From Actinospica robiniae DSM 44927 (lineage in GTDB: Bacteria > Actinomycetota > Actinomycetes > Streptomycetales > Catenulisporaceae), in contig NZ_KI632511.1 in NCBI RefSeq assembly GCF_000504285.1, positions 5,872,154-5,936,153 on the forward strand: 64,000 nt of DNA, read 5' to 3'. The translations under genes were made by a program, and so were the position numbers. Below, piece by piece: positions 1-64,000 of this stretch (position 1 is the first letter of the stretch; every line of letters starts with the position of its first letter). The notes beneath the pieces were generated by a model that was not told the origin of the DNA, made no database searches, and was given only the letters and a program-made list of their open reading frames with translations.

Positions 1-139
1 CGGCCCGACAGGCCCTCCACAGCACTATGCGACACCCCCCGACCGTAACGCCCCACCAATCACCGCACGAACACACAGGTCACAAGCATGATCCCACTAC
101 GCTGAGCGGCATTGAGGCTGGACCGGCCCGCAGTTCCTG

Positions 140-469
140 GTGGTGACCACCAACGACGTACCGGGATTCCGGATCGAGCAGGTTCTCGGCGAGGTCTTCG
201 GCCTGACCGTGCGTTCGCGCAACGCCTTCAGCCAGATGGGCGCCGGATTCAAGTCGATGCTCGGCGGGGAACTGCGCGGAATGACGAAGGCTCTGGTGGA
301 CAGCCGCAACGAAGTGATGGGCCGGATGATAGGAGAAGCCCAGTCCCGCGGCGCCAACGCGATCGTCGCGATGCGCTTCGACACCTCGGAGATGGGCGGG
401 GTGTGGACCGAGATCTGCGCGTACGGCACGGCCGTGCGGATCAGTCCGGTCGACCAGCAGCACATGTAG
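140..469 (+). CDS. YbjQ/UPF0145-family protein
   Basis: This 109-residue protein matches the small YbjQ (DUF74) family: a VTTNDVPG-type N-terminus, a central helix with SRNAF and GGELRGMTKAL, then ARGANAIV-like (SRGANAIVAMRFD) and a C-terminal AYGTAVRI strand. Family members form oligomeric beta-rich rings and are often labelled heavy-metal binding, but the role is not established. Tandem GTG codons at 140 and 143 are possible starts. No strong SD is visible, and a stop at 113-115 closes the frame upstream. It converges on the phosphatase gene to its right. Confidence 0.75.
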   Translation: MVTTNDVPGFRIEQVLGEVFGLTVRSRNAFSQMGAGFKSMLGGELRGMTKALVDSRNEVMGRMIGEAQSRGANAIVAMRFDTSEMGGVWTEICAYGTAVRISPVDQQHM

Positions 470-474
470 CACGA

Positions 475-504
475 CCGCGGCCGACGCGGGGACGTCGGCC
501 GCGG
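475..504. terminator. Bidirectional hairpin between convergent genes
   Basis: A perfect 12-bp inverted repeat (CCGCGGCCGACG and its complement) with a 6-nt loop lies between the ends of the YbjQ-family gene and the phosphatase gene. There is no U-tract, as is common in actinobacterial terminators. Confidence 0.65.
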
Positions 505-530
505 CCTGGCCGGCAAGGGTCCATTCGGCC

Positions 531-1658
531 CTAGTGGGTCAGCAGCCGCTCGCGCAGCTTCTGGATCGTCTGCGGGCTGAGGCCGAGCCCGTGCACGGCG
601 TAGTCGTACATGCTGCCGTAGCTGGTCTTGACCTGGTCGAAGCCGGCCTGCAGGTAGGAGGGCTCGACCTCCATGAACGGCGTGTAGATCGCGGCCTCGG
701 CCGCGGGCATGGCGGCGAGCATGCCCTGCACGGCCGGGGAGTCGAAGTAGTAGGTGTTGCTGAGCAGGTAGTCCTGCATGACAGTGGCCTGCGGAACCCC
801 GAGCAGCGTCAGGATGACGGCCGTGGCCCACCCGGTGCGGTCCTTGCCGGCGGTGCAGTGGTAGAGCGCCGCGCCGTCGCCGTCGGCGATCCCGGTCAGC
901 AGCGACTTGAAGGCGGCCTGCGCGGTCGCGCCGGTGACGAACTCGCGCTCGCCCTCCTGCATGTACTGCTCGGCCGACGCCGCCGAGGTCACCCCGGAGA
1001 TCGAGGTCGAGGTCGAGTCGCCGATCACGTTCAGGTTCGTGTAGGTGGCCCCGGCCGGGACCACGTCCGGCGCCGAGGCGATTTCAGCGGTCGTACGCAG
1101 GTCGTAGTCGGCGGTGATGCCGAGCCCGTCGACGGTGGCCAGGTCCGCGGCGGAGAGCGAGAGCGCCTGCGACCGGTAGACCACGCCCATCCGCACCCAC
1201 TGCCCGTCGACGGTGCGGTAGCCGCCGATGTCGCGCAGGTTCGGGTCGCTGGCGAGCCCGAGGTCCCGCACGCTCAGAACGAGCGGAGAGCCCTGCGACG
1301 GCACCAGCCGGATCCAGGACCCGTACGCAGCGGTCACGGTGATCTTGCCGTTCCCCGAGCCGGCCCCCACCCGGTGCTTCTGCGAGGACTCGCTCGTCCC
1401 CGCGTACACCGTCACCCCCCGCAGGTGCGCGGACGACGCCCAGCCGACGGTCAGCGTGCCGGGCTTCGCCCCCGCCGTCACCGCAGCGGAAGTGAACGGA
1501 ACGCGCGCGAACGACTGCGTCTGCCGCTGCTTCGCCGGCCCTCCCGCCGCCGCCATCGCCGTACCAGTCCCACCAACAAGCAACGTCGCCGCGGCCGCCA
1601 CACAAGCCACTCGACTCAAACGCGAAACGGAGTTCATGTTGGCGAAGCTAATCCCCAT
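531..1658 (-). CDS. Secreted tyrosine/dual-specificity protein phosphatase
   Basis: The protein has 375 residues. An N-terminal signal peptide is clear: a positively charged SRLSR segment, a hydrophobic stretch VACVAAAATLLVGG and a small-residue cleavage region AMAAAGG. The C-terminal two thirds carry LRDIGGYRT and the phosphatase signature HCTAGKDRTG (HCX5R), as in the Y_phosphatase3 family of secreted actinobacterial phosphatases. Residues about 45-115 look like a short beta-rich (fibronectin-like) domain. Internal ATG 1637 is an alternative start. Substrate unknown. It ends next to a bidirectional hairpin. Confidence 0.85.
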   Translation of the reverse strand: MGISFANMNSVSRLSRVACVAAAATLLVGGTGTAMAAAGGPAKQRQTQSFARVPFTSAAVTAGAKPGTLTVGWASSAHLRGVTVYAGTSESSQKHRVGAGSGNGKITVTAAYGSWIRLVPSQGSPLVLSVRDLGLASDPNLRDIGGYRTVDGQWVRMGVVYRSQALSLSAADLATVDGLGITADYDLRTTAEIASAPDVVPAGATYTNLNVIGDSTSTSISGVTSAASAEQYMQEGEREFVTGATAQAAFKSLLTGIADGDGAALYHCTAGKDRTGWATAVILTLLGVPQATVMQDYLLSNTYYFDSPAVQGMLAAMPAAEAAIYTPFMEVEPSYLQAGFDQVKTSYGSMYDYAVHGLGLSPQTIQKLRERLLTH

Positions 1659-1874
1659 TAGTAAACATCCCGTGTCCCCCCGCCCACCCCTGGATGTCCC
1701 CTACCGGTCCAACGCGCCGCCGGCGCCGGCGACACCGCAGCCGGCACTGCATCGCATCGCAAGAGTCACTTACCTGCGAGCCCAGGACGCCCCGATGCCG
1801 ACGCTCGCCTCCTGCTGCACTCCGTCGGCAAAGGTTTGGCATCGCATGTCAGCGTCGACGCCTAGCCTGTTGCC

Positions 1875-2404
1875 GTGACTGATGATGAGCTGGTTGCAGC
1901 CATACGGGCGAGCCTGGTCGAGCGGGCGGCACCCGAACCAGCCACCGAGGCGGCCATCATCGAGGCAGAGTCCGTGATCGGCTTTCCAGTGCCCGCAATC
2001 CTGCGCCGCCTCTACGTCGAAGTCGCTAATGGCGGCTTCGGGCCAAGGTTCGGCATCCTCGGTGTTCGCGGCCACGACCACTTCACCTGCGACGACTACG
2101 CGGATATCACCAAGGCGTACTGGGGAGGCGATCCCGCATTCTCTGGACTCGTCCCTGTAGTCGAGTGGGGGTGTGCGCTCTGGTCATATTGCGACTTCAG
2201 CTCCTCGGACGGGGAGATCTGGGCGTGGGATCCCACTCATGCTGCACACGACACAGCCTTTTCCCCGCCGGAAAGACCATCTGGGAGTGGCTCGCCGACG
2301 CAGTCACCGATCCCGACCGTCATGACTTCTACCCGGGCCTCGTCGACGCTCCCGCCTTGGAAGGGGAGTGCAGCCCAAGGTCGTCCGGATGGGGATGGCA
2401 CTGA
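1875..2404 (+). pseudogene. SMI1/KNR4-type protein gene with a frameshift
   Basis: From GTG 1875 the frame reads as a SMI1/KNR4-like protein: an FPVPAILRRLYVEVANGGFG block followed by GILGVRG, DITKAYWGG and WSYCDFSSSDGEIWAWDP. At the TTTTCCCC run (2259-2266) the reading frame breaks. The matching C-terminal part (LFPAGKTIWEWLADAV to SGWGWH) continues in the next frame to TGA at 2402-2404. One extra T would restore a protein of about 177 residues. Known relatives are often immunity proteins of contact-dependent toxins, but no toxin gene is seen here. Either the gene is decaying or there is a sequencing error in the homopolymer. Confidence 0.6.
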
Positions 2405-2466
2405 CGCCGCGCAGCGCACCACCTCTATGCAGCAAGTATTGCTGTTCACATTGCTCAAGACTTCGT

Positions 2467-2485
2467 CGCGTATGTGTCGCGATCA
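2467..2485 (+). repeat. 19-bp end repeat, copy 1 (possible integrase arm site)
   Basis: CGCGTATGTGTCGCGATCA. An exact second copy lies at 2699-2717 and a 17/19 copy at 21340-21358. Copies 1 and 3 sit 93-94 nt from the 65-bp repeat, and copy 2 sits on its other side. The placement suits arm-type sites of a tyrosine integrase, which is an inference. Confidence 0.5.
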
Positions 2486-2522
2486 CAGCGTATGCATAAG
2501 TACGACAGCCTGAGGATGAGAC

Positions 2523-2565
2523 AGCTCAGGGCCGGTTCCCGATCTCGCGGAACCGACCCTGAGCT
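2523..2565. terminator. Hairpin next to the left attachment repeat
   Basis: 17-bp arms (2523-2539 and 2549-2565, one mismatch) with a 9-nt loop. It is the counterpart of the tRNA-Ser terminator at 21399-21434 and once lay downstream of a complete tRNA-Ser gene or element copy. Confidence 0.6.
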
Positions 2566-2578
2566 GGTCTTTCACGTA

Positions 2579-2643
2579 CTCAAAGCGGAGGGCGTGGGAT
2601 TCGAACCCACGAGAACGGTCACCCGTCCTAGCAGTTTTCAAGA
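2579..2643. repeat. Left attachment repeat (3' half of tRNA-Ser)
   Basis: This 65-bp sequence is identical to 21451-21515 and covers the 3' part of the tRNA-Ser(UGA) gene, from the 3' flank through the T and variable arms to the anticodon loop. The 5' half of the tRNA is missing here, so it is an attachment-site copy and not a functional tRNA. Confidence 0.9.
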
Positions 2644-2698
2644 GTACCCGCGACGTGGCGCTGACCAGCAGTTTTAGCCGATTCGGCCGGTCCGCGAC

Positions 2699-2717
2699 CG
2701 CGTATGTGTCGCGATCA
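2699..2717 (+). repeat. 19-bp end repeat, copy 2
   Basis: Exact copy of the 19-mer at 2467-2485, placed 56 bp inside the element from the left attachment repeat. The surrounding 2644-2860 holds no gene and is the element's left-end, probably integrase-binding, region. Confidence 0.5.
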
Positions 2718-2860
2718 TGACCGAGCAGTCCTCCAGCGTGCGAGGTTGTACTGGCAACGTGGTGACGACTATGGCGTGGATCTGGTCGGCTAGTTGTCGT
2801 CCGTCGAAGCCGAAAGTATGATCAGGCGTTCATCCGGTAGGGACGGGCAGAGGGAGCGAA

Positions 2861-3829
2861 GTGCCGGTGTTCGGGCTGGGGAAGAAAACTGCACTGAACG
2901 CCAAGGCGCGGATGCTGCTTGGCAACGGAGATCCAGTGGCTGAGGAGCTCCACGGCGCAGCTGGCCGCCGGGAATGGGACACCGTCCGTGAGACTCTCGG
3001 CCACTTCGAAGACCAAGAGCGTTCCCAGCTCGTATGGTCGCTCGCCTGGGAGCAGCCTCAGCTGTATCAGTGGCTTCGGAAGGAGCCAAGACTTGAAGAG
3101 AACGACGCGGTAGCTCAGTTGCTCCTGGGCGTCGTGACCGTGGGCTACGCGTGGTCTGTCCGCTCCGGTCTCTTCGCACGGCACGTCTCACGTGCTCAGT
3201 TCGAAGGCTTCCACGCTTTACTGCGGGAGGCTGAGCCGCGCCTGTATGCGGCAGCCGAACTCGACCCTGGCTCCTCCGCTCCGTGGACCGGACTCCTCGC
3301 CGCAGGCCGCGGACTTCAGGTCGGACTCGATGTGATCAGACGTCGATTTGAAGCGGCTATCACTCGGACTCCAGGGGACCGGGTGGCACATCGCCAATTG
3401 ACGCTGGCACTGTGCAAGAAGTGGCTCGGCTCGCACGAGCTGATGCACGAGTTCGTCGACCAGGCGCGGCGCGGTCCGTATGAAGCCAACCTGGCCTTTC
3501 TCACGGCACTCGCCCACCTCGAGCACGCTATGGCGCTCGAGGTGGGCCCGGAGCGCCGGGCGTACCTGGCCCAACCGCATGTCCATGCCGAGCTTGTCCA
3601 AGCAGCCGAGGTCTCCGTCTTCCGGCCCGGATACGCGGTCCCGCACATGCCGTTCGCTGACGCGAACCTGTTCGCGATGGTCTTCAGCTTGGCAGGAATG
3701 CAGGCCGAGGCTCGGCGGGCATTCGAACTCACAGAAGGTGTGGTCACACGCTCCCCCTGGGAGCAGTTGAGCCAAGATGTGATGACGGTGTACACCACAC
3801 GGCGCCGCCTAGCCCGCACTTCCAAGTAG
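2861..3829 (+). CDS. Hypothetical helical-repeat protein (element cargo)
   Basis: The protein has 322 residues and starts with GTG after AGGGAG. It is mostly helical with no signal or membrane segment. An early GRREWDTVRETLGHF segment, a WLRKEPRLEENDAVAQLLLG segment and later AALRAG-like repeats (ARRGPYEANLAFLTALAHLEHAM) resemble TPR-like actinobacterial proteins of the DUF4034 type. That assignment is from memory of the pattern and is tentative. It is the first gene inside the left end of the element, facing inward, and is not part of the transfer set, so it is probably cargo. Confidence 0.7.
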   Translation: MPVFGLGKKTALNAKARMLLGNGDPVAEELHGAAGRREWDTVRETLGHFEDQERSQLVWSLAWEQPQLYQWLRKEPRLEENDAVAQLLLGVVTVGYAWSVRSGLFARHVSRAQFEGFHALLREAEPRLYAAAELDPGSSAPWTGLLAAGRGLQVGLDVIRRRFEAAITRTPGDRVAHRQLTLALCKKWLGSHELMHEFVDQARRGPYEANLAFLTALAHLEHAMALEVGPERRAYLAQPHVHAELVQAAEVSVFRPGYAVPHMPFADANLFAMVFSLAGMQAEARRAFELTEGVVTRSPWEQLSQDVMTVYTTRRRLARTSK

Positions 3830-3868
3830 CCGACGGGAAGGCGCGTTCAGCTGACCAGTCGCTAGCTG

Positions 3869-4273
3869 TCACACGCTTTGTGGGGCGTGTGACTCGCTGA
3901 CCGCGGCCGCGCGATCGAGCAAGCCGCCCTGGAAGGCCTTCAGGGTCTCGGTGAATGCACGCTCCAGAGTCATGACGGATCCGGAAGTGCTCCGATTCCG
4001 ATGGTGCCAACGGTGCAGTGCCCGAATGGGCTCCTGCGTCTCCAGCGCCCCGATGCCCGTAAGGTGCTTCAGGACCGCCCGCGCCACCTGGTAGCAGGCT
4101 TCCGGGCTGAGTGCACGCAGGTGATCCTGGATCAGGATGTCGAAGTACGTGAACACGTCGTGGCCCCGGTCGCTATGGAGCACCTGCACCGACGTACTCA
4201 GCACGTCCACCAGTTCCGCCGGGGTTAGCGGCCCCGGCACGTACGCAGTCGGAATGGTCTCATCAGCCGCCAT
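3869..4273 (-). CDS. Hypothetical protein, divergent from the HTH regulator
   Basis: The protein has 134 residues. ATG 4273 is chosen because GGAGG precedes it at good distance. Longer upstream starts would run into the control region of the divergent regulator. The sequence is helical and soluble (LTPAELVDVLSTSVQVL, YFDILIQDHLRAL, CYQVARAVLKHLTG). I do not recognise the family. Because it shares an intergenic region and a 17-bp palindrome with the regulator at 4440, the two are probably controlled together. Confidence 0.65.
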   Translation of the reverse strand: MAADETIPTAYVPGPLTPAELVDVLSTSVQVLHSDRGHDVFTYFDILIQDHLRALSPEACYQVARAVLKHLTGIGALETQEPIRALHRWHHRNRSTSGSVMTLERAFTETLKAFQGGLLDRAAAVSESHAPQSV

Positions 4274-4359
4274 CGTGGCCTCCAATCGGTGATAAGACCA
4301 GCGAACTACGGTGCGCCCGCCGTGGGCACCATGTGCGCGCAGCCAGGGCATTCGTGCCG

Positions 4360-4376
4360 TTCACACCCCGTGTGAA
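4360..4376. promoter_or_regulatory. Palindromic operator TTCACAC-CCC-GTGTGAA
   Basis: A perfect 7-bp inverted repeat with a 3-bp spacer lies in the divergent intergenic region, 63 bp before the ATG of the HTH regulator and 86 bp before the start of the leftward gene. It is the natural candidate for autoregulation by that regulator. Confidence 0.5.
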
Positions 4377-4439
4377 ACGCGCGCGGCTACGCTCAGGAGT
4401 GGTTTCCACACAAGACGTCGAAGTCTCGGAGGCTCCACC

Positions 4440-5771
4440 ATGCGCGAGCCGAACACGCTGCTTGACGCACTACTCGACGAGGCTGGGATGTCCCGCGCCG
4501 GCCTGGCCAGCCGAGTCAATCGCCAGGGCGGAACCAGTGGCCGGGCGCTTACGTACGACCACACGTCGGTCGGGCGGTGGCTCGCTGGGCAGCGTCCGCG
4601 CGGCGACGTGCCCGAGTTCCTGCGGCAGGTGCTCTCTGAGGCGGTGGGCCGGCCTCTGAGCCTGGACGACATCGGTCTAGGCCGAACTACAGCGCCCGCT
4701 CCGGGCACCGTAGAGCTCGAGCAGTTCGTCAACCGCGCCCCGGCACTGTGGCGCTCTGACAGACCCGGCCAGGCTGCCGCTCCGGTCTCCTCCGGCATGA
4801 ACGCGATTGCTCCCGTCTGGGAATGGGAGAACCCGCCAGAGGACAGCGACGTCTCGCGCCGCGGTTCGAGCCGCGTCGGCATCGAAGACGTCGAGTACAT
4901 CCGCCGAGCCCGCGACCGGTACGAGCTGATGTACCAGCGCGCCGGCGGAGTGGCGACGCGCGGGCGGGTCGTGTTCTTCCTCAACGAGTACGCCGCGCCC
5001 GTTCTGCGCGGAGGCTATACGGACGCCGTCGGCAGGCAGCTGCACCGTGCCGTTGGAGGGCTGGTCAGCATCGCCGGCATCTGCGCCTACGATGCGGACT
5101 CGCAGGGCTTCGCGCAGAGCTACTTCCACCAGGCATTGCGCCTCGCCAAGGCGAGTGGCGACCGCGCGTTCGGCGCCTATGTGATCGGTCTGATGACCAA
5201 CCAGGCGATGTTCCTTCGGGACTACCGCCGAGCCCTGGCGTTCGCCGAGGCAGCCCTCCGAACGGCCGGGGCGGAACTCAGCCCGGCTCTCGCCGCTGAC
5301 CTCAACGCGATGAAGGCCAAGGCGTACGGCAGGATCAGAGAGCAGCCTTACGCCCACCAGGCCATGGCGGCGGCTGAGCGTGCGGCGGACCGGATCGGCG
5401 AACGACAGGAGCCACCAGAAACCGGCTACGTCCAGCCCGGTCTAGTCGACACCCAGCTTGCAGAGACCCTGCTGAGTCTCGGCGACCTCTCCGCCGCGGT
5501 CACCTTCGCCCAGCACGCCGCAGACCTGGCGACCCATCCACGCGGGCAAGTAAACCGCCTGGTGACCCTGACCCGGGTGGCAGTCGCTCAGCGGGACATC
5601 GATCGAGCTGCCAGCGCCGCTGACGCCATGCTCGATCTCGCCGAGGGCATGGAGTCCGTCCGACTCAGCAGCCGCTTTCGGACGATCGCTGACACGCTCA
5701 GGCCCCAGGATGCGGTGTGCGCACGGCAGGTGGTCGAGCGGATCGACGCGAGTCTGTCTGTGCCGTTCTAG
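4440..5771 (+). CDS. HTH regulator with C-terminal TPR-like region
   Basis: The protein has 443 residues and starts at ATG 4440 after GGAGG. The N-terminus is a Cro/CI-like helix-turn-helix (LLDEAGMSRAGLASRVN, then TYDHTSVGRWLAGQRPRG), followed by a linker and a long helical region from about residue 140 with AALRTAG, ALAFAEAAL and AVTFAQHAADLA motifs typical of TPR repeats. This architecture is common in Streptomyces and in AICEs, where such proteins are pathway or element regulators. A perfect palindrome lies upstream. The gene ends before a hairpin shared with a small opposing gene. Confidence 0.8.
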   Translation: MREPNTLLDALLDEAGMSRAGLASRVNRQGGTSGRALTYDHTSVGRWLAGQRPRGDVPEFLRQVLSEAVGRPLSLDDIGLGRTTAPAPGTVELEQFVNRAPALWRSDRPGQAAAPVSSGMNAIAPVWEWENPPEDSDVSRRGSSRVGIEDVEYIRRARDRYELMYQRAGGVATRGRVVFFLNEYAAPVLRGGYTDAVGRQLHRAVGGLVSIAGICAYDADSQGFAQSYFHQALRLAKASGDRAFGAYVIGLMTNQAMFLRDYRRALAFAEAALRTAGAELSPALAADLNAMKAKAYGRIREQPYAHQAMAAAERAADRIGERQEPPETGYVQPGLVDTQLAETLLSLGDLSAAVTFAQHAADLATHPRGQVNRLVTLTRVAVAQRDIDRAASAADAMLDLAEGMESVRLSSRFRTIADTLRPQDAVCARQVVERIDASLSVPF

Positions 5772-5897
5772 AACCAGCGAGCTCAGCGCCGCCGGTCAGC
5801 AACTTCTCCAGGGGACTCGCCGCCCGGTGACCGAACTACTCCGCGGCAATCCATCCCTGTTCTGGATAGAAACAGCCTCGCCATGATGGAATGGCCC

Positions 5898-5932
5898 GGC
5901 GCCCCCTGCGCGGTCCAACCGCAGGGGGCGCC
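5898..5932. terminator. Bidirectional hairpin terminator
   Basis: 12-bp arms GGCGCCCCCTGC and complement with an 11-nt loop, between the 3' ends of the HTH regulator and the small gene at 5958-6131. Confidence 0.65.
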
Positions 5933-5957
5933 CACATGTCAGCCCGACAGGGCACAG

Positions 5958-6131
5958 TCAGCGAATGAGCCGCACGGCGATGTCCGCGAGCTTGGCCACC
6001 GCATCGATCGACGATGCGGCCAACTGGGCCCACCTCAACCGACGGTCCTTCCGCTCCTGGAGGGTCCGGGGGTCCAACGCCCGGCCCTCCAAGCTGACCT
6101 CTGCTTTCTGCTCGAACTGATCTCCACCCAT
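5958..6131 (-). CDS. Small hypothetical protein (57 aa)
   Basis: An ATG preceded by GGAGGTAG opens a 57-residue frame. It reads as a polar, charged N-terminus (GGDQFEQKAEVSLEGR), a basic stretch (LQERKDRRLRWA) and an amphipathic C-terminal helix (DAVAKLADIAVRLIR). Good SD, codon bias and a terminator after the stop support a real gene. Family unknown. Confidence 0.55.
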   Translation of the reverse strand: MGGDQFEQKAEVSLEGRALDPRTLQERKDRRLRWAQLAASSIDAVAKLADIAVRLIR

Positions 6132-6232
6132 CAGCTACCTCCGTTCCGCCATACCCCTCGCCGTTCGCGCGGGGTGGGCTTCGCCGGTGGCCACCTGATG
6201 CGCAGCGGGGGCGGGCCCGGAGGGCTGATGTG

Positions 6233-6388
6233 ATGAACAGTACTGGCTCACCCCTCGAACTGGGCTGCCGGAACTGCTACCCGACCGGACTTTCACCGGA
6301 CATCTTGCATGAGGGCTGCCACCAGGTAGTTCGGTTCGCCGAGCCCGATTCTGGATCGGATAATCGCCATCAAGCCCAGCAACCGTAG
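6233..6388 (+). CDS. Small Cys/His-containing protein (51 aa)
   Basis: An ATG preceded by GGAGG at 8-9 nt opens a 51-residue frame with a CRNC pair and a later GCH, so it may bind a metal. It lies 49 bp upstream of the Nudix gene on the same strand and may be cotranscribed. The short length leaves room for chance. The rest of 5772-6437 holds only the hairpin and the opposing small gene. Confidence 0.4.
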   Translation: MNSTGSPLELGCRNCYPTGLSPDILHEGCHQVVRFAEPDSGSDNRHQAQQP

Positions 6389-6437
6389 GCTGGGACACTG
6401 CTGTACGGAGCAGAAGACCATCCCGAGGAGGCTCCCA

Positions 6438-6968
6438 GTGGCTGCATGGATCAACCGCGCCGAGCGCACTGTCTACGAAAGCCCGTGGTTCCGGCTGAAC
6501 CTCGCCGATGTCGAACTTCCGGACGGTCGCCACCTCGATCACTATCTATTGCGTCAACGGCCCGTCGTTCTCACGGCCTGTCTCAACGCTCAGGAGCGGG
6601 TGCTCATGCTCTGGCGCCATCGCTTCATCCCAGACACCTACGGCTACGAGCTGCCTTCCGGCGTCGTGGAGCCGGGCGAAGACCTCGAAGCCGCGGCAGC
6701 GCGCGAGACCCTCGAAGAGACTGGCTGGCAGCCTGGCCCGCTCAAGCACCTACTGACAGTGGAACCGTCGGCCGGGTTCTCCGATGCGGTCCACCACGCC
6801 TACTACGCGGAGTCGGCCGAGTACGTGGGCGACCCGGCCGACGCGATTGAGTCCGACCGGATCGAGTGGGTTCCGCTCGCCGATATCCCGGAGCTCATCT
6901 CCCAGGGCAAGATTCGAGCTGCGAACACGGTAGCCACCTTGCTCATACTCGTGTCGTCCGGGCGGTAG
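6438..6968 (+). CDS. Nudix hydrolase
   Basis: The protein has 176 residues and starts with GTG after GAGGAGG. A complete Nudix box is present (GVVEPGEDLEAAAARETLEE followed by TGW), giving the metal- and diphosphate-binding loop. Family members hydrolyse nucleoside-diphosphate derivatives. In the AICE pSAM2 the Nudix-containing Pif protein blocks redundant transfer into cells that already hold the element, so this gene may play that part; this is by analogy only. It converges on the HAD gene with 9 bp between stops. Confidence 0.9.
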   Translation: MAAWINRAERTVYESPWFRLNLADVELPDGRHLDHYLLRQRPVVLTACLNAQERVLMLWRHRFIPDTYGYELPSGVVEPGEDLEAAAARETLEETGWQPGPLKHLLTVEPSAGFSDAVHHAYYAESAEYVGDPADAIESDRIEWVPLADIPELISQGKIRAANTVATLLILVSSGR

Positions 6969-6977
6969 AGCAGCCCG

Positions 6978-7676
6978 TCAGACGCGGAGCTCCACAGCAG
7001 CGGTTGCCACCTCGGCCATAGAAGTCACGATGAGATCCGCACCAGCGTTGGCGAACCGGTCGATCTTCTCCGGCCGGTTCGCGTACCCAACGACGGCGAC
7101 GCCGGCAGCGTGGGCGCCGTCAATGTCTGCCAGAGAGTCGCCGATCAGGACGGAGTCCGCAGGGCTGGCGCTGAGCGTCTTTATGGCTGCCAGGATCGGC
7201 TCCGGGTTCGGCTTCATGAGGTCCGGTCGCGCGAAGACGCGTCCGCTCACGGGCATGCCGTACCTGATCAGTCGCTGCCGGTTCAGATAGCGGTTGATCG
7301 CGCCCGCCGAGTTGTTGCTCACGACCGCAAGGGCCTTGCCAGCCTCGAACCCACCGATGATGAGCTCACGGCCGTACGGCGTCGGCTGGGCCACCTGCGC
7401 GGCCTCAGCTTCCTCGGCGCACAGCTTCGCTTCCACTTCGCGAAGTAGGTTGGCGCGGCCGAGCTCGGCCGTCCACTTCAGGACTTCGAGCGGGTCCAGT
7501 TCCGCGGCGAGTCCTGCGGGGATCGCCACGCCGGCACCGGTTAGCACGCCACGCAGGGTCTCGGCGACTCCTGGGGCCGGGCGCTTGGAGAAGATGCTGC
7601 ACACCGGGCCGTCGAAATCGAGCAGAATCGAGGTCTTGCGAGACAGCAGCTCTACGAGATCGGCCCGAGCACTCAT
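6978..7676 (-). CDS. HAD-family hydrolase
   Basis: The protein has 232 residues. HAD motifs are in order: LLDFDGPV (motif I, nucleophile Asp), VVSNNS (motif II), KPNPEPIL with the motif III Lys, and VLIGDSLADIDGA (motif IV). It probably dephosphorylates a small phosphometabolite. Its ATG overlaps the stop of the GntR regulator by 4 nt (ATGA), so the two are translationally coupled and share the repressor's promoter. Confidence 0.88.
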   Translation of the reverse strand: MSARADLVELLSRKTSILLDFDGPVCSIFSKRPAPGVAETLRGVLTGAGVAIPAGLAAELDPLEVLKWTAELGRANLLREVEAKLCAEEAEAAQVAQPTPYGRELIIGGFEAGKALAVVSNNSAGAINRYLNRQRLIRYGMPVSGRVFARPDLMKPNPEPILAAIKTLSASPADSVLIGDSLADIDGAHAAGVAVVGYANRPEKIDRFANAGADLIVTSMAEVATAAVELRV

Positions 7677-8539
7677 TCCGCGTACTCCGTTGCGATCGTC
7701 GACCACACCGATTCGAACCACGCACGAGCCGCCTCGACAAATTGGGCGCTAGTCGAGGTCTCATCATCGCTGAGCGCGTAGTGGAACAGCGGGACGTCCT
7801 TCCCCATCAGGTCATAGATGGCCACGGGCTCGCCCTTGATCATGACGTTCCGCTCAGTCACCGGGTAGAAGCCGAAGAACGCTTCCTCGCTGTTGAGAAA
7901 GTAGAGCTTGAACAGCGGCGCAGCACCGTGGACGCGCACTTCAGCCGTGGCTGAGCGCACCAGGCCCAGCTCCGCGAGCTCGCCGACCTGGTCCAAGATG
8001 CCGTCGGCCGCACGACGCGTGATGCGCTCTGCTCGCGCCCGAACCATCGGGTCATCCGACTGAGTCTCGGCCCGCGCCGGCAGCGCCATCGGCCTGGTCA
8101 TGTCCGAGAGCAGCACCCGGATCGCAATCGTCTCGGGGGCGAGCTTTCCAACCCGGATCTTATCGAGTGCCTCAGAAATCGCGGCGGCGAGAGTCTCGCC
8201 CGAGAAACCCGCAAAGTCGATGCTGACGTGCTGCTTCGAGAACGCTGCTTCGATGTGGGGGCGCAGTTCGACGGCTCGTTGGGTCTTGGCCCGAACGAAC
8301 ACGCCGCTTCCTTGCCGACTGATGATCAGACGCTCCGACCTCAGCGGGTCGAGGGCTCGCTTGACCGTTTCGCGGGCCACTCCGAAGCGGGCAGCGAGAT
8401 CGGGCTGAGAGGGGAGCTTGTCGCCGGGGGCAAGCTTGCCGGTGAGGATCGCAGCCCTGAGCCGGTCTGTGATCTGCTGCGATGCCTGCTTGGGGTCGTC
8501 GGGATCGAGCTGTCCGAGGAAGTCCAGAACGTCTGTCAT
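7673..8539 (-). CDS. GntR-family repressor (KorSA-like)
   Basis: The protein has 288 residues from ATG 8539; an in-frame upstream start at 8599 is possible. The N-terminal winged HTH is clear (KLAPGDKLPSQPDLAARFGV then ARETVKRALDPL and RQGSGVFV). The C-terminal part (about 110-288) is not a typical UTRA or FCD domain by eye. Members of this type, such as KorSA of pSAM2, repress the excision and transfer genes. Copies of TGGCTAGCCA lie upstream of this gene and in the facing promoter, which fits autorepression plus repression of the rightward transfer operon. It is coupled to the HAD gene by an ATGA overlap. Confidence 0.85.
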   Translation of the reverse strand: MTDVLDFLGQLDPDDPKQASQQITDRLRAAILTGKLAPGDKLPSQPDLAARFGVARETVKRALDPLRSERLIISRQGSGVFVRAKTQRAVELRPHIEAAFSKQHVSIDFAGFSGETLAAAISEALDKIRVGKLAPETIAIRVLLSDMTRPMALPARAETQSDDPMVRARAERITRRAADGILDQVGELAELGLVRSATAEVRVHGAAPLFKLYFLNSEEAFFGFYPVTERNVMIKGEPVAIYDLMGKDVPLFHYALSDDETSTSAQFVEAARAWFESVWSTIATEYAE

Positions 8540-8556
8540 ACCTCCCAGCCTACAGC

Positions 8557-8647
8557 TGACTAGCCAAGCCAGGGAAGTTTTCCGCGATTCGCTTGACATG
8601 GCTAGCCAAGCCGGTCTAGCTTCATCTCATCACCAGATGGCTAGCCA
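8557..8647. promoter_or_regulatory. Divergent control region with three TGGCTAGCCA-type operators
   Basis: The 10-bp palindrome TGGCTAGCCA occurs at 8599-8608 and 8638-8647, and a 9/10 copy (TGACTAGCCA) at 8557-8566. The first perfect copy lies immediately after a TTGACA -35 hexamer (8593-8598) and before a TAGCTT-like -10 (8617-8622, 18-bp spacer), a classic repressor position for the rightward promoter. The 8557 copy is 18 bp upstream of the GntR start. The GntR protein is the likely ligand. Confidence 0.65.
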
Positions 8648-8686
8648 GGTGAGGCAAGCCCCGACACGAGACCGATGGAGATTCTG

Positions 8687-8908
8687 ATGGCTGTTCAGAT
8701 CACTCGCGCTTGGTTCCCCGGCGTCTACGTCCCGATCGCCAACCTCACCGGAGTGGAGATCCTCCCGGCCCGGTCGTGCCGTGTGGAGGCGGCGGTGTCC
8801 AAGGGCACCGTCTTCCACGGCACCCGCGCCCAGGTTCTCGCCGCCGCCCGAGCCCTCCTCGCCGCTGTCAACGAAGCGGACCAGGCCGCCGCCGAGTCCG
8901 CGCAGTAG
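8687..8908 (+). CDS. Small hypothetical protein, first gene after the repressed promoter
   Basis: 73 residues from ATG 8687 (GGAG 6 nt upstream). The N-terminal half is beta-rich (VQITRAWFPGVYVPIANLTGVEIL) and the C-terminus is an Ala-rich helix (AAARALLAAVNEADQAAAE). Small proteins like this open the transfer operon in many AICEs. No known domain. A short hairpin follows. Confidence 0.65.
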   Translation: MAVQITRAWFPGVYVPIANLTGVEILPARSCRVEAAVSKGTVFHGTRAQVLAAARALLAAVNEADQAAAESAQ

Positions 8909-8919
8909 CCCGCTAATCC

Positions 8920-8938
8920 GGGCCGCTTGGGGCGGCCC
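8920..8938 (+). terminator. Short hairpin
   Basis: GGGCCGC / GCGGCCC arms with a 5-nt loop just after the stop of the small gene at 8687. Probably a weak terminator or attenuator. Confidence 0.35.
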
Positions 8939-9070
8939 ACCCAAATACAACTCAAGAGCGGCACGACGCGTCGAACGCCCTGGTCGAACCGGTTGACGAA
9001 AGAGCCCGGAGGCAACTTTGGCGGACGCGATCCCCAAGACCCTGACTTACTCGCACTCTTGGAGTCGACC

Positions 9071-9475
9071 ATGGCCCAGACCATGCCCCAACGCAACAGC
9101 CCGGTTCGCCCGCTGCGAGCCTCCACCGTCACCGCCATGGTGGAAACGGCCGGCGGAGTCACCCGAAAGTTCGTCATCTGCCCCGCGTGCCGTAGCTACA
9201 CCCAGGTCAAGCGCAATGGACTGGTCGCGCACGACGACAGCAACGGCACCCGGTGCGTCAACTCCCGCCGCGCGCTGATCAATAACCTGACGGACGCCCA
9301 GTGGACGAGCGCATACGCCGCCGCGTCGCGCCATGCCGGACAGATCCGCTCTTCCCGCTCGTTCTGCAAGCCCCAGCCCCAGACATCGGAATCGGTCGTC
9401 GACCTGGCCCGCCGCCGGGGCAAGGAGATCGAAGCGCGTGCCGCGATCGGTCGTCTCGAACGCGCTCTCGCCTGA
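9071..9475 (+). CDS. Small zinc-ribbon-like element protein
   Basis: 134 residues from ATG 9071 (TTGGAG upstream). The middle carries CPAC, then VAHDDSNGTRC, a possible Cys2-His/Cys zinc site, within FVICPACRSYTQVKRNG. The tail is basic and helical (RRRGKEIEARAAIGRLERAL). Function unknown. It lies between the repressor-controlled promoter and the spread genes, so it probably belongs to the transfer region. A long hairpin follows. Confidence 0.6.
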   Translation: MAQTMPQRNSPVRPLRASTVTAMVETAGGVTRKFVICPACRSYTQVKRNGLVAHDDSNGTRCVNSRRALINNLTDAQWTSAYAAASRHAGQIRSSRSFCKPQPQTSESVVDLARRRGKEIEARAAIGRLERALA

Positions 9476-9490
9476 CCCGCTCTCTCACGC

Positions 9491-9527
9491 CCTCGCCCCG
9501 GTCACGACTCGCGTGACCGGGGCGAGG
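9491..9527 (+). terminator. Strong hairpin
   Basis: 15-bp perfect arms (CCTCGCCCCGGTCAC and complement) with a 7-nt loop, 15 bp after the zinc-ribbon gene. Likely a terminator. Confidence 0.6.
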
Positions 9528-9563
9528 CGTTCCCTGGCCCTATCACCGGTTTCGGAGGCCACC

Positions 9564-10046
9564 GTGAATCGTCCTGTTCCCAACTCCGCGTCGCTGGTCA
9601 TCCGCGACGCGCAAAGCACTGACGACCTCGCCGAGCTACGCGACGTGCTCACCCGCGCCCACAGTGCTGGCGCGGCGGTCACCGTCGTCTACGCCCCTAC
9701 CAGCGTCACTCATCACCACGCCGCACCCGCCGTGGTCGCCACCACACCGGCCGCCCAGCCCTACGCGGCCCCGGCCGGCCATCCCGGCATCGACGTCGAC
9801 CTGACCTGCTACGGCAGCGGCGGATACGCGGCCCTGCCGACGAACCTGGCACCGCTTCCCGCTGTGGGCGAGTCGCGCACTGTTGCGCCGCTGGTGCTGC
9901 TGCTGTCGACCTGGGCCGGTGGCGGCTCCGCCGTTGCTGTGGCGTTGACCTCAGGCAACCCGTACGCCGTCGCCGCGCTCGTTCTCGCGTTCTTCGGCGC
10001 CGGCGGCTCGCTCGCCGCGCTGCACAGACACGACTCTCGGCCCTGA
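9564..10046 (+). CDS. Small membrane protein, SpdB-like
   Basis: 160 residues from GTG 9564 (CGGAGG upstream). An N-terminal polar region with IRDAQSTDDLAELRDVL is followed by an Ala/Pro/His-rich linker and two hydrophobic segments near residues 107-125 and 133-152 (APLVLLLSTWAGG; AVAALVLAFFGAGG). Size, topology and place before the DNA pump resemble the Spd spread proteins of Streptomyces conjugative plasmids, which help plasmid spread within the mycelium. The assignment rests on topology and context. Confidence 0.6.
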   Translation: MNRPVPNSASLVIRDAQSTDDLAELRDVLTRAHSAGAAVTVVYAPTSVTHHHAAPAVVATTPAAQPYAAPAGHPGIDVDLTCYGSGGYAALPTNLAPLPAVGESRTVAPLVLLLSTWAGGGSAVAVALTSGNPYAVAALVLAFFGAGGSLAALHRHDSRP

Positions 10047-10138
10047 CGGCCCACGACCGGCGGCAGGCGCCTGTGAAGGGCGCTGCCGTCGCACATGGGC
10101 AATCAGCCCGGCTCCGCTAGGTGAAGGAGATGCCTGTT

Positions 10139-10525
10139 ATGGCGAACCTGACGATCCTCTCGTTCGGCTACCTGCACGAGGTGCCGGACGCGACCATGAC
10201 TGTGGACCTGCGTCAGATCCTGCGCGACCCGCACATCGACCCGGCACTGCGCGCCAAGGACGCCCGCGACGCCGAAGTGTTCGCGAAGGTCGCCGGCACC
10301 TTCGGCGCGCTCGAACTGGCCGACCGGCTGCGCGAGGTCGGCGCCGTGCTCAGCATGCTCGCGCAGGTCACCGGCCACCCGACCACCCTCGCGATCGGCT
10401 GCGCGGGCGGGCGGCACCGCTCCGCCGCCCTGGCGATGCTCATCGCCGACGAACTGACCGCCGAGGGCCACGAAGTCACCGTGACCCACCTGCACGTCGA
10501 CCGGCCCGTCGTCGCCCGCTCGTGA
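10139..10525 (+). CDS. Stand-alone RapZ C-terminal-domain protein
   Basis: 128 residues from ATG 10139 (AAGGAG 9 nt upstream; ATG 10130 is too close to the SD). It matches the C-terminal domain of RapZ/YvcJ: an SFGYLHEVPDA start, a VDLRQILRDPHIDPALR segment and the signature AIGCAGGRHRSAALA. The N-terminal P-loop kinase domain of RapZ is absent. In E. coli the C-terminal domain binds regulatory RNA and a sugar-nucleotide signal; a role in this element is unknown. Similar short proteins occur in actinobacteria under the label ATPase. Confidence 0.8.
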   Translation: MANLTILSFGYLHEVPDATMTVDLRQILRDPHIDPALRAKDARDAEVFAKVAGTFGALELADRLREVGAVLSMLAQVTGHPTTLAIGCAGGRHRSAALAMLIADELTAEGHEVTVTHLHVDRPVVARS

Positions 10526-10614
10526 CCGGCTTCGCCGCCGTCCGCGCCGCCCTGTCCCTTGGAGCATGACCCAATCTGCGCCCTGCCGAAACGATGCTCG
10601 CTCCGAGAAACGGC

Positions 10615-10791
10615 TTAACGCCGCTGTCTCCGGCGTATCGCCGCATTCACGGCTGCTGGCGCGAAGAGCCCCATCGGCGTAAACCCTCGGGTCAGCGGCA
10701 CCTCATTGTCCAGGGCGAGTGCCAAAAGGATCACTACCGCCGAGATCAACACCAGGGCCCGGCGCGGGTGACGGTCGATCCACTTCAGCAC
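10615..10791 (-). CDS. Tiny membrane protein, paralog 1 (58 aa)
   Basis: GTG at 10789-10791 opens VLKWIDRHPRRALVL followed by a hydrophobic helix (ISAVVILLALAL), a short DNEVPLTRG turn and a basic tail (RRRQRR). It is paralogous to the gene at 10823-11017 (VLKW.D.HP.R.LVL). There is no SD: a -35/-10 pair is placed so that transcription would begin at or next to the GTG, which suggests a leaderless mRNA. It runs against the transfer operon. Confidence 0.65.
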   Translation of the reverse strand: MLKWIDRHPRRALVLISAVVILLALALDNEVPLTRGFTPMGLFAPAAVNAAIRRRQRR

Positions 10792-10797
10792 CCTCGG

Positions 10798-10826
10798 ATG
10801 TTGACATGCGCGCGGGCGGCGGTCAA
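10798..10826 (-). promoter_or_regulatory. Promoter for a leaderless small gene (paralog 1)
   Basis: On the minus strand: TTGACC (10826-10821), a 17-bp spacer, CAACAT (10803-10798), then 6 nt to GTG. The -35 hexamer includes the TGA stop of paralog 2. The same arrangement recurs in front of paralog 2. Confidence 0.55.
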
Positions 10827-11017
10827 CCCGCGTTCCGCCGGTGCCTGCGAGCGATGAAAGCCAACGACATCGCCAGATTCAGCATGGCCGCCACGGCCAC
10901 CACATCCCCCATATCGGACAGGGGCGCCGCGTATATCCCGACGATTCCGGCGACGGCTACGACCAGCTCCAGCAATACCAGGATTCGAATCGGATGCTCA
11001 TCCGCCCACTTCAACAC
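10823..11017 (-). CDS. Tiny membrane protein, paralog 2 (64 aa)
   Basis: GTG at 11015-11017 opens VLKWADEHPIRILVL, then two hydrophobic stretches (ELVVAVAGIVGIYA and VVAVAAMLNLAMSLAFI) and an ARRHRRNAG tail. It is paralogous to 10615-10791 and lies directly upstream of it on the same strand. An in-frame extension upstream exists, but it would read through the promoter block shared with paralog 1, so the conserved VLKW start is preferred. Confidence 0.65.
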   Translation of the reverse strand: MLKWADEHPIRILVLLELVVAVAGIVGIYAAPLSDMGDVVAVAAMLNLAMSLAFIARRHRRNAG

Positions 11018-11023
11018 GCTCGC

Positions 11024-11052
11024 ATGTTGACATGTACGCGGGTACCGGTCAA
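11024..11052 (-). promoter_or_regulatory. Promoter for a leaderless small gene (paralog 2)
   Basis: On the minus strand: TTGACC (11052-11047), a 17-bp spacer, CAACAT (11029-11024), then 6 nt to GTG, as for paralog 1. The hexamers and the ATGTCAACAT block are kept between copies while most spacer bases differ. Confidence 0.55.
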
Positions 11053-11131
11053 CTGGTGGGACGAAATCGCCGCTCACCTCCACGTGCCCCGATCGGGGCA
11101 CGACCCAACGCCACCACCAGCACGACCCGCC

Positions 11132-11158
11132 CGGGCCCTGGCTTTCCGCCAGGGCCCG
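11132..11158 (+). terminator. Hairpin upstream of the DUF2637 gene
   Basis: CGGGCCCTGGC arms with a 5-nt loop, 41 bp before the ATG at 11200. It could stop readthrough from upstream or act as an attenuator in the leader of the DUF2637 gene. Confidence 0.5.
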
Positions 11159-11199
11159 CCCTCGTCTGCCCAAATCCTTGAGATCGGATGTGATCCCGC

Positions 11200-12198
11200 A
11201 TGTCCACCACCACATACGAAGCGGCTCCGGCGCCGATCAACGGCCATCGGTTCGACCGCTCTCCACCCTTCACTGAGCTCGACCCGACCCCGCCGCCGGA
11301 CCGTGCCGCTTCCCGTCTCTCCGGCGGATGGACGGTACTGACCGCCATTACCGGCCTGTTGGCTGTTTACCTCGCACTCGGCGGCATGACGCTCTCGTTC
11401 CGTGCGGTCTCCGCGGAGATGCGGCCGGCGTTCGGGGCGTGGGCATGGCTGGTGCCGGTGGTCGCAGACCTGTCCGTCCTGGTGTTCTCTGGGGTCGACC
11501 TGGTCTTGGAGAAGCTCGACATGCCCCACCCGCTGGCCCGATGGACCGTGTACGGCGCGACCTTCGGCACGGTGTATCTGAACTACACCGCTGGCGGAGA
11601 CGCCGCCGGTCGCGTCGCGCACGTGCTGATGCCCTCGATCTGGGTTGTGTTCATCGAACTGATGCGACACATCGTGCGGCGCCGGGTCAGCCTGGAGACC
11701 GGCCGACGCCGTGACCCGATCCCGGCCGCGCGCTGGTTCCTCGCCCCGTGGCCGACCGCGAAACTTTGGCGGCGGATGGTGCTGTGGCGCATCAACTCCT
11801 ACACCGCCGCACTCGCCGCCGAGCGGCGACGCCTGGCGGCTATCGCCGTGGTCCGCGAGACGCACGGACGCGCGTGGCGCTGGCGCGTCTCGCCGCTGCT
11901 GCGCATGCAGATCGCCATGGGCGAACTCGGCGCCGAACAGCTCAACGCCCAGATCACGGACCGGAGCGACGGCCACAACAGCGGCCAGGAGACGGCCATG
12001 GACTCGGCCGACGACGGCCAGGGAGACAGCCAAGAGTCGGCCAAGCCCCGGCCGAAGCGTCGGCCGTCGCGCGGCCAGTCGACGGCCGAGAAGGTGGCCA
12101 AGCTGACGGCCACTCACCCCGACTGGTCGGCCGCGCAGGTGGCCGAGAAGCTCGAAATCGGCGAGCGCACGGCCCGCCGCTACATGACCGGCAAATAG
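11200..12198 (+). CDS. DUF2637 membrane protein with C-terminal HTH
   Basis: The protein has 332 residues. The N-terminal half holds about four hydrophobic segments (near residues 46-66, 77-105, 113-130 and 137-157), as in DUF2637 proteins found next to DNA pumps in AICEs. A basic cytoplasmic region follows (VRRRVSLETGRRRDP). The last 35 residues form a helix-turn-helix (DWSAAQVAEKLEIGERTARR), so the protein may bind DNA at the membrane. The SD is weak. A 16-bp perfect hairpin separates it from the pump gene. Confidence 0.8.
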   Translation: MSTTTYEAAPAPINGHRFDRSPPFTELDPTPPPDRAASRLSGGWTVLTAITGLLAVYLALGGMTLSFRAVSAEMRPAFGAWAWLVPVVADLSVLVFSGVDLVLEKLDMPHPLARWTVYGATFGTVYLNYTAGGDAAGRVAHVLMPSIWVVFIELMRHIVRRRVSLETGRRRDPIPAARWFLAPWPTAKLWRRMVLWRINSYTAALAAERRRLAAIAVVRETHGRAWRWRVSPLLRMQIAMGELGAEQLNAQITDRSDGHNSGQETAMDSADDGQGDSQESAKPRPKRRPSRGQSTAEKVAKLTATHPDWSAAQVAEKLEIGERTARRYMTGK

Positions 12199-12214
12199 CT
12201 CCGCACTCGTCACT

Positions 12215-12252
12215 GTCCGGCCCGGATCGCCACCACGCGATCCGGGCCGGAC
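12215..12252 (+). terminator. Perfect 16-bp hairpin before the pump gene
   Basis: Arms 12215-12230 and 12237-12252 are exact complements with a 6-nt loop. It lies between the DUF2637 gene and a 15-codon ORF, where it can act as a terminator or attenuator limiting pump expression. Confidence 0.65.
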
Positions 12253-12273
12253 TGCTTCCAAGGGAGTCAGCCC

Positions 12274-12321
12274 ATGGCCGACACGGCCGACCAGTCCGCT
12301 CACGAAGACAAGCAGCGATAG
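12274..12321 (+). CDS. 15-codon micro-ORF (possible leader peptide)
   Basis: ATG with GGGAG 6-7 nt upstream encodes MADTADQSAHEDKQR and stops 16 bp before the ATG of the pump gene; the pump's SD lies just after its stop. It could couple translation into the pump gene or be a chance ORF. Confidence 0.35.
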   Translation: MADTADQSAHEDKQR

Positions 12322-12337
12322 GAAGGAGGGCCCTGCT

Positions 12338-14545
12338 ATGTCCATCGAAACCGAGCCCGTAAACGGCCACGCCCACCCGAACGCCGACGTGCGAGTCATC
12401 ATCGGAGAACTCGCGGACGGCACGTCGACCTCGACGCCGCGCAGCGTCGCTACGACCGCGCAGCGCGCTCGCCTGGCCCGTCAAATTCGCCGATCCCGCC
12501 GCGCCCTGCGACTCGCCCGCTCCGGGCGTGTTCGGGCCGTCGCATTCGTCCGGCACGAAACCACCCGCGCCGTCGCCCGCTTCCTGGCGCGCGAGATCGT
12601 GTACACGCTGGTTGGGAGCAGGGTCGTTGCGGGGTGGATCCGCGACGCCCTGACCAACTCGCCGCAGCGCCGGATGATGAAGTCCGCTGCGGCCGTGGGC
12701 GATCACGCGATGGCCCTGGAGTGGGAGGCGCGCGCCGCCGCTCACGCCCAGGCTCGCCGCGAGTGGGTCATGACCCTGCTCGCCGCTCCGGTCCACATCG
12801 CGCGCGGCGCTGCCTACGTCGCCGGGGGCATGCTCGCCCTCGGCATCGCAATGACCTGGAAGTCCGGCCACCCGGGCGAGGTTCTCGCCCCGTTCATCGG
12901 GGTCGCCGACGTCATCGACGCCGTGACCGGGTTCGTCTCTGCGACGTGGCGCCCGGCTCTGACCGCCTCGCCCTTCCTGACCGCCGCTTTCTGTTCCTGG
13001 GCTGGGCACACCAGGGGCGAGATCCCCGCCCGCTTCGCCCCGGCCGGACAGACCCCGGACACGGTTGCTATCACCCCGTCCATCGTCGTCACCGCGCTGC
13101 GCGACCTCGGCATTGCCGCGATGCGCAAAGCGATCACGGACATGGCCGACGCCGGCGCCGCCATGCTCTCCCCGATCCGGATTGCCGGATGCGGCGTGGA
13201 AGTCGATGTCACCCTTCCGTCCGGCGTGTCCACCGAGGAAGTCCAGAACCGCCGGCGCAAGCTCGCCGAGAACCTCGGTCGTCACCGCCACGAACTGTTC
13301 ATCACGATCCCGGAGGCTGCGCGCACGGTGCGGCTGTGGATCGCTGATTCCGGCGCTCTGGACGAACCGATCGGCCCGTCCCCGCTCGTTCTGGACTCCA
13401 CCATGGGCGCGGACTGGCGTACCGGCCGGGCCCCGTGGGGCGTCGACCTGCGCGGCGACGCCGTGGGCGTGTCCGTATTCCAGCGCCACCAGCTGGTCAC
13501 CGGCCTGTCCAACCAGGGCAAGACCGCGAGTCTGCGAGCTCTGGCGTTGTGGCTGGCGCAAGACCCGACCGTGGAACTGTGGATCGCGGACCTCAAGGGC
13601 GTGGGCGACTGGGCCATGTTCGAAGGCCTCGCCACGCGGTTGATCCAGGGCCCGACCGATGAGCACGTGATCGAGACCACGCACATGCTTGAAGACGCGA
13701 TCGAGGAGATGGAGCGGCGCATCATGGCGCTCGCCGAGTCCGGCTCGACGGAGGGCATTACGCGCGAGATGGAGCGTACGCCCGGCTCCGGGTTCCACCC
13801 GCTGGTCGTCATCGTCGATGAGGCTCAGGTGGCGTTCATGTGCCCGGCCAAGGGAGATGACGGGCGCCCCTACGGTGGATCCAAGGCCACGTCTCGCTAC
13901 TTCATGGCTGCCCGCAAGCTGCACAACCAGGGCCGTGCGCTCAACGAGACCCTTTGGCAGGGCACGCAGGACCCGACCGACCAGAACCTGCCCAAGCTGG
14001 TGCGCGAGGGTGCGCACACCCGGGCGTCCCTCGCACTCGGCACCGAGTCGCAGTCGCGGATGGCGTTGGGAGACAAGGCCGTCGACGGCGGAGCCGCGCC
14101 GCACGAACTGCGCCAAGGCCTCGACAAGGGCACGCTCGTGGTCGCGGGCGACGGGGTCAAGCTCGCTCCGGGACAGTCCTCGGTGACGGTGCGCACGCAC
14201 TTCATCGGTGGCGATGACGCGGTCACCCTCGCGGAGCGGGCCAAGGCCAAGCGGAAGGCGATCGTCACCAACGCCCGCAGGGCGGAGGCGGAAGCCAACC
14301 GGGACTTGCTCGCCGACCTCGCCGAGATCCTCGGCGCCGAACCCGTTCCGGTCGCCGACGTGCCCCCGCTGCTGCGCGACCTCGCCCCCGGATACAAGCC
14401 GTACGCCGGTCTGTCCGGCAAGGCGCTGCGCGAGCAGCTCGCCACGCTCGGGGTCAAGGTCGCTTCCACTGGCAACCGGTGGCCGGTCGACCCCGCCGAG
14501 ATTCGCAAGGCCCTGGCACTCCGCTCGGTCGACGACGCCGATTGA
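12338..14545 (+). CDS. FtsK/SpoIIIE-family DNA translocase (TraB-like)
   Basis: 735 residues, ATG 12338 after GAAGGAGG. It has a polar basic N-terminus, membrane-associated segments near residues 145-215, a Walker A GLSNQGKTA at about 390, Walker B LVVIVDEAQ at about 489, and a C-terminal winged-helix-like end (GLSGKALREQLATLGVKV). Known TraB proteins form hexamers that move double-stranded plasmid DNA between mycelial cells and recognise short repeats in the clt locus through the C-terminal domain. A repeat cluster follows directly downstream. Confidence 0.92.
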   Translation: MSIETEPVNGHAHPNADVRVIIGELADGTSTSTPRSVATTAQRARLARQIRRSRRALRLARSGRVRAVAFVRHETTRAVARFLAREIVYTLVGSRVVAGWIRDALTNSPQRRMMKSAAAVGDHAMALEWEARAAAHAQARREWVMTLLAAPVHIARGAAYVAGGMLALGIAMTWKSGHPGEVLAPFIGVADVIDAVTGFVSATWRPALTASPFLTAAFCSWAGHTRGEIPARFAPAGQTPDTVAITPSIVVTALRDLGIAAMRKAITDMADAGAAMLSPIRIAGCGVEVDVTLPSGVSTEEVQNRRRKLAENLGRHRHELFITIPEAARTVRLWIADSGALDEPIGPSPLVLDSTMGADWRTGRAPWGVDLRGDAVGVSVFQRHQLVTGLSNQGKTASLRALALWLAQDPTVELWIADLKGVGDWAMFEGLATRLIQGPTDEHVIETTHMLEDAIEEMERRIMALAESGSTEGITREMERTPGSGFHPLVVIVDEAQVAFMCPAKGDDGRPYGGSKATSRYFMAARKLHNQGRALNETLWQGTQDPTDQNLPKLVREGAHTRASLALGTESQSRMALGDKAVDGGAAPHELRQGLDKGTLVVAGDGVKLAPGQSSVTVRTHFIGGDDAVTLAERAKAKRKAIVTNARRAEAEANRDLLADLAEILGAEPVPVADVPPLLRDLAPGYKPYAGLSGKALREQLATLGVKVASTGNRWPVDPAEIRKALALRSVDDAD

Positions 14546-14564
14546 AGTTAGCCGCATCCACAGC

Positions 14565-14595
14565 CCTCGGACCCCCAATTCCGGGGGGTCCGAGG
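14565..14595 (+). terminator. Hairpin after the pump gene
   Basis: 12-bp arms CCTCGGACCCCC and complement with a 7-nt loop, 20 bp after the pump gene's stop. It marks the left edge of the repeat cluster. Confidence 0.65.
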
Positions 14596-14620
14596 GGTGT
14601 CCGCGCACCCTCCAAACCGA

Positions 14621-14709
14621 CCTAACTTCCTAACTTTCCGCTGATCAGGGCGTTTTCCGCTGGGTTAGGTGCCCCAGTTACGAACCTAACCCGCTCGCCC
14701 CAACCTAAC
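14621..14709. repeat. CCTAAC repeat cluster, candidate clt (pump recognition) locus
   Basis: CCTAAC occurs at 14621-14626, 14629-14634, 14685-14690 and 14704-14709, and on the other strand at 14664-14669. Four of the five read ACCTAAC. A partial copy (GTTAG) lies at 14548-14552. The block is locally less GC-rich than its surroundings and sits between two hairpins just after the FtsK/TraB-type gene. In pSVH1-type plasmids the 8-bp recognition repeats of TraB lie at this place, so a clt role is likely. An origin with iterons is the alternative. Confidence 0.5.
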
Positions 14710-14743
14710 TCCATGTCCGAACACCGAATTCAGTCCCATCGGC

Positions 14744-14768
14744 GGCCCCGGAACCCGATTCCGGGGCC
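14744..14768 (+). terminator. Hairpin at the right edge of the repeat cluster
   Basis: GGCCCCGGAA arms with a 5-nt loop, 39 bp before the start of the next small gene. Confidence 0.5.
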
Positions 14769-14807
14769 ATTGCGCTTGCCCAACCCATCGACCGATTGGA
14801 GACCAGA

Positions 14808-15005
14808 TTGACCCCGGACGCTCACACCCTCGCCCTCGGCATGGCGGTCTACCCACTCGTCTATGCCGGCGGCTCCGCCCTCGCCCGACGCGGACGCCGC
14901 TCCCGCACCGCGGTTCCTTCCGTCCGCGATGCCAAGCGCGCCGCGCGACGCGAGACCCGCCGCGCTCTCAAGCGCGAGCGCCGCAAGGCTGCCCGCCGCC
15001 GCTGA
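14808..15005 (+). CDS. Small basic protein with one hydrophobic segment
   Basis: 65 residues from TTG 14808 (GGAG 6 nt upstream; TTG 14796 overlaps that SD). A short hydrophobic stretch (LALGMAVYPLVYAGGSAL) is followed by a tail dominated by Arg, Lys and Ala (RAARRETRRALKRERRKAARRR). It may be a membrane-tethered nucleic-acid-binding peptide. It heads a run of small same-strand genes. Confidence 0.55.
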   Translation: MTPDAHTLALGMAVYPLVYAGGSALARRGRRSRTAVPSVRDAKRAARRETRRALKRERRKAARRR

Positions 15006-15028
15006 CCCACGGACCCAGGAGCGAACCG

Positions 15029-15475
15029 ATGTCCCCGACAGGAACCGTCTACCTGCTCCACTTCGACACCCCGCTCAAGCACGCCCGCCACTACACCGGC
15101 TGGTCCGCCAACCTCACCTTGCGTCTCGCCGAGCACACCACCGGACGCGGCGCGCGGCTAACGGAAGTGGTCGCCGACGCGGGGATTGGTTGGACGCTCG
15201 CCCGCACCTGGCCGGGCGTCACCCGCGCATACGAACGCAAGCTCAAGAACCAAGGCGGAGCGTCACGCCGCTGTCCGCTCTGCGGGGTCAAGCCCCGTAC
15301 GCCTCACGAGAATCCCGCGGTTCTCGACTGGATCGAGACCACAGCTAACGGCGTGTTCCGGCTCGAAGCCGACTGCGCCACGTGCGGCGCCCGCAAAGGC
15401 TGCTTCGAGTTCGATCCCGCCATCCCCGATCGGCACGTCTGCCTCACCTGCGTTGACCTCGGCCTTGCCGCCTGA
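15029..15475 (+). CDS. GIY-YIG-like protein with zinc-ribbon motifs
   Basis: 148 residues, ATG after AGGAGCG. The N-terminal 75 residues follow a GIY-YIG nuclease pattern (GTVYLLHFD, HYTGWSANLTLRLAEH, then ARTWPGVTRAYERKLKNQ). CPLC (residues 81-84), CATC and later CLTC pairs suggest one or two zinc ribbons. Relatives in AICEs are annotated as endonucleases. The Tyr and Arg of the fold are present, but the expected catalytic Glu is not certain by eye. It may process DNA or regulate transfer. Confidence 0.7.
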   Translation: MSPTGTVYLLHFDTPLKHARHYTGWSANLTLRLAEHTTGRGARLTEVVADAGIGWTLARTWPGVTRAYERKLKNQGGASRRCPLCGVKPRTPHENPAVLDWIETTANGVFRLEADCATCGARKGCFEFDPAIPDRHVCLTCVDLGLAA

Positions 15476-15488
15476 AAGGACCTCGATT

Positions 15489-15689
15489 ATGGACGTCGTT
15501 CTCCCGCTCGCAGTCCTGCTCTGCCTCGTCACTGTCGCCACGATCCGGTGGGCCGGTCACAACTTCGGTCACGCCCTGGCGGCTTTCCTCGCCGGGTTGT
15601 TCGTGGCTTCCACGTCGGCCGGACCGGTCCTGCGCAACGCCACCGAATCCGTTGCGAACGCGCTCGTCCACCTCTTCCAGCACCGCTGA
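15489..15689 (+). CDS. Small membrane protein (66 aa)
   Basis: ATG 15489 with AAAGGA upstream. Two hydrophobic segments (LPLAVLLCLVTVATI and ALAAFLAGLFVASTSAG) and an amphipathic end. It is 13 bp after the GIY-YIG gene in the same operon. No family assigned. Confidence 0.6.
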   Translation: MDVVLPLAVLLCLVTVATIRWAGHNFGHALAAFLAGLFVASTSAGPVLRNATESVANALVHLFQHR

Positions 15690-15718
15690 CCCCTCACCCC
15701 ACCAAGACGGAGCCCGCC

Positions 15719-15892
15719 GTGATCCGCATACGCCTGCACGCGCTGCCGCAGGACAACGCCGACGCTGTCGCCGAGCTCGGGAAGGTCTTCGAGATTCTCG
15801 AAGACTCCGGCGACGTGACGCCGCGCAAGAACTCCACCTCGAAGCTTCGCCTTCGGTACCTGACCCTCGCGTTCCTCGACGCGGAGGACTGA
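15719..15892 (+). CDS. Small hypothetical protein (57 aa)
   Basis: GTG 15719, with only a weak GGAG upstream. Residues: IRIRLHALPQDNADAVAELGK start, a FEILEDSGDVTPRKN turn and an RLRYLTLAFLD end. The beta-alpha-beta pattern is compact and soluble. Similar small proteins sit before replication genes in AICEs. Function unknown. Confidence 0.6.
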   Translation: MIRIRLHALPQDNADAVAELGKVFEILEDSGDVTPRKNSTSKLRLRYLTLAFLDAED

Positions 15893-15992
15893 CACACCGC
15901 ATGCCGGCGTCGGCCCGGTCGAGCTCACCGCGAGCCCGGCCGGGCCGGTCTGCGTCTGGCCACCCCGCACTCAATGGCGATTGGAGCCACCT

Positions 15993-17972
15993 GTGTCCGC
16001 TCGCGCTCTCCATCTCGTTCCCAACCAGCCCGACGACGGCCCGGAATTCAGCCTTCCCCATGACGTAGACGCTGAGCGCGCTGTGCTCGGCGCCGCGATG
16101 CTCGGCGGCCCCGCGATCCTTGACGAGATCCGGGACACGCTCGACGCAGCAGCCTTCTACCGGCCTGCCCATGAGTCCGTTTTCCACATCCTGTGCGACC
16201 TCGCCGACACCGGCCGCCCGCTTGACGCGCTCGCCGTAGCGAACGCGTTGGGCTCCGAACTCAACCGCGTCGGTGGACTCGGCTACCTCCACAGCCTGAT
16301 GGAGGTAGTACCGACCGCAGCGAACGGCCCCTACTACGCCGAGCTGGTCAGGGATAAGGCCTACGCGCGCAAGCTCGTCGAAGTCGGCATGCGTCTGGCG
16401 CAGATGGGTCGCAGTGAGTTCGAACCGGACCTACTCGCCGCCGCACAGCGCGAAATCCTCACCCTCACCACACGCTCATCACGCGGATGGAGCGAACCCG
16501 TGCCCCTGTCCACGCAAAGGCCCGTCGTCCCCTTCCCCATCCACGCCCTGCCTCGGTGGGTACGTGCGAAGGTCGAAGCCGTCGCGCACGACACCCAAAC
16601 GCCTCTCGATCTCGCCGGTACGCTCGCCCTCGCCTGCCTCGCCACGGCCGCCGGAGGGCTCGCAATCGTCGAAGTTCGGCCGGAATCCGGCTGGTCCGAG
16701 CCGGTCAATCTTTACCTTGTCGCGGCTCTCCCGCCCGGCTCGCGGAAGTCTCCCGTGTTCTCCTCCATGACCTCGCCGATCCTCTCCACCGAACGGCAGC
16801 TTCAGGAAGAGATGGTGCCGCGCATCACCGAACTCGCGGTGGATCGGAAGGCCGCTGACGAATACGCCGCACGGATGGCTGACGCACTGGCGAAGTCCCC
16901 GATCGATGAACGGGACTCGGCCCGGCACGAAGCCCACCAGGCCGCGCTGAATGCCGCCGCAATCGTCGTTCCGAAGGAACCGCGGCTGTTCACTGACGAC
17001 GCCACGCCGGAACAGATTTCGACGATGCTCGCTGACCAGGATGGCCGCTTGGCCGTGCTTTCCGCCGAGTCGGAGATCTTCGACGTGATCGCCGGAAGGT
17101 ACAGCGGGAACCCGAATCTCAATGTCGTTCTCAAGGGCCATGCGGGCGACGCGATCCGCGTAGACCGCAAGGGGCGACCCTCCGAGTCCATTGACCACCC
17201 TGCGCTCACGCTCGGGGTATGCACTCAGCCCGCTGCTCTCGCCGATCTCGCCGCGATTCCCGGCGCAGCCGGACGCGGATTGCTCGCGCGCTTCCTGTTC
17301 AGCATTCCTGAGGTCAACATCGGAATGCGTGACACCAAGCCCCGTCCGGCCGACCGTGCCGCGCATGAGGCTTATGACCGCACGCTCACCACGCTGGTTC
17401 TGACGATGCGAGACCGTGCCGAGCCCGTTCGCCTCAGTCTCGCGGCTGGTGCCTCGGATCTTCTCGACGCAGTCGCCGAGGAGATCGAGCGCTCCATGGC
17501 CGAGGGCGGCTCTCTGGCGCACCTCCGCGACTGGGGAGCGAAGTCCGCCGGCGCCATGATGCGCATCGCCGGTCTGCTTCACCTCGCCGAGCACCTGAGC
17601 GAGGGATACGGCCGACCGATCAGCGTCGAGACCCTTGCCGCTGCTCACACTCTGATCGAGTACTACACCGCCCATACCCTCGCGGCGTTCGACAGCATGA
17701 CGACGGACCCGGCCACCGACCGCGCCACCGCCGTACTCCGCTGGATCCAGCGGACCGAGCCGGTACGGTTCACCGCGCGCGACGCCTTCCGGGCCATGCC
17801 CCGATCCAAGGCGGCGAAGATGTCGGACGTCGAGCCCGCTCTTTCCCTGCTCGAACAGCACGGCTACATCCGGCGTCGCCCGGCTCCGCCGTCTTCTGCG
17901 CGAGGCGGACGGCCCGCCGCGCCCGAGTTCGAAACCAACCCGCTCACGACCGGTGCTGCTCTGCACAAGTAG
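15993..17972 (+). CDS. DnaB N-terminal domain fused to a DUF3987-like region
   Basis: 659 residues from GTG 15993 (TTGGAG upstream). Residues about 25-150 match the N-terminal domain of replicative helicase DnaB; by eye 45-50% identity with the chromosomal DnaB in this window, including LMEVVPTAAN against LMESVPTAAN. There is no DnaB ATPase core. Instead residues from about 180 form a DUF3987-like region with a degenerate P-loop (PPGSRKS), VLSAESEIFD and a helical tail ending in a winged-helix-like stretch. It may serve element replication by recruiting host primase or engaging host DnaB. No other replication gene is recognised in the element. Confidence 0.8.
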   Translation: MSARALHLVPNQPDDGPEFSLPHDVDAERAVLGAAMLGGPAILDEIRDTLDAAAFYRPAHESVFHILCDLADTGRPLDALAVANALGSELNRVGGLGYLHSLMEVVPTAANGPYYAELVRDKAYARKLVEVGMRLAQMGRSEFEPDLLAAAQREILTLTTRSSRGWSEPVPLSTQRPVVPFPIHALPRWVRAKVEAVAHDTQTPLDLAGTLALACLATAAGGLAIVEVRPESGWSEPVNLYLVAALPPGSRKSPVFSSMTSPILSTERQLQEEMVPRITELAVDRKAADEYAARMADALAKSPIDERDSARHEAHQAALNAAAIVVPKEPRLFTDDATPEQISTMLADQDGRLAVLSAESEIFDVIAGRYSGNPNLNVVLKGHAGDAIRVDRKGRPSESIDHPALTLGVCTQPAALADLAAIPGAAGRGLLARFLFSIPEVNIGMRDTKPRPADRAAHEAYDRTLTTLVLTMRDRAEPVRLSLAAGASDLLDAVAEEIERSMAEGGSLAHLRDWGAKSAGAMMRIAGLLHLAEHLSEGYGRPISVETLAAAHTLIEYYTAHTLAAFDSMTTDPATDRATAVLRWIQRTEPVRFTARDAFRAMPRSKAAKMSDVEPALSLLEQHGYIRRRPAPPSSARGGRPAAPEFETNPLTTGAALHK

Positions 17973-18013
17973 CGCGGCCGATTAGGAGGGGGTGGGGTCA
18001 TGGAATCCACTCC

Positions 18014-18045
18014 GGGGACCGCTACCCCCGTTCGTCGGGGTCCCC
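18014..18045 (+). terminator. Nested hairpin after the DnaB-N/DUF3987 gene
   Basis: GGGGA...TCCCC outer and CCCCG-TTCGT-CGGGG inner arms, 41 bp after the stop at 17972. Confidence 0.5.
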
Positions 18046-18157
18046 ATCTATACCCACCCCCCTTGGTCGCGCACGCCCGCTGGGCAGTCTGTCCGACCGA
18101 CGTGCAGAGCCTAACCCGTGGCACCGACAGAGCCATTGACGCGCAAGACGCCCCGCT

Positions 18158-18222
18158 GACGAGCTGACAGAACCGACACAACCCAGTACGGCCGCCGGTT
18201 GTGTCGGTTCTGTCAGCTTGTC
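18158..18222. repeat. 26-bp inverted repeat upstream of the excisionase gene
   Basis: Arms 18158-18183 and 18197-18222 are complementary at 25 of 26 positions with a 13-nt loop. The region 17973-18327 has no gene; it holds the nested hairpin and this large one. With about 105 bp to the excisionase ATG it could be a double hairpin origin, a recombinase or repressor site, or an efficient terminator. Confidence 0.7.
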
Positions 18223-18327
18223 GGCACCCCCGATGCCTCCGCGTCGGACAGCTCAGTCCGTCCCTTCGCGCGGCCCTGTGCAGTCCCGACAGGGCTGCCA
18301 GGGGTGCGCGCTCCGAAAGGATCCGCG

Positions 18328-18513
18328 ATGGCACGAGACGAGTTGCTGACCGTCCCCCAAGTCGCCAGCGAACTCCAGATCTCCCGCGCAACTCTCTACC
18401 GCTGGGTGGAGACCGGCAAGGGACCCAAGCCGCTCAAGCTCCCGGGCGGAACGCTCCGCTTCCGCCGCTCCGCTCTCGACCGGTTCCTCACCGAGTGCTC
18501 CGCGCTCGTCTAA
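18328..18513 (+). CDS. Excisionase-type MerR-like HTH protein
   Basis: 61 residues. It is a complete small winged-HTH of the excisionase class: LLTVPQVASELQISRATLYR, WVETGKG, then LRFRRSALDRFL. Such proteins bend the attachment site and drive integrase toward excision. Upstream AAAGGA gives the SD. It is 80 bp upstream of the integrase, but an intrinsic terminator separates them. Confidence 0.88.
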   Translation: MARDELLTVPQVASELQISRATLYRWVETGKGPKPLKLPGGTLRFRRSALDRFLTECSALV

Positions 18514-18534
18514 CAACCTGCGTGAATGCCCGTC

Positions 18535-18568
18535 CGGGGCGCCCGCCTATCAGCGGGCGCCCCGTTTT
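18535..18568 (+). terminator. Intrinsic terminator between excisionase and integrase genes
   Basis: 12-bp perfect stem (18535-18546 / 18553-18564), 6-nt loop and TTTT. It would stop most transcripts from the excisionase gene before the integrase. Confidence 0.7.
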
Positions 18569-18593
18569 GCTGTCCACAGCCTGAGGAGAACGC

Positions 18594-20021
18594 ATGGCGA
18601 TCTCGTTCACTGTCCGCATCTGGAACATCCGCCCTCTGAAGCGTGCGACCAAGACCACCTACCAAGTCAGGTGGGTCGTCGGCCCCGAGAACCACACCAA
18701 GACGTTCGCAACCAAAGCTCTCGCCGAGAGCTATCGAGCCACCCTCACCTCTGCGATGGCGCGGGGCGAGGCGTTCGATATCGCCTCTGGCCTGCCCGTC
18801 TCGCTCGCCCGCAGCGCGAACAACACCACCTGGTATGACTTGGCCGTCGCGTTCTGCGACACCAAATGGAAGCGCTGGGCCCCAGGCAGCCGCGCTGCCG
18901 CCGCCGAAGCTCTCGCCACCGTCACTGCTGTTCTGGTCGACAGTGACCACGGCCCGGACGTCGTCGAGCGCCGGCATGCCCTCGAAAAGTGGGCATTCAA
19001 CAAGGCTGCCCGCGACGGAGGGGAAGTGCCCGAGGCGCACGTCGTGGCGGTCGGCTGGCTTCAGGAGCACTCCGTGTCGGTGGGCGCGCTGACGGATGCG
19101 GCGACCGTCCGCCGCGCCCTGGAAGCGATCTCGTCTAAGCTCGACGGCAGCCCGGCCGCCGCGACCACGGCCAACCGGAAGCGGATGGTCTTCCACCAGG
19201 CGCTTGAGTACGCGGTAGAGCGCTGCCATCTCGAAGCCAACCCGCTTGACAGGGTCAAGTGGAAGGCGCCGAAGACGTCAGACTCCGTGGACCGGAGATC
19301 TGTCGTCAACCCGACCCAGGCGCGAGCGCTGATCACCTCCGTCTCGGAGATCAACGGTCGGATGGCGCTGTTCTTCGCGCTGATGTACTTCGCGGCGCTG
19401 CGCCCGGCCGAAGCGGTCGCGCTCAGGCTCGAAGACTGCGAGCTCCCGGAACAGGGCTGGGGCATGCTCTATCTCTCGCGGTCAATCCCCATGACCGGAG
19501 CCGAGTGGACCGACAGCGGTGAGCCACACGAGAGCCGCTCGCTCAAGCACCGCGCAAAGGAGGAAGTCCGTCCGGTGCCAGCGTGCCCGGAGCTGGTGAG
19601 TTGGATCAGACGGCACGCCAAGAGCTACGGCACTGCGCCGGACGGACGTCTTCTCAGGGGAACACGTGGCGAGCGGCTATCAGAGGACTCCTGCGGCCGA
19701 GTCTGGCGCGCCGCACGCAGCGCCACACTCGACGCCCGCCAGGCTGCTTCCCCACTGGCTAAGCGGCCCTACGACCTCCGCCACGCGGCCGTCTCGACGT
19801 GGCTCAACGCCGGGGTTCAGCCGACCCTCGTTGCCGAGTGGGCGGGCCACAGCGTTCAGGTGCTCCTGCGCGTCTACGCGAAGTGCATCGAGGGCCAGGA
19901 CGCGCAGAGCCGCAAGCTCATCGAGCACGCGCTTGGCGCTGCGGAGACTGGGGCGGAGCCGTCGAGCGAGTCGACCGAGACCGTTCGCAGAGACGAGACC
20001 GAGCAAGCCCCAGACGAGTGA
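18594..20021 (+). CDS. Tyrosine recombinase (site-specific integrase)
   Basis: 475 residues, ATG after GAGGAG. An N-terminal AP2-like DNA-binding segment and an SAM-like core-binding domain are followed by the catalytic domain: the first Arg in AALRPAEAVALRLED (about 270), a Lys/Arg region LKHRAKEEVRPVP, DLRHAAVSTWL (about 391), GHS and the nucleophile Tyr in LRVYAKC. It should integrate the element into the 3' half of tRNA-Ser(UGA). It lies about 1.4 kb from the right attachment repeat, with one cargo gene between. Confidence 0.93.
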   Translation: MAISFTVRIWNIRPLKRATKTTYQVRWVVGPENHTKTFATKALAESYRATLTSAMARGEAFDIASGLPVSLARSANNTTWYDLAVAFCDTKWKRWAPGSRAAAAEALATVTAVLVDSDHGPDVVERRHALEKWAFNKAARDGGEVPEAHVVAVGWLQEHSVSVGALTDAATVRRALEAISSKLDGSPAAATTANRKRMVFHQALEYAVERCHLEANPLDRVKWKAPKTSDSVDRRSVVNPTQARALITSVSEINGRMALFFALMYFAALRPAEAVALRLEDCELPEQGWGMLYLSRSIPMTGAEWTDSGEPHESRSLKHRAKEEVRPVPACPELVSWIRRHAKSYGTAPDGRLLRGTRGERLSEDSCGRVWRAARSATLDARQAASPLAKRPYDLRHAAVSTWLNAGVQPTLVAEWAGHSVQVLLRVYAKCIEGQDAQSRKLIEHALGAAETGAEPSSESTETVRRDETEQAPDE

Positions 20022-20116
20022 GGTGCGGCGACGTAAATCGGATGAGCTGCCGTCAGTTGGTCCACGTGGCGGAATCCCGGCGTACAGGTGATCATTTCCC
20101 GGGGCAGCTGTGCGCA

Positions 20117-21220
20117 TCAGCCGCCGTTGCGGCCCATGAGGTCGGTTTCGCGGGCGGGCGCGATGCGGGATAGCCAATGGGCTGCTTCGGCTGGCTCGAT
20201 CTCCCGGTCGAGGGTCAGTGTGGGCACCATCGATGGGTAAACGCGTCCGTTGTCCCACCCATAGATCCCGTTCGCTGGGCGGACCACGAGAACGCGCACG
20301 CCATCGAGCGGCTCGATGTCGGCGGGCCAGCCCTCGGGGGCTATGTAGCTGCCATGGCCGTCGAACAGGCGGAAGCGGCGCGTGATCGGCGTGGTCAGGT
20401 TGAACGGTCCCGGCGGGGCGGTTGTGGCTGCGTCGACCCACGCGGGCTCGGGTGGCTGTGCGTCGAGCAGGCCGCCGCGGCCTGGGCCCATCAACCGGTC
20501 GGCGAGCAGTGTGTGCAACTGGTAGTTGTCGCCCACCCCGCTCATCGTGAGATGGAAACCACGCCTGGAGGAGGGGTCGAGGACGATGAGCGGCTCGTCA
20601 TCGAGTACGAGGCACAAGCCGTGGAGGCAGCGGGCGCCCTCTGATCGATCTTTCAGAGTCTCGGCGGCTTCGGTGACGTCTTCGCGCCGGGCCATCCGGG
20701 CTCGAAATTCGCGGCTGGTCATCATCGCCGTGTTCAATGGGCCGATCCAGTCATCCAGGGTGAACCAGGCGCATGCGATGATCGCAAACTCCTGCTCGTC
20801 GCGCCCCTCCCGCCGAGCTAGGGCAACGAGCGCGTCAACCACTTCTGGTACGGCCGCCGAATCGGACATATCATGCGACCTCGGCAGCTGTCTGTCCGGT
20901 GCAGCCCGCGGCCAGACCATCTCAACCACCACGTAACGCGCCATCGTCGCAAATGCGCGCTCAGGCAGAACCTCGATCAGGGGCAAAGGTGATGCGCCGC
21001 GGGCGATGGCGGCCCCGGCGATCCTCCCGAGACTGGCGTAGTATCCGGCCTTTCCGCCCAACATCGGCGCCAGCTTCTCAACGAGTGTGTTCAGTTCGTC
21101 GACGCCGCAGTGCTCGACCTCCGCGGCCAGGCTGCGAAATTCTTCGAAGAAGCGGTCGTTACTACCCTGCCGCATGGCGTCGCGTATCTCAGCAAGTCGA
21201 GCATCGAATCGGGAGGTCAT
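20117..21220 (-). CDS. Hypothetical cargo protein at the right end
   Basis: 367 residues, starting at ATG 21220. No signal peptide or membrane segment. The N-terminal 120 residues are helical (RFDARLAEIRDAMRQG, FRSLAAEVEHCGVDELNTLVEKL), and the C-terminal part is mixed with Trp and Pro (ACAWFTLDDWIGPLNTAMM; GIYGWDNGRVYPSM). I do not recognise a domain. It faces the integrase and lies between it and the attachment repeat, where AICEs often carry accessory genes, including defence or immunity functions; no such role can be shown. Confidence 0.7.
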   Translation of the reverse strand: MTSRFDARLAEIRDAMRQGSNDRFFEEFRSLAAEVEHCGVDELNTLVEKLAPMLGGKAGYYASLGRIAGAAIARGASPLPLIEVLPERAFATMARYVVVEMVWPRAAPDRQLPRSHDMSDSAAVPEVVDALVALARREGRDEQEFAIIACAWFTLDDWIGPLNTAMMTSREFRARMARREDVTEAAETLKDRSEGARCLHGLCLVLDDEPLIVLDPSSRRGFHLTMSGVGDNYQLHTLLADRLMGPGRGGLLDAQPPEPAWVDAATTAPPGPFNLTTPITRRFRLFDGHGSYIAPEGWPADIEPLDGVRVLVVRPANGIYGWDNGRVYPSMVPTLTLDREIEPAEAAHWLSRIAPARETDLMGRNGG

Positions 21221-21339
21221 GAGAGCACAGGCTAGGGGAAGCGATCAATTCCGTCACTCGTGCCGCCGACTTCCACAGGCGTACCAGTGGGGGTGCTCTG
21301 GGTCACATCTCCATAGCCTTCCATGAACTAAAACCGTGC

Positions 21340-21358
21340 CGCGCATGTGCCGCGATCA
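21340..21358 (+). repeat. 19-bp end repeat, copy 3 (17/19)
   Basis: CGCGCATGTGCCGCGATCA differs from copies 1 and 2 at two positions and lies 93 bp left of the right attachment repeat. Confidence 0.5.
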
Positions 21359-21398
21359 ATGCGTACGTGAGCGTACGAAAGCCCAAGGATGAGACAGT

Positions 21399-21434
21399 TC
21401 AGGGCCGGTTCCGAGGGTTCGGAACCGGCCCTGA
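21399..21434 (-). terminator. tRNA-Ser terminator supplied by the element
   Basis: 14-bp perfect arms (TCAGGGCCGGTTCC and complement) with an 8-nt loop, just beyond the 3' end of the tRNA. Because it lies inside the element, the element brings its own tRNA 3' end and terminator. Confidence 0.7.
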
Positions 21435-21450
21435 GGTGGCCTTACTGATG

Positions 21451-21515
21451 CTCAAAGCGGAGGGCGTGGGATTCGAACCCACGAGAACGGTCACCCGTCC
21501 TAGCAGTTTTCAAGA
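21451..21515. repeat. Right attachment repeat (within tRNA-Ser)
   Basis: Identical over 65 bp with 2579-2643. It covers the 3' half of the complete tRNA-Ser gene. Confidence 0.9.
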
Positions 21516-21546
21516 CTGCCGCCATCGGCCACTAGGCGAGCCCTCC
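21458..21546 (-). tRNA. tRNA-Ser(UGA)
   Basis: 89 nt with a GGAGGGC / GCCCTCC acceptor stem, discriminator G, a long variable arm as in class II tRNAs, anticodon loop CTTGAAA with anticodon TGA, and T-loop GGTTCGAATCC. CCA is not encoded. It is the integration target of the element to its left. Confidence 0.95.
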
Positions 21547-21631
21547 AAGCAGCGGCCAGTGTCTCACGGGTACCCACCCGCCGGGCAAGCCGCTTATCCG
21601 CGCCGCGTCGCCGCGTCGCCGGATCGCCGCG

Positions 21632-21928
21632 CTACGCCTTGCCGGCGCAGAGCACGAGGCCGCCGGTGCCGGACTGGCTGATCACGAACGACTTCATCGT
21701 GCCGGCGACGGCGTCGCACTGGTTCGAGTCGGACCCGTCGTATTCGGCGATTATCTTGTAGACCCCGGATCCGGCGCCGCAGCCGACGACGTCGAGCTGT
21801 CCGCCGTCGGCCGTCGATACGCAGTCGCCGACGGCCAGGTCGGTGTGCCGGTTGTCGCCCACCCAATAGAGGTAGCCGGCTACGACCAGGGCCCCGGCCA
21901 CTATCCCCCACAGCACCTTGCGTGACAT
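21632..21928 (-). CDS. Small membrane-anchored or exported protein with Cys pairs
   Basis: 98 residues. An N-terminal hydrophobic anchor (VLWGIVAGALVVAGYLYWVG) precedes a domain with DLAVGDCVS, VVGCGAG, SNQCDAV and VLCAGK, four cysteines that could pair outside the cell. This resembles the small LppU/septum-associated exported domain of actinobacteria. The role is unknown. Confidence 0.7.
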   Translation of the reverse strand: MSRKVLWGIVAGALVVAGYLYWVGDNRHTDLAVGDCVSTADGGQLDVVGCGAGSGVYKIIAEYDGSDSNQCDAVAGTMKSFVISQSGTGGLVLCAGKA

Positions 21929-22009
21929 GGGAAGCAGCGTAGCCGGGGCCCGTGCGGACGGCCTAGTCCGTGCCCGGTCCTTTGCCGAACCGGGTCTCTC
22001 GCTGGACCT

Positions 22010-23089
22010 TTAGCGCTCGACCTCGCCCTTGATGAACTGCTCGACGGCGTCGCGGGCCTGGTCGTCGAAGTACTGGACCGGCGGGCTCTTCATGAAGTAG
22101 GAGGACGCCGAGAGGATCGGGCCGCCGATGCCGCGGTCGAGCGCGATCTTGGCGCAGCGCACCGCGTCGATGATGACGCCGGCCGAGTTCGGGGAGTCCC
22201 AGACCTCGAGCTTGTACTCCAGGTTCAGCGGCACGTCGCCGAAGGCGCGGCCCTCGAGGCGCACGTAGGCCCACTTGCGGTCGTCGAGCCACGCGACGTA
22301 GTCGGACGGGCCGATGTGCACGTTGCCCTTGCCGAGGTCGTGCTGCAGCTGCGAGGTCACGGCCTGGGTCTTGGAGATCTTCTTGGACTCCAGGCGCTCG
22401 CGCTCGAGCATGTTCATGAAGTCCATGTTGCCGCCGACGTTCAGCTGCATGGTCCGGTCGAGCACGACGCCGCGGTCCTCGAACAGCTTGGCCAGCACGC
22501 GGTGCGTGATGGTCGCGCCGACCTGGCTCTTGATGTCGTCGCCGACGATCGGGACACCGGCCTCGGTGAACTTGTCGGCCCACTCCTTGGTGCCGGCGAT
22601 GAAGACCGGGAGGGCGTTGACGAAGGCGACCTTGGCGTCGATGGCGCACTGCGCGTAGAACTTCGCGGCCTGCTCCGAACCGACCGGCAGGTAGCACACC
22701 AGCACGTCGGCCTTGGTGTCCTTGAGCGCCTGGATCACGTCGACCGGAGACTCGGTGGACTCCTCGATGGTCTGCATGTAGTACTTGCCCAGGCCGTCGT
22801 GCGTGTGGCCGCGCTGCACGGTCACGCCGGTCGGCGGGACGTCGGCGATCTTGATGGTGTTGTTCTCGGACGCGTGGATGGCGTGCGCGAGGTCCTGGCC
22901 CACCTTCTTCGCGTCCACGTCGAACGCGGCGACGAACTCGAGGTCGCTCACGTGGTAGTCGCCGAACTGGACGTGCATCAGGCCGGGGACCCGCGAGGCC
23001 GGGTCGGCGTCCTTGTAGTACTCGACTCCCTGCACGAGGGACGAGGCGCAGTTGCCCACGCCCACAATGGCTACGCGAACCGAACCCAT
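22010..23089 (-). CDS. ino1: Inositol-3-phosphate (myo-inositol-1-phosphate) synthase
   Basis: 359 residues, the usual length for the actinobacterial form. [18 protein letters not shown] is the N-terminal NAD-binding glycine motif. Further conserved blocks are [29 protein letters not shown] and [16 protein letters not shown]. The enzyme converts glucose-6-phosphate to inositol-3-phosphate with NAD, feeding phosphatidylinositol and mycothiol synthesis in the cytoplasm. A PadR regulator gene lies directly upstream on the same strand. Confidence 0.96.
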
Positions 23090-23194
23090 GCGGTGAATGC
23101 TCCTTCAATCAGTCGATCTTCGCAGGGCGGAGTGGTCGCGCCCTCGATCGTCAGGGGACAGGGGTGGATTGATCGGACTGTGCGGTCCGGTCGG

Positions 23195-23770
23195 TCAGGA
23201 CGCAGGTGGTCCTACCTGCTGCTGGTCATGCTCGGTCCGGATCAGCTCGTTGAGCCACCTGACTTCGCGTTCGACCGACTCCAGACCATGGCGCTGGAGT
23301 TCCAGCGTGTATCCGTCGATCCGCTCCCTGGTCTTGGTGACCTGTTGGCGGATCAGATCCAGCCTCTCTTCCAGGCGCGTTCTGCGGCCTTCGAGAATCC
23401 GCAAGCGGATCGCCGCGTCGGTGCGCCCGAAGAAGGCGAAGTGGACCCCGAAGTTCTCGTCCTCCCAGGCCGAAGGCCCGGCATCGGAGAGCAGGCTGCG
23501 AAAGCGGCTCTCACCGGCCGGGGTCAGCTTGTAGACGATCTTCGAACGACGGTTGGTCTCGACCCCGCGTGGCTCCACCACTGGCCGGTCCTCTACGATC
23601 CAGCCGCAGGCGACCAGACCCTTCAGACACGGATAGAGCGTGCCGTACGAGAAGGCACGGAACGATCCGAGCAGTAGATTGAGCCGCTTGCGCAGCTCAT
23701 AGCCGTGCATCGGCGACTCGTGCAACAGGCCCAGCACGGCGAACTCGAGCACTCCCGAGCGCTTGGCCAC
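23195..23770 (-). CDS. PadR-family transcriptional regulator
   Basis: 191 residues from GTG 23770, which follows GGGAGGG. Winged HTH in the order LEFAVLGLLHESPMHGYELRK, FSYGTLYPCLKGL, SKIVYKLTPAG, then a C-terminal dimerisation helix (RLRILEGRRTRLEERLDLIRQ). It precedes ino1 by 105 bp, an arrangement kept in actinobacteria. A perfect palindrome lies 28 bp upstream and suggests autoregulation, perhaps with ino1. Confidence 0.9.
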   Translation of the reverse strand: MAKRSGVLEFAVLGLLHESPMHGYELRKRLNLLLGSFRAFSYGTLYPCLKGLVACGWIVEDRPVVEPRGVETNRRSKIVYKLTPAGESRFRSLLSDAGPSAWEDENFGVHFAFFGRTDAAIRLRILEGRRTRLEERLDLIRQQVTKTRERIDGYTLELQRHGLESVEREVRWLNELIRTEHDQQQVGPPAS

Positions 23771-23798
23771 CGGGCCCTCCCTTCGAGACTTCTCCGTC

Positions 23799-23819
23799 GA
23801 TGTATCGCTTCGATACATC
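23799..23819. promoter_or_regulatory. PadR-type operator GATGTATCG-CTT-CGATACATC
   Basis: A perfect 9-bp inverted repeat with a 3-bp spacer containing ATGT and ACAT ends, as in known PadR operators. It lies between the PadR start and the divergent PBP gene. Confidence 0.65.
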
Positions 23820-24057
23820 CTCACGATAGATCGGACCGTACGTCACTGACAAGTCCCCCCGCCGGGGGCACGGCGCCGGGTCGCCTGATTCAGCCATTTA
23901 TCCGATCAATCCGGACCTCAGGGCCGTGATGCGGACAGAAGCCCACCCCGGCGCACTTGGATCAGACAAGCCGCGTACCCTCTTGGCAACCGCGCAGCCC
24001 GGGAGAGCCGTCTTCATGGGGCGCACAGGTGAAGCAACGCCGAGGGAGCAGACCACG

Positions 24058-27000
24058 ATGGGCGGATATCAGTACGGACGAGGCGACTCGACCGGCGACG
24101 ATCCTCGCTCCCGGGGGCAGGGTGGCGGCGGACGTCGCGGCTACGGCTCCTCCGGTGACGGCGACGCCGCCGACCGCGGGCAGTCCAGAGGATACGGCGC
24201 GGGCGGCGGCTCGCGCGGCTACGGCTCGCCCGATCCGGGCGCCGGGCCGGACCCGTACTCCCAGCGCCCCTCGGCTCCGTCTCCGGGGCCGCAGACGCCC
24301 CAGGCGCCGCAGCAGCCGCAGTACCCGTCCGGGGGTGCGCAGAGCGGCTCCGGGTCCGGCGGCGGTTCCCGCGGGCGCGACCCCTACGGCGGCTCCGCGG
24401 GCCAGGGCGGGCGCGCGGGCGGCGGCGGACGCCGCGGCTACGGCGGCCAGGGCGGCGCTTCCGGCGGCCGCGGACGCGGCGGAGCCGGCGAGCCGATCAC
24501 CGGCGAGCTGGTGGGCACGGCCGGACCGCAGCCCTACGACGAGCCGGCCGCCACCCGGATCCAGGACCCGGCGGACGCTCCGCCCGGGGTCCCCGGCCCG
24601 CGCCGCAGCCGGCTCGAGGAGCGCCGCGCCGCGCGCGGCGGCGAGCCCAACGACGCCAGCCAGACCAGGTCGGACCAGTACCCGGAGAGCGCGCTCAACG
24701 GCCGCTCCACCCGCAACGGGGCCGCGGCCCGCGCCGGAGCGCGCGCCCGAGGCGCCGGGGGCCGGCCGCCGGCCGGCCCGGTGAAGAAGACCGGCTACCA
24801 CCGTTACTTCGACTACCCGCGCACCGGCAAGTACGGCTGGAAGCGCTGGACGCCGTCGGTCAAGCAGCTCACCGGCTGCTTCCTGGGCTGCTTCTTCCTG
24901 GTGCTTGGCCTTGTGGTGTTCGAGTACGAGGCCGTGGGCATCCCGGACGTGCACTCGAACGTGTTCGCGCAGGGGTCGTCGTTCACCTACGACAACTCCG
25001 TCTCGTTCGCGAACGTCGGCCCGGCGAACCGGACCCTGGTCGACTACTCGCAGATTCCGATGATGATCCAGAACGCCGTCGTGGCCCAGGAGGACAAGAC
25101 CTTCTGGACCAACCCCGGCGTCTCCTACACCGGTACCGCGCGGGCATTGCTGGTCGACCTGATGGGCGGCAGCACGCAGGGTGGTTCGACCATCACGCAG
25201 CAGTTCGTCAAGAACGCCTATCTGACCCAGGCGCAGACCACGTCCCGCAAGGTCGACGAGATCTTCATCGCGTTGAAGCTCTCGCATTCGATGGACAAAA
25301 AGACGATCATGGCGGACTACCTCAACACCTCGCCCTTCGGTCGCAACACCGACGGCATAGCGGCGGGGGCGAAGGCGTGGTTCAACCTGACGATGGCTCA
25401 GATGGCCAAGGAACCGGCGGCCACCCAGGCCTCCCAATCCGCGTTCCTCGCCATGATGCTCAACTCGCCCTCGACCTACTCGGCCGGATGGGATCCGACC
25501 CAGTCCGCCGCCACCCAGCACGCGGCGCAGGCGAAGGCGCTGGCGCGGTGGAAGGACACGCTCTCCAACATGGAGGCGTACAAGCTCATCACGCCTGACG
25601 TCTACGCCCAGGCCGTGGCGAAGCCGCCGACCGTGATCCCGCTCAGCACCGCCACGCCCGGCCGGACCATGACGGACGTCCAGATGCAGCAGGCCGCGGA
25701 GGACTGGCTCGACAATTACAACTCGGCTCACAAGGACCCGACCGCACCGACCAAGGCCGAGATCGAGGACAACGGCGGCTACACGGTCGTCACCACCTTC
25801 AACCAGAAGTACATGAACATGGCCGCGACCGCCATGCAGAGCGGGCTGCTGTCGAAGGAGACCGCCTTCGACAAGAAGACGCTCCAACCCGGGCTCGCGG
25901 CGGTCGACCCGTCCACCGGCGACCTGGTGGCGTTCTACGGCGGTACGACCTTCGAGAACAACGCGACCCAGCGGACATCCCAGGGTGGATCGACCTTCAA
26001 GGCGTTCACCCTGGCCACGGCGCTGACGAACAACTGGTCGCCGAACAGTTTCCTCAACGGCAACGTGTGGCCGGACGCCACGGTCAACCCGGACGAGGTG
26101 CAGCAGGACGCCGGAGCCAAGCCGATCACCAACGACGGCGACATGACGAGCAAACCCGGCTGGATGACGCTGCAGCACGCCACCGACGACTCCGTCAACA
26201 CCGCGTTCGTCCGGCTGGAGATGGCCCAGCCCAAGCAGTACGACTCGGTCGAGGAGATTGCCGACGCCTTCGGCATGCCGCAGTCCACCCCCGGCTGGAC
26301 CAGCAACCAGGCCGGTTGTGACAACGCCCGGTTCACCCTGGGCGTGTGCCCGACCGACCCGGCCCGTATGGCCTCGGTCTACGGCGTGTTCGCGGCCGAC
26401 GGCACGCTGCACGAGCTGACCGAGATCAAGGAGATCAAGCGGCCGGACGGCACGATCTGGACTCCGAAGACCACGACCTCGCAGCCCATCTCCAGCAACG
26501 TCGCGGCCACCGAGACCAAGCTGCTGACCGGCGTCATCCACAACTCGGACGGCACCGCGAACACCGCGTACAACCAGAGCAGCCTGCACATGACCAACAT
26601 CGCGGGCAAGACGGGCACGTCCACCCTGGACTACACCGATAACACCAAGGCCCTGATGGCGCAGGACAAGTACAACAACCACGGCGGCTCGTACTCCACG
26701 GCCGGTATCTGGTTCGACGGGTACAGCAGCAAGCTGTCCATCTCGGTGGGCATCAGCCGGTGGGATGATCTGACCGTGAACGGCCAGTCGAAATCGACCC
26801 AGCTGCCGGTGGACAACATCGCCAACTCGGGCATGGACTTCGGCGCCACCTATCCGTTCGCGGTGTGGGCCGACTTCATGAAGCAGATGCAGGGCTCCCC
26901 GCTCGGCGGCGACGAGACGTTCACCGCGGCGCAGCCGAACCCGGACGCGACGGTGTACAACAGCCCGTCGGCCAGCCCGAAGCCGTCGATCAGCTCGACC

Positions 27001-27237
27001 CCCACGATGTCGTCGAGCCCGAGCTCGCCGGCGAGCACCGAGCCGGGCGAGGAGCCGAGCGCAACCTGCTCGGTGAACGGCTTCGGCCGGTGCATCGGCA
27101 ACGGCGGGGGGAACGGCGGCAACGGCGGGAACGGTGGGAACGGCGGCAACGGGGCCAGCTCTTCGGCCAGTGCCAGCCCGAGCTCCTCGGCCTCCGGTAC
27201 CACCGGCAACCCCGGCGGGTTAGGCGGCAATTTCTAG
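24058..27237 (+). CDS. Bifunctional penicillin-binding protein (class A)
   Basis: 1059 residues from ATG 24058 (GAGGGAG upstream). Residues 1-240 are a disordered cytoplasmic region rich in Gly, Arg, Pro and Ser. One membrane helix follows at about 271-290. The GT51 glycosyltransferase domain carries VVAQEDKTFW (catalytic Glu near 344), GGSTITQQFVKN and RKVDEIFIALKL. The transpeptidase has STFK (about 644), SVN (about 711) and KTGTS (about 850). A Ser/Pro tail and a Gly/Asn repeat with a Cys pair end the protein. It polymerises and cross-links peptidoglycan. Confidence 0.95.
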   Translation: MGGYQYGRGDSTGDDPRSRGQGGGGRRGYGSSGDGDAADRGQSRGYGAGGGSRGYGSPDPGAGPDPYSQRPSAPSPGPQTPQAPQQPQYPSGGAQSGSGSGGGSRGRDPYGGSAGQGGRAGGGGRRGYGGQGGASGGRGRGGAGEPITGELVGTAGPQPYDEPAATRIQDPADAPPGVPGPRRSRLEERRAARGGEPNDASQTRSDQYPESALNGRSTRNGAAARAGARARGAGGRPPAGPVKKTGYHRYFDYPRTGKYGWKRWTPSVKQLTGCFLGCFFLVLGLVVFEYEAVGIPDVHSNVFAQGSSFTYDNSVSFANVGPANRTLVDYSQIPMMIQNAVVAQEDKTFWTNPGVSYTGTARALLVDLMGGSTQGGSTITQQFVKNAYLTQAQTTSRKVDEIFIALKLSHSMDKKTIMADYLNTSPFGRNTDGIAAGAKAWFNLTMAQMAKEPAATQASQSAFLAMMLNSPSTYSAGWDPTQSAATQHAAQAKALARWKDTLSNMEAYKLITPDVYAQAVAKPPTVIPLSTATPGRTMTDVQMQQAAEDWLDNYNSAHKDPTAPTKAEIEDNGGYTVVTTFNQKYMNMAATAMQSGLLSKETAFDKKTLQPGLAAVDPSTGDLVAFYGGTTFENNATQRTSQGGSTFKAFTLATALTNNWSPNSFLNGNVWPDATVNPDEVQQDAGAKPITNDGDMTSKPGWMTLQHATDDSVNTAFVRLEMAQPKQYDSVEEIADAFGMPQSTPGWTSNQAGCDNARFTLGVCPTDPARMASVYGVFAADGTLHELTEIKEIKRPDGTIWTPKTTTSQPISSNVAATETKLLTGVIHNSDGTANTAYNQSSLHMTNIAGKTGTSTLDYTDNTKALMAQDKYNNHGGSYSTAGIWFDGYSSKLSISVGISRWDDLTVNGQSKSTQLPVDNIANSGMDFGATYPFAVWADFMKQMQGSPLGGDETFTAAQPNPDATVYNSPSASPKPSISSTPTMSSSPSSPASTEPGEEPSATCSVNGFGRCIGNGGGNGGNGGNGGNGGNGASSSASASPSSSASGTTGNPGGLGGNF

Positions 27238-27262
27238 CGACCTGGCCGGATGAATGAAAGTA

Positions 27263-27305
27263 CGGCGCGGGCGCGACGGGTCTACCGTCGCGCCCGCGCC
27301 GTTTT
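27263..27305 (+). terminator. Intrinsic terminator after the PBP gene
   Basis: 17-bp perfect stem, 5-nt loop and TTTT, 25 bp after the stop. Confidence 0.85.
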
Positions 27306-27372
27306 CGGTCACGGCCGGTCCGGATCGGCAGCGGCAGTGCCGCTTATCAGGAAGCGACGCTAGGGTTTGCGC

Positions 27373-28899
27373 ATGACCGTCAGCACGAGCGCGTTCGACG
27401 ACACGGACGAGACCCCGGAGCCCGGGCCCGAGCCCGCGACCCTGATCGCTCCGAGCCTGGACGACCCGCTGCCCAACCTGGGCGCCGAGGGCGTGGGCGG
27501 CGTCATGGGCAAGCGGGCGAGGCTGCGGGCGAACGTGGTCGCCCGGGGGACGGTCGCCTTCATGCTGATCGTGCTGACCCTGCTGACCATGTCGGTGGGG
27601 ATCGGGATGCGCGAGCCGTGCTTCCAGACCGCGTGGACCGGCGGCGGCCAGCAGCAGTACACCCACATGTGCTACACCGACATCCCGTTCATGTACCAGG
27701 GCCGGGGCTTCTCGAACGACCAGGTCCCCTACGTCTCCACCAACCAGAGCGACTACCTCGAGTACCCGGTGGTGACCGGGGCGGCGATGGAGACGGCGGC
27801 GCTGCTCGCCCAGCACCTGCCCGGCGACACGAACAACCAGGGCCGCTGGTTCTACCTGATCACCACCTGGTTCTTGCTGGCCTTCGCCTGCATCACGGTG
27901 GTCGCGCTGGCCGGCCTGAACGGCACGCGCAGACCCTGGGACGCGGCGATGTTCGCGCTGGCACCCGGCCTGCTGCTCAACGCCACCATCAACTGGGACC
28001 TGGTGGCCGTGGGTCTGGCCGCGGTCGGCCTGCTGGCCTGGGCGCGCAAGAAGCCGGTGCTGGCGGGCGTGTTCATCGGCCTGGGCACGGCGGCCAAGCT
28101 CTATCCGGTGCTGATCCTGGTGGCGCTGGTGCTGCTGTGCTGGCGGGCCGGGAAGATGAAGCAGTGGTCGCTGTGCCTGGCCGGCGCCGTGGGCTCCTGG
28201 CTGGTGGTGAACCTGCCGTTCATGATCCAGAACTACCAGGGCTGGGTCTACTTCTATAAGTTCAACGAGGACCGCGGCGCGGACTGGGGCTCGTTCTGGC
28301 TCTTCCTCGAGTACAACCCGGTGCACCCGATCGTCTTCTCGCCCTCCCGGATCACCCTGCTGTTCGCGCTGCTGCTGGCGGTCTCCTGCGTCGGCGTGGG
28401 CCTGCTGACCTGGCTGGCCAGGTTCCGGCCCCGGGTGGGCCAGATCGTCTTCCTGGTCGCGGCCGCGTTCATCATCTTCAACAAGGTCTACTCGCCGCAG
28501 TACGTGCTCTGGCTCATCCCGCTCGCCGTGATAGCGCGCCCGCGCTGGCGCGACTTCCTGATCTGGCAGGCGTGCGAGGTGGTCTACTACGGCGCGATCT
28601 GGCTGTACCTGGCCGATCTGAGCGCCCCGACCCGGGGCCTGCCGCAGGTGGCCTACGACATGTCCATCGCCATCCACCTGGCCGGCACGATCTTCTTCTG
28701 CGTCCAGGTCATCCGGGACGCGATGGACCCGCGCCGGGACCCGATCCGGATGAGCGGGATGGACGACCCGGCCGGCGGCGTGCTCGACGAGGCGGAAGAC
28801 GTCTACGGCTTCGGCTTCGGCTCGAGTGCGCGCTCGGAGGCGGAGGCCGAGACCCCGGGCAAGGCCCTGCCGGACGACGCGGCACCGGCGCTGACCTGA
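27373..28899 (+). CDS. Polytopic GT87-type glycosyltransferase
   Basis: 508 residues with about ten membrane helices. An N-terminal acidic cytoplasmic tail precedes the first helix (VAFMLIVLTLLTMSVGIG). The extracellular loop with YVSTNQSDYLEYPVVTG and later NATINWDLVAVGLAAVGL and GTAAKLYPVLIL are typical of the GT87/DUF2029 mannosyltransferase group, which uses polyprenyl-phosphate sugars outside the membrane. The exact acceptor is unknown. The gene is preceded by the PBP terminator and followed by a strong hairpin. Confidence 0.8.
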   Translation: MTVSTSAFDDTDETPEPGPEPATLIAPSLDDPLPNLGAEGVGGVMGKRARLRANVVARGTVAFMLIVLTLLTMSVGIGMREPCFQTAWTGGGQQQYTHMCYTDIPFMYQGRGFSNDQVPYVSTNQSDYLEYPVVTGAAMETAALLAQHLPGDTNNQGRWFYLITTWFLLAFACITVVALAGLNGTRRPWDAAMFALAPGLLLNATINWDLVAVGLAAVGLLAWARKKPVLAGVFIGLGTAAKLYPVLILVALVLLCWRAGKMKQWSLCLAGAVGSWLVVNLPFMIQNYQGWVYFYKFNEDRGADWGSFWLFLEYNPVHPIVFSPSRITLLFALLLAVSCVGVGLLTWLARFRPRVGQIVFLVAAAFIIFNKVYSPQYVLWLIPLAVIARPRWRDFLIWQACEVVYYGAIWLYLADLSAPTRGLPQVAYDMSIAIHLAGTIFFCVQVIRDAMDPRRDPIRMSGMDDPAGGVLDEAEDVYGFGFGSSARSEAEAETPGKALPDDAAPALT

Positions 28900-28974
28900 T
28901 CAGAAGGCCGGGCCGGCCCGGCTCGGTCATATCATCACTCGACTACCGTGACCGGGTGAGACTAGGCGACGACA

Positions 28975-29007
28975 CGCGGGCGGCGAGGTGTGACCTCGCC
29001 GCCCGCG
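28975..29007 (+). terminator. Strong hairpin
   Basis: 15-bp stem with a GTG loop after the glycosyltransferase gene and 17 bp before the small gene at 29024. Confidence 0.6.
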
Positions 29008-29023
29008 GCGTAGGTAGGAAGGC

Positions 29024-29221
29024 ATGGAAGCCGCCGCCAGTCTCATCAACCACGCTGCCTTGATGCGCGACGCCATGGCCCACGACCAGGTGCTCGCCGC
29101 CGCCACCGCGCTGAGCAAGGCCTCGGTCAAGCACACCCTCGACACCGGACTGACCGTGACCGGCCTCGTCCTCGTCGGAGTGGGCAGCTTCGTGGCCAAG
29201 CGCAAGCAACACCACAAGTAA
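29024..29221 (+). CDS. Small membrane protein (65 aa)
   Basis: ATG after AGGAAGG. An amphipathic N-terminal half (AASLINHAALMRDAMAHDQVLAAATAL) precedes one hydrophobic helix (GLTVTGLVLVGVGSFVA) and a basic KRKQHHK tail, giving an inside-facing C-terminus. Function unknown. It converges on the alanine-racemase-like gene. Confidence 0.6.
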   Translation: MEAAASLINHAALMRDAMAHDQVLAAATALSKASVKHTLDTGLTVTGLVLVGVGSFVAKRKQHHK

Positions 29222-29233
29222 GGCGGCCGATCG

Positions 29234-30277
29234 CTAAACGATCGCGACCCGGTCGAAGTGCGTGGCCGTGTGCCGCAACTGCGCCACCAGCTCCGAGCCG
29301 GGCGCCGGCGGTTCGATCGGACCGGGCACGTAGATCATGGACACCGACATGTGCGGCGGCTCGGCGAACCACTGCCGGCGCCCCTGCCAGCTGAACGGCG
29401 AGAGCGTGCGGTTCGAGGCGCGCAACCCGCAGCGGGCGAGCTCTTTAGCCCGAGGCAGCAGCCCGCGCAGCAACCGTGGCGCCTCGAGACCGACGCCCTG
29501 AACGGTGCCGCCGCTGACCACGACCACCCAGCCCGCATGCCACAGCCGCCCCTGGCGATAGCCGACGCGGTCGCCGCGGGCCACCGGCAGCGCGTCCAGC
29601 ACGGTCGCCCGCGCCTCGAGCGCGGCCGGGTCGCCGAGCCAGATGTCGGTGCCGCTGCGTACGCGGAACCTGGTCCGCGGGAAGAGCGAACCCAACTGCG
29701 CGAGCTCGGCGGCGGTCAGATGGCTGGTGTACATCACCGGCACGTCGAGCTGGGCTTCCGTCAGTGCACGGATCCACTCGAAGACTTCGCGCACCGGTTC
29801 GGCCCGTCCGGGCCGGTCTATCGGCAGGTGCAGGGCGAACCCCTCGGGCCGGGCACCGTCGAGTGCCTCGCGCACCTGGGCGAGCTCGCTCTTGGCCACG
29901 CCCTGGCGGCGCAGTGAACTGCGGCAGTCGATCACCATGCGGCGCCCGGCCAAGGCACGGACCGCCTCGACCGAGGCGGCATTGCGCACCACCCGGTCCG
30001 GCAGCTCCACCCAGGGCGCGGCGGGCAGGAACGGCTCGAGCAGGACTAGGTCGTGCGGGAAGTAGCCGAGCACGCGGACGGCCTCGTCGGCCGTGCCCAC
30101 CGCGAGCTGGTCCACCCCGGCCGACCGGCCGAGCGCGGCGGCCGCCTCGGCCAGCACCGGGAGAGTGAAGCCATAGCCGTTCCCCTTCACCACCGGAACC
30201 AGACCGGGTCGTTCGGCCACCACCTTGTGGTGGTGGGCCTGCCAAGCGCGGCGGTCCACATAGAGCGTCAGCGGCAT
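29234..30277 (-). CDS. Alanine-racemase-like PLP enzyme
   Basis: 347 residues from ATG 30277. The N-terminal TIM-barrel follows alanine racemase: LTLYVDRRAW, then VPVVKGNGYGF with the PLP-binding Lys, AVGTADEAVRV, and a C-terminal ARGDRVGYR stretch. Substrate residues differ from housekeeping Alr, so the product is uncertain. It follows the FemX-type gene on the same strand, a pairing also seen in streptomycetes, which hints at a shared role in cell-wall amino acids. Confidence 0.75.
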   Translation of the reverse strand: MPLTLYVDRRAWQAHHHKVVAERPGLVPVVKGNGYGFTLPVLAEAAAALGRSAGVDQLAVGTADEAVRVLGYFPHDLVLLEPFLPAAPWVELPDRVVRNAASVEAVRALAGRRMVIDCRSSLRRQGVAKSELAQVREALDGARPEGFALHLPIDRPGRAEPVREVFEWIRALTEAQLDVPVMYTSHLTAAELAQLGSLFPRTRFRVRSGTDIWLGDPAALEARATVLDALPVARGDRVGYRQGRLWHAGWVVVVSGGTVQGVGLEAPRLLRGLLPRAKELARCGLRASNRTLSPFSWQGRRQWFAEPPHMSVSMIYVPGPIEPPAPGSELVAQLRHTATHFDRVAIV

Positions 30278-30459
30278 GAGAATCAGCCCTTCCGGAACAG
30301 GTCGTGCGCCCGAACCGGTCCGCGCTTCTCCCTCGCCCGGACCTTCGGTGGCAATACGTCCGGCGGGGGCAGCCGGATGCACGCGCAATGCGACGAATAC
30401 GCCACAACGTCTTGTTCGCTGTGCTCTGATCACGGCGTACTGCCTACGGCGCCCTCGTT

Positions 30460-31641
30460 CTATCGCCGTCTGAGGTAGTACCTCAGAGCTGCGTCGAGCC
30501 AGCGGCTGATCGGGTAGTCGTACTCTCCGGGGTACTCGACCACCTCGCCGCCGGTGCCGATCTTGAACCGCAGCAGGCCGAACATCGGGTGCGCGGGATC
30601 GAGGGTCGAGCCGACGCCGCGCAGGTCGTAGACCGCCATGCCCTCAGCCAGACAATTGCGGATCATCCGCCACTGCAAGGCGTTCGAGGCCCGCAGCTCC
30701 CGCTGGGAGTCCGCGCTGGCGCCGTACCCGAACCAGGCGTGCCGACCGAGCCGGACCATCGTCGCTCCGGCCGAGGGCACTGCGTCCGCACCCGCTAAGT
30801 AGAGCCTTATCCCGTCCGGATCCCGCTCCCCGAGCACTCGGAACATCTGTTGAAAGTACTGCAGCGGCCGGGGCGTGAAGCCGTCGCGCCGCGCGGTGTC
30901 GAAGTACAGCCTGTGGAAGACCGGCAGCTGTTCCGGATCGGCTCGCCAGACCTTCACCCCGGCGCGTTCAGCCGTCCGCACGTTGCGTCGCCACTGCGAG
31001 TTGAACGAGGCGAACAGGTCGGCCTCGGTCCGGCCCTCTAGCGGGATGCGCACGAAGTGCCGCGGCTGCTGATCGGCGATGCCGCCTCCGGGGGCCGCCC
31101 GACGTCGCCAGCCGAGAGCGTGCAGGTGCTCGATCAATCGCTCGGCCTCGGGTTCGGCCGCGTCCGCTGCGAGTTCGGCGAAGTCGGTTACCGCCTCCTG
31201 CGCCATGCCGCGCTTCACGCTCTCGGCACTCCACCGGCGGGTGACGACCTTCGGCCCGAGCTTGACCGAGCATGCGCCCGCCGCACGCAGATGCCCGACC
31301 AGCGGGCCGAGCCAGTCAGCCGGGGTGCACCCGTCGGCGAACCAACTCAGTGTCGGCCCCTCCGGTATATAGGCCAGGCATCGCCTGCCGAGGAGCGGCA
31401 ACGCGGGCAGGTCCCGGTAGAGCACCAGGGCCGTTCCGACGAGTTCGTCCTGCTGGAACCAGCCGAGCGATTCGGAGCGCCACGCTGCTTTGACGCCTCC
31501 CCAGGCCGGAGCCTGCAGGAAGCTCAACTGCTCCGGGTCGGCCCGGTACTTGAGGAACGCGAGGTGAGCGGCGCCCTCGATCTTTCGTACGACAATCCCT
31601 GCGCGATCGGTCACAGCCGCTACATACGCCTGGGCCGGCAC
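30460..31641 (-). CDS. FemX/FemAB-type peptidoglycan bridge aminoacyltransferase
   Basis: 393 residues from GTG 31641. Two GNAT-like halves of the FemAB fold are seen: FLQAPAWGGVKAAWRSESLGW in the first, and DLFASFNSQWRRNVRTAERAG followed by YFDTARRDGFTPRP and GYGASADSQREL in the second. These enzymes use aminoacyl-tRNA to add the first bridging residue to lipid II at the inner membrane face. Next gene downstream is the racemase-like protein. Confidence 0.88.
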   Translation of the reverse strand: MPAQAYVAAVTDRAGIVVRKIEGAAHLAFLKYRADPEQLSFLQAPAWGGVKAAWRSESLGWFQQDELVGTALVLYRDLPALPLLGRRCLAYIPEGPTLSWFADGCTPADWLGPLVGHLRAAGACSVKLGPKVVTRRWSAESVKRGMAQEAVTDFAELAADAAEPEAERLIEHLHALGWRRRAAPGGGIADQQPRHFVRIPLEGRTEADLFASFNSQWRRNVRTAERAGVKVWRADPEQLPVFHRLYFDTARRDGFTPRPLQYFQQMFRVLGERDPDGIRLYLAGADAVPSAGATMVRLGRHAWFGYGASADSQRELRASNALQWRMIRNCLAEGMAVYDLRGVGSTLDPAHPMFGLLRFKIGTGGEVVEYPGEYDYPISRWLDAALRYYLRRR

Positions 31642-31680
31642 CCGCGTTGCGCTGCGTCGGCGCCGAAACGCCGGGACGGG

Positions 31681-32487
31681 TCAGCTGCTGATGTGCTCGC
31701 GCAGCCAGGCCACGTCCGCGGCCTGCTCCGCCGCCTCGCCCGGCGTCTCGCAGACGAAGTCGGCGCCCGCGGCGGCCGCCGCCACCGCCACCGCGGCGAG
31801 CTGCGCCGGGTCGATCTGGCCCTTGCCGAAGTTGGCGTGCCGGTCGCGGCCGGAGTCGAAGCCGCCCTGCGAGTCGTTCGCGTGCACCAGGTCCACCCGG
31901 CCGGTCACCGCGAGCACCCGCTCCACCACCGTCTCGAGCTCGAGACCCGCGGCGAAGGCGTGGCAGGTGTCCAGGCAGAAGCCGATCCGATCACTGTGCG
32001 GGTGGGCGGAGACGGCCTCCCACAGGCGTCCGATCGCCTCGAGATGCCTGGCCATCGCGAAGTTCCCGCCGGCGGTGTTCTCGATCAGCAGCGGGACGGG
32101 CAGCTCCAGACCCTCGACCGCCTTGCGCCAGTTGTCGAAGCCGGCCGCCGGGTCGTCGTCCTTGGTCACGTGGCCGCCGTGCACCACCACGCCGGCCGCG
32201 CCCGCCTCGGCCGCGGCCGTCACGGCCTGCTGGAGCAGCTTGCGGCTCGGGATCCGGATCCGGTTGTTCGTCGAGGCCACGTTGATCACATACGGCGCGT
32301 GCACGTAGAGCCGCAGGTCGGCCGCCTTCACGGCCGCCGCCAGCGCGGCCGCGCCGCCCGGGTAGGCGGGCGCCGGCTTGGTCCAGGACTGCGGGTCGCC
32401 CAGCAGGATCTGGGCGGCGTCCGCGCCGCGTTCGCGCGCGGCGGAGATCGGGTCGTGCTGGTCGACGGTGGCACCGATGCGAGTCAC
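31681..32487 (-). CDS. nfo: Endonuclease IV-like AP endonuclease
   Basis: 268 residues. TIM-barrel of the AP endonuclease 2 family: MTRIGATVDQ, LYVHAPYVINVAS, VVHGGHVTKDDD, LLIENTAGG, FCLDTCHAFAAG and LVHANDSQGG supply the metal-binding His, Glu and Asp residues. The size and motif set fit deoxyribonuclease IV, which cuts at abasic sites. It may share a transcript with the femX-type gene. Confidence 0.85.
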   Translation of the reverse strand: MTRIGATVDQHDPISAARERGADAAQILLGDPQSWTKPAPAYPGGAAALAAAVKAADLRLYVHAPYVINVASTNNRIRIPSRKLLQQAVTAAAEAGAAGVVVHGGHVTKDDDPAAGFDNWRKAVEGLELPVPLLIENTAGGNFAMARHLEAIGRLWEAVSAHPHSDRIGFCLDTCHAFAAGLELETVVERVLAVTGRVDLVHANDSQGGFDSGRDRHANFGKGQIDPAQLAAVAVAAAAAGADFVCETPGEAAEQAADVAWLREHISS

Positions 32488-32522
32488 GCGTCGAGCCTAG
32501 CGAGGCCCGCCGACAATCGCGC

Positions 32523-32565
32523 GGTCACTCGGCGTCCGCCCTCGCGGGGCGAGCGCCGAGTGACC
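32523..32565 (-). terminator. Hairpin terminator
   Basis: 12-bp perfect arms with an inner CGCCC/GGGCG stem, downstream of the small membrane gene at 32592. Confidence 0.6.
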
Positions 32566-32591
32566 GGCGTCACTATTCCTGTCGGTGGTCG

Positions 32592-32891
32592 TCAGTAGAG
32601 TCCACCGTGACCGAGACCGAACAGGAGCCCGATCCCGGAGGCGATCATGGCGCAGACGTTGATCCACCGCTCCGCGGTGGTGGCCGAGATCATCTGCGAC
32701 CAGAACGCGGTGAGCAGACCGACCAGCCCGGCCCAGGAGCCCACCAGGTGGGTCGAGGGGTACCAGGCGCTGACGACCGCGACGAGTCCGCACGCCGCGG
32801 CGAACACCGCGAGGACGTTCTGCAGCGGATGGGGTCGGCCGTCGGTGTTGAGGGTGAGGTGGCCGTGCCGGGAAGAAGCGGTCTGGCTCAC
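32592..32891 (-). CDS. Small membrane protein (99 aa)
   Basis: GTG 32891 is chosen because GGGAGG lies 8 nt upstream. Three hydrophobic segments: VLAVFAAACGLVAVVSAWY, HLVGSWAGLVGLLTAFWSQM and VCAMIASGIGLLFGLGHGG. It sits next to rpsF in a place where streptomycetes have a similar protein. Function unknown. Confidence 0.75.
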   Translation of the reverse strand: MSQTASSRHGHLTLNTDGRPHPLQNVLAVFAAACGLVAVVSAWYPSTHLVGSWAGLVGLLTAFWSQMISATTAERWINVCAMIASGIGLLFGLGHGGLY

Positions 32892-33027
32892 AAGGAGGAC
32901 CTCCCTACCTGTCACTACTACGTACCGTCACGACTCGTCCGGTACGCGTCTCGTGTCAGCATCAACCCGGAACATCCCGATTTCAAGAGGCCGATCGGGT
33001 GCCGGTACACTTGACCGATCCTGGTTC

Positions 33028-33046
33028 GTCCCCATGCCTTGGGGAC
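33028..33046 (+). promoter_or_regulatory. Hairpin in the rpsF leader
   Basis: GTCCCCA-TGCCT-TGGGGAC lies about 80 nt before rpsF. S6:S18-binding leader RNAs that autoregulate rpsF-rpsR operons are known in bacteria; whether this is one needs the conserved CCG bulge to be shown. Confidence 0.3.
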
Positions 33047-33124
33047 CCGGACCCGGATCGATGCATGACCCTCCTGTCGCGGAAAGCCCGCGGCCGTTCG
33101 AGTCCATAGGAGGTGGGTACGCAC

Positions 33125-33427
33125 ATGCGTCACTACGAAGTGATGGTCATCCTCGACCCCGACCTCGAGGAGCGCCAGATCGCTCCCTCCGTCGAGAACT
33201 TCCTCGGTGTCATCCGTTCCAACGGCGGCACCGTCGAGAAGACCGACATCTGGGGCCGCCGTCGCCTCTCCTACGAGATCAAGAAGGGCGGCAAGAAGGT
33301 GTCCGAGGGCATCTACGCCGTCATCAACCTGAACGCCACCCCCGCGGTGGTCCAGGAGTTCGACCGCCAGCTCAACCTCAACGAGGGCGTGCTGCGGACC
33401 AAGGTCATCCGTCCCGACCAGCGGTAG
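33125..33427 (+). CDS. rpsF: 30S ribosomal protein S6
   Basis: 100 residues, ATG after [34 protein letters not shown] and a C-terminal VIRPDQR are typical of S6, which pairs with S18 in the 30S platform. First gene of the rpsF-ssb-rpsR-rplI operon. Confidence 0.97.
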
Positions 33428-33476
33428 CACGCTGCGCCGGGCACTGCTACGAACAGCGGAAGGCGAGTAGGACCCC

Positions 33477-34055
33477 ATGGCAGGCGAGACCGTCATCACC
33501 GTCATCGGCAACCTGACCGGCGACCCCGAACTGCGGTTCACCCCCAGCGGCGCCGCGGTGGCCAGCTTCACCGTGGCCTCCACGCCGCGCAGCTTCGACC
33601 GCGAGACCAGCCAGTGGAAGGACGGCGATCCGCTGTTCCTGCGCTGCTCGGTCTGGCGTCAGTACGCGGAGAACGTGGCCGAGTCGCTGACCAAGGGCAT
33701 GCAGGTGATGGTGCAGGGCCGGCTCAAGCAGCGGTCGTACCAGACCCGCGAGGGCGAGAACCGCACCGTGATCGAACTCGACGTCGACGACGTCGGCCCG
33801 ACCCTGCGCTTCGCCACCGCCAAGGTCACCAAGTCGCAGCGCGGCTCGGGTGGCGGCGGCGGCGGCGGGGGCGGTTACGGCGGCGGCTCGGGCGCGAGCT
33901 CGGGCGGCGGCGACTGGGGTTCGAACAACGGCGGTTCCGTGCAGCGTAGCGGTGGCCAGCAGTCCGGCCCCGCCCCGCAGGACGACCCCTGGGCCACCGG
34001 CGGTGGCTCGGGCGGCGGCTGGGGCGGCGGCTATTCGGACGAGCCCCCGTTCTAA
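33477..34055 (+). CDS. ssb: Single-stranded DNA-binding protein
   Basis: 192 residues. OB-fold N-terminus ([38 protein letters not shown]) followed by a Gly/Ser-rich disordered linker and the acidic partner-binding tip DEPPF. It coats single-stranded DNA during replication. It lies between rpsF and rpsR as in most actinobacteria. Confidence 0.96.
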
Positions 34056-34082
34056 TTGATCTTCACAGGAGAGTAAGACACC

Positions 34083-34319
34083 ATGGCCAAGGCCCCGGTG
34101 CGCAAGCCTAAGAAGAAGGTTTGCGCGTTCTGCAAGGACAAGACCGAGTACATCGACTACAAGGACACGAACCTGCTGCGGAAGTTCATTTCCGACCGCG
34201 GCAAGATCCGTGCCCGTCGTGTGACCGGCAACTGCACCCAGCACCAGCGCGACATCGCCACGGCTGTGAAGAACAGCCGTGAGATGGCGCTGCTGCCGTA
34301 CACGAGCACCGTTCGTTAA
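34083..34319 (+). CDS. rpsR: 30S ribosomal protein S18 (zinc-binding form)
   Basis: 78 residues, AGGAGAG upstream. CAFCKDK and later CTQHQ give a Cys3-His set as in the zinc-containing C+ form of S18, the usual one in the rpsF operon; the zinc-free paralog is elsewhere in such genomes. Confidence 0.95.
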
Positions 34320-34337
34320 GGGAGGGTGGACTAGATC

Positions 34338-34784
34338 ATGAAGCTCATCCTCACTCACGAGGTCACCGGCCTCGGCGCCCCCGGCGACGTCATCACGGTC
34401 AAGGACGGCTACGGCCGCAACTACCTGCTGCCCCGCGGCTACGCGATCGCGTGGACCAAGGGCGCGGAGAAGCAGGTCGAGACCATCCGCAAGGCTCGCA
34501 AGAGCCGCGAGGTGCGCGACCTGGGCCACGCCCAGGAGCTGAAGTCGGAGCTCGAGCGGCTCAACGTGCGCCTGGCCACCCGGGCCGGCGAGTCCGGCCG
34601 GCTGTTCGGCTCGGTCACCGTGGCGGACATCGCCGACGCGGTGACGAAGTCCGGCGGCCCGGCGGTGGACAAGCGCAAGATCGAGATCACCTCGCCGATC
34701 AAGACGGTCGGCGCGCACAAGGTCTCGGTCCGGCTGCACCCGGAGGTCTCCGCGACCGTCGGAGTGACCATCGTCGCCGCCTGA
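34338..34784 (+). CDS. rplI: 50S ribosomal protein L9
   Basis: 148 residues. It starts [17 protein letters not shown], then [16 protein letters not shown] and the long connecting helix, and ends in the C-terminal domain with [13 protein letters not shown] and LHPEVSA. GGGAGG upstream. It is followed by a strong terminator. Confidence 0.97.
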
Positions 34785-34812
34785 CGGCGGACCTGACGCG
34801 ACGTCACGTCGG

Positions 34813-34864
34813 TTCCGGGCGCCGTCTTCTCCCGAACGGGGGAATGCGGCGCCCGGAATTTTTT
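34813..34864 (+). terminator. Intrinsic terminator of the rpsF-rplI operon
   Basis: 12-bp stem TTCCGGGCGCCG / CGGCGCCCGGAA with an inner hairpin in the loop and a run of six T. Confidence 0.9.
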
Positions 34865-35013
34865 GTGCACAGGCTGTGGGCATCGCCCCCGCGGCGTTGC
34901 CCAGGCCACAGGCCGCACCTGTGGCCGCCCGCGTACGTCCGGATCGGCCGTCCACCGCGCCGCCCACAGGCGCGACCCGGTTTCTCCACAAGAAGCATCA
35001 ACTTATCCCCAGG

Positions 35014-35022
35014 TTATCCACA
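35014..35022 (+). promoter_or_regulatory. DnaA box TTATCCACA upstream of dnaB
   Basis: A perfect consensus DnaA box lies 93 bp before dnaB. Near matches flank it: TTATCCCCA at 35003-35011 and TGTGGATGA at 35029-35037. The intergenic stretch 34865-35114 holds no gene. Confidence 0.55.
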
Positions 35023-35114
35023 AGCCATGTGGATGACTGACTCGCTCTGGGGCCGCATCGGCCCTACCGTGGTTCTTCCGCACCCGCACCCGTACCCGAG
35101 AAGGAGGTCCCGCC

Positions 35115-36560
35115 GTGCCCGGTTACGACGGGACCGAGGTGTACGGTCCGCCGGAGCCGCCGACCGCCTTCGATCCCGGCCCCGGGCCCGGATACCACGA
35201 CCCCGGCCCCCGGGCCGGCGGTCCGTCGGCCTTCGAACGCACGCCGCCGCAGGACGTCGCGGCCGAGCAGGGCGTGCTCGGCGGCATGCTGCTGTCCAAG
35301 GACGCCATCGCCGACGTCATCGACGTGGTCAAGGGCCGGGACTTCTACCAGCCCAAGCACGAGCAGATCTTCGACGCGATCCTCGACCTCTACGGCCGTG
35401 GCGAGCCCGCCGACGCCGTCACCGTCGCGAACGAGCTGACCAAGCGCAACGAGCTGGCCCGGGTCGGCGGCCCCGCCTATCTCCATACTCTGATGGAGTC
35501 GGTGCCCACCGCGGCCAACGCCGGCTACTACGCCGAGATCGTGCACGAGCGGGCCATCCTGCGCCGGCTGGTCGAGGCCGGCACCCGGATCACGCAGATG
35601 GGCTACGCCACCGACGGCTCGGACATCGACGAGATCGTCAACCGGGCCCAGTCCGAGATCTACAGCGTCACCGAGCAGCGGGCCGGCGAGGACTACGCCC
35701 CGCTGGCCGACATCATGGAAGGCGCGCTGGACGAGATCGAGTCCATCGCCAACCGCTCCGGCCAGATGACCGGCGTCCCCACCGGCTTCACCGATCTCGA
35801 CAGCCTCACCCAGGGCCTGCACCCCGGCCAGATGGTCATCGTCGCGGCCCGCCCGGCCATGGGAAAGTCCACCATCGGCCTGGACTTCGCCCGCTCCTGC
35901 TCCATCAAGAACGGCCTGACCTCGGCCATCTTCTCGCTGGAGATGGGCCGCAACGAGATCACCATGCGCCTGCTCTCGGCCGAGGCCCGGGTCGCCCTGC
36001 ACCACATGCGCTCCGGCACCATGACCGACGACGACTGGGCCCGCCTCGCCCGCCGCATGGGCGAGGTCTCCGCCGCCCCCCTGTTCATCGACGACTCGCC
36101 GAACATGTCGATGATGGAGATCCGGGCCAAGTGCCGCCGGCTCAAGCAGCGCCACGACCTGCGCCTCGTCATCGTCGACTACCTGCAGCTGATGAGCGGG
36201 GCCAGCGGTTCGCGCCGCCCGGAGAACCGCCAGCAGGAGGTCTCCGAGATGTCCCGTAACCTCAAGCTGCTGGCCAAGGAGCTCGAGGTCCCGATCGTCG
36301 CGATCGCCCAGCTCAACCGAGGTCCCGAGCAGCGCACCGACAAGAAGCCGATGATGTCCGACCTGCGTGAGTCCGGCTCCCTCGAGCAGGACGCCGACGT
36401 CGTCATCCTGCTGCACCGCGAGGACGCCTACGAGCGCGAATCCCCCCGCGCCGGCGAAGCAGACCTCATCATCGCCAAGCACCGTAACGGTCCGACCGCC
36501 ACCATCACCGTCGCGTTCCAGGGCCACTACTCGCGCTTCGTGGACATGCAGCAGAGTTAG
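35115..36560 (+). CDS. dnaB: Replicative DNA helicase
   Basis: 481 residues from GTG after GAAGGAGG. N-terminal domain (AAEQGVLGGMLLSKDAI to SVPTAAN) that contacts primase, a linker, and the RecA-like core with Walker A PAMGKST (about 249), Walker B VIVDYLQLMSG and LRESGSLEQDADV. It unwinds DNA ahead of the replication fork as a hexamer. The element protein at 15993 carries a copy of its N-terminal domain only. Confidence 0.97.
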   Translation: MPGYDGTEVYGPPEPPTAFDPGPGPGYHDPGPRAGGPSAFERTPPQDVAAEQGVLGGMLLSKDAIADVIDVVKGRDFYQPKHEQIFDAILDLYGRGEPADAVTVANELTKRNELARVGGPAYLHTLMESVPTAANAGYYAEIVHERAILRRLVEAGTRITQMGYATDGSDIDEIVNRAQSEIYSVTEQRAGEDYAPLADIMEGALDEIESIANRSGQMTGVPTGFTDLDSLTQGLHPGQMVIVAARPAMGKSTIGLDFARSCSIKNGLTSAIFSLEMGRNEITMRLLSAEARVALHHMRSGTMTDDDWARLARRMGEVSAAPLFIDDSPNMSMMEIRAKCRRLKQRHDLRLVIVDYLQLMSGASGSRRPENRQQEVSEMSRNLKLLAKELEVPIVAIAQLNRGPEQRTDKKPMMSDLRESGSLEQDADVVILLHREDAYERESPRAGEADLIIAKHRNGPTATITVAFQGHYSRFVDMQQS

Positions 36561-36571
36561 CGGCTGCCCGG

Positions 36572-36910
36572 GTGACTGAGGATCCAGCTGCGCGGACGCC
36601 CGTCATCCTCGGCATAGACGATCTCCGACCGCTCCCCAGAGCCACCCGGATCGCCCGCACCAGCCGCGACGGCATCCAACTCCTGCAGGAGCACCGCGAC
36701 CAGCTCATCGACGAACTCTGGCTCGATCACGATCTCGGTGGTGACGACACCATCATGCCCGTGGTGACTCTTCTGGAAGAAGCCGCCTTCAGCGGACGAC
36801 CGTTCCAGATCGGGACGGTATTCGTGCATAGCGCCAATCCGATCGGCGCGGAAACCGTCGTCCGGTTGCTCGCACGCTGGAACTACCACGTCCGACGGGC
36901 GACGGCGTAG
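36572..36910 (+). CDS. Receiver-like (cPPR-type) protein
   Basis: 112 residues from GTG 36572, 11 bp after dnaB. ILGIDDLRPLP gives an acidic pair, followed by LWLDHDLGGDD and VFVHSANPIGAETVVRLL. This matches the cyclic-phosphate processing receiver (cPPR) group, small receiver-like domains linked with RNA or nucleotide-phosphate metabolism. Specific role unknown. Probably cotranscribed with dnaB. Confidence 0.65.
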   Translation: MTEDPAARTPVILGIDDLRPLPRATRIARTSRDGIQLLQEHRDQLIDELWLDHDLGGDDTIMPVVTLLEEAAFSGRPFQIGTVFVHSANPIGAETVVRLLARWNYHVRRATA

Positions 36911-36922
36911 ACAGCCCTGGGA

Positions 36923-37729
36923 TCACCCGTCGGCGGGGCGGCGGGTCCGGGGGATGACGAGCGGAGTGCCGCTCTCGGGGTCCTCGATGATGCGGGCAGG
37001 CAGGTCGAAGGCCTGCTCGACGAGCTGAGCGGTGAGGATCTCGGCGGGCGGGCCGGCTGCGAGGATGGCGCCGTCACGCATGGCGATCAGGTGGGTGGCG
37101 TAGCGGGCGGCCTGGTTCAGGTCGTGCAGGACAGCGACGACGGTGCGGCCTTCGCGGTGCAGGCGGGCGCAGAGTTCGAGGACGTCGATCTGGTGGGCCA
37201 GGTCGAGGTAGGTGGTCGGCTCGTCCAGCAGCAGCAGTTCGGTGTCCTGGGCCAGGGCCATGGCGATCCAGGCGCGTTGGCGCTGGCCGCCGGAGAGCTC
37301 GGCCATCGGGCGCTCGGCGAACTCGCGGATGCCGGTCTGTTCGAGGCATTGCTCGATGACGCGGCGGTTCTCGGCCGACTCCCGCCGCAGCGGGCCCTGG
37401 TGCGGATATCGGCCGCGGGCGACGAGTTCGCCGACGGTGATGCCGTCCGGCGTGATCGGCGCCTGCGGCAGCAGGCCGATCGTGCGGGCGACGTGGCGGC
37501 TGTGCAGGTCGTGGATGGGCGAGCCGTCCAGGGTGATCTCGCCCGCGCTCGGCTTGAGGATGCGGGCCATCGCGCGCAGGACGGTCGATTTGCCGCAGCC
37601 GTTCGGGCCGATCAGTACCGTGAAAGACCCGTCCGGGATCTCCAGGTCGAGCTCGCGAACGACGGTGCGATGGGTGTACGAGACGCTCAGCCGGTGGGCG
37701 GCGAGCCTGCTGCCCTGATTCGTCTGCAT
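36923..37729 (-). CDS. Ferric-siderophore ABC transporter, ATP-binding subunit
   Basis: 268 residues from ATG 37729. FecE/FhuC type: Walker A LIGPNGCGKST, Q-loop LLPQAPITPDG, signature LSGGQRQRAWIAMAL, Walker B LLLLDEPTTYLDL and the H-loop His (VLHDLNQ). It powers uptake through the two permeases encoded just upstream. Confidence 0.95.
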   Translation of the reverse strand: MQTNQGSRLAAHRLSVSYTHRTVVRELDLEIPDGSFTVLIGPNGCGKSTVLRAMARILKPSAGEITLDGSPIHDLHSRHVARTIGLLPQAPITPDGITVGELVARGRYPHQGPLRRESAENRRVIEQCLEQTGIREFAERPMAELSGGQRQRAWIAMALAQDTELLLLDEPTTYLDLAHQIDVLELCARLHREGRTVVAVLHDLNQAARYATHLIAMRDGAILAAGPPAEILTAQLVEQAFDLPARIIEDPESGTPLVIPRTRRPADG

Positions 37730-37734
37730 GGGCG

Positions 37735-38697
37735 CTATATCCGTCCGGTTCTGCGCTGCTGGGCGAGGAGGTAGGCGAGGTAGCCGCCCCCGAGGAGGCC
37801 GGTGACGGCGCCGACGGGCAGTTCCCGGTTCGGGATGCCGTAGCGCGCAACCCAATCCGCGCCGACCAGGAGCACGGATCCGACCAGGAGTGAGGGCACC
37901 AGGTTCGGCCCGGTGGCGCGGGTGAGCTTGCGGGCGACGTGCGGGGCGCACAGGGCGACGAACGCGACCGGGCCGGCCTGCGACGCGGCGGTGGCGGCGA
38001 GGACGACTGCGCCGGCGAGAGCGAACAGGCGCAGGCGTTCCGCGGGTATGCCGAGGCCGATGGCCAGGTCGTCGCCCATTTCGAGGATGCGCAGGGCGCG
38101 CGAGGTGAGGATCACGCAGGGCATGAGGACCACGGCTGCCACGGCTAGGAGCACGACGCTGTTCCACGTGCTGCCGTCGAGGCTTCCGGTTATCCACACC
38201 GCTGCCTGGGCCGCGTCGCTGATGTTCGCCCGCGTCATCAGGTAGTCGTTGACGCCGGTGAGCATGGCCGCGACTCCGATGCCGACGAGCACCAGGCGCG
38301 TGCCGCCGGTGATTCCGCCGCGTCGGGCGACGAAGTAGACGGCCGCAGCGCTGACGACCGCGCCGAGCCAGGCTGATCCGGCGACGAGCAGCGTGCTGCC
38401 GCCGAGCAGGGTGACGCCGATGAGCGCGCCGGTGGCGGCGCCTTGGGTGAAGCCGAGGATGTCGGGGCTGCCGAGCGGATTTCGCGTCAGGGACTGGAAG
38501 ACGGCGCCGGACAGGGCGAGCGAGGCGCCGGCGATCAGTGCGGTGAGCACCCGAGGGAGCAGGATCTGTTCGAACACGAAGACGTCGGCCGACGTCATGG
38601 ACGTGAACAGGCTGCCGGGCTCGAGCGAGGCGAGCGCGACGCCGAGCGCGACCGCGGCGCAGCCCACGCCGACGAAAACAGGGCGACGGCGGCTCAT
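37735..38697 (-). CDS. Ferric-siderophore ABC transporter permease (FecCD)
   Basis: 320 residues with about nine helices. RVLTALIAGASLALSGAVFQ, NPLGSPDILGFTQGA and a final PVGAVTGLLGGGYLAYLL are FecCD features. The ATG overlaps the stop of the preceding permease by 4 nt. Confidence 0.93.
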   Translation of the reverse strand: MSRRRPVFVGVGCAAVALGVALASLEPGSLFTSMTSADVFVFEQILLPRVLTALIAGASLALSGAVFQSLTRNPLGSPDILGFTQGAATGALIGVTLLGGSTLLVAGSAWLGAVVSAAAVYFVARRGGITGGTRLVLVGIGVAAMLTGVNDYLMTRANISDAAQAAVWITGSLDGSTWNSVVLLAVAAVVLMPCVILTSRALRILEMGDDLAIGLGIPAERLRLFALAGAVVLAATAASQAGPVAFVALCAPHVARKLTRATGPNLVPSLLVGSVLLVGADWVARYGIPNRELPVGAVTGLLGGGYLAYLLAQQRRTGRI

Positions 38698-39671
38698 GAG
38701 CGACGTCCGGCGACGGTGAGGAGGAACACGGGCCCGCCGAGCACGGCTGTGACTATTCCCACTTCCAATTCGGCCGGGCGCACCAGGATCCGGCCGAGGA
38801 CGTCCGCGCCGAGCAGCAGCACCGGGGCCAGGATCGCGCTGTAGGGCAGGATTCTGGGCAGGCTGGGTCCGGTGAACCGCGAGACCAGCCGCGGGATCAT
38901 CAGGCCCACGAACACGATCGGGCCGCAGGCTGCGGTGGCGGCGCCGCAGAGCAGCACGATGGCGAGGATCGCGACGGCGCGGGTGAGGGTGGGGCGGCCG
39001 CCGAGCGAGGTGGCCGCGTCGTCGCCCAACGCGAGCGCGTCAAGCGGTCTGGCGCATCCGGCCGCGAGCACGATGCCGACGAGCAGGAACGGCGCGATCC
39101 AGCTGACGGTGGGGAGATTCGCGTCGGCGAGCGATCCGACGGTCCAGAACCGCATGCGGTCCAGGGCGTCCGTGTCGAGCAGTTCCACTGCGCCGACATA
39201 GGAATACAGCGCGGCGTTGACCGCGGTGCCGGCCAGGGCCAGCCGGGCCGGACTGCCGACGCCGCTGCCGCCGATGAAGTAGATGAGCACGGAGATGAGC
39301 GCGGATCCGGCCAGGGCGAACCAGATCACGCCGCCGAGCCCGGATATGCCGAACAGCGCGGTGGCGGTGACGACCGCGGCGGAGGCCCCCGCGTTGACGC
39401 CGAGCAGGCCCGGGTCGGCGATCGGATTGCGGGTCAGGGCCTGCATGAGCGCGCCGGCCACGCCGAGGGCCGCGCCGACGAGCAGCCCGAGGACGGTGCG
39501 CGGCAGCCGCATCTGGTGCACCACGGGATACGCCGTGGAGGCGGGGTCGGTCAGCCCGTGCCAGACGGCGGAGGGAGCCAGCGGCAGCGCGCCGATCGCC
39601 AGGCTCAGCAAGCAGATCGCGAGCAGTACGCAGAGCGCTGCCGGTATGCCGATGGCGCGGCGGTGCGTCAT
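38694..39671 (-). CDS. Ferric-siderophore ABC transporter permease (FecCD)
   Basis: 325 residues. LPRTVLGLLVGAALGVAGALMQ, NPIADPGLLGVNAGA and EVGIVTAVLGGPVFLL mark a FecCD permease; it pairs with the permease at 37735 to form the membrane channel. First gene of a three-gene operon that reads away from the iron box. Confidence 0.93.
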   Translation of the reverse strand: MTHRRAIGIPAALCVLLAICLLSLAIGALPLAPSAVWHGLTDPASTAYPVVHQMRLPRTVLGLLVGAALGVAGALMQALTRNPIADPGLLGVNAGASAAVVTATALFGISGLGGVIWFALAGSALISVLIYFIGGSGVGSPARLALAGTAVNAALYSYVGAVELLDTDALDRMRFWTVGSLADANLPTVSWIAPFLLVGIVLAAGCARPLDALALGDDAATSLGGRPTLTRAVAILAIVLLCGAATAACGPIVFVGLMIPRLVSRFTGPSLPRILPYSAILAPVLLLGADVLGRILVRPAELEVGIVTAVLGGPVFLLTVAGRRS

Positions 39672-39701
39672 GGATCTCCTGCAATCTCCTGGGCTCGATG
39701 T

Positions 39702-39731
39702 GATTAAGGTTAGGCTAGCCTAACCTTAATC
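39702..39731. promoter_or_regulatory. Iron box (DtxR/IdeR/DmdR operator), 30-bp perfect palindrome
   Basis: GATTAAGGTTAGGCT is followed by its exact complement. It contains the TTAGG..CCTAA core recognised by iron-dependent DtxR-family repressors and lies between the divergent permease operon and the binding-protein gene. Confidence 0.85.
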
Positions 39732-39773
39732 GAGGGTCGCATCCGGCCCCCGCCCGAGAATCGAGGTACCGCC

Positions 39774-40838
39774 ATGCCCCTGTCCGTCCAGCTCCCCTCG
39801 CTCCGCGACGCGGCACCCACCCGCCGCCGCCTTCTGCGCACCGGTATGAGCGCAGGGCTCGGAGTCGGAGCGGCCGGGCTGCTCGGCGCTTGCGGTCTGG
39901 CGAACTCGAGCAGCGACGCGTCCACGAGCGCCGGCCCGAGCTCGGGCCCGTTCTCCTTCACCGACGATCGGGGCACGGCGGTCGAGCTGTCCTCTTCACC
40001 GACCCGCGTCGTCGCGTACGTGGACACGGCCGCCGCGCTCTACGACTTCGGCGTGTCCAACCGCCTGGTCGGCGTCTTCGGCCCGACCAAGCAGTCCGAC
40101 GGCTCGGCCGATCCGATGGCCGGAAACCTGCCGGTGGACAAGGTGACCATCCTCGGCCAGGCCTGGGGCGAGTTCGACGTGCAGAAGTACGCCAAGCTCG
40201 ATCCGCAGCTGCTGATCACCAACATGTGGGAGAAGGACTCGCTCTGGTACGTGCCGGACACGAGCAAGGCCACGATCCTGAAGTTGGCGCCCAGCATAGG
40301 AATCACGGTCACCAGCACGCCGATGACCGAGCCGCTCGCCCGCTACGAGAAGCTGGCCGGACTGCTCGGCGCCGACCTGAACTCCACCGCGCTCACCTCA
40401 GCGAAGGCCGCGTTCCAGCAGGCTGCTGAGACGCTGCGTACCACCGCCAAGTCGAAGGGCACGATCAAGGTCATGGCCGCCTCGGCATCGGCCGACCTGC
40501 TCTACATATCCGACCCCTCGGTCTACCCGGATCTGACCTACTTCGAGTCGCTCGGCGTGCAGTTCGTCCGCCCGAATAAGGTCGTCGGCGGCTTCTTCGA
40601 GAGCCTCAGCTGGGAGAACGCCGACAAGTACGACGCGGACGTGATCCTGCTCGACGACCGCAGCTCCGCCCTGCAGCCCAAGGACCTGACCGGCAAGCCG
40701 ACCTGGACCCGGCTGCCCGCCGTCAAGGCCGGCCAGGTCGTCGGCTGGGGCAGTGAGCTGCGTTACTCCTACCAGGCGCTGGCTCCGATCGTCTCCGGGT
40801 TCGCCACGTCTCTCGCCTCCGCGCAGAAGGTCGCCTGA
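39774..40838 (+). CDS. Iron-siderophore substrate-binding lipoprotein
   Basis: 354 residues. A twin-arginine-type leader (TRRRLLRTG) and lipobox LLGACG mark a lipoprotein, which then has the FepB/FecB periplasmic-binding fold (FTDDRGTAVELSSSPTRVV; PQLLITNMWEKDSLWY). It captures the ferric chelate outside the membrane and hands it to the FecCD/FecE pump. Preceded by the iron box. Confidence 0.93.
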   Translation: MPLSVQLPSLRDAAPTRRRLLRTGMSAGLGVGAAGLLGACGLANSSSDASTSAGPSSGPFSFTDDRGTAVELSSSPTRVVAYVDTAAALYDFGVSNRLVGVFGPTKQSDGSADPMAGNLPVDKVTILGQAWGEFDVQKYAKLDPQLLITNMWEKDSLWYVPDTSKATILKLAPSIGITVTSTPMTEPLARYEKLAGLLGADLNSTALTSAKAAFQQAAETLRTTAKSKGTIKVMAASASADLLYISDPSVYPDLTYFESLGVQFVRPNKVVGGFFESLSWENADKYDADVILLDDRSSALQPKDLTGKPTWTRLPAVKAGQVVGWGSELRYSYQALAPIVSGFATSLASAQKVA

Positions 40839-40839
40839 G

Positions 40840-41685
40840 ATGTTCGGCTTCTTCGAGCTCGAAGTCGCCCGGACGCGCAGGCTCAGCACCGGTATGCAGC
40901 GCGTGACGTTCCGGGCCGCGCGACCGGGCGGGCTGGCCGAGTTCGCCTCCGGGGGACGGGACCAGCGCTTCAAGCTCTTCCTGCCACGGCCCGAGGACGA
41001 CGGCCCGACCGATCCGCCGCCGGTGGACGCCGGCGAGCTCTGGTACGCGGCATGGCGGGCGCAGGACCCGGACCGGCGCTCGATCATGCGCACGTACACG
41101 GTGCGGGAGCAGCGCCGCGAGCCGGGCGAGATCGACGTAGATTTCGCGCTGCACCACGAATCAGGGCCGGCCACCCGCTGGGCGAACGGCTGCCTGGCCG
41201 GGGATCGGCTGATCGCGCTCGGGCCGACCGACTCGGAGAACGGCGGCGTGGACTTCCGGCCTCCGCCGGGCACCGCCGAGGTGCTGCTGGCCGGCGACGA
41301 GTCCGCCCTGCCGGCCATCGCCGGCATCCTGGCCCGGCTCGGTGCCGGCACCCGGGTGCGCGGGTGGATCGAAGTCGGCCACCCGGACGACATCCAGGAG
41401 CTGCCGACCCGGGCCGACGCCGAAATCAGCTGGCTGATCCGCGGCGCGGGCGTACGGCTGACCGAGGCCGTCAGCGCGGCCGCTCCGGCCACCGGACAGG
41501 CCTACGCCTGGATCGCGGGCGAGGCCGGCGAAGTCAGAAGACTGCGCCGGCATCTCGTCGGTCGCGCGAATCTGGACCGCCGCCACGTCACCTTCACCGG
41601 CTACTGGCGCCGCGGCACGACCGAGGAGGAGCTGCTGGAGGAAGCGGTCCTGGCCGCCGCGGGCGCCGCGGCCGGCGCCGAGTGA
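40840..41685 (+). CDS. Siderophore-interacting protein (ferric reductase type)
   Basis: 281 residues, starting 1 bp after the binding-protein stop. FAD-binding part with RSIMRTYTVRE, then the SIP C-terminal domain with EVLLAGDESALPAIAGIL and AYAWIAGEAGEVRRLRRHL. Such proteins reduce iron from imported siderophores using NAD(P)H. Confidence 0.92.
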   Translation: MFGFFELEVARTRRLSTGMQRVTFRAARPGGLAEFASGGRDQRFKLFLPRPEDDGPTDPPPVDAGELWYAAWRAQDPDRRSIMRTYTVREQRREPGEIDVDFALHHESGPATRWANGCLAGDRLIALGPTDSENGGVDFRPPPGTAEVLLAGDESALPAIAGILARLGAGTRVRGWIEVGHPDDIQELPTRADAEISWLIRGAGVRLTEAVSAAAPATGQAYAWIAGEAGEVRRLRRHLVGRANLDRRHVTFTGYWRRGTTEEELLEEAVLAAAGAAAGAE

Positions 41686-41707
41686 CGAGCGGCCGGACGC
41701 GGATCCG

Positions 41708-42163
41708 TCACCAGGCGTTGGTGCCCTGATCCGCCGGGCCGGTCGGGCTCAGCGGGTCGGGGACCACCCCGGGCTCCATGATCTTCGTGAGCAGCTTCGG
41801 CTCGTCCCGGTGCAGGGTGCGCATGGTCTGGTCGGCGGCCAGCAGGGCGTTGACCGCCGCGAGCTCACCCGCCTTCGGATTGCGCACGACGTCCCGGTAG
41901 GCCGGATGCAGGTCGGCCCAGCGGTGGGCGAAGGGGCACAGCGCCAGCACGGTGTAGCCGCGGCTGCGCGCCTCGTCGAACACCCGCCGCACCAGCAGCG
42001 AGCCGATGCCCAGGTCGTGGCGGTCCGCATCCACCTCGACGTGCGGCAGCAGGACCGTCTCGCCCACCAGGATCCAGCTGGCGTAGCCGATCCGACTGCC
42101 CTGCACGTAGGCGGAGAAGCGGTTGTGCTCCTCGCGTTCGTCCCGGATCTCCATCGTCGTCAT
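41708..42163 (-). CDS. GNAT-family N-acetyltransferase
   Basis: 151 residues. A short GNAT core is visible: GYASWILVGETVLLPHVEV, then GIGSLLVRRVFDEARSRGY (acetyl-CoA loop region) and LCPFAHRWADLHPAY, similar to the YjdJ-type small acetyltransferases. Last gene of the run from the MarR gene, 31 bp after the cupin gene. Confidence 0.82.
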   Translation of the reverse strand: MTTMEIRDEREEHNRFSAYVQGSRIGYASWILVGETVLLPHVEVDADRHDLGIGSLLVRRVFDEARSRGYTVLALCPFAHRWADLHPAYRDVVRNPKAGELAAVNALLAADQTMRTLHRDEPKLLTKIMEPGVVPDPLSPTGPADQGTNAW

Positions 42164-42194
42164 CGCGCGTCCCGCCTTTCTCTCGCAACCAGTG

Positions 42195-42737
42195 TCATCG
42201 CGTCAGTTCGGCTCCGCAGGTCGAACAGGCCTGCCCGGATGACCGCTCGTTCGGCGCGCCGCATTCGGGGCACAGCCGGGGCAGCAGGCACGCCGGCTCG
42301 CCGCCCTCGGCTTCCTCCTCGCGGGCTTCGAGCCGACGCAGCGCCTCCGCGTCACGTGGCAGCTGAATCCGCATACCCGTTCTCTTCCGGTGCACCGTGA
42401 GGTAGGACAAGCCGCGCGATCCGGCCTCGATGGCGCGCTGCGAGCCGTGCGGCAGCCACAGCAGCGCGTGCGGCGCCAGCGTCAGCGCGCCCTCATCGGT
42501 GTGCACCGTGCCCTCGCCCGCCAGCACGACCGGCAGCACGTCCACGTCCGGCTCGCGGTGCACCTCGATCCGGTGCCGGGCCGGCAGCCGGATCACGTTG
42601 GCGTCCAGCTGGCGCTCGTCCTCCTCCAGCCGCCACAGGGCGCCGGAGCGCTCTGGCGCGTCGGTGGCGCCGGCCGAGTCGAGCAGCCGGTCGATCTCGG
42701 CCAGCAGGCGGGGCTGTGCGGCGGATTGCTCGGTCAT
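42195..42737 (-). CDS. Cupin protein with C-terminal zinc ribbon
   Basis: 180 residues. A cupin beta-barrel (RIEVHREPDVDVLPVVLAGEG and LTLAPHALLWLPHGSQRAI) is followed by a helical linker and a Cys4 ribbon (CPECGAPN ... CSTCGAEL). Its ATG overlaps the CLC stop by 4 nt (ATGA), so it is translationally coupled to the channel gene. A sensor or regulator role is possible. Confidence 0.75.
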   Translation of the reverse strand: MTEQSAAQPRLLAEIDRLLDSAGATDAPERSGALWRLEEDERQLDANVIRLPARHRIEVHREPDVDVLPVVLAGEGTVHTDEGALTLAPHALLWLPHGSQRAIEAGSRGLSYLTVHRKRTGMRIQLPRDAEALRRLEAREEEAEGGEPACLLPRLCPECGAPNERSSGQACSTCGAELTR

Positions 42738-44569
42738 GGTCCCTCACTCGTCGCGGTCGTGGTCAGCACAGGCGCCTGCGCGCGCTCGACGAGGGGCCGG
42801 GCGAGCAGGTGACGCTGCCGGTGATGTTCCTCACGGTGGTCCTGGCGGCGCGCGTGCAGCAGCTGGGTGAGGGTGACCACGCCGAGCAGCCGGGTGGGGT
42901 CGGACCGGTCCACGACGGGGGCCCTGGTGGTGCTGTGCACGGCGAACGCGTTGACCACCTCGCGCAGCGTCTGGTCCGCGTGAATCACTGTACGGGGAGG
43001 TCTGGCCAATTCGCCGACGGTTCGCCCAGGCGACTGCTCGGCCTCGGCGGCCAGCAGCTCGCGCAGGGTGAGGATGCCGGTGAGCGCGCCGGATCCGTCG
43101 ACGACCGGGTAGAGCGCGGGCTCCCGCTTGGGCTCGGCCGCATCCGGGATCCGCCGGCTCAGCGCCTGCTCGAGCGACTCGTCCGCCCGCAGCGTGACCG
43201 GGTCCTGGGTCATCACCTCACGGGCGAAGAAGATCTCGAGCGGGTCGGTGGAGTACTCGCGGGTCAGGTGCAGGCCGCGGCGGGCGATCTTCTCGGTCAG
43301 CACCGAGCGCTTGAGCAGCAGCACCGAGAGCAGGTACGCGCTGACCGAGGCCACCAGCAGCGGCATCAGGTCGTTCCAGGCGTGGGTCAGCTCGAGGGTG
43401 AAGACGATGCCGGTGAGCGGGGAGCGCATCACGCCGCCGACCACGGCGGCGAGGCCGGCCATCGCCCAGAAGCCGGGGAAGACCTGCGGCAGCACGTGTC
43501 CCTCGAGCGCACCGAGGGCGCCGCCGATCATGAACACGGGGGCGAGCACTCCGCCTGAGGTGCCGGACCCGAGCGAGAACGACCAGATCAGAGTCTTGAC
43601 GATGAGGATGCCGAGGATCAGGCTCAGCCCGGCCCGGCCGGTCAGCAGCTGGTCGATCACGTCGTAGCCGACGCCGAGGGCGCGCGGTTCGAACAGGCCG
43701 CCGATGCCGATGCCCAGGCCGCCGATCGCGGGCCACCACATCCAGTGGATCGGCAGCCGGGTGAAGGCGTCCTCGGCCAGGTAGACCAGGCCGGTGGCGC
43801 CGATCGCGAGCAGTCCGCCGGTCAGGCCCGGGATCAGCGCCAGCGTGACGGCGCCGGGGCCGGGGTGCACGAGCGTGGTCACCGGGAAGATGGGCGCGGT
43901 GCCGAGCAGCCAGCCGCGGCAGATCACCGACATGGTCACGGCCGCGCCGACGGGTATGAGGCTGCGCGGACGCCATTCGAACAGCAGCAGCTCCACCGCG
44001 AGCAGCACCGAGGCGAGCGGCGCGTTGAAGGTGGCCGCCATGCCCGCGGCGGCGCCGGAGACGAGCAGGGTCTTGCGCTCGTCCGCGGTGAGCTTGAGCG
44101 CCTGGGCGAGGATCGAGCCGACCGCGCCGCCGGTCATGATGATCGGGCCCTCGGCGCCGAACGGGCCGCCGGAGCCGATGCTGATCGCGGCCGAGATCGG
44201 CTTGAGGATGGCCACCCGCGGCGCCACCCGGCTGCCGCCGGTCAGGATCGCCTCGATGGCCTCGGGCATGCCGTGGCCGCGGATCTTCTCGGAGCCGAAG
44301 CGGGCCATCAGCCCGACCACGAGGCCGCCGGCGAGCGGGGCGCAGAGCACCAGCAGCGGGTCGTGCCGGTCCGCGCCGGGGGCGATCAGCGCGGTCGAGA
44401 CGCGCTGGAAGAAGACCAGGTTGGTGATCAGGCCGATCAGCCGCAGCAGCAGGAAGGAGGCGAGCGCGCCGGCCCCGCCGACGAGCAGGGCGAGGCCGGC
44501 GATCGGCACCACCCGCGGATCGAGGTTGAAGTCGCCCAGGTGCACGGGCCGTTCGCGGTGCTGGCTCAC
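42734..44569 (-). CDS. CLC-family chloride channel/antiporter with CBS domains
   Basis: 611 residues. CLC motifs: GHGMPEAIEAIL (GSGIP equivalent), FGAEGPIIM, keeping the gating Glu of GREGP, and SGTSGGVLAPVFM. The last 150 residues form two CBS domains (MTQDPVTLRADESLEQAL; TRAPVVDRSDPTRLLG). Coupled by 4-nt overlaps to marR upstream and the cupin gene downstream. Confidence 0.9.
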   Translation of the reverse strand: MSQHRERPVHLGDFNLDPRVVPIAGLALLVGGAGALASFLLLRLIGLITNLVFFQRVSTALIAPGADRHDPLLVLCAPLAGGLVVGLMARFGSEKIRGHGMPEAIEAILTGGSRVAPRVAILKPISAAISIGSGGPFGAEGPIIMTGGAVGSILAQALKLTADERKTLLVSGAAAGMAATFNAPLASVLLAVELLLFEWRPRSLIPVGAAVTMSVICRGWLLGTAPIFPVTTLVHPGPGAVTLALIPGLTGGLLAIGATGLVYLAEDAFTRLPIHWMWWPAIGGLGIGIGGLFEPRALGVGYDVIDQLLTGRAGLSLILGILIVKTLIWSFSLGSGTSGGVLAPVFMIGGALGALEGHVLPQVFPGFWAMAGLAAVVGGVMRSPLTGIVFTLELTHAWNDLMPLLVASVSAYLLSVLLLKRSVLTEKIARRGLHLTREYSTDPLEIFFAREVMTQDPVTLRADESLEQALSRRIPDAAEPKREPALYPVVDGSGALTGILTLRELLAAEAEQSPGRTVGELARPPRTVIHADQTLREVVNAFAVHSTTRAPVVDRSDPTRLLGVVTLTQLLHARRQDHREEHHRQRHLLARPLVERAQAPVLTTTATSEGP

Positions 44570-45102
44570 AGCGCCACCGGCCCGATCGCCCCGGCTTCCA
44601 CGGTGACGTCGCCGACCAGCTGGACGAAGCCTTCGGCCGCGGCCGCGGCGTGCGCGCGGTCTTCGGCGGACATCCGGTCCAGAACGGCCTCGAGCAGCTC
44701 GTGCCGGCGGGCCAGTACGGCCGTGACCACGTCGCGGCCGTGCGGGGTCACGTCGACCGTGACGATGCTGCGGCTGTGCGCGTCCGTGCCGCGACTGACA
44801 TAGCCGGCCGCTTCGAGCCGGTCGACCAGCCGGGTGACCGAGGATGCGGCGGTGCCCAGGGCCGCGGCCAGGGTGGACGAGGGCACTCGGCCGAGTCCGT
44901 CGAGCGTCCGCAGCAGCCGGAACTGCGAGACGGTGACGGCTCCGTCGAGCGCGTCGAGGCTTTGCGCGGTGACGCCCACGAGCGCCTGGGTCAGGCGCTC
45001 GAAGGCGGCGACGTCGGGGCGCGGGCCGGTGCGCGGGATCGGCTCGGCCTGCCGCTGCTTGCTCTGCGTGACTGTCTCAGTCGACGTGGCGGTGGTCTTC
45101 AC
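44566..45102 (-). CDS. MarR-family transcriptional regulator
   Basis: 178 residues. Winged HTH in VSQFRLLRTLDGLGRVPSST, LAAALGTAASSVTRLVDRLEAAG and a wing with RSIVTVDVTPHGR. First gene of the marR-clc-cupin-gnat operon; a pseudo-palindrome overlaps its promoter. Confidence 0.9.
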   Translation of the reverse strand: MKTTATSTETVTQSKQRQAEPIPRTGPRPDVAAFERLTQALVGVTAQSLDALDGAVTVSQFRLLRTLDGLGRVPSSTLAAALGTAASSVTRLVDRLEAAGYVSRGTDAHSRSIVTVDVTPHGRDVVTAVLARRHELLEAVLDRMSAEDRAHAAAAAEGFVQLVGDVTVEAGAIGPVAL

Positions 45103-45109
45103 ACAGACA

Positions 45110-45139
45110 ATGGTTATCTAGAACAACATTTGCTGTCAA
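45110..45139 (-). promoter_or_regulatory. Promoter and candidate MarR operator
   Basis: TTGACA (minus strand, 45139-45134) is followed by a TCTAGA-centred imperfect palindrome (45110-45129; 14 of 20 positions pair) covering the -10 region, just before the marR start. This is the place expected for MarR autorepression. Confidence 0.5.
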
Positions 45140-45146
45140 CAAGACT

Positions 45147-46181
45147 TCAGGGGCGCAATGCCGCTTGGACGAACGCCGCGCGCGAGCCCATCGGGTTGTA
45201 GAGCTCTATGCCGTTCTGCCACAGCACCACGCTCCGGCCGGAGACCGTGCGCAGGCACACCGTCGAGAAACCAGGCGAGCCCCCGGTGTACCCGTACGCG
45301 ACGTTGCCGGCACCGTTGCCGAAGTCGAACCGCATCACCCCGAGCCCTGTGCTCCGGCACTCGTCGATCCGCCGAAGCGGCTCGACCATCCGGGCCAGCA
45401 TCGCTTCCGGCAGCAACGCACCGCCGAACAGCCCGTCGAGGAAGGCCGCGACGTCGGCCGCCGTGGCCACCATCGCCCCCGCACTCCAGCCCTCCGAGGG
45501 GGTCATCGTGGTGAAGGGCGTGTAGCCGGCGTCCGGCGACATGCGGTTGTGGCCTGTGGCGTGCGGCCCCCGGAGATACGGATCGACGGTGGGCAGAGTC
45601 GTGTCAACCAGACCCAGAGGTTTGATGATGCGCTGCCACAACTGGGCGTCGTAGCGCTCTCCGGTGGCTGCCTCGATCATCAGGCCGAGCAGGATGAACT
45701 CGGTGTTGCCGTGCCGGTACTCGGTATCGGGCGCGACCCGGCCGTCGCGGCTCAGCGCGGCCTCGACCACTCGGCGCGGAGACCAGTAGCTCTCGAGAGC
45801 CGACAAATCGTCGAGGGAATCGCCGAACAATGCTTCGCTGTAGTCGGGAAGACCGGATCGAAGCCGCAGCAGCATCTCCACGGTGATGCCGCCACTGTCC
45901 GGAACGAGACCGGGCAGCAGCTTCTCCACCGTGTCATCGAAGGCCAGCAGGCCATCGGCGACCAACTGAAGCACGAGCGTGGCCGTGTACATCTTGGTGA
46001 CGCTGCCGAGCCGGTACTGGTCGTTCGCCGCCGGCGGGCGCGGATCCTTGAGATCCGCGACGCCGACCGACTCGGCGAAGACGGCCCGACCGGACTCCGT
46101 CACCAGCCCGTAGACCCCCGGTCCGTGGTCCGCGAGGGTCTCGACCAGCGCGGCACGCAGCGACTCCCCATTCACCGTCAT
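45147..46181 (-). CDS. Serine hydrolase, beta-lactamase/DD-peptidase fold
   Basis: 344 residues with no clear signal peptide. The class C-type Ser-x-x-Lys is in GSVTKMYTATLVLQ, then LLRLRSGLPDYSE and the YRHGNTEFILLGLMIE block equivalent to the Tyr-x-Asn motif. It may act as an esterase or D-amino-acid peptidase in the cytoplasm. Substrate unknown. Confidence 0.82.
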   Translation of the reverse strand: MTVNGESLRAALVETLADHGPGVYGLVTESGRAVFAESVGVADLKDPRPPAANDQYRLGSVTKMYTATLVLQLVADGLLAFDDTVEKLLPGLVPDSGGITVEMLLRLRSGLPDYSEALFGDSLDDLSALESYWSPRRVVEAALSRDGRVAPDTEYRHGNTEFILLGLMIEAATGERYDAQLWQRIIKPLGLVDTTLPTVDPYLRGPHATGHNRMSPDAGYTPFTTMTPSEGWSAGAMVATAADVAAFLDGLFGGALLPEAMLARMVEPLRRIDECRSTGLGVMRFDFGNGAGNVAYGYTGGSPGFSTVCLRTVSGRSVVLWQNGIELYNPMGSRAAFVQAALRP

Positions 46182-46308
46182 ACATCGAGCTTAGGCAGTG
46201 TCTCCATGCCGTGAGACACATCACAACCCACTGCTTCGAAGCGATGTCACAGCGGATCTCGCCATCTCGTCTCGGGAACGGACACAAAGCCCGATGAAGG
46301 AGAGACCC

Positions 46309-46668
46309 ATGAACCTCGCACTGTGGATCACGTCCGGCCTGCTCGCCGTCGTCGCGCTCCTCGGCGGCACCACAAAGACCTTCGTGCCGAAGGCGAAGCT
46401 GGCCGCGGCGCACGGCGGCGGCTGGACCGCGAGTGTCGATCCCGGCCTCATCAAGGCCCTGGGCGTACTCGAACTGCTCGCCGCGCCCGGGCTGATCCTG
46501 CCGGTGGCGCTGCACATCGTGCCCGCGCTCAGCAGGGTGACCGCCGTCTGCTGGATCGTGCTGATGATCGGAGCGATGGCCACGCACGGGCGGCGCCGCG
46601 AACTGCCGCTCGTGGGCGTGAACCTCGTCTACCTGGCCGTCGCCGGCTTCATCGCCTGGAACCGCTGA
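46309..46668 (+). CDS. DoxX-like membrane protein
   Basis: 119 residues from ATG 46309 (GAAGGAGA upstream). Four hydrophobic helices: LWITSGLLAVVALLGGTTK, KALGVLELLAAPGLILPVAL, VTAVCWIVLMIGAMATHG and LVGVNLVYLAVAGFIAW, as in the DoxX-like group. Confidence 0.8.
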   Translation: MNLALWITSGLLAVVALLGGTTKTFVPKAKLAAAHGGGWTASVDPGLIKALGVLELLAAPGLILPVALHIVPALSRVTAVCWIVLMIGAMATHGRRRELPLVGVNLVYLAVAGFIAWNR

Positions 46669-46763
46669 GTGATATCGAACCGTGATGTAACCGCCTCGGC
46701 CGCCCGCACGTAATCTCACCGAAGTCGCGGGCGGCACCGCGGCACAAGCGGGAGGGGGGCGGT

Positions 46764-47318
46764 ATGGCGGTCGGAGACGACGTCGAGTTCGATGCGTTCT
46801 ACACGGCCACGCACCGGCGCATAGTCAGTCACGTCTATGCGATGACCGGCAGTCTGCACGAGGCGGAGGACTGCGTCCAGGAGGCTTACGCGCGGGCCTG
46901 GCAGCAATGGAACAGGCTCACCACCGAGGTGGGCAACCCCGAGGCGTGGGTGCGCACGGTCGCCGCCAGGCTCGCGGTCTCCTCCTGGCGCAAGGCGGTC
47001 AACCGGCTCAAGGCGCACCGCCGGGAGAGCCGCGCGGACGAGGTGTCCGGGATGAACCCGGATCACATCGCCGTCGTCGCGGCGCTGCGCCGGATCTCGG
47101 CCGACCAGCGGATGGCGATCGTGCTCTACCACTACGCCGGGCTCTCGGTCGAGGAGATCGCGATCGAGACCGGAGTGCCTTCGGGCACGGTCAAGGCACG
47201 CCTGTCGCGCGGTCGCAAGGCGCTGGCTCCGCACCTGTCGGAGTTCGCCGAGAGCCTCGAGAAACCCCGCACAACGAACTCATCCGAACAACCTCAGTCC
47301 AGTGGGAGGGGGATCTGA
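46764..47318 (+). CDS. ECF-family RNA polymerase sigma factor
   Basis: 184 residues, GGGAGGGGGG upstream. Region 2 (FDAFYTATHRRIVSHVYAMTG; EAEDCVQEAYARAW) and region 4 (QRMAIVLYHYAGLSVEEIA; SGTVKARLSRGRKAL) are clear. It is followed after 2 bp by a membrane protein that may be its regulator. Confidence 0.92.
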   Translation: MAVGDDVEFDAFYTATHRRIVSHVYAMTGSLHEAEDCVQEAYARAWQQWNRLTTEVGNPEAWVRTVAARLAVSSWRKAVNRLKAHRRESRADEVSGMNPDHIAVVAALRRISADQRMAIVLYHYAGLSVEEIAIETGVPSGTVKARLSRGRKALAPHLSEFAESLEKPRTTNSSEQPQSSGRGI

Positions 47319-47320
47319 CC

Positions 47321-48328
47321 ATGCCCAAGGACTTCGACAGCACTCTCTCGGACGCGCTCGACCTCGCAGCGCACTCCGCCCAGACCGCCGGCCCCAACGC
47401 CGCCCGTATCCGTGGAAGGCAACGAACCATGCGTAAGCGAATCGCGCTGTCCACCGCGTCCCTGGCCCTGATCGCCGTCGGCGCGACGGCGGCCTTCAAG
47501 GTCGCCTCCCCCGGCCACGACGGGGCTCCGATGATGACCAAGCCCACTCCCAGCGCCACCTCCGCCGTGAGCGTGGCGCCGACGCTGACCCCGAGCGACT
47601 CCGCCACCTCCGCCCCCAGGACTGCGGCCTCCGGCTCGACGAGTTCGAGCCCGAGCACGAACCCGAGCACGGCGGGCTCGTCCGTGACGGGCACGCCGAC
47701 CGCCGCCGACCCCCTCAAGCTCGTCAGCGCGGCGTGGCTGACCTCGAGTCAGATGCCATTCGACAGCACCTTCAACTGGACGTCCGACCCGGCCCCGTCG
47801 GGCGTCCCGGGCTGGAAGACGCTCTCCAAGACCGTGAGCTACTTCCCGAGCAACGACAGCCGCCAGTCGCTGACCACATGCGGGGACCCGACCCCGTTCC
47901 TGGCCCGCACCATCGGTGGCCAGGTCACCGGGTACGCCCCCACGACGCCGCCGGAGACCGCCACGGCGAACAACCAGGCCGTCCAGTACGTCTTCTTCTT
48001 CACCAACGCCGAGACGGCCCAATCGGCCTTCACGTACCTGCTGGGCCAGTACAACTCGACCTGCTTCTCGACCTTCAAGGGCGCGCAGTTCACCAAGACC
48101 GCCGCCAGTTCGACCGAGGCGACGTGGTTGATGCGCAAGGGCACCTCGGGGAGCCCGGATCTGCCCGACTACTCGCGTGAGTACTTCATGCTGCGGGGCA
48201 GCACCATCACCTACGTCTCGGTGCTGAGTTACACGCAGACCCTGCCCACCACGTACGACGACGTCACGCAGCTGAACACCATCGCCGGCCACGCCTGCGC
48301 CTACGGCGGCTCCTGCCAGCAGCAGTAG
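47321..48328 (+). CDS. Membrane-anchored sensor/anti-sigma-type protein
   Basis: 335 residues. A short cytoplasmic part (about 1-42) lacks the zinc motif of classical anti-sigma factors. One membrane helix (IALSTASLALIAVGATAAF) leads to a Ser/Thr/Pro-rich linker and a C-terminal extracellular domain of about 190 residues with SAAWLTSSQMPF and four cysteines. It starts 2 bp after the sigma factor stop, so it is likely its partner. Confidence 0.75.
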   Translation: MPKDFDSTLSDALDLAAHSAQTAGPNAARIRGRQRTMRKRIALSTASLALIAVGATAAFKVASPGHDGAPMMTKPTPSATSAVSVAPTLTPSDSATSAPRTAASGSTSSSPSTNPSTAGSSVTGTPTAADPLKLVSAAWLTSSQMPFDSTFNWTSDPAPSGVPGWKTLSKTVSYFPSNDSRQSLTTCGDPTPFLARTIGGQVTGYAPTTPPETATANNQAVQYVFFFTNAETAQSAFTYLLGQYNSTCFSTFKGAQFTKTAASSTEATWLMRKGTSGSPDLPDYSREYFMLRGSTITYVSVLSYTQTLPTTYDDVTQLNTIAGHACAYGGSCQQQ

Positions 48329-48354
48329 GCGATAGTCCGTACACCCCGTCAGTC

Positions 48355-48391
48355 GGCGCCGCCCCCGGTCGTGAAGCCCGGGTGCGGCGCC
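48355..48391. terminator. Bidirectional terminator hairpin
   Basis: GGCGCCG / CGGCGCC outer arms with an inner CCCGG/CCGGG stem, between convergent genes. Confidence 0.65.
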
Positions 48392-48396
48392 TTGCG

Positions 48397-49386
48397 TCAT
48401 GCGGCGAAGAACTCCCGGGTCGCACGGACCAGGCGCACCGTCTCCTGGGTGTACTGCGGGAACTCGTGGAAGTGCCCGGCCGTGGCGACGAGCGCCTCGA
48501 CCGGCCCGGCGAGCGAATTGACGATGGCGAACTGGCTCGGCGGCGGCACCGAGGGATCGAACAGCGCCGGCACCGCGTGGACCGGAAGCCGCAGGTGGCG
48601 GGCGGCTGTCGCGGCGTCGAAGTAGGCCAGGACGTCCAGTACCGCGGGGTCGGTGAGGAAACGCTCGCGAACGGCCGCGCCGCTGCCGTTGCATTCGAGC
48701 GTCACCCGGAGCGGATGGTTGCCGAAGGTCGGCACGATCAGTTGGGCCGCGGTGAAACGGTCGTCCCAGGGCAGGGCGAGCGCGCCGGTCCCGCCACCGA
48801 AGCTGATGCCCGAGTAGTCCAGGCGCCGCCCAGCGGCGGGCACAAGCTCGGTCAGAGCCGTCGCGGCGCACCACAGGTCGGCGACGCAGCCGCCGACGAT
48901 ATACGTGGCCGGCGATTCGACGCCGTGCAGCACGTGGCCGCCCGGGTCCGCGGGAACACCGGGGATCAGGCCCTTCGTCGGCAGACCCCGGGACGCCGGG
49001 AAGATCGCCGCCGCCCGGGCCACCGGCAGTACGGAGTCGGGCGCGTCGCGGCCGCTGTAGCCGTGGCCGAAGACGAAGCCGCGCTCGACCTCCCCGTCCG
49101 CCGGCAGCGCCAGCCAGCCGCCGAGCCGCACTCCGCCGACCGAAGTGAACTCGATCTCGTAGAACTCGACGCCCCGGGCGCTGCGGACTTTGCGACCGAG
49201 CTTCGGCTCGACCGTCGTGTCCCGCGCCTCGTTATAACGTCGCGACCAGAACTCGGCGAAGTCGGACGGGGCGTTGTCCGGCGCGCTCACCTGCAGCAGC
49301 GCGTCCAGATCCATCCCGTAGGACGGATCGAACGGGAACGGGTGCTCGTTGACGGCGGCGCCCGGCGAGATCTGACTGATCTTCAT
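48397..49386 (-). CDS. CE7-type acetyl esterase
   Basis: 329 residues from ATG 49386. An alpha/beta hydrolase with FGHGYSGRD (oxyanion loop), nucleophile elbow GISFGGGTGALAL, an Asp in VPALFDPSVPPPSQF and catalytic His in TAGHFHEFP. The family removes acetyl groups from xylo-oligosaccharides or cephalosporin C. No signal peptide, so it acts inside the cell. Confidence 0.88.
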   Translation of the reverse strand: MKISQISPGAAVNEHPFPFDPSYGMDLDALLQVSAPDNAPSDFAEFWSRRYNEARDTTVEPKLGRKVRSARGVEFYEIEFTSVGGVRLGGWLALPADGEVERGFVFGHGYSGRDAPDSVLPVARAAAIFPASRGLPTKGLIPGVPADPGGHVLHGVESPATYIVGGCVADLWCAATALTELVPAAGRRLDYSGISFGGGTGALALPWDDRFTAAQLIVPTFGNHPLRVTLECNGSGAAVRERFLTDPAVLDVLAYFDAATAARHLRLPVHAVPALFDPSVPPPSQFAIVNSLAGPVEALVATAGHFHEFPQYTQETVRLVRATREFFAA

Positions 49387-49462
49387 GGGGCCACAGCGTA
49401 GGGCTGATCGCCCGCTTCGACCCCGGAACACGAGCGTTTCCCGCCGTGGGTCGGAGCGCGCG

Positions 49463-49828
49463 GTGGACGTGGTGAGCTCCCCCGCCACGCTGCCCGCCGG
49501 AACCAGCACCTTCGACCTCGACGTGCAGCTCGGCACGAACGTCGACGACAACATCACCGCCGAGGTCCTCGACGGCGCCCGCGTGCTCGCGCAGGCCTCG
49601 GCCGACCCCGAGCCCGAGTACCTGCAGATCACTGCGGCCGGGCCGACGAGCATGGTCCATCCAGCTGACCTTCCGGCTGAACGTCAGCATCCTGAGCACG
49701 GGTGCCGTGCCAACGAGACGGCAGACCGCGGCGAACTCCGGATCAATGCCGACAGCGAGATCAGCCAGTTCAGCACGGACAACATGGTTCCCACCCAGCG
49801 CGGCCTCTCGGCCAACGCCGTCTGGTGA
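49463..49828 (+). other. Possible remnant of an exported-domain gene
   Basis: From GTG 49463 (GGAG upstream) the frame reads like an exported beta-domain (STFDLDVQLGTNVDDNITAE), then loses coherence near 49652 where another frame (QLTFRLNVSILSTGA) reads better, before returning with RINADSEISQFSTDN. This looks like compensating frameshifts in a decayed gene, but chance cannot be excluded. The rest of 49829-49993 shows no gene. Confidence 0.3.
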
Positions 49829-49993
49829 GCCTGCCCGAGCCGATCACGACCGGTTCGGGCAGCTTCTCGACCGACGGACCGGCCCGCCTGACCACCAGCC
49901 CGGCACGGGTTCTATAGCCAGACCGTTACACAGGCTGATTCAACGCGCCCGCCGGCGGCTGAAAACCCTGCCGAAGCCCCCGAGCACGAAGAA

Positions 49994-50029
49994 GCCCGGC
50001 CTGGGTGATCTTGATCACCTCGGCCGGGC
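49994..50029 (-). terminator. tRNA-Leu terminator
   Basis: GCCCGGCC / GGCCGGGC outer arms with GGTGATC/GATCACC inside, downstream of the tRNA on the minus strand. Confidence 0.75.
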
Positions 50030-50071
50030 CGTTTCGTACTCGTGCTCCCGACTTCCATCGGAGCACCTGAG

Positions 50072-50154
50072 TGCGCGAGGGGGGAGTTGAACCCCCACGC
50101 CCTTGCGGGCACTGGAACCTGAATCCAGCGCGTCTGCCATTCCGCCACTCGCGC
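50072..50154 (-). tRNA. tRNA-Leu(CAG)
   Basis: 83 nt: acceptor GCGCGAG / CTCGCGC, discriminator A, long variable arm, anticodon stem CTGGA/TCCAG with loop TTCAGGT (anticodon CAG). Reads CUG codons. CCA is not encoded. Confidence 0.94.
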
Positions 50155-50395
50155 AACGAGGAAAAAGATAGCACGGGAACCCCGGCTAGCCCCAAATCGA
50201 TTACCGGGGCCCTCCGCCGGGAACCCCTTTCGGCAGAGTCCGGCTCGCGCCCGGCGCGGGATGCGGGCCACGATGGTGCCCACGGACGCGCGCAGCAGAG
50301 CTAACCATCGATACGATCGAGGGGATGGCATCAGCGGGCGCGCCGTGGGGGCACGCCAGCGCGCGCCGAGGGATTGACTGAAGGAGTAGGTAGCC

Positions 50396-51256
50396 GTGGG
50401 TGTTCTCCAGCGCTTTGAGCGACGCCTCGAAGGCCTGGTCAACGGCGCCTTCGCCAAGGCATTCAAGTCCGAGGTGCAGCCGGTCGAGATCGCCAGCGCG
50501 CTCCAGCGCGAGTGCGACGACCGCGCCGCCCCGGTCAGCCAGGGGCGGGTGATGGTGCCCAACGACTTCACCGTGGAGCTCGGGGCGCACGACTACGAGC
50601 GGCTGGCGACCTACGCCGGGCCGCTCTCGGCCGAGCTCGGCGAGCTGCTCCAGGACCACGGCCGGGAGCAGCGCTACATGTTCGTCGGCCCGGTCGAGGT
50701 GAAGTTCGAGCGGGTGGCCGACCTGAGCACCGGCATGTTCCGGATCCGCTCCCAGGCGCTGGCCGGGGTGGTGCAGATGCCGGGCTACCCGCCGCAGCAG
50801 GCCGCCGGCTTCGGCGCGCCGCCGCAGCAGCAACAGCCCCAGGGCTACCCGCAGCAGCCCCCGGTGCCGCCGCAGCAGCCGTTCGGCGCGCCCGCCGGCC
50901 AGGGCGGCTTCGGCGCGCCCCCGCAGCAGCAGCAACCGCCGATGGGCGGCGGCTTCCCGCAGCCGCAGGCCGGCCCGGGCACCTGCTGGATCGAGGTCAA
51001 CGGCGTGCGCCACCCGCTCTCCCGCGCCGTCACCAGCCTCGGCCGCGGCACCGAGGTGGACCTGCGGATCGACGACCCCTCGGTCTCCCGCCGGCACGCG
51101 GAGATCCGGGTCGGCATGCCCTCGGTCATCTCCGACCTCGGCTCGACCAACGGCATTGTGGTCGACGACCAGCACGTACGCCAGGCACAGCTGCGCGACG
51201 GCTCGGTCATCCACCTGGGCAACACCACGATCATCTTCCGCCAGGACCCCCGGTAG
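50396..51256 (+). CDS. fhaA: FHA-domain protein with N-terminal DUF3662
   Basis: 286 residues from GTG after GGAGTAGG. DUF3662 (GVLQRFERRLEGLVNGAFAK to FRIRSQAL), a Pro/Gln-rich linker with many PPQQQ repeats and a C-terminal FHA domain (LGRGTEVDLRIDDPSVSRRH ... DLGSTNGIVV). In mycobacteria FhaA binds phosphothreonine on the lipid II flippase partner and is a PknB substrate. First gene of the growth-control operon. Confidence 0.92.
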   Translation: MGVLQRFERRLEGLVNGAFAKAFKSEVQPVEIASALQRECDDRAAPVSQGRVMVPNDFTVELGAHDYERLATYAGPLSAELGELLQDHGREQRYMFVGPVEVKFERVADLSTGMFRIRSQALAGVVQMPGYPPQQAAGFGAPPQQQQPQGYPQQPPVPPQQPFGAPAGQGGFGAPPQQQQPPMGGGFPQPQAGPGTCWIEVNGVRHPLSRAVTSLGRGTEVDLRIDDPSVSRRHAEIRVGMPSVISDLGSTNGIVVDDQHVRQAQLRDGSVIHLGNTTIIFRQDPR

Positions 51257-51350
51257 CGCACACGAGGCGGGCAAGCGGGCACACTTATCCCCGGCACACT
51301 TGTCCGCCCCGGCCGCGAGCGCCACGGCCTGGAACCCAGGGAGCTGAAAC

Positions 51351-51842
51351 TTGACCGGCCTCACGATCACGGTGATGAAGCTCGGCCTGCTGGCGATACT
51401 CTGGATCTTCGTGCTGCTCGCGCTCGGCGTGGTGCGTACGGATCTGTTCGGGGCGGGCGGCCGGTCCGGCCGCTCCCGCCCCTCTTCCCGCCCCACGCCC
51501 CCGGCGGCCGTGGTCGACCGCCCCAGCGCCAAGCCGCGCCGCGGCGCGGTGCCGACCCATCTGGTGGTCACCTCGGGCTCGCTGGCGGGCACCAGCGTCG
51601 CGCTGACGGGGGTTCAGATCACCCTCGGCCGGGCGCACGACTCGACCATCGTGCTCGACGACGACTTCGCCTCCAGCCGCCACGCCCGGATCTACCCGGA
51701 CGCCACCGGCCAGTGGGTGGTGGAGGATCTCGGCTCCACGAACGGGACATATCTCGACCGAGCCAAGATCAACGCGCCGACACCGGTACCTTTGGGTGTG
51801 CCCATCCGGATCGGCAAGACCGCCCTCGAACTCAAGAAGTGA
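51351..51842 (+). CDS. fhaB: FHA-domain protein with N-terminal membrane helix
   Basis: 163 residues from TTG 51351 (AGGGAG upstream). A membrane helix (LGLLAILWIFVLLALGVV) precedes a basic linker and an FHA domain (LGRAHDSTIVLDDDFASSRH; EDLGSTNGTYLD). It corresponds to FhaB/FipA, which links PknB signalling to the division apparatus. Confidence 0.9.
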   Translation: MTGLTITVMKLGLLAILWIFVLLALGVVRTDLFGAGGRSGRSRPSSRPTPPAAVVDRPSAKPRRGAVPTHLVVTSGSLAGTSVALTGVQITLGRAHDSTIVLDDDFASSRHARIYPDATGQWVVEDLGSTNGTYLDRAKINAPTPVPLGVPIRIGKTALELKK

Positions 51843-51969
51843 CTAGGCTGTCGGCCCGACTACGGTTGCCGCATCAGGAAACGGCGCCGGACCGTCCCGG
51901 CCGACCCGCTCGGCGGGCCGCGGGACGGCGTCGGCCTCTCCCCCCGACGTTGCAGCGGAAGAAGATTCG

Positions 51970-53619
51970 ATGAGCCTGTCCCTGCGTTACGCCGCACGAT
52001 CCCACGTGGGCTTGATCCGCGACGGCAACGAGGACTCCGGGTACGCCAGCGCCCGCCTGCTCGTGATCGCCGACGGGATGGGGGGCCAGGCCGCCGGGGA
52101 GATCGCGTCCGCGGTCGCGCTGGAGACGCTGGCCGAGCTCGACTCGCCGCACACCACCGGTCTGACCGGCGACCCGGTGCGCGACCTCGACGACCGGGTG
52201 AAGCTGGCCAACAACAAGATCCGCGCCATCATCGCGCAGCAGCCCGAGCTCGAGGGCATGGGCACCACGGTCACCGCGCTGTTCCTGGCCGGCGGCAACC
52301 ACGTGGCCTTCGCCCACATCGGCGACTCGCGCGCCTACCGCCTGCGCGCCGGCGTGCTCGAGCAGATCTCCACCGACCACACCTGGGTGCAGCGGCTGAT
52401 CGACGAGGGCCAGATCACCGAGGACGAGGCCGGGCGCCACCCGCAGCGCTCGCTGCTCATGCGCGCGCTCGGCACCAGCGGCGAGGTCGACCTGGACCTG
52501 ACCGTGCTCGATCTGCAGGCGGGCGACCGGTTCCTGCTGTGCAGCGACGGACTGTCCGGGTTCGTCCCCTTCTCCACCCTCGCCTCCACGCTGGCGGGCT
52601 ACGGCGATCCGCACCACGCGGCCGAGACGCTGATCCAGCACGCGCTGCGCGGCGGCGGCGCGGACAACATCACCTGCATCGTGGCGGACGCCTACGAGCA
52701 GCAGGCCGGCGGCTCCTCGAGCCAGGCCGAGACCCAGTACCTGGAACTGCCGGTCATCGTGGGCGCGGCGGCGGAGAATCAGGGTTCGCTCCCGTCCTAC
52801 TCACCGACCGCCCCGCGCCCGGTCGCCGGCGGCGCGGACCCGTCCGTCACCGGCATGATCCAGACCGTGGGCGCCGCGGCCCCGAGCCCCGCCCCCGGCC
52901 AGCCCCCCGTGATCCCGGCGCCGGCGCCGGCCGGACCCGGCGAATCGGACACGGCCGAGCTCGACGCGGTCGACGCGCCGTCAGAGGCGGGCAACGGCGG
53001 ACGAAAGCGGCGACGCTGGGTCAAACCGACCGCGATCGTGGGCACCTGCGTCATCGTCCTCGGCGCGGCCGCGGGCGGCGCGTACTACTGGAGCCAGCAG
53101 CAGTACTACGTCGGCGCCGACGGCAGCGGGCATGTGGCGATCTATCAGGGCGTGCACATGTCGGTGGCCGGGCTCAAACTCTCGCACGTCTATTCGACCG
53201 AGCCGGTCACCGTCTCCGGACTGCCGGACGTCCAGAAGTCCCGGGTGCTGGCCTCGATAACCGCGAACAACCTCGACGACGCGCAGAACATCGTCAACAT
53301 GCTCTCCCTCGTCGAGAACGACTGTTCCGCCCTGACCGCCGTGCCCCCGGTCTCGGCCTCGCCGAGCGCCAGCTCCTCCCCGTCCGCGTCGAGCCCGTCG
53401 GTCGACGGCGCCGGCCGGCCGTCCGGCTCGGCCAGCGCGACCGCCGGTCACACCACGACCCCGACCGGTGACGCCTCGTCCCCGGCGAGCCCCAGCGCGA
53501 CCCCCTCCGCCAGCGCCGACCCGTCAGCCTCGCTAAGCTCCGGTACCACTGGATTGAAGCAACTTTCGGCCCAATGCCCGTCGAATGCCGGGGTCGGCGG
53601 AGGTCCCGGCACAAGCTGA
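51970..53619 (+). CDS. pstP: PP2C-type Ser/Thr protein phosphatase
   Basis: 549 residues. PP2C motifs: VGLIRDGNEDSGY, LVIADGMGGQAAG, GMGTTVTALFLAGG, AHIGDSRAYRLR, LCSDGLSGFV and GGADNITCIV. A linker, one membrane helix (IVGTCVIVLGAAAGGAYYW) and an extracellular Ser/Thr/Pro-rich part follow. It reverses PknB phosphorylation. Confidence 0.95.
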   Translation: MSLSLRYAARSHVGLIRDGNEDSGYASARLLVIADGMGGQAAGEIASAVALETLAELDSPHTTGLTGDPVRDLDDRVKLANNKIRAIIAQQPELEGMGTTVTALFLAGGNHVAFAHIGDSRAYRLRAGVLEQISTDHTWVQRLIDEGQITEDEAGRHPQRSLLMRALGTSGEVDLDLTVLDLQAGDRFLLCSDGLSGFVPFSTLASTLAGYGDPHHAAETLIQHALRGGGADNITCIVADAYEQQAGGSSSQAETQYLELPVIVGAAAENQGSLPSYSPTAPRPVAGGADPSVTGMIQTVGAAAPSPAPGQPPVIPAPAPAGPGESDTAELDAVDAPSEAGNGGRKRRRWVKPTAIVGTCVIVLGAAAGGAYYWSQQQYYVGADGSGHVAIYQGVHMSVAGLKLSHVYSTEPVTVSGLPDVQKSRVLASITANNLDDAQNIVNMLSLVENDCSALTAVPPVSASPSASSSPSASSPSVDGAGRPSGSASATAGHTTTPTGDASSPASPSATPSASADPSASLSSGTTGLKQLSAQCPSNAGVGGGPGTS

Positions 53620-53677
53620 TGAGAGCGGCGGCAGGTCTGCGCAGGCCTGCCGGCTCGGAATACGGACAGGAAGCACG

Positions 53678-55141
53678 ATGTCGATGGCTGCCAAACCGTC
53701 GGCCAGCGAGGCCTACGCCCCGCCGCCGCCGGCCGAGCCCGAGATCCCGAAGCGGCGCAACGCCGAGCTGTTGCTGCTCGGGCTCGCCCTGGTTCTCGGC
53801 ATGTTCGCCTACGCGAACGTGGGCCTGGCGATGCACGACAAGCTCCCCGCCAACTTCTGGCCGGTCGGCTTCGGCTTCGCCGTCGTGCTCCTGATCGCCC
53901 ACCTCGCGGTGCGCTGGCTGGCCCCCTACGCCGACCCGCTGATCCTGCCGCTGGCCGCCGGGATCAACGGACTCGGGCTGGTGCTCATCTCCCGGCTCGA
54001 CCCGTACAACATCGCGAACAAGCTCGCGCCGGCCGGCGGCGCGGCGAAGCAGCAGGCGATCTTCTCCGTGATCGGCGTCGTCGTGCTGATCGCCGTGCTC
54101 TACTTCCTGCGCGACCACAAGGTGCTCCAGCGCTACGCCTACATCTCGGCGCTGGTCGGCCTGATCCTGATCGCGCTGCCGGCCGTGCTGCCCGCCTCGA
54201 TGTCCGAGGTCAACGGCGCCCGCAGCTGGGTGAAGTTCGCCGGCCTGTCCGTCCAGCCGGCCGAGTTCGCCAAGCTGCTCATGGTCAGCTTCTTCGCCGC
54301 CTACCTGCACGCCAAGCGGGACACCCTGGCGCTGGCCAGCCGCAAGGTGTTCGGCATCTGGATCCCGCGCGGACGCGACATGGGCCCGCTGATCGTGTGC
54401 TGGGCCTTCGCGATGCTGGTGCTGATCCGGGAGACCGACCTCGGCGTCTCGCTGATGTTCTTCGGCGCCTTCGTCATCATGCTCTACCTGGCCACCGAGC
54501 GGGCCAGCTGGCTGATCTTCGGCGTGCTGATGTTCATCGGCGGCGCCGTGCTGGTCGGGCTGACCTTCTCGCACGTGCAGGTCAGGTTCGAGTCCTGGCT
54601 CAACCCGTTCGGGGACGTGACCGGCAACTCCCGGCAGACCGCCCAGTCGCTCTACGCCTTCGCCAACGGCGGCCTGTTCGGCACCGGGCTGGGCCAGGGC
54701 TACCCGTACCTGGTCGGGTTCGCCAACAACGCCGACTACATCATGGACACGGTGGGCGAGGAGCTCGGCCTGGTCGGCCTGGCCGCGTTGCTGATCGGCT
54801 ACGGCCTGTTCGTGGCCCGCGGCCTGAAGACCGCGCTGCTGGTGCGCGACCCGTACGGCAAGCTGTTCGCCGCCGGACTCGCGGTCACCTTCGCGCTGCA
54901 GGTGTTCATCACCGCGGGCGGGGTGATGCGGGTGATCCCGCTGACCGGCCTGCCGATGCCGTTCCTGGCCTACGGCGGTTCGGCGCTGCTGGCCAACTGG
55001 ATCCTGGCGGCGCTGCTGCTGCGGATCTCCGACGCGGCACGCCGGCCGCTGCCGCCGGCGCTCCCGTTGTCCGCTCCACCCGGATTCTTCGACCCCCGCA
55101 GTGGCGGAAACGACGGCGCGAAAAAGGCGGTGCACGGGTGA
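53678..55141 (+). CDS. rodA: SEDS-family peptidoglycan polymerase (RodA)
   Basis: 487 residues from ATG 53678. About ten helices with SEDS landmarks NGARSWVKFAGLSVQPAEFAK, ARETDLGVSLMFFG-like (IRETDLGVSLM), VGEELGLVG and LPMPFLAYGGSALL. Stop overlaps pbpA start by 4 nt (GTGA). It works with PbpA in wall elongation. Confidence 0.95.
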   Translation: MSMAAKPSASEAYAPPPPAEPEIPKRRNAELLLLGLALVLGMFAYANVGLAMHDKLPANFWPVGFGFAVVLLIAHLAVRWLAPYADPLILPLAAGINGLGLVLISRLDPYNIANKLAPAGGAAKQQAIFSVIGVVVLIAVLYFLRDHKVLQRYAYISALVGLILIALPAVLPASMSEVNGARSWVKFAGLSVQPAEFAKLLMVSFFAAYLHAKRDTLALASRKVFGIWIPRGRDMGPLIVCWAFAMLVLIRETDLGVSLMFFGAFVIMLYLATERASWLIFGVLMFIGGAVLVGLTFSHVQVRFESWLNPFGDVTGNSRQTAQSLYAFANGGLFGTGLGQGYPYLVGFANNADYIMDTVGEELGLVGLAALLIGYGLFVARGLKTALLVRDPYGKLFAAGLAVTFALQVFITAGGVMRVIPLTGLPMPFLAYGGSALLANWILAALLLRISDAARRPLPPALPLSAPPGFFDPRSGGNDGAKKAVHG

Positions 55142-56631
55142 ACAGGCCCATCAAGAAGGTGGCGATCTTCTGCTTCGCCCTGTTCGCCGCGCTGTTCCTG
55201 GAGGGCAACTGGATCCAGGTGGTGCAGGCGGGCTCCTACTCGGACCACGCCGACAACTTCCGCAACACGATCTACAACTACGACGTGCAGCGCGGCTCGA
55301 TCCTGGTCGGCTCCACCCAGATCGCCTACTCCAAGGCGAGCGGCAGCTCCACCATGAAGTACCAGCGGGTCTACCCGAGCGGGTCCGAGTACGCCGCGGT
55401 GACCGGCTACTTCTCCTCCGACTACGGCACCGCGAACCTCGAGAACTACGAGAACTCGCTGCTGTCCGGCAAGGACACCCGGCTGGCCACGCAGAACTTC
55501 CTGCGCAAGGTGCAGGGCAAGGACCAGTCCGGCGGCTCGGTGGTGACCACGATCAACGCGGCCGCCCAGCAGGCCGCCTACCAGGGCCTGTCGAACACGC
55601 TGACCAACGTCGGCCAGGGCGCGGTGGCCGCGATCGACCCGAAGACCGGGGCGATCCTGGCGCTGGTGTCGCTGCCGAGCTACGACCCGAACCAGCTGGC
55701 CTCCTCGAGCAGCACGGTGCAGAACAACTACGCCAAGCAGCTCAACGACAACCCGCTCCAGCCCAAGCTGGACCAGGCGCTGCAGGCCACCTATCCGCCC
55801 GGTTCGACGTTCAAGATCATCACCTCCGCGGCCGCCCTGACCGACGGGCTCGACGGCAACCAGATCACCCCGACCAGCACGATCACCGGCGCTCCGCCGG
55901 ACGTGCTGAACCTGCCCGGCTCGACCGCCACCATCTCCAACTCCGGCGGCGAGACCTGCAACAGCCTGGTCCTGGAAGCCGCCTTCGCCCAGTCCTGCAA
56001 CACCGTCTACGGCTACATCGGCCTGCACCTCGGCGCGAACGAGCTGCAGACTGAGGCCGAGGGCTGGGGCTTCAACAAGACCGGCCCGGCGGTGCCGATG
56101 CAGGCGGCCTCCTCGGTCTTCCCCGGCAGCCTGAGCCAGCCGCAGGTGGCCCAGTCGGCGATCGGCCAGTTCGACGTGCGGATGACCCCGCTCGAGGGCG
56201 CGATGATGGCCTCGGCGGTGGCCGACGGCGGCGTGATCGAGGCGCCGTACCTGATCGCCAAGGAGCTCGACACCAAGGGCAACGTGATCGCCAGCGCGTC
56301 GCCGACGCAGCTGTACCAGCCGATCTCCTCCTCGGTCGCATCCGAGCTGTCCACGATGATGCAGGGCGTGGTCACCGACGGGACGGCAACCAACCTGCAG
56401 AACCTCGGCGTCTCTGTCGCTGCGAAGACCGGCACCGCCCAGCGCGGGGCCGGACAGAACTCGGTGGCCTGGATGGTCGCCTACGCTCCGGCGAACGATC
56501 CGAAGGTGGCGGTCGCGGTCATGGTCGCGGACAACGGCGTGACCTCGAACGAGGCCTTCGGCAACACCCTGGCGGGTCCGATCGCGGCGAATGTGATCAA
56601 GGCCGTGCTCGCCAACCCCGCCGCCAACTGA
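55138..56631 (+). CDS. pbpA: Class B penicillin-binding protein (PbpA)
   Basis: 497 residues from GTG overlapping rodA. N-terminal membrane anchor (VAIFCFALFAALFLEGNW), PBP dimer domain and transpeptidase with YPPGSTFKIIT (SxxK), QSCNTVYGY (SxN) and KTGTAQ. It is the cross-linking partner of RodA and lies under the same PknB/PstP control. Confidence 0.95.
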   Translation: MNRPIKKVAIFCFALFAALFLEGNWIQVVQAGSYSDHADNFRNTIYNYDVQRGSILVGSTQIAYSKASGSSTMKYQRVYPSGSEYAAVTGYFSSDYGTANLENYENSLLSGKDTRLATQNFLRKVQGKDQSGGSVVTTINAAAQQAAYQGLSNTLTNVGQGAVAAIDPKTGAILALVSLPSYDPNQLASSSSTVQNNYAKQLNDNPLQPKLDQALQATYPPGSTFKIITSAAALTDGLDGNQITPTSTITGAPPDVLNLPGSTATISNSGGETCNSLVLEAAFAQSCNTVYGYIGLHLGANELQTEAEGWGFNKTGPAVPMQAASSVFPGSLSQPQVAQSAIGQFDVRMTPLEGAMMASAVADGGVIEAPYLIAKELDTKGNVIASASPTQLYQPISSSVASELSTMMQGVVTDGTATNLQNLGVSVAAKTGTAQRGAGQNSVAWMVAYAPANDPKVAVAVMVADNGVTSNEAFGNTLAGPIAANVIKAVLANPAAN

Positions 56632-56748
56632 ATCCGAGAATCGGGCGTCTGACGTGCCGGATCGGGCCGGACACTTCCGCAGTGTCCGCCGCGGGCCGAT
56701 ACACTTCGCCCGAAAGCAGGAATGGCGCTACGGCCGGAGAAGGGCTGG

Positions 56749-58749
56749 ATGATGGAAGAGCCGCGTCGCCTGGGTAACAGGTACGAACTCGGCGCGGTCC
56801 TTGGCCGAGGCGGGATGGCCGAGGTCTACATGGCCAGGGACATCCGTCTGGGCAGGGCCGTGGCGGTCAAGACGCTGCGCGCCGACATGGCCAGGGACGC
56901 CACCTTCCAGGCCAGGTTCCGGCGGGAGGCCCAGTCCGCCGCGTCGCTCAACCATCCTGCCATCGTCGCGGTGTACGACACCGGCGAGGACTTCATCGGC
57001 GGCGTGTCGCTCCCGTTCATCGTCATGGAGTACGTGGACGGCTCGACCCTGCGCGACCTGCTGCACTCCGGGCGCAAGCTGCTGCCGGAGCGCACCCTGG
57101 AGATCACCAGCGGGGTGCTCCAGGCGCTGGACTACAGCCACCGCAACGGCATCGTGCACCGGGACATCAAGCCCGCGAACGTGATGCTCACCCGCGGCGG
57201 CGCGGTGAAGGTGATGGACTTCGGCATCGCCCGGGCCATGGGCGACGCCGGCATGACCATGACCCAGACCGCGGCGGTCATCGGCACCGCCCAGTACCTC
57301 TCCCCGGAGCAGGCCAAGGGCGAGCAGGTGGACGCGCGGTCCGACCTGTACTCCACCGGCTGCCTGCTCTACGAGCTGCTGACCGGCCGGCCCCCGTTCA
57401 TCGGCGACTCCCCGGTCGCGGTGGCCTACCAGCACGTCCGGGAGGCGGCGCAGCCCCCGTCGTTCTACGACCCCGAGGTTCCCGCGGTGGTCGACTCGAT
57501 CGTGATGAAGTCGCTCGCCAAGCACCCGGACGAGCGCTACCAGTCCGCCGACGAGATGCGCGCCGACCTCGAGCGCGCCCTCGACGGACGCCCGGTGGCC
57601 GCGGCCCCGACCGTGGCGGCCGGCTTCGGCGCCACGCCGGCGCCGACCCAGGTGATGTCCCAGTCCGGCCGGGGCTACGGCTCCGGGCAGGGCGGGGCGG
57701 CGGGCTACGGCTCGGGCGGCCGCTACGACCAGCAGACCGGCTACCAGGGCGCCGGATACCCGCAGGAAGCCCCGGAGGAGTCCGTGCCGCGCTCGCGGCG
57801 CGCGCCGTCCTCCACCGGCGGCGGACGCGGCAAGTCGGGCGGCGGCGCGGACCGGACCGGCTGGGTGATCATCGGCGTCGTGGTGCTCGTGCTCGTCGTG
57901 GTGGCGGTGATCGTGTTCAACACCGTCTTCTCCGGCAAGAACGGCACCGTCGGCACGGTTCCGCCGATCACCAACCTGACCACGACCCAGGCCGAGGCCA
58001 CTCTGAAGACCTCGGGCTACGTGCTGGGCAAGTCGAACTGCGGCGACGGTCTGGCCACGACCGACGTCAAGGCCGGCCTGATCGTCAAGCAGAGCCCGGC
58101 GGGCGGCGCCACCGTGAACACCGGCACCGCGGTCGACTACTGCGTGTCCCTCGGCCCGGAGACGCACGTGCTGATGAGCACGGTGAAGAACCCCGACGGC
58201 CAGTACGACCTCAACGGCCAGCAGACGGTGGCCACGCTGGAGCAGAAGTACAACTACACCGACGTCACCTCGAAGCAGGTGAGCAGCAACTCGGTCGCGG
58301 CCGGATACACCATCGACATCCAGGACCCGAAGGGCGACTCGCTGCTCGGCAAGACCGAGCCGGTCAACCAGCCGCTGGTGGTGATCATCTCCGGCGGCCC
58401 GAGCACCACCACGGTTCCGCCGGTGGCCGGACAGACCTGCGACGCGGCCCAGCAGACGCTCAAGGGCTCGCCGTACAACTTCGTGGTCAACGAGAGCAAC
58501 CAGCTCGCCACCGACGGGACCCAGCAGGGCTACGCGATCGGCACCAACCCGAGCGCCAACCAGACCGTCGACATCGGCAGCCCGGTCACGTTGATCTGCT
58601 CGCTGGGCGCCCAGAACGGCGGTAACGGTAACGGCGGCAACGGCGGCAACGGGAACGGCGGCGACAACGGCGGGCCCGCGGGCGGCGCCAGCCCGTCCAT
58701 GAGCCCCTCCCCCAATCTGATCGGCGGGCTGGGCGGCGGCAACAACTAG
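56749..58749 (+). CDS. pknB: PASTA-domain Ser/Thr protein kinase
   Basis: 666 residues from ATG 56749 (GAGAAGGG upstream; ATG 56722 has a poor SD). Kinase domain: GRGGMAEVYMARD, AVKTL, HRDIKPANVML, DFGIARAMG and GTAQYLSPEQ. A Gly/Tyr-rich linker, membrane helix (WVIIGVVVLVLVVVAVIVF) and three PASTA repeats follow. The first and third PASTA each have a pair of cysteines. It senses muropeptides and controls growth. Confidence 0.95.
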   Translation: MMEEPRRLGNRYELGAVLGRGGMAEVYMARDIRLGRAVAVKTLRADMARDATFQARFRREAQSAASLNHPAIVAVYDTGEDFIGGVSLPFIVMEYVDGSTLRDLLHSGRKLLPERTLEITSGVLQALDYSHRNGIVHRDIKPANVMLTRGGAVKVMDFGIARAMGDAGMTMTQTAAVIGTAQYLSPEQAKGEQVDARSDLYSTGCLLYELLTGRPPFIGDSPVAVAYQHVREAAQPPSFYDPEVPAVVDSIVMKSLAKHPDERYQSADEMRADLERALDGRPVAAAPTVAAGFGATPAPTQVMSQSGRGYGSGQGGAAGYGSGGRYDQQTGYQGAGYPQEAPEESVPRSRRAPSSTGGGRGKSGGGADRTGWVIIGVVVLVLVVVAVIVFNTVFSGKNGTVGTVPPITNLTTTQAEATLKTSGYVLGKSNCGDGLATTDVKAGLIVKQSPAGGATVNTGTAVDYCVSLGPETHVLMSTVKNPDGQYDLNGQQTVATLEQKYNYTDVTSKQVSSNSVAAGYTIDIQDPKGDSLLGKTEPVNQPLVVIISGGPSTTTVPPVAGQTCDAAQQTLKGSPYNFVVNESNQLATDGTQQGYAIGTNPSANQTVDIGSPVTLICSLGAQNGGNGNGGNGGNGNGGDNGGPAGGASPSMSPSPNLIGGLGGGNN

Positions 58750-58807
58750 GCCGCCCGGCCGGACCGACGACGAAGCCGACGCAGCGACGGAGCACGAGGG
58801 TTTCCCC

Positions 58808-59440
58808 ATGGCGCGCATCCTGGTTGTGGATAACTACGACTCGTTTGTGTACAACCTGGTGCAGTATCTGTACCAGCTCGGTGCACAGTGCGAGGTTCGA
58901 CGCAACGACACCGTGTCCGTGGCGGACGCGGACGGCTTCGACGGCGTACTGCTCTCGCCCGGGCCGGGCACACCCGAGCAGGCCGGGGTGTGCATCGACA
59001 TGGTGCGCCACTGCGCCGGCACGGGACAGCCGTTGTTCGGCGTCTGCCTGGGCCTGCAGTCGATCGGCGTCGCGTTCGGCGCCACCGTCGGGCGCGCGCC
59101 GGAGCTGATGCACGGCAAGACCAGCCTGGTCACGCACGACGGGCGCGGCGTGTTCGCCGGTCTGCCCGATCCCTTCACCGCGACGCGGTACCACTCGCTG
59201 GCCATCGACCCGGCCACCGTGCCGGACGCGCTGGAGGTCACCGCGCGCACCGGCGAGGTGATCATGGGGGTGCGGCACCGGGAGCTGCCGATCGAGGCGG
59301 TGCAGTTCCACCCGGAGTCGGTGCTCACCGACGGCGGCCACCGCATGCTGGCGAACTGGCTGGCCGTCTGCGGCTATCCACAGGCGCTCGAGGCCGCGGT
59401 CGGCCTCGCCTCGACGCTCTCCGGGCGCGCGGGCGGCTGA
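58808..59440 (+). CDS. Glutamine amidotransferase component II (PabA/TrpG)
   Basis: 210 residues. ILVVDNYDSFVYNLVQYL, LLSPGPGTPEQAG, catalytic Cys in FGVCLGLQSIG and the His-Glu pair in VQFHPESVLTDGG. It supplies ammonia for aminodeoxychorismate or anthranilate synthase. In streptomycetes the pknB-linked copy is usually pabA-like; the partner subunit is not here, so the pathway is left open. Confidence 0.88.
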   Translation: MARILVVDNYDSFVYNLVQYLYQLGAQCEVRRNDTVSVADADGFDGVLLSPGPGTPEQAGVCIDMVRHCAGTGQPLFGVCLGLQSIGVAFGATVGRAPELMHGKTSLVTHDGRGVFAGLPDPFTATRYHSLAIDPATVPDALEVTARTGEVIMGVRHRELPIEAVQFHPESVLTDGGHRMLANWLAVCGYPQALEAAVGLASTLSGRAGG

Positions 59441-59462
59441 GGCGCCCGCCCGGGTCGGGCAC

Positions 59463-59621
59463 TCAGTTCATCGAGCCGCTGCCGGAGAACGGCACGTGCG
59501 GCTCCGCCCAGGGGAAAATCCAGCCGAACAATGCGACGACCGTAAGCGAAACCAGGATGAACGTGCAGAGCAGCTTCATCCACAGGCTCCCGGGCAGATG
59601 ACGCCAGATCCAGCCGTACAC
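59463..59621 (-). CDS. Small conserved membrane protein (52 aa)
   Basis: GTG 59621 after GGAAGGAG. YGWIWRHLPGSLWMKLL leads into one hydrophobic helix (CTFILVSLTVVALFGWIF) and a short acidic end (PFSGSGSMN). A similar protein lies in this place, before crgA, in streptomycetes. Function unknown. Confidence 0.7.
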   Translation of the reverse strand: MYGWIWRHLPGSLWMKLLCTFILVSLTVVALFGWIFPWAEPHVPFSGSGSMN

Positions 59622-59899
59622 GGGTGCTCCTTCCCCATGATCCGGACCCGGCTGTGGATAACCCTGGGGACACGCCGCGATTGCGGATCCGGACCTTGAA
59701 CGCACAGCGGGCCCATCGAAACCGTGCCACACAAGGTGCTCCGAACGGGCTCGACACGCCGGTGAGGGCGGTTCGGACCGGACTCGGCGGGAAGCGGAGC
59801 GGTACCCATAGCACAAGCGGACTGTCCTTGAGCGTCCCTCCCGGCTACGCTGTATCCGCGACACAAGTCGCCGACTGACCTAATGACGTGGAGAGTTCC

Positions 59900-60154
59900 G
59901 TGCCGAAGTCCAAGACCCGGGACAAGGTGGCCTACACCCCGCCGACCGAGCCGACGCCGCAGAAGATCAAGCTCGAGTCCTCGGCCTGGGTGCCTCGGTT
60001 CATGGTGGCCTTCTTCGTCATCGGCCTCGCCTGGATGGTGCTCTACTACCTGGCCTCGAACATCTCCTGGGTCGATTCCCTGGGTGCCTGGAACGTCGTG
60101 ATCGGCTTCGGCTTCATCGCCGCCGGCTTCGGCGTGGCGACCCGCTGGCGCTAG
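59900..60154 (+). CDS. crgA: Cell division protein CrgA
   Basis: 84 residues from GTG 59900. A basic, polar N-terminus (KSKTRDKVAYTPP) and two helices (FMVAFFVIGLAWMVLYYLA; WNVVIGFGFIAAGFGVA) are as expected for CrgA, which coordinates FtsZ and wall synthesis in actinobacteria. Neighbouring genes agree. Confidence 0.93.
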   Translation: MPKSKTRDKVAYTPPTEPTPQKIKLESSAWVPRFMVAFFVIGLAWMVLYYLASNISWVDSLGAWNVVIGFGFIAAGFGVATRWR

Positions 60155-60189
60155 CCCGGGCGCGTCGGACCAGAGATTCGACGAGCAGG

Positions 60190-60281
60190 TTATCCACAGA
60201 CTCGAACGCTTTTTCCACACTGTGGAAAACCTGTGGAGGACGCGCCGCGGAGATTGTGGATAACTCCGCGGCTGTGGATAG
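60190..60281. promoter_or_regulatory. Cluster of five DnaA boxes
   Basis: TTATCCACA (60190), TTTTCCACA (60211), TGTGGAAAA (60221), TGTGGATAA (60255) and TGTGGATAG (60273) lie within 92 bp between crgA and the rhomboid gene. Another TGTGGATAA is at 59653. No dnaA or dnaN gene is present nearby, so this may be a DnaA titration or control site. Confidence 0.65.
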
Positions 60282-60326
60282 CCGACATCGCGAGGGAGCG
60301 GCGCCCCGCTCGGGGCGCCCCGGCGC

Positions 60327-61286
60327 TCAGCCGAGCAGAGCGCCGGCCACGCCGGTGTGCAGCAGCGAGTCGGAGTGGATCACCACGGTCAACGCGGACG
60401 CCGCCAGGATGGCCACGCCGGCGCCGAGCGGCACGAGCAGCTGAGTGTCGCGGTACCAGGGCACCCGTTGCTGCGGCCGCGGGGCGAAGGCGAACGCGGC
60501 ACCGAGGACCAGGCCGCTGGCGAGTCCGCCGAGATGGTCGTGCCAGTCGATCCCGGGCACGGCGAAGCTGAACGCCAGATTGATCACGATCACCGCGACG
60601 ATCGGCTGCATGTTCAGCCGCTCCCGGTAGGCCAGCACGGCGAGCACCCCGAGCAGTCCGAAGATCGCCCCCGAGGCGCCTTCCGAGGTGTAGCTGTAGC
60701 GGCCCATGAAGGCGAAGGACACCGCCGAGGCGCCGATCCCGCAGACCAGGTAGGTCATCAGGAAGCGCAGCCGCCCGATCCGGCTCTCCACCGGCAGGCC
60801 GATCCACCACAGCGAGAGCATGTTCATCACGATGTGGGCCGGGCTCAGGTGCAGGAACATCGCCGTGACGAGCCGGTACCACGCACCGTTCGCGACGCCT
60901 ATGTGCGGGTCGGCCGTGATCGCACCGGAGACCGCGGTCAGATCCAAACGGGCGGAGAACCCGGCGCCGCCCACGTGCTGCAGCCCGTACATCACGACGT
61001 TCACCACGATCAGGGAGATCGTGACCACGCCCTGGCGCACGTGCACCCGGCCGCCGACCGCGGTGCGCGGCTGCCGGGTGGTCTTCGCCCCGCCGCGTAC
61101 GCACTCGGGGCACTGGAAGCCGACCGCCGCGCTGACCATGCAGTCGGTGCAGATCGAGCGCTCGCACCGATGGCAGCGCAGGTAGGTCTCCCGGTCCGGG
61201 TGCCGGAAGCACTTCGGCGTTCCCGCGGGCCGCTGATCCCGGATCGCGTCGTCCATCGGCGCGGTTCCGTCGGGTGAGGTGGTCAC
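60327..61286 (-). CDS. Rhomboid-family intramembrane serine protease with zinc finger
   Basis: 319 residues from GTG 61286 (GGGGAGG upstream). An N-terminal Cys/His zinc-binding segment (CFRHPDRETYLRCHRC; CTDC; CPECV) is followed by about seven helices. The catalytic Ser is in GASGAIFGLLGV and the His in WHDHLGGLASG. HIVMNMLSLWWIG is the rhomboid HxxxN motif. Substrates unknown. Confidence 0.9.
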   Translation of the reverse strand: MTTSPDGTAPMDDAIRDQRPAGTPKCFRHPDRETYLRCHRCERSICTDCMVSAAVGFQCPECVRGGAKTTRQPRTAVGGRVHVRQGVVTISLIVVNVVMYGLQHVGGAGFSARLDLTAVSGAITADPHIGVANGAWYRLVTAMFLHLSPAHIVMNMLSLWWIGLPVESRIGRLRFLMTYLVCGIGASAVSFAFMGRYSYTSEGASGAIFGLLGVLAVLAYRERLNMQPIVAVIVINLAFSFAVPGIDWHDHLGGLASGLVLGAAFAFAPRPQQRVPWYRDTQLLVPLGAGVAILAASALTVVIHSDSLLHTGVAGALLG

Positions 61287-61389
61287 CGTGGAATCCTCCC
61301 CAGAGGATGGGCGTGATCGAGGCTGTGCGCGGCTGCGCGGGGCCGGGACGACGGGGGCGCGCTCAGGCGACGCCCCCGCGCGACGCGGA

Positions 61390-61932
61390 TCAGGAGGAGC
61401 GGCGCTCGATCGTGACGGACTGCATGACCACGTCCTGCGCCGGGCGGTCGTTGGCGCCGGTGCGCACGCCCGCGATCTCGTCCACGACCTTCTTGCTCTG
61501 CTCGTCGGCGACCTCGCCGAAGATGGTGTGCTTGCCGTTGAGGTACTCCGGCGTCGAGACCGTGATGAAGAACTGCGAGCCGTTGGTGCCGTGGCCGCCG
61601 CGCACACCGGCGTTGGCCATGGCCAGCAGGTACTTGCGGTTGAAGGTCAGGTCCGGGTGGATCTCGTCGTCGAAGGTGAAGCCGGGGCCGCCGTAGCCCT
61701 GGCCCAGCGGGTCGCCGCCCTGGATCATGAAGCCGGAGATGATGCGGTGGAAGATCGTCCCGTCGTAGTACGGACCGCTGCCCGGCTTGTTCGTGTTCGG
61801 GTCGGTGTACTCCTTCGTGCCCTCGGCGAGTTCCACGAAGTTGCGCACGGTCTTGGGCGCGTGGTTCGGGAACAGTTGAATCGTGATGTCGCCGTGGTTG
61901 GTCTTCAGGACGGCGTACGTCTCTTCGGCCAT
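61390..61932 (-). CDS. Cyclophilin-type peptidyl-prolyl isomerase
   Basis: 180 residues. KTNHGDITIQLFPNHAPKTV, FHRIISGFMIQGGD (active-site Arg), NGSQFFIT and LNGKHTIFGEV. Cytoplasmic, no signal peptide. Usual neighbour of the rhomboid gene in this region. Confidence 0.94.
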   Translation of the reverse strand: MAEETYAVLKTNHGDITIQLFPNHAPKTVRNFVELAEGTKEYTDPNTNKPGSGPYYDGTIFHRIISGFMIQGGDPLGQGYGGPGFTFDDEIHPDLTFNRKYLLAMANAGVRGGHGTNGSQFFITVSTPEYLNGKHTIFGEVADEQSKKVVDEIAGVRTGANDRPAQDVVMQSVTIERRSS

Positions 61933-62184
61933 GACGGGCTCTTCCTTCCGTAGCTGTGGTACCCCCGCGAAGCGCTGCGGGCTCCATCCTCCCATGCGGC
62001 AGGTTTCGAAGTACGCCGAGCCCTGGCTTGGTTGCCGATCCGTGTCCTGTCGGCGAAGAGAGGCGTACATCGCCGGCGGCCGGGCACCTGACCAGCGCGG
62101 GACGGGGAAACCGAACGGCCCAAAATGCGAATACGACAGTCATACCGGGGCAGTAGGTGGTAAGTCACCTGAGGAGGTACGGTC

Positions 62185-62607
62185 GTGACCAAGACCACCA
62201 GCCTGCTGCAGAACGCGCAGCCCTACCTGCGGGACCAGTACGCCAACGCTCGCGACGGGCTCGCTCCGAAGCTCGCCCACACCCGCGAGGTCGCGGTGCC
62301 GATGGCCGTGGACGTCTCGCACCGGGCGATGGACATGTCGACGAAGATGCGCAACGAGATCCTGCCGGAGGCCACCAAACGGGCGATGCTCGCCGCCGCG
62401 GTGCTGCGCGGCGCGGAGGTCGAGGCCCAGCGCGAACGCAGCAACAAGTGGCGGCTGATCGCCATGGCCGGCGCGGCCGGGGCGGCCCTCGGCGCCGGCG
62501 CCTTCGTCTGGCAGCGCAAGCGCGCCCAGGAATGCTGGTGCGAGGAATGCGCGGAAGAGCAGACGATGATGCCGGAGGAAGCCCCGCACGTCGACGCGCA
62601 CAACTGA
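62185..62607 (+). CDS. DUF5324-type protein
   Basis: 140 residues from GTG 62185 (GAGGAGG upstream). A long helical N-terminus (LLQNAQPYLRDQYANARDG; VSHRAMDMSTKMRNEILPEA) leads to one membrane helix (LIAMAGAAGAALGAGAFVW) and a Cys/Glu-rich tail (CWCEECAEE). DUF5324 proteins occur at this place in streptomycetes; the role is unknown. Confidence 0.82.
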   Translation: MTKTTSLLQNAQPYLRDQYANARDGLAPKLAHTREVAVPMAVDVSHRAMDMSTKMRNEILPEATKRAMLAAAVLRGAEVEAQRERSNKWRLIAMAGAAGAALGAGAFVWQRKRAQECWCEECAEEQTMMPEEAPHVDAHN

Positions 62608-62621
62608 CCTTCGACACGAAA

Positions 62622-62647
62622 GCCCCGCCGGAACCTGCCGGCGGGGC
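62622..62647. terminator. Bidirectional terminator hairpin
   Basis: 10-bp GCCCCGCCGG / CCGGCGGGGC stem with a 6-nt loop between convergent genes. Confidence 0.8.
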
Positions 62648-62664
62648 CTCGAAGTGTCGGTGCG

Positions 62665-63957
62665 TCAGTTGTCGAGCAGCTTTTCCGTCGCGGCCAGCTT
62701 GACGCAGACCACCACCGCGCGCATCGCCGTGTCCAGGTCCGCGACCGGCGGGAACGAGGGAGCGAGCCGGATATTGCGGTCGCGCGGGTCCTTGCCGTAC
62801 GGGTAGGTCGACCCGGCCGGGGTCAGCGCGATGCCCGCTTCCTTCGCCAGCCGGATCACCTCGGAGGCGGTGCCGTCGAGCACGTCCAGGCTGATGAAGT
62901 AGCCGCCGTACGCCTCGGTCCAGGTGGCCACACCCGTGCCGCCGAGGCCCTCGGTCAGGATCTCGCGCACCTTGGCGAACTTCGGCGCCAGGCTCTCGCG
63001 GTGCCGCTCCATCAGCTTCTGCACGCCGGCGGCGTCCTTGAGGAAGCGCACGTGCCGCAGCTGGTTGACCTTGTCCGGGCCGATGGTCCGCTTGGACAGG
63101 TGCCCCTGGAACCAGGCGAGGTTCGCCGCGGAGGCGCCCAGGAACGAGACCCCCGCCCCGGCGAAGGTGACCTTCGACGTGGATCCGAACACGAACACCC
63201 GGTCGGCGTTCCCGGCCTCGGCGCACAGCTCGAGGATCGGTGCCACGGTGATGTGATCCCCGGTCAGGTGGTGCACGCTGTAGGCGTCATCCCACAGCAG
63301 CCGGAAGTCGTCCGCCGCCGTGGGCATCGCCGCCAGCCGGCGCGCGTGCTCGTCGGAGATGCTGGTCCCGGTGGGGTTGCTGTACTTCGGCACGAACCAC
63401 ATGCCCTTGATCCGCGCGTCCGAGGCCGCGAGGCGCTCGATCTCGTCGATGTCGAGCAGCCCGTCCGCGGTCGGCTCGACCGGGATCATCTCGATGCCGA
63501 ACTTCTGGCAGATGGAGAAGTGCCGGTCGTACCCCGGCACCGGGCACAGGAACGCCGGCCGCTCCACGTCCGCCCACCGCGTCTGCCCACCGGGCAGCGG
63601 GAAGAGCATGGAGTGGATGACCGTGTCGTGCATCAGCGAGAGGCTGGAGTTGTCGCTCGCGAGCAGCTGCGCCACCGGCACCTGCAGCAGCGGGCTGAAG
63701 ATCTCGCGCAGCTCGGTCAGCCCGAGCAGTCCGCCGTAGTTGCGGCAGTCGGTCCCGTCGGCGGCGCGGAAGTCGTCCACCCCCGGGAGTGCGAGCAGCC
63801 CGTTGGAGAAGTCCAGCTGCTCCGCCGAGGGCTTGCCGCGCGTCAGATCGAGATTCAGCCCCCGCTCCTGGAGTCGCAGGTACTCCTTCTGCAGCTGCTC
63901 ACGCAGGGCCAGGAGGGATTCGGAACCAAGTGTGCTGAACTCGTCCACGTGCCCCAT
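62665..63957 (-). CDS. PLP-dependent aminotransferase (fold I, MocR-like class)
   Basis: 430 residues. NLDLTRGKPSAEQLDFSNG at the start, CRNYGGLLGLTELREIF, WFVPKYSNPTGTSIS, LLWDDAYSVHHL and SKVTFAGAGVSFLG with the PLP Lys. This is the class that includes actinobacterial aspartate or alanine aminotransferases; the amino-acid partner is not settled. Complete, 43 bp from the window end. Confidence 0.88.
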   Translation of the reverse strand: MGHVDEFSTLGSESLLALREQLQKEYLRLQERGLNLDLTRGKPSAEQLDFSNGLLALPGVDDFRAADGTDCRNYGGLLGLTELREIFSPLLQVPVAQLLASDNSSLSLMHDTVIHSMLFPLPGGQTRWADVERPAFLCPVPGYDRHFSICQKFGIEMIPVEPTADGLLDIDEIERLAASDARIKGMWFVPKYSNPTGTSISDEHARRLAAMPTAADDFRLLWDDAYSVHHLTGDHITVAPILELCAEAGNADRVFVFGSTSKVTFAGAGVSFLGASAANLAWFQGHLSKRTIGPDKVNQLRHVRFLKDAAGVQKLMERHRESLAPKFAKVREILTEGLGGTGVATWTEAYGGYFISLDVLDGTASEVIRLAKEAGIALTPAGSTYPYGKDPRDRNIRLAPSFPPVADLDTAMRAVVVCVKLAATEKLLDN

Positions 63958-64000
63958 CCTAGTGCGCCCGGGAACGAACCCGAGCGCGATTTCACCCTGT

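Follow-up and report, generated by a model that had tools for sequence, protein, structure and literature searches.

In the window, that is, the whole stretch of 64,000 nucleotides analysed here, an integrated element carries a gene whose product joins the N-terminal domain of DnaB to a DUF3987 region. Sequence comparison and structure prediction make it reasonably probable that this fusion protein is the initiator helicase of an AICE-like element and that its DnaB-derived collar binds the DnaG of the host in place of a Prim-Pol.

The integrated element

The element is 18,872 bp (18.9 kb) in length and was found inserted at a tRNA-Ser gene. Its gene order is tra-rep-xis-int and the fusion occupies the rep slot. 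Apart from the rep gene, the following features were recognised:

2467..2643, no strand assigned: distal att repeat (2579-2643 identical to 21451-21515)
11200..12198, forward strand: DUF2637 protein, upstream of tra (PF10935, E 9.1e-16)
12338..14545, forward strand: Tra, FtsK/SpoIIIE-type DNA translocase (PF01580, 26 bits against a cut-off of 24; phrog_1358, E 1.5e-23)
18328..18513, forward strand: Xis-like HTH_17 protein, 61 aa (PF12728, E 1.7e-14)
18594..20021, forward strand: tyrosine integrase (PF00589, E 1.7e-7; phrog_1, E 5e-30)
21340..21515, no strand assigned: proximal att repeat, a direct repeat overlapping the 3' part of tRNA-Ser
21457..21546, reverse strand: tRNA-Ser(tga), integration site

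Judged from their sequences, the FtsK/SpoIIIE-type Tra, the integrase and the direct repeats at the tRNA gene, which share 65 identical bp, fit an AICE. The rep gene of an AICE was recognised here by RepSA, RepAM (DUF3631) or Prim-Pol, and since none of the three was found in the element, it is termed AICE-like. The sole match of RepSA (PF20199) in the genome was at 6857092, approximately 1 Mb away and outside the element, and the nearest Prim-Pol match in the genome lay 339 kb from the fusion. DUF3631 gave no match in the genome, but the same search matched in no control genome either. The element ORFs searched with Pfam contained no DUF3631, Prim-Pol or other known replication family; a few more ORFs were searched by NCBIfam and PHROGs only, and together these scans covered all but the smallest ORFs.

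An earlier note on this DNA had stated that the element has no recognised replication initiator. This holds in so far as the scanned ORFs gave no match to RepSA, DUF3631 or Prim-Pol, but the rep slot is occupied by the fusion, with a candidate iteron array next to it, and the note overlooked it as the likely initiator helicase. A separate initiator, which the note had named as evidence against its own reading, was not found in the ORFs scanned. In a scan for defence families the fusion had no match, and the sole result was a weak hydrolase match of a HAD-like protein.

Domain structure of the fusion protein

The ORF at 15993-17972 starts with GTG, and its product was divided as follows:

15993..17972, forward strand: rep gene, predicted DnaB_N - DUF3987 (MCM-like AAA+) - C-terminal winged-helix-like fusion, 659 aa (Pfam, AF2, relatives)
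16050..16466, forward strand: DnaB N-terminal domain with helical hairpin, residues 20-158 (structure match, BLASTP, Pfam)
16542..17693, forward strand: predicted MCM-like AAA+ motor, residues 184-567, with Walker-A-like PPGSRKS (core folded alone, VIA-align)
17709..17951, forward strand: C-terminal winged-helix-like segment, residues 573-653 (predicted secondary structure; putative iteron-reading role)

The profile search placed PF00772 (DnaB_N) at residues 21-121 (E 1.2e-23, 83.6 bits, cut-off 23) and PF13148 (DUF3987) at residues 202-567 (E 2.9e-97, 326.5 bits, cut-off 27), which confirmed in one ORF the joining of the two domains that had been proposed in the earlier note. These two were the sole Pfam matches of the fusion up to E 1, and the RecA-type DnaB_C motor PF03796, matched by the host DnaB at E 1.7e-105 in the same scan, was not among them. 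Searched against the 9.92-Mb genome at E <= 0.001, the fusion matched in two places, its own locus and the chromosomal DnaB at 35115-36560. With the latter it shared 69 of 145 aligned residues in BLASTP (48%, E 3e-33), in agreement with the 45-50% counted in the note, and the motif LMEVVPTAAN, noted there against LMESVPTAAN of the chromosomal protein, was present as well. The AF2 model of the whole protein had a mean pLDDT of 91.4.

The same note had concluded that no helicase core follows the DnaB domain. The results of this study point to a motor of another superfamily instead, since the DUF3987 part is confidently predicted to be an MCM-like AAA+ motor. Folded alone, the core gave a pLDDT of 93.6 and a pTM of 0.89. 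In VIA-align, which merely re-ranks the candidates supplied by Foldseek, all 50 of the 50 matches listed were MCM, CMG, OCCM or replisome entries with Z 16.2-18.2, the best of them being 6mii_B (Z 18.2, rmsd 3.6 over 270 residues, 11% identity); the rmsd was mostly 3.5-4.0, and 7.9-10.8 where the C-terminal segment was aligned too. The Foldseek search of the core alone returned nothing at E <= 0.001; its top match was an MCM entry at E 1.6e-3, and RuvB and ComM appeared too. No MCM family model of Pfam matched the fusion up to E 1.

K252, which lies in the Walker-A-like loop PPGSRKS, was invariant in an alignment of 62 sequences, as were S357 and R433, and E359 was nearly so. We read S357 and E359 as the Walker B region and R433 as the arginine finger. 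The last ~80 residues showed a winged-helix-like order of helices and strands in the predicted model, and this segment is likely the reader of the iterons described below. The two folds and the conserved motor residues are thus each supported by sequence or by structure prediction, and the predicted protein carries a DnaB collar in front of an MCM-like motor and ends in a tail that likely reads DNA. It resembles DnaB in the N-terminal collar domain, including the hairpin, and differs from it in having an MCM-like AAA+ motor and no RecA-type DnaB_C. It resembles MCM in the predicted AAA+ fold (Z ~18) and the C-terminal winged-helix-like segment; however, the identity is only ~11%, no MCM Pfam model matches and DnaB_N replaces the N-terminal tier of MCM. 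On these predicted models and its place in the rep slot, the fusion is very probably the element's own initiator helicase.

Exchange of the DnaB domain and Prim-Pol among relatives

Among 391 genomes of the order, 78 had a match at E <= 1e-40, with 90 matches in total, of which 24 take in the DnaB domain and 66 start after it. In a wider survey, an alignment of the motor core was searched against public genomes, 253 relatives were confirmed and the best 80 of the 253 were kept; a survey started from a single protein sequence found no relatives. The order-level and public-collection genome sets overlap. DnaB_N fusions among the best 80 of 253 were distributed in Actinospica, Streptomyces, Kitasatospora, Actinoplanes, Paractinoplanes, Catenuloplanes, Pseudosporangium and Actinomadura.

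For the 81 loci made up of these best 80 relatives and the window, a Prim-Pol gene was found upstream in 56 of the 57 without DnaB_N, at 84-464 bp from the motor, and in none of the 24 with DnaB_N. Accordingly, 24 loci had DnaB_N only, 56 had Prim-Pol only, none had both and one (L090) had neither, the upstream ORFs of the last giving no Prim-Pol profile match. The 24 DnaB_N loci include two with a broken N-domain (L112 and L117), one (L115) in which the absence of Prim-Pol is barely tested because its sequence reaches only 640 bp upstream, and the window, whose value was taken from a separate Prim-Pol search.

Five of the six core-only relatives first scanned had an upstream PF09250, and in the sixth, L047, a local profile identified a relative of Prim-Pol. 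A Prim-Pol-like ORF was located upstream in 23 of the 24 core-only loci examined out of the 66 core-only matches, and the odd one, L028, is the same locus as L117, with DnaB_N in another frame. In the order-level set, PF09250 was absent within 8 kb on the contig in all 24 fusions (20 genomes, some contigs being short), and one upstream gene from each of 10 fusions, the nearest in every case save L038, gave no Prim-Pol match. Some other DUF3987 proteins were accompanied by further primase-type modules: a Prim-Pol domain was fused in L149 and PriCT_1 in L155, and a Toprim domain was fused to DUF3987 in L229 and L231 and encoded by a neighbouring gene in L230. Seven of the 10 viral DUF3987 proteins scanned carried no primase-type or DnaB_N domain above the cut-off ahead of the motor.

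In the motor tree the fusion label switches four times by parsimony, and at least three times on well-supported branches. All of these 3-4 independent switches share one direction, but they are too few for significance in a sign test that takes the tree into account, which needs at least six switches to reach 0.05. The motor tree rejected one clade of fusions, and with it a single origin for the fusion as a whole (p 3.5e-9), whereas a single origin of the N-domains alone was not rejected (p 0.27). Exchange of domains between elements is therefore likely. From the comparison of these loci, the collar apparently stands in for a primase that the relatives encode themselves.

This distribution also bears on two other functions that could be assigned to the DnaB domain. 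The N-domain of DnaB also builds the collar of the DnaB ring, and the domain might only aid assembly of the initiator helicase ring as a paired-domain collar, unrelated to primase. The hairpin is retained in the predicted model, and the dimers and linker of the DnaB N-domain are treated in the part of PMC2761005 that was available, both in keeping with an assembly role. However, the same motor occurs without a DnaB domain in 57 of the 81 loci, and the domain occurs where Prim-Pol is missing, and we consider this explanation unlikely. The domain might otherwise recruit a host factor other than DnaG, such as DnaB or the helicase loader DciA. More than one partner of DnaB exists, the PDB contains a structure of DnaB with DciA (8a3v) and host DnaG might prime without being recruited; yet this would leave unexplained why the alternatives identified in the slot are primase-type modules, and it is quite improbable.

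Putative DnaG-contact positions and ancestry of the N-domain

The predicted structure of residues 20-158 matched the N-domain of Mycobacterium tuberculosis DnaB (2r5u_C) with Z 21.1 and an rmsd of 1.3 over 136 residues, and the helical hairpin of the domain was present in the model. Y88 of the Geobacillus (Bst) DnaB is a known position of contact with DnaG. The hairpin of the Geobacillus N-domain was reported to hold the DnaG-binding residues I119 and I125 (PMC2761005, the part available). In the alignment, Y88, I119 and I125 correspond to Y98, V129 and L135 of the fusion. Across the 24 fused N-domains, the Y88 position is Y in 23 and the I125 position is L or I in 23; the I119 position is V, I or A in 23 (Ala in four) and Ser in one. 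Elsewhere the domain is considerably diverged, as only 28 of the 74 columns invariant in 18 chromosomal DnaBs are retained in at least 80% of the fused N-domains. The host DnaG (642 aa) has PF10410 and PF08278, both of which are DnaB-binding domains of Pfam. Recruitment of the host DnaG by the collar, replacing an encoded primase, is indirectly backed by the exchange with Prim-Pol, the retained contact positions and these domains of the host DnaG, and on such comparisons of sequence it is moderately probable.

The values of dN/dS in 12 pairs of relatives, which overlap one another and do not involve the window's own sequence, were 0.05-0.28 (N-domain) and 0.06-0.23 (motor), indicating that purifying selection acts on both parts in the relatives. 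This is relevant to the explanation that the fusion is a dead chimaera resulting from recombination with a DnaB gene. Some copies have the appearance expected of such a product: the N-domain of L112 and L117 is split over frames or out of frame with the motor, and a second copy in L032 matches residues 3-461 only. However, with both parts under purifying selection in relatives, many open copies across several families and a fold predicted at high confidence, the dead chimaera is extremely improbable.

The earlier note had regarded the N-domain as a copy of the host DnaB domain. The N-domain tree places the window's domain beside the one from another element, L066. Recent copying from the host would unite the element and chromosomal N-domains of Actinospica in one clade, and such a clade was rejected (p 0.028, for a group named after the tree had been seen). 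Because of these two results, the N-domain looks like an old element-borne domain and not a recent host copy. The deep placements are unsure, because the motor tree brings long branches together and the tree of the N-domains is short, with weak support.

It had also been suggested in that note that the domain may poison or redirect the host DnaB. Through mixed rings or sequestration of DnaG, for example, this would halt replication of the host to the benefit of the element, and the 48% identity with the host DnaB N-domain would permit it. However, the domain is joined to a conserved motor, a candidate iteron array lies alongside and the element family is maintained; in sister elements the same slot holds a pair of primase and helicase, the N-domain lineage is distinct from the host DnaB, and no data require an attack on the host. 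The suggestion found no support here and is highly improbable.

A candidate origin downstream of rep

Just downstream of the rep gene, an inverted array of putative iterons was located and is likely the origin, as judged from the sequence:

18155..18225, no strand assigned: candidate origin, inverted repeat with 29-nt arms and a 13-nt centre (sequence reading, repeat search, PWM)

Each 29-nt arm consists of approximately three 9-bp iterons, the outermost being degenerate, and the arms are 93% complementary. The arrangement recurs at many loci, where short repeat copies downstream of rep run in one sense and then in the opposite sense. Many Prim-Pol elements and some of the Micromonosporaceae fusions have the repeat GACAGAAC, and most Streptomyces fusions have CCGCAGAAAC. 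By reading of the sequences, the Micromonosporaceae fusions L067, L076, L078, L086 and L088 share the window's layout, with 9-bp iterons in two inverted arms near the stop codon, and the iteron variants mostly agree between the arms. Since Prim-Pol elements and DnaB_N elements both have arrays, it is probably the motor or the tail, not the collar, that reads them.

A position weight matrix (PWM) was built from 173 sites of the GACAGAA class at 29 other loci, the class CCGCAGAA being left out. Its two best matches in the whole 64 kb were at 18163 on the forward and 18203 on the reverse strand, with 22.4 bits against best values of 7.9-19.5 bits in shuffled windows (n=15), the motif class having been picked after the window's sequence had been seen. 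These two matches are not independent because both are arms of one inverted repeat. The fourth and fifth best matches also fall in the array.

A symmetry test with exact 7-mers was positive downstream of rep in 40 of 79 loci (33 of 56 core-only and 7 of 23 fused; L081 was left out for too little sequence), and in 0 of 78 and 1 of 78 in two control regions. The same test detected no array in the window (p 0.41) or in its nearest relative L066 (p 0.99). A count of 8-mers downstream of rep gave p 0.00 (60 shuffles) in 14 of the 23 other fusions and no signal downstream of the window's rep. GC-rich repeats were also observed upstream in several loci, and for this reason repeats alone are weak evidence.

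Comparison with known systems

Mobile elements with a pair of primase and helicase have been described before, as has the assignment of DUF3987 as a putative helicase (PMC5862659, PMC7581432, PMC10061031; parts of each available). In the available part of PMC3218068, Prim-Pol AICEs such as SLP1 have a replication module of Prim-Pol and a SCO4618-like protein (RepPP). The present element resembles these SLP1-type modules in the slot between tra and xis/int and in having core-only relatives with Prim-Pol just upstream, as is described there for Prim-Pol AICEs, and differs in that the fusion has no Prim-Pol and DnaB_N is attached instead. DUF3987 fused to archaeo-eukaryotic primases (PrimQH, all3500) was predicted to represent a novel helicase family of mobile elements, according to the part of PMC5862659 available. 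The ATPase domain is common to those proteins and the fusion; however, the fusions there are with primases and here with DnaB_N, and the motor is given an MCM-like fold here. In plasmid records, DUF3987 proteins are annotated as 'YfjI family protein'.

SCCmec Cch and Cch2 and SaPI Rep are described as initiator helicases of mobile elements, Cch being MCM-like, with a replaceable upstream primase module (CcPol-MP) and iterons near the gene (available parts of PMC7581432 and PMC10061031). It was reported that the initiator helicases of SaPI and SCCmec bind iterons adjoining their own gene (PMC7581432, the part available), and this is a close precedent for the candidate origin. As far as these parts describe them, Cch, Cch2 and SaPI Rep differ from the fusion in having motors of the DUF927 or D5 type and an encoded primase, not recruitment by a DnaB collar. 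Within the parts of the open-licence literature that were available, we found no account of a DnaB_N-DUF3987 fusion or of a primase slot occupied by a DnaB collar.

Proposed mechanism and implications

After excision, the two inverted iteron arms at 18155-18225 would be bound by the winged-helix-like tail. A ring of the MCM-like AAA+ part, probably one per arm, would assemble and unwind the element DNA. The N-terminal DnaB domain would form the outer collar of this ring and bind the C-terminal domain of the host DnaG, and the host would therefore provide the primers that the Prim-Pol of sister elements would make. The chances appear about even that these parts amount to a hybrid replisome, in which an MCM-like initiator helicase with a DnaB collar brings DnaG to an iteron origin and in which collar and Prim-Pol are swappable, with at least three exchanges.

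MCM-like initiator helicases are typical of archaea and eukaryotes. MCM runs 3'-5' with its N-terminal collar in front, whereas DnaG sits behind DnaB. If the motor of the fusion also runs 3'-5' with the collar first, DnaG would be placed at the front of the fork, at the lagging-strand exit, which is the opposite of the DnaB case. Replication of ICETh2 of Thermus was reported to be unaffected in a mutant of its primase-polymerase (PMC7693054, the part available). A primase beside such a helicase need therefore not prime replication, and this counts against the proposed mechanism.

With this proposal, a replication module is suggested for AICE-like elements lacking matches to the known initiator types, and DUF3987 is given a likely fold and job. 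The region 18155-18225 is a concrete candidate origin that can be tested on a plasmid. The fusion may also serve as a natural test of whether a grafted collar can couple a replicative helicase to a primase from a different lineage.

Relatives of the fusion protein

The fusion of DnaB_N to DUF3987 was also found in an element of another genome (L226, G048:C17), in which a very divergent DUF3987 motor bears the N-terminal domain. This further element (genes 6152-7870 and 8488-10080) has the order tra-rep-int, and a LacI-type HTH match (PF00356) falls within its integrase. At the locus of the nearest relative (L032, which is L066 reversed), two fusion genes lie in tandem on a single contig (3373-5355 and 7552-9159), with the match of the second copy limited to residues 3-461. 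A viral protein of 1264 aa (L200:3772-7563) carries about 585 residues without a Pfam match, followed by DnaB_N and then DUF3987. The primase slot before the DUF3987 motor was occupied by a Toprim (DnaG-type) domain in three loci (L229, L230 and L231), either fused or encoded by the gene directly upstream.

Other genes and ends of the element

The following features of the element were located in the window:

6438-8599, adjoining genes for a NUDIX protein, a HAD-like hydrolase and a GntR regulator
10121-10525, RapZ C-terminal domain encoded on its own (PF22740, E 2.3e-23)
20117-21220, minus strand, 367-aa ORF flanked by the integrase gene and the proximal att site

The first of these, the group of three genes, recalls the control region of pSAM2. 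The 367-aa ORF had no family match in Pfam, NCBIfam, PHROGs or the defence families. The att repeats extend about 110 bp past the identical stretch at lower identity (2467-2578 and 21340-21450), and a terminator-like hairpin lies within this extension at each end of the element.

A RepSA gene was found outside this element (G000:C1:6857092-6858369; PF20199, E 1.7e-131), and the genome may therefore contain a second element with a known type of initiator.
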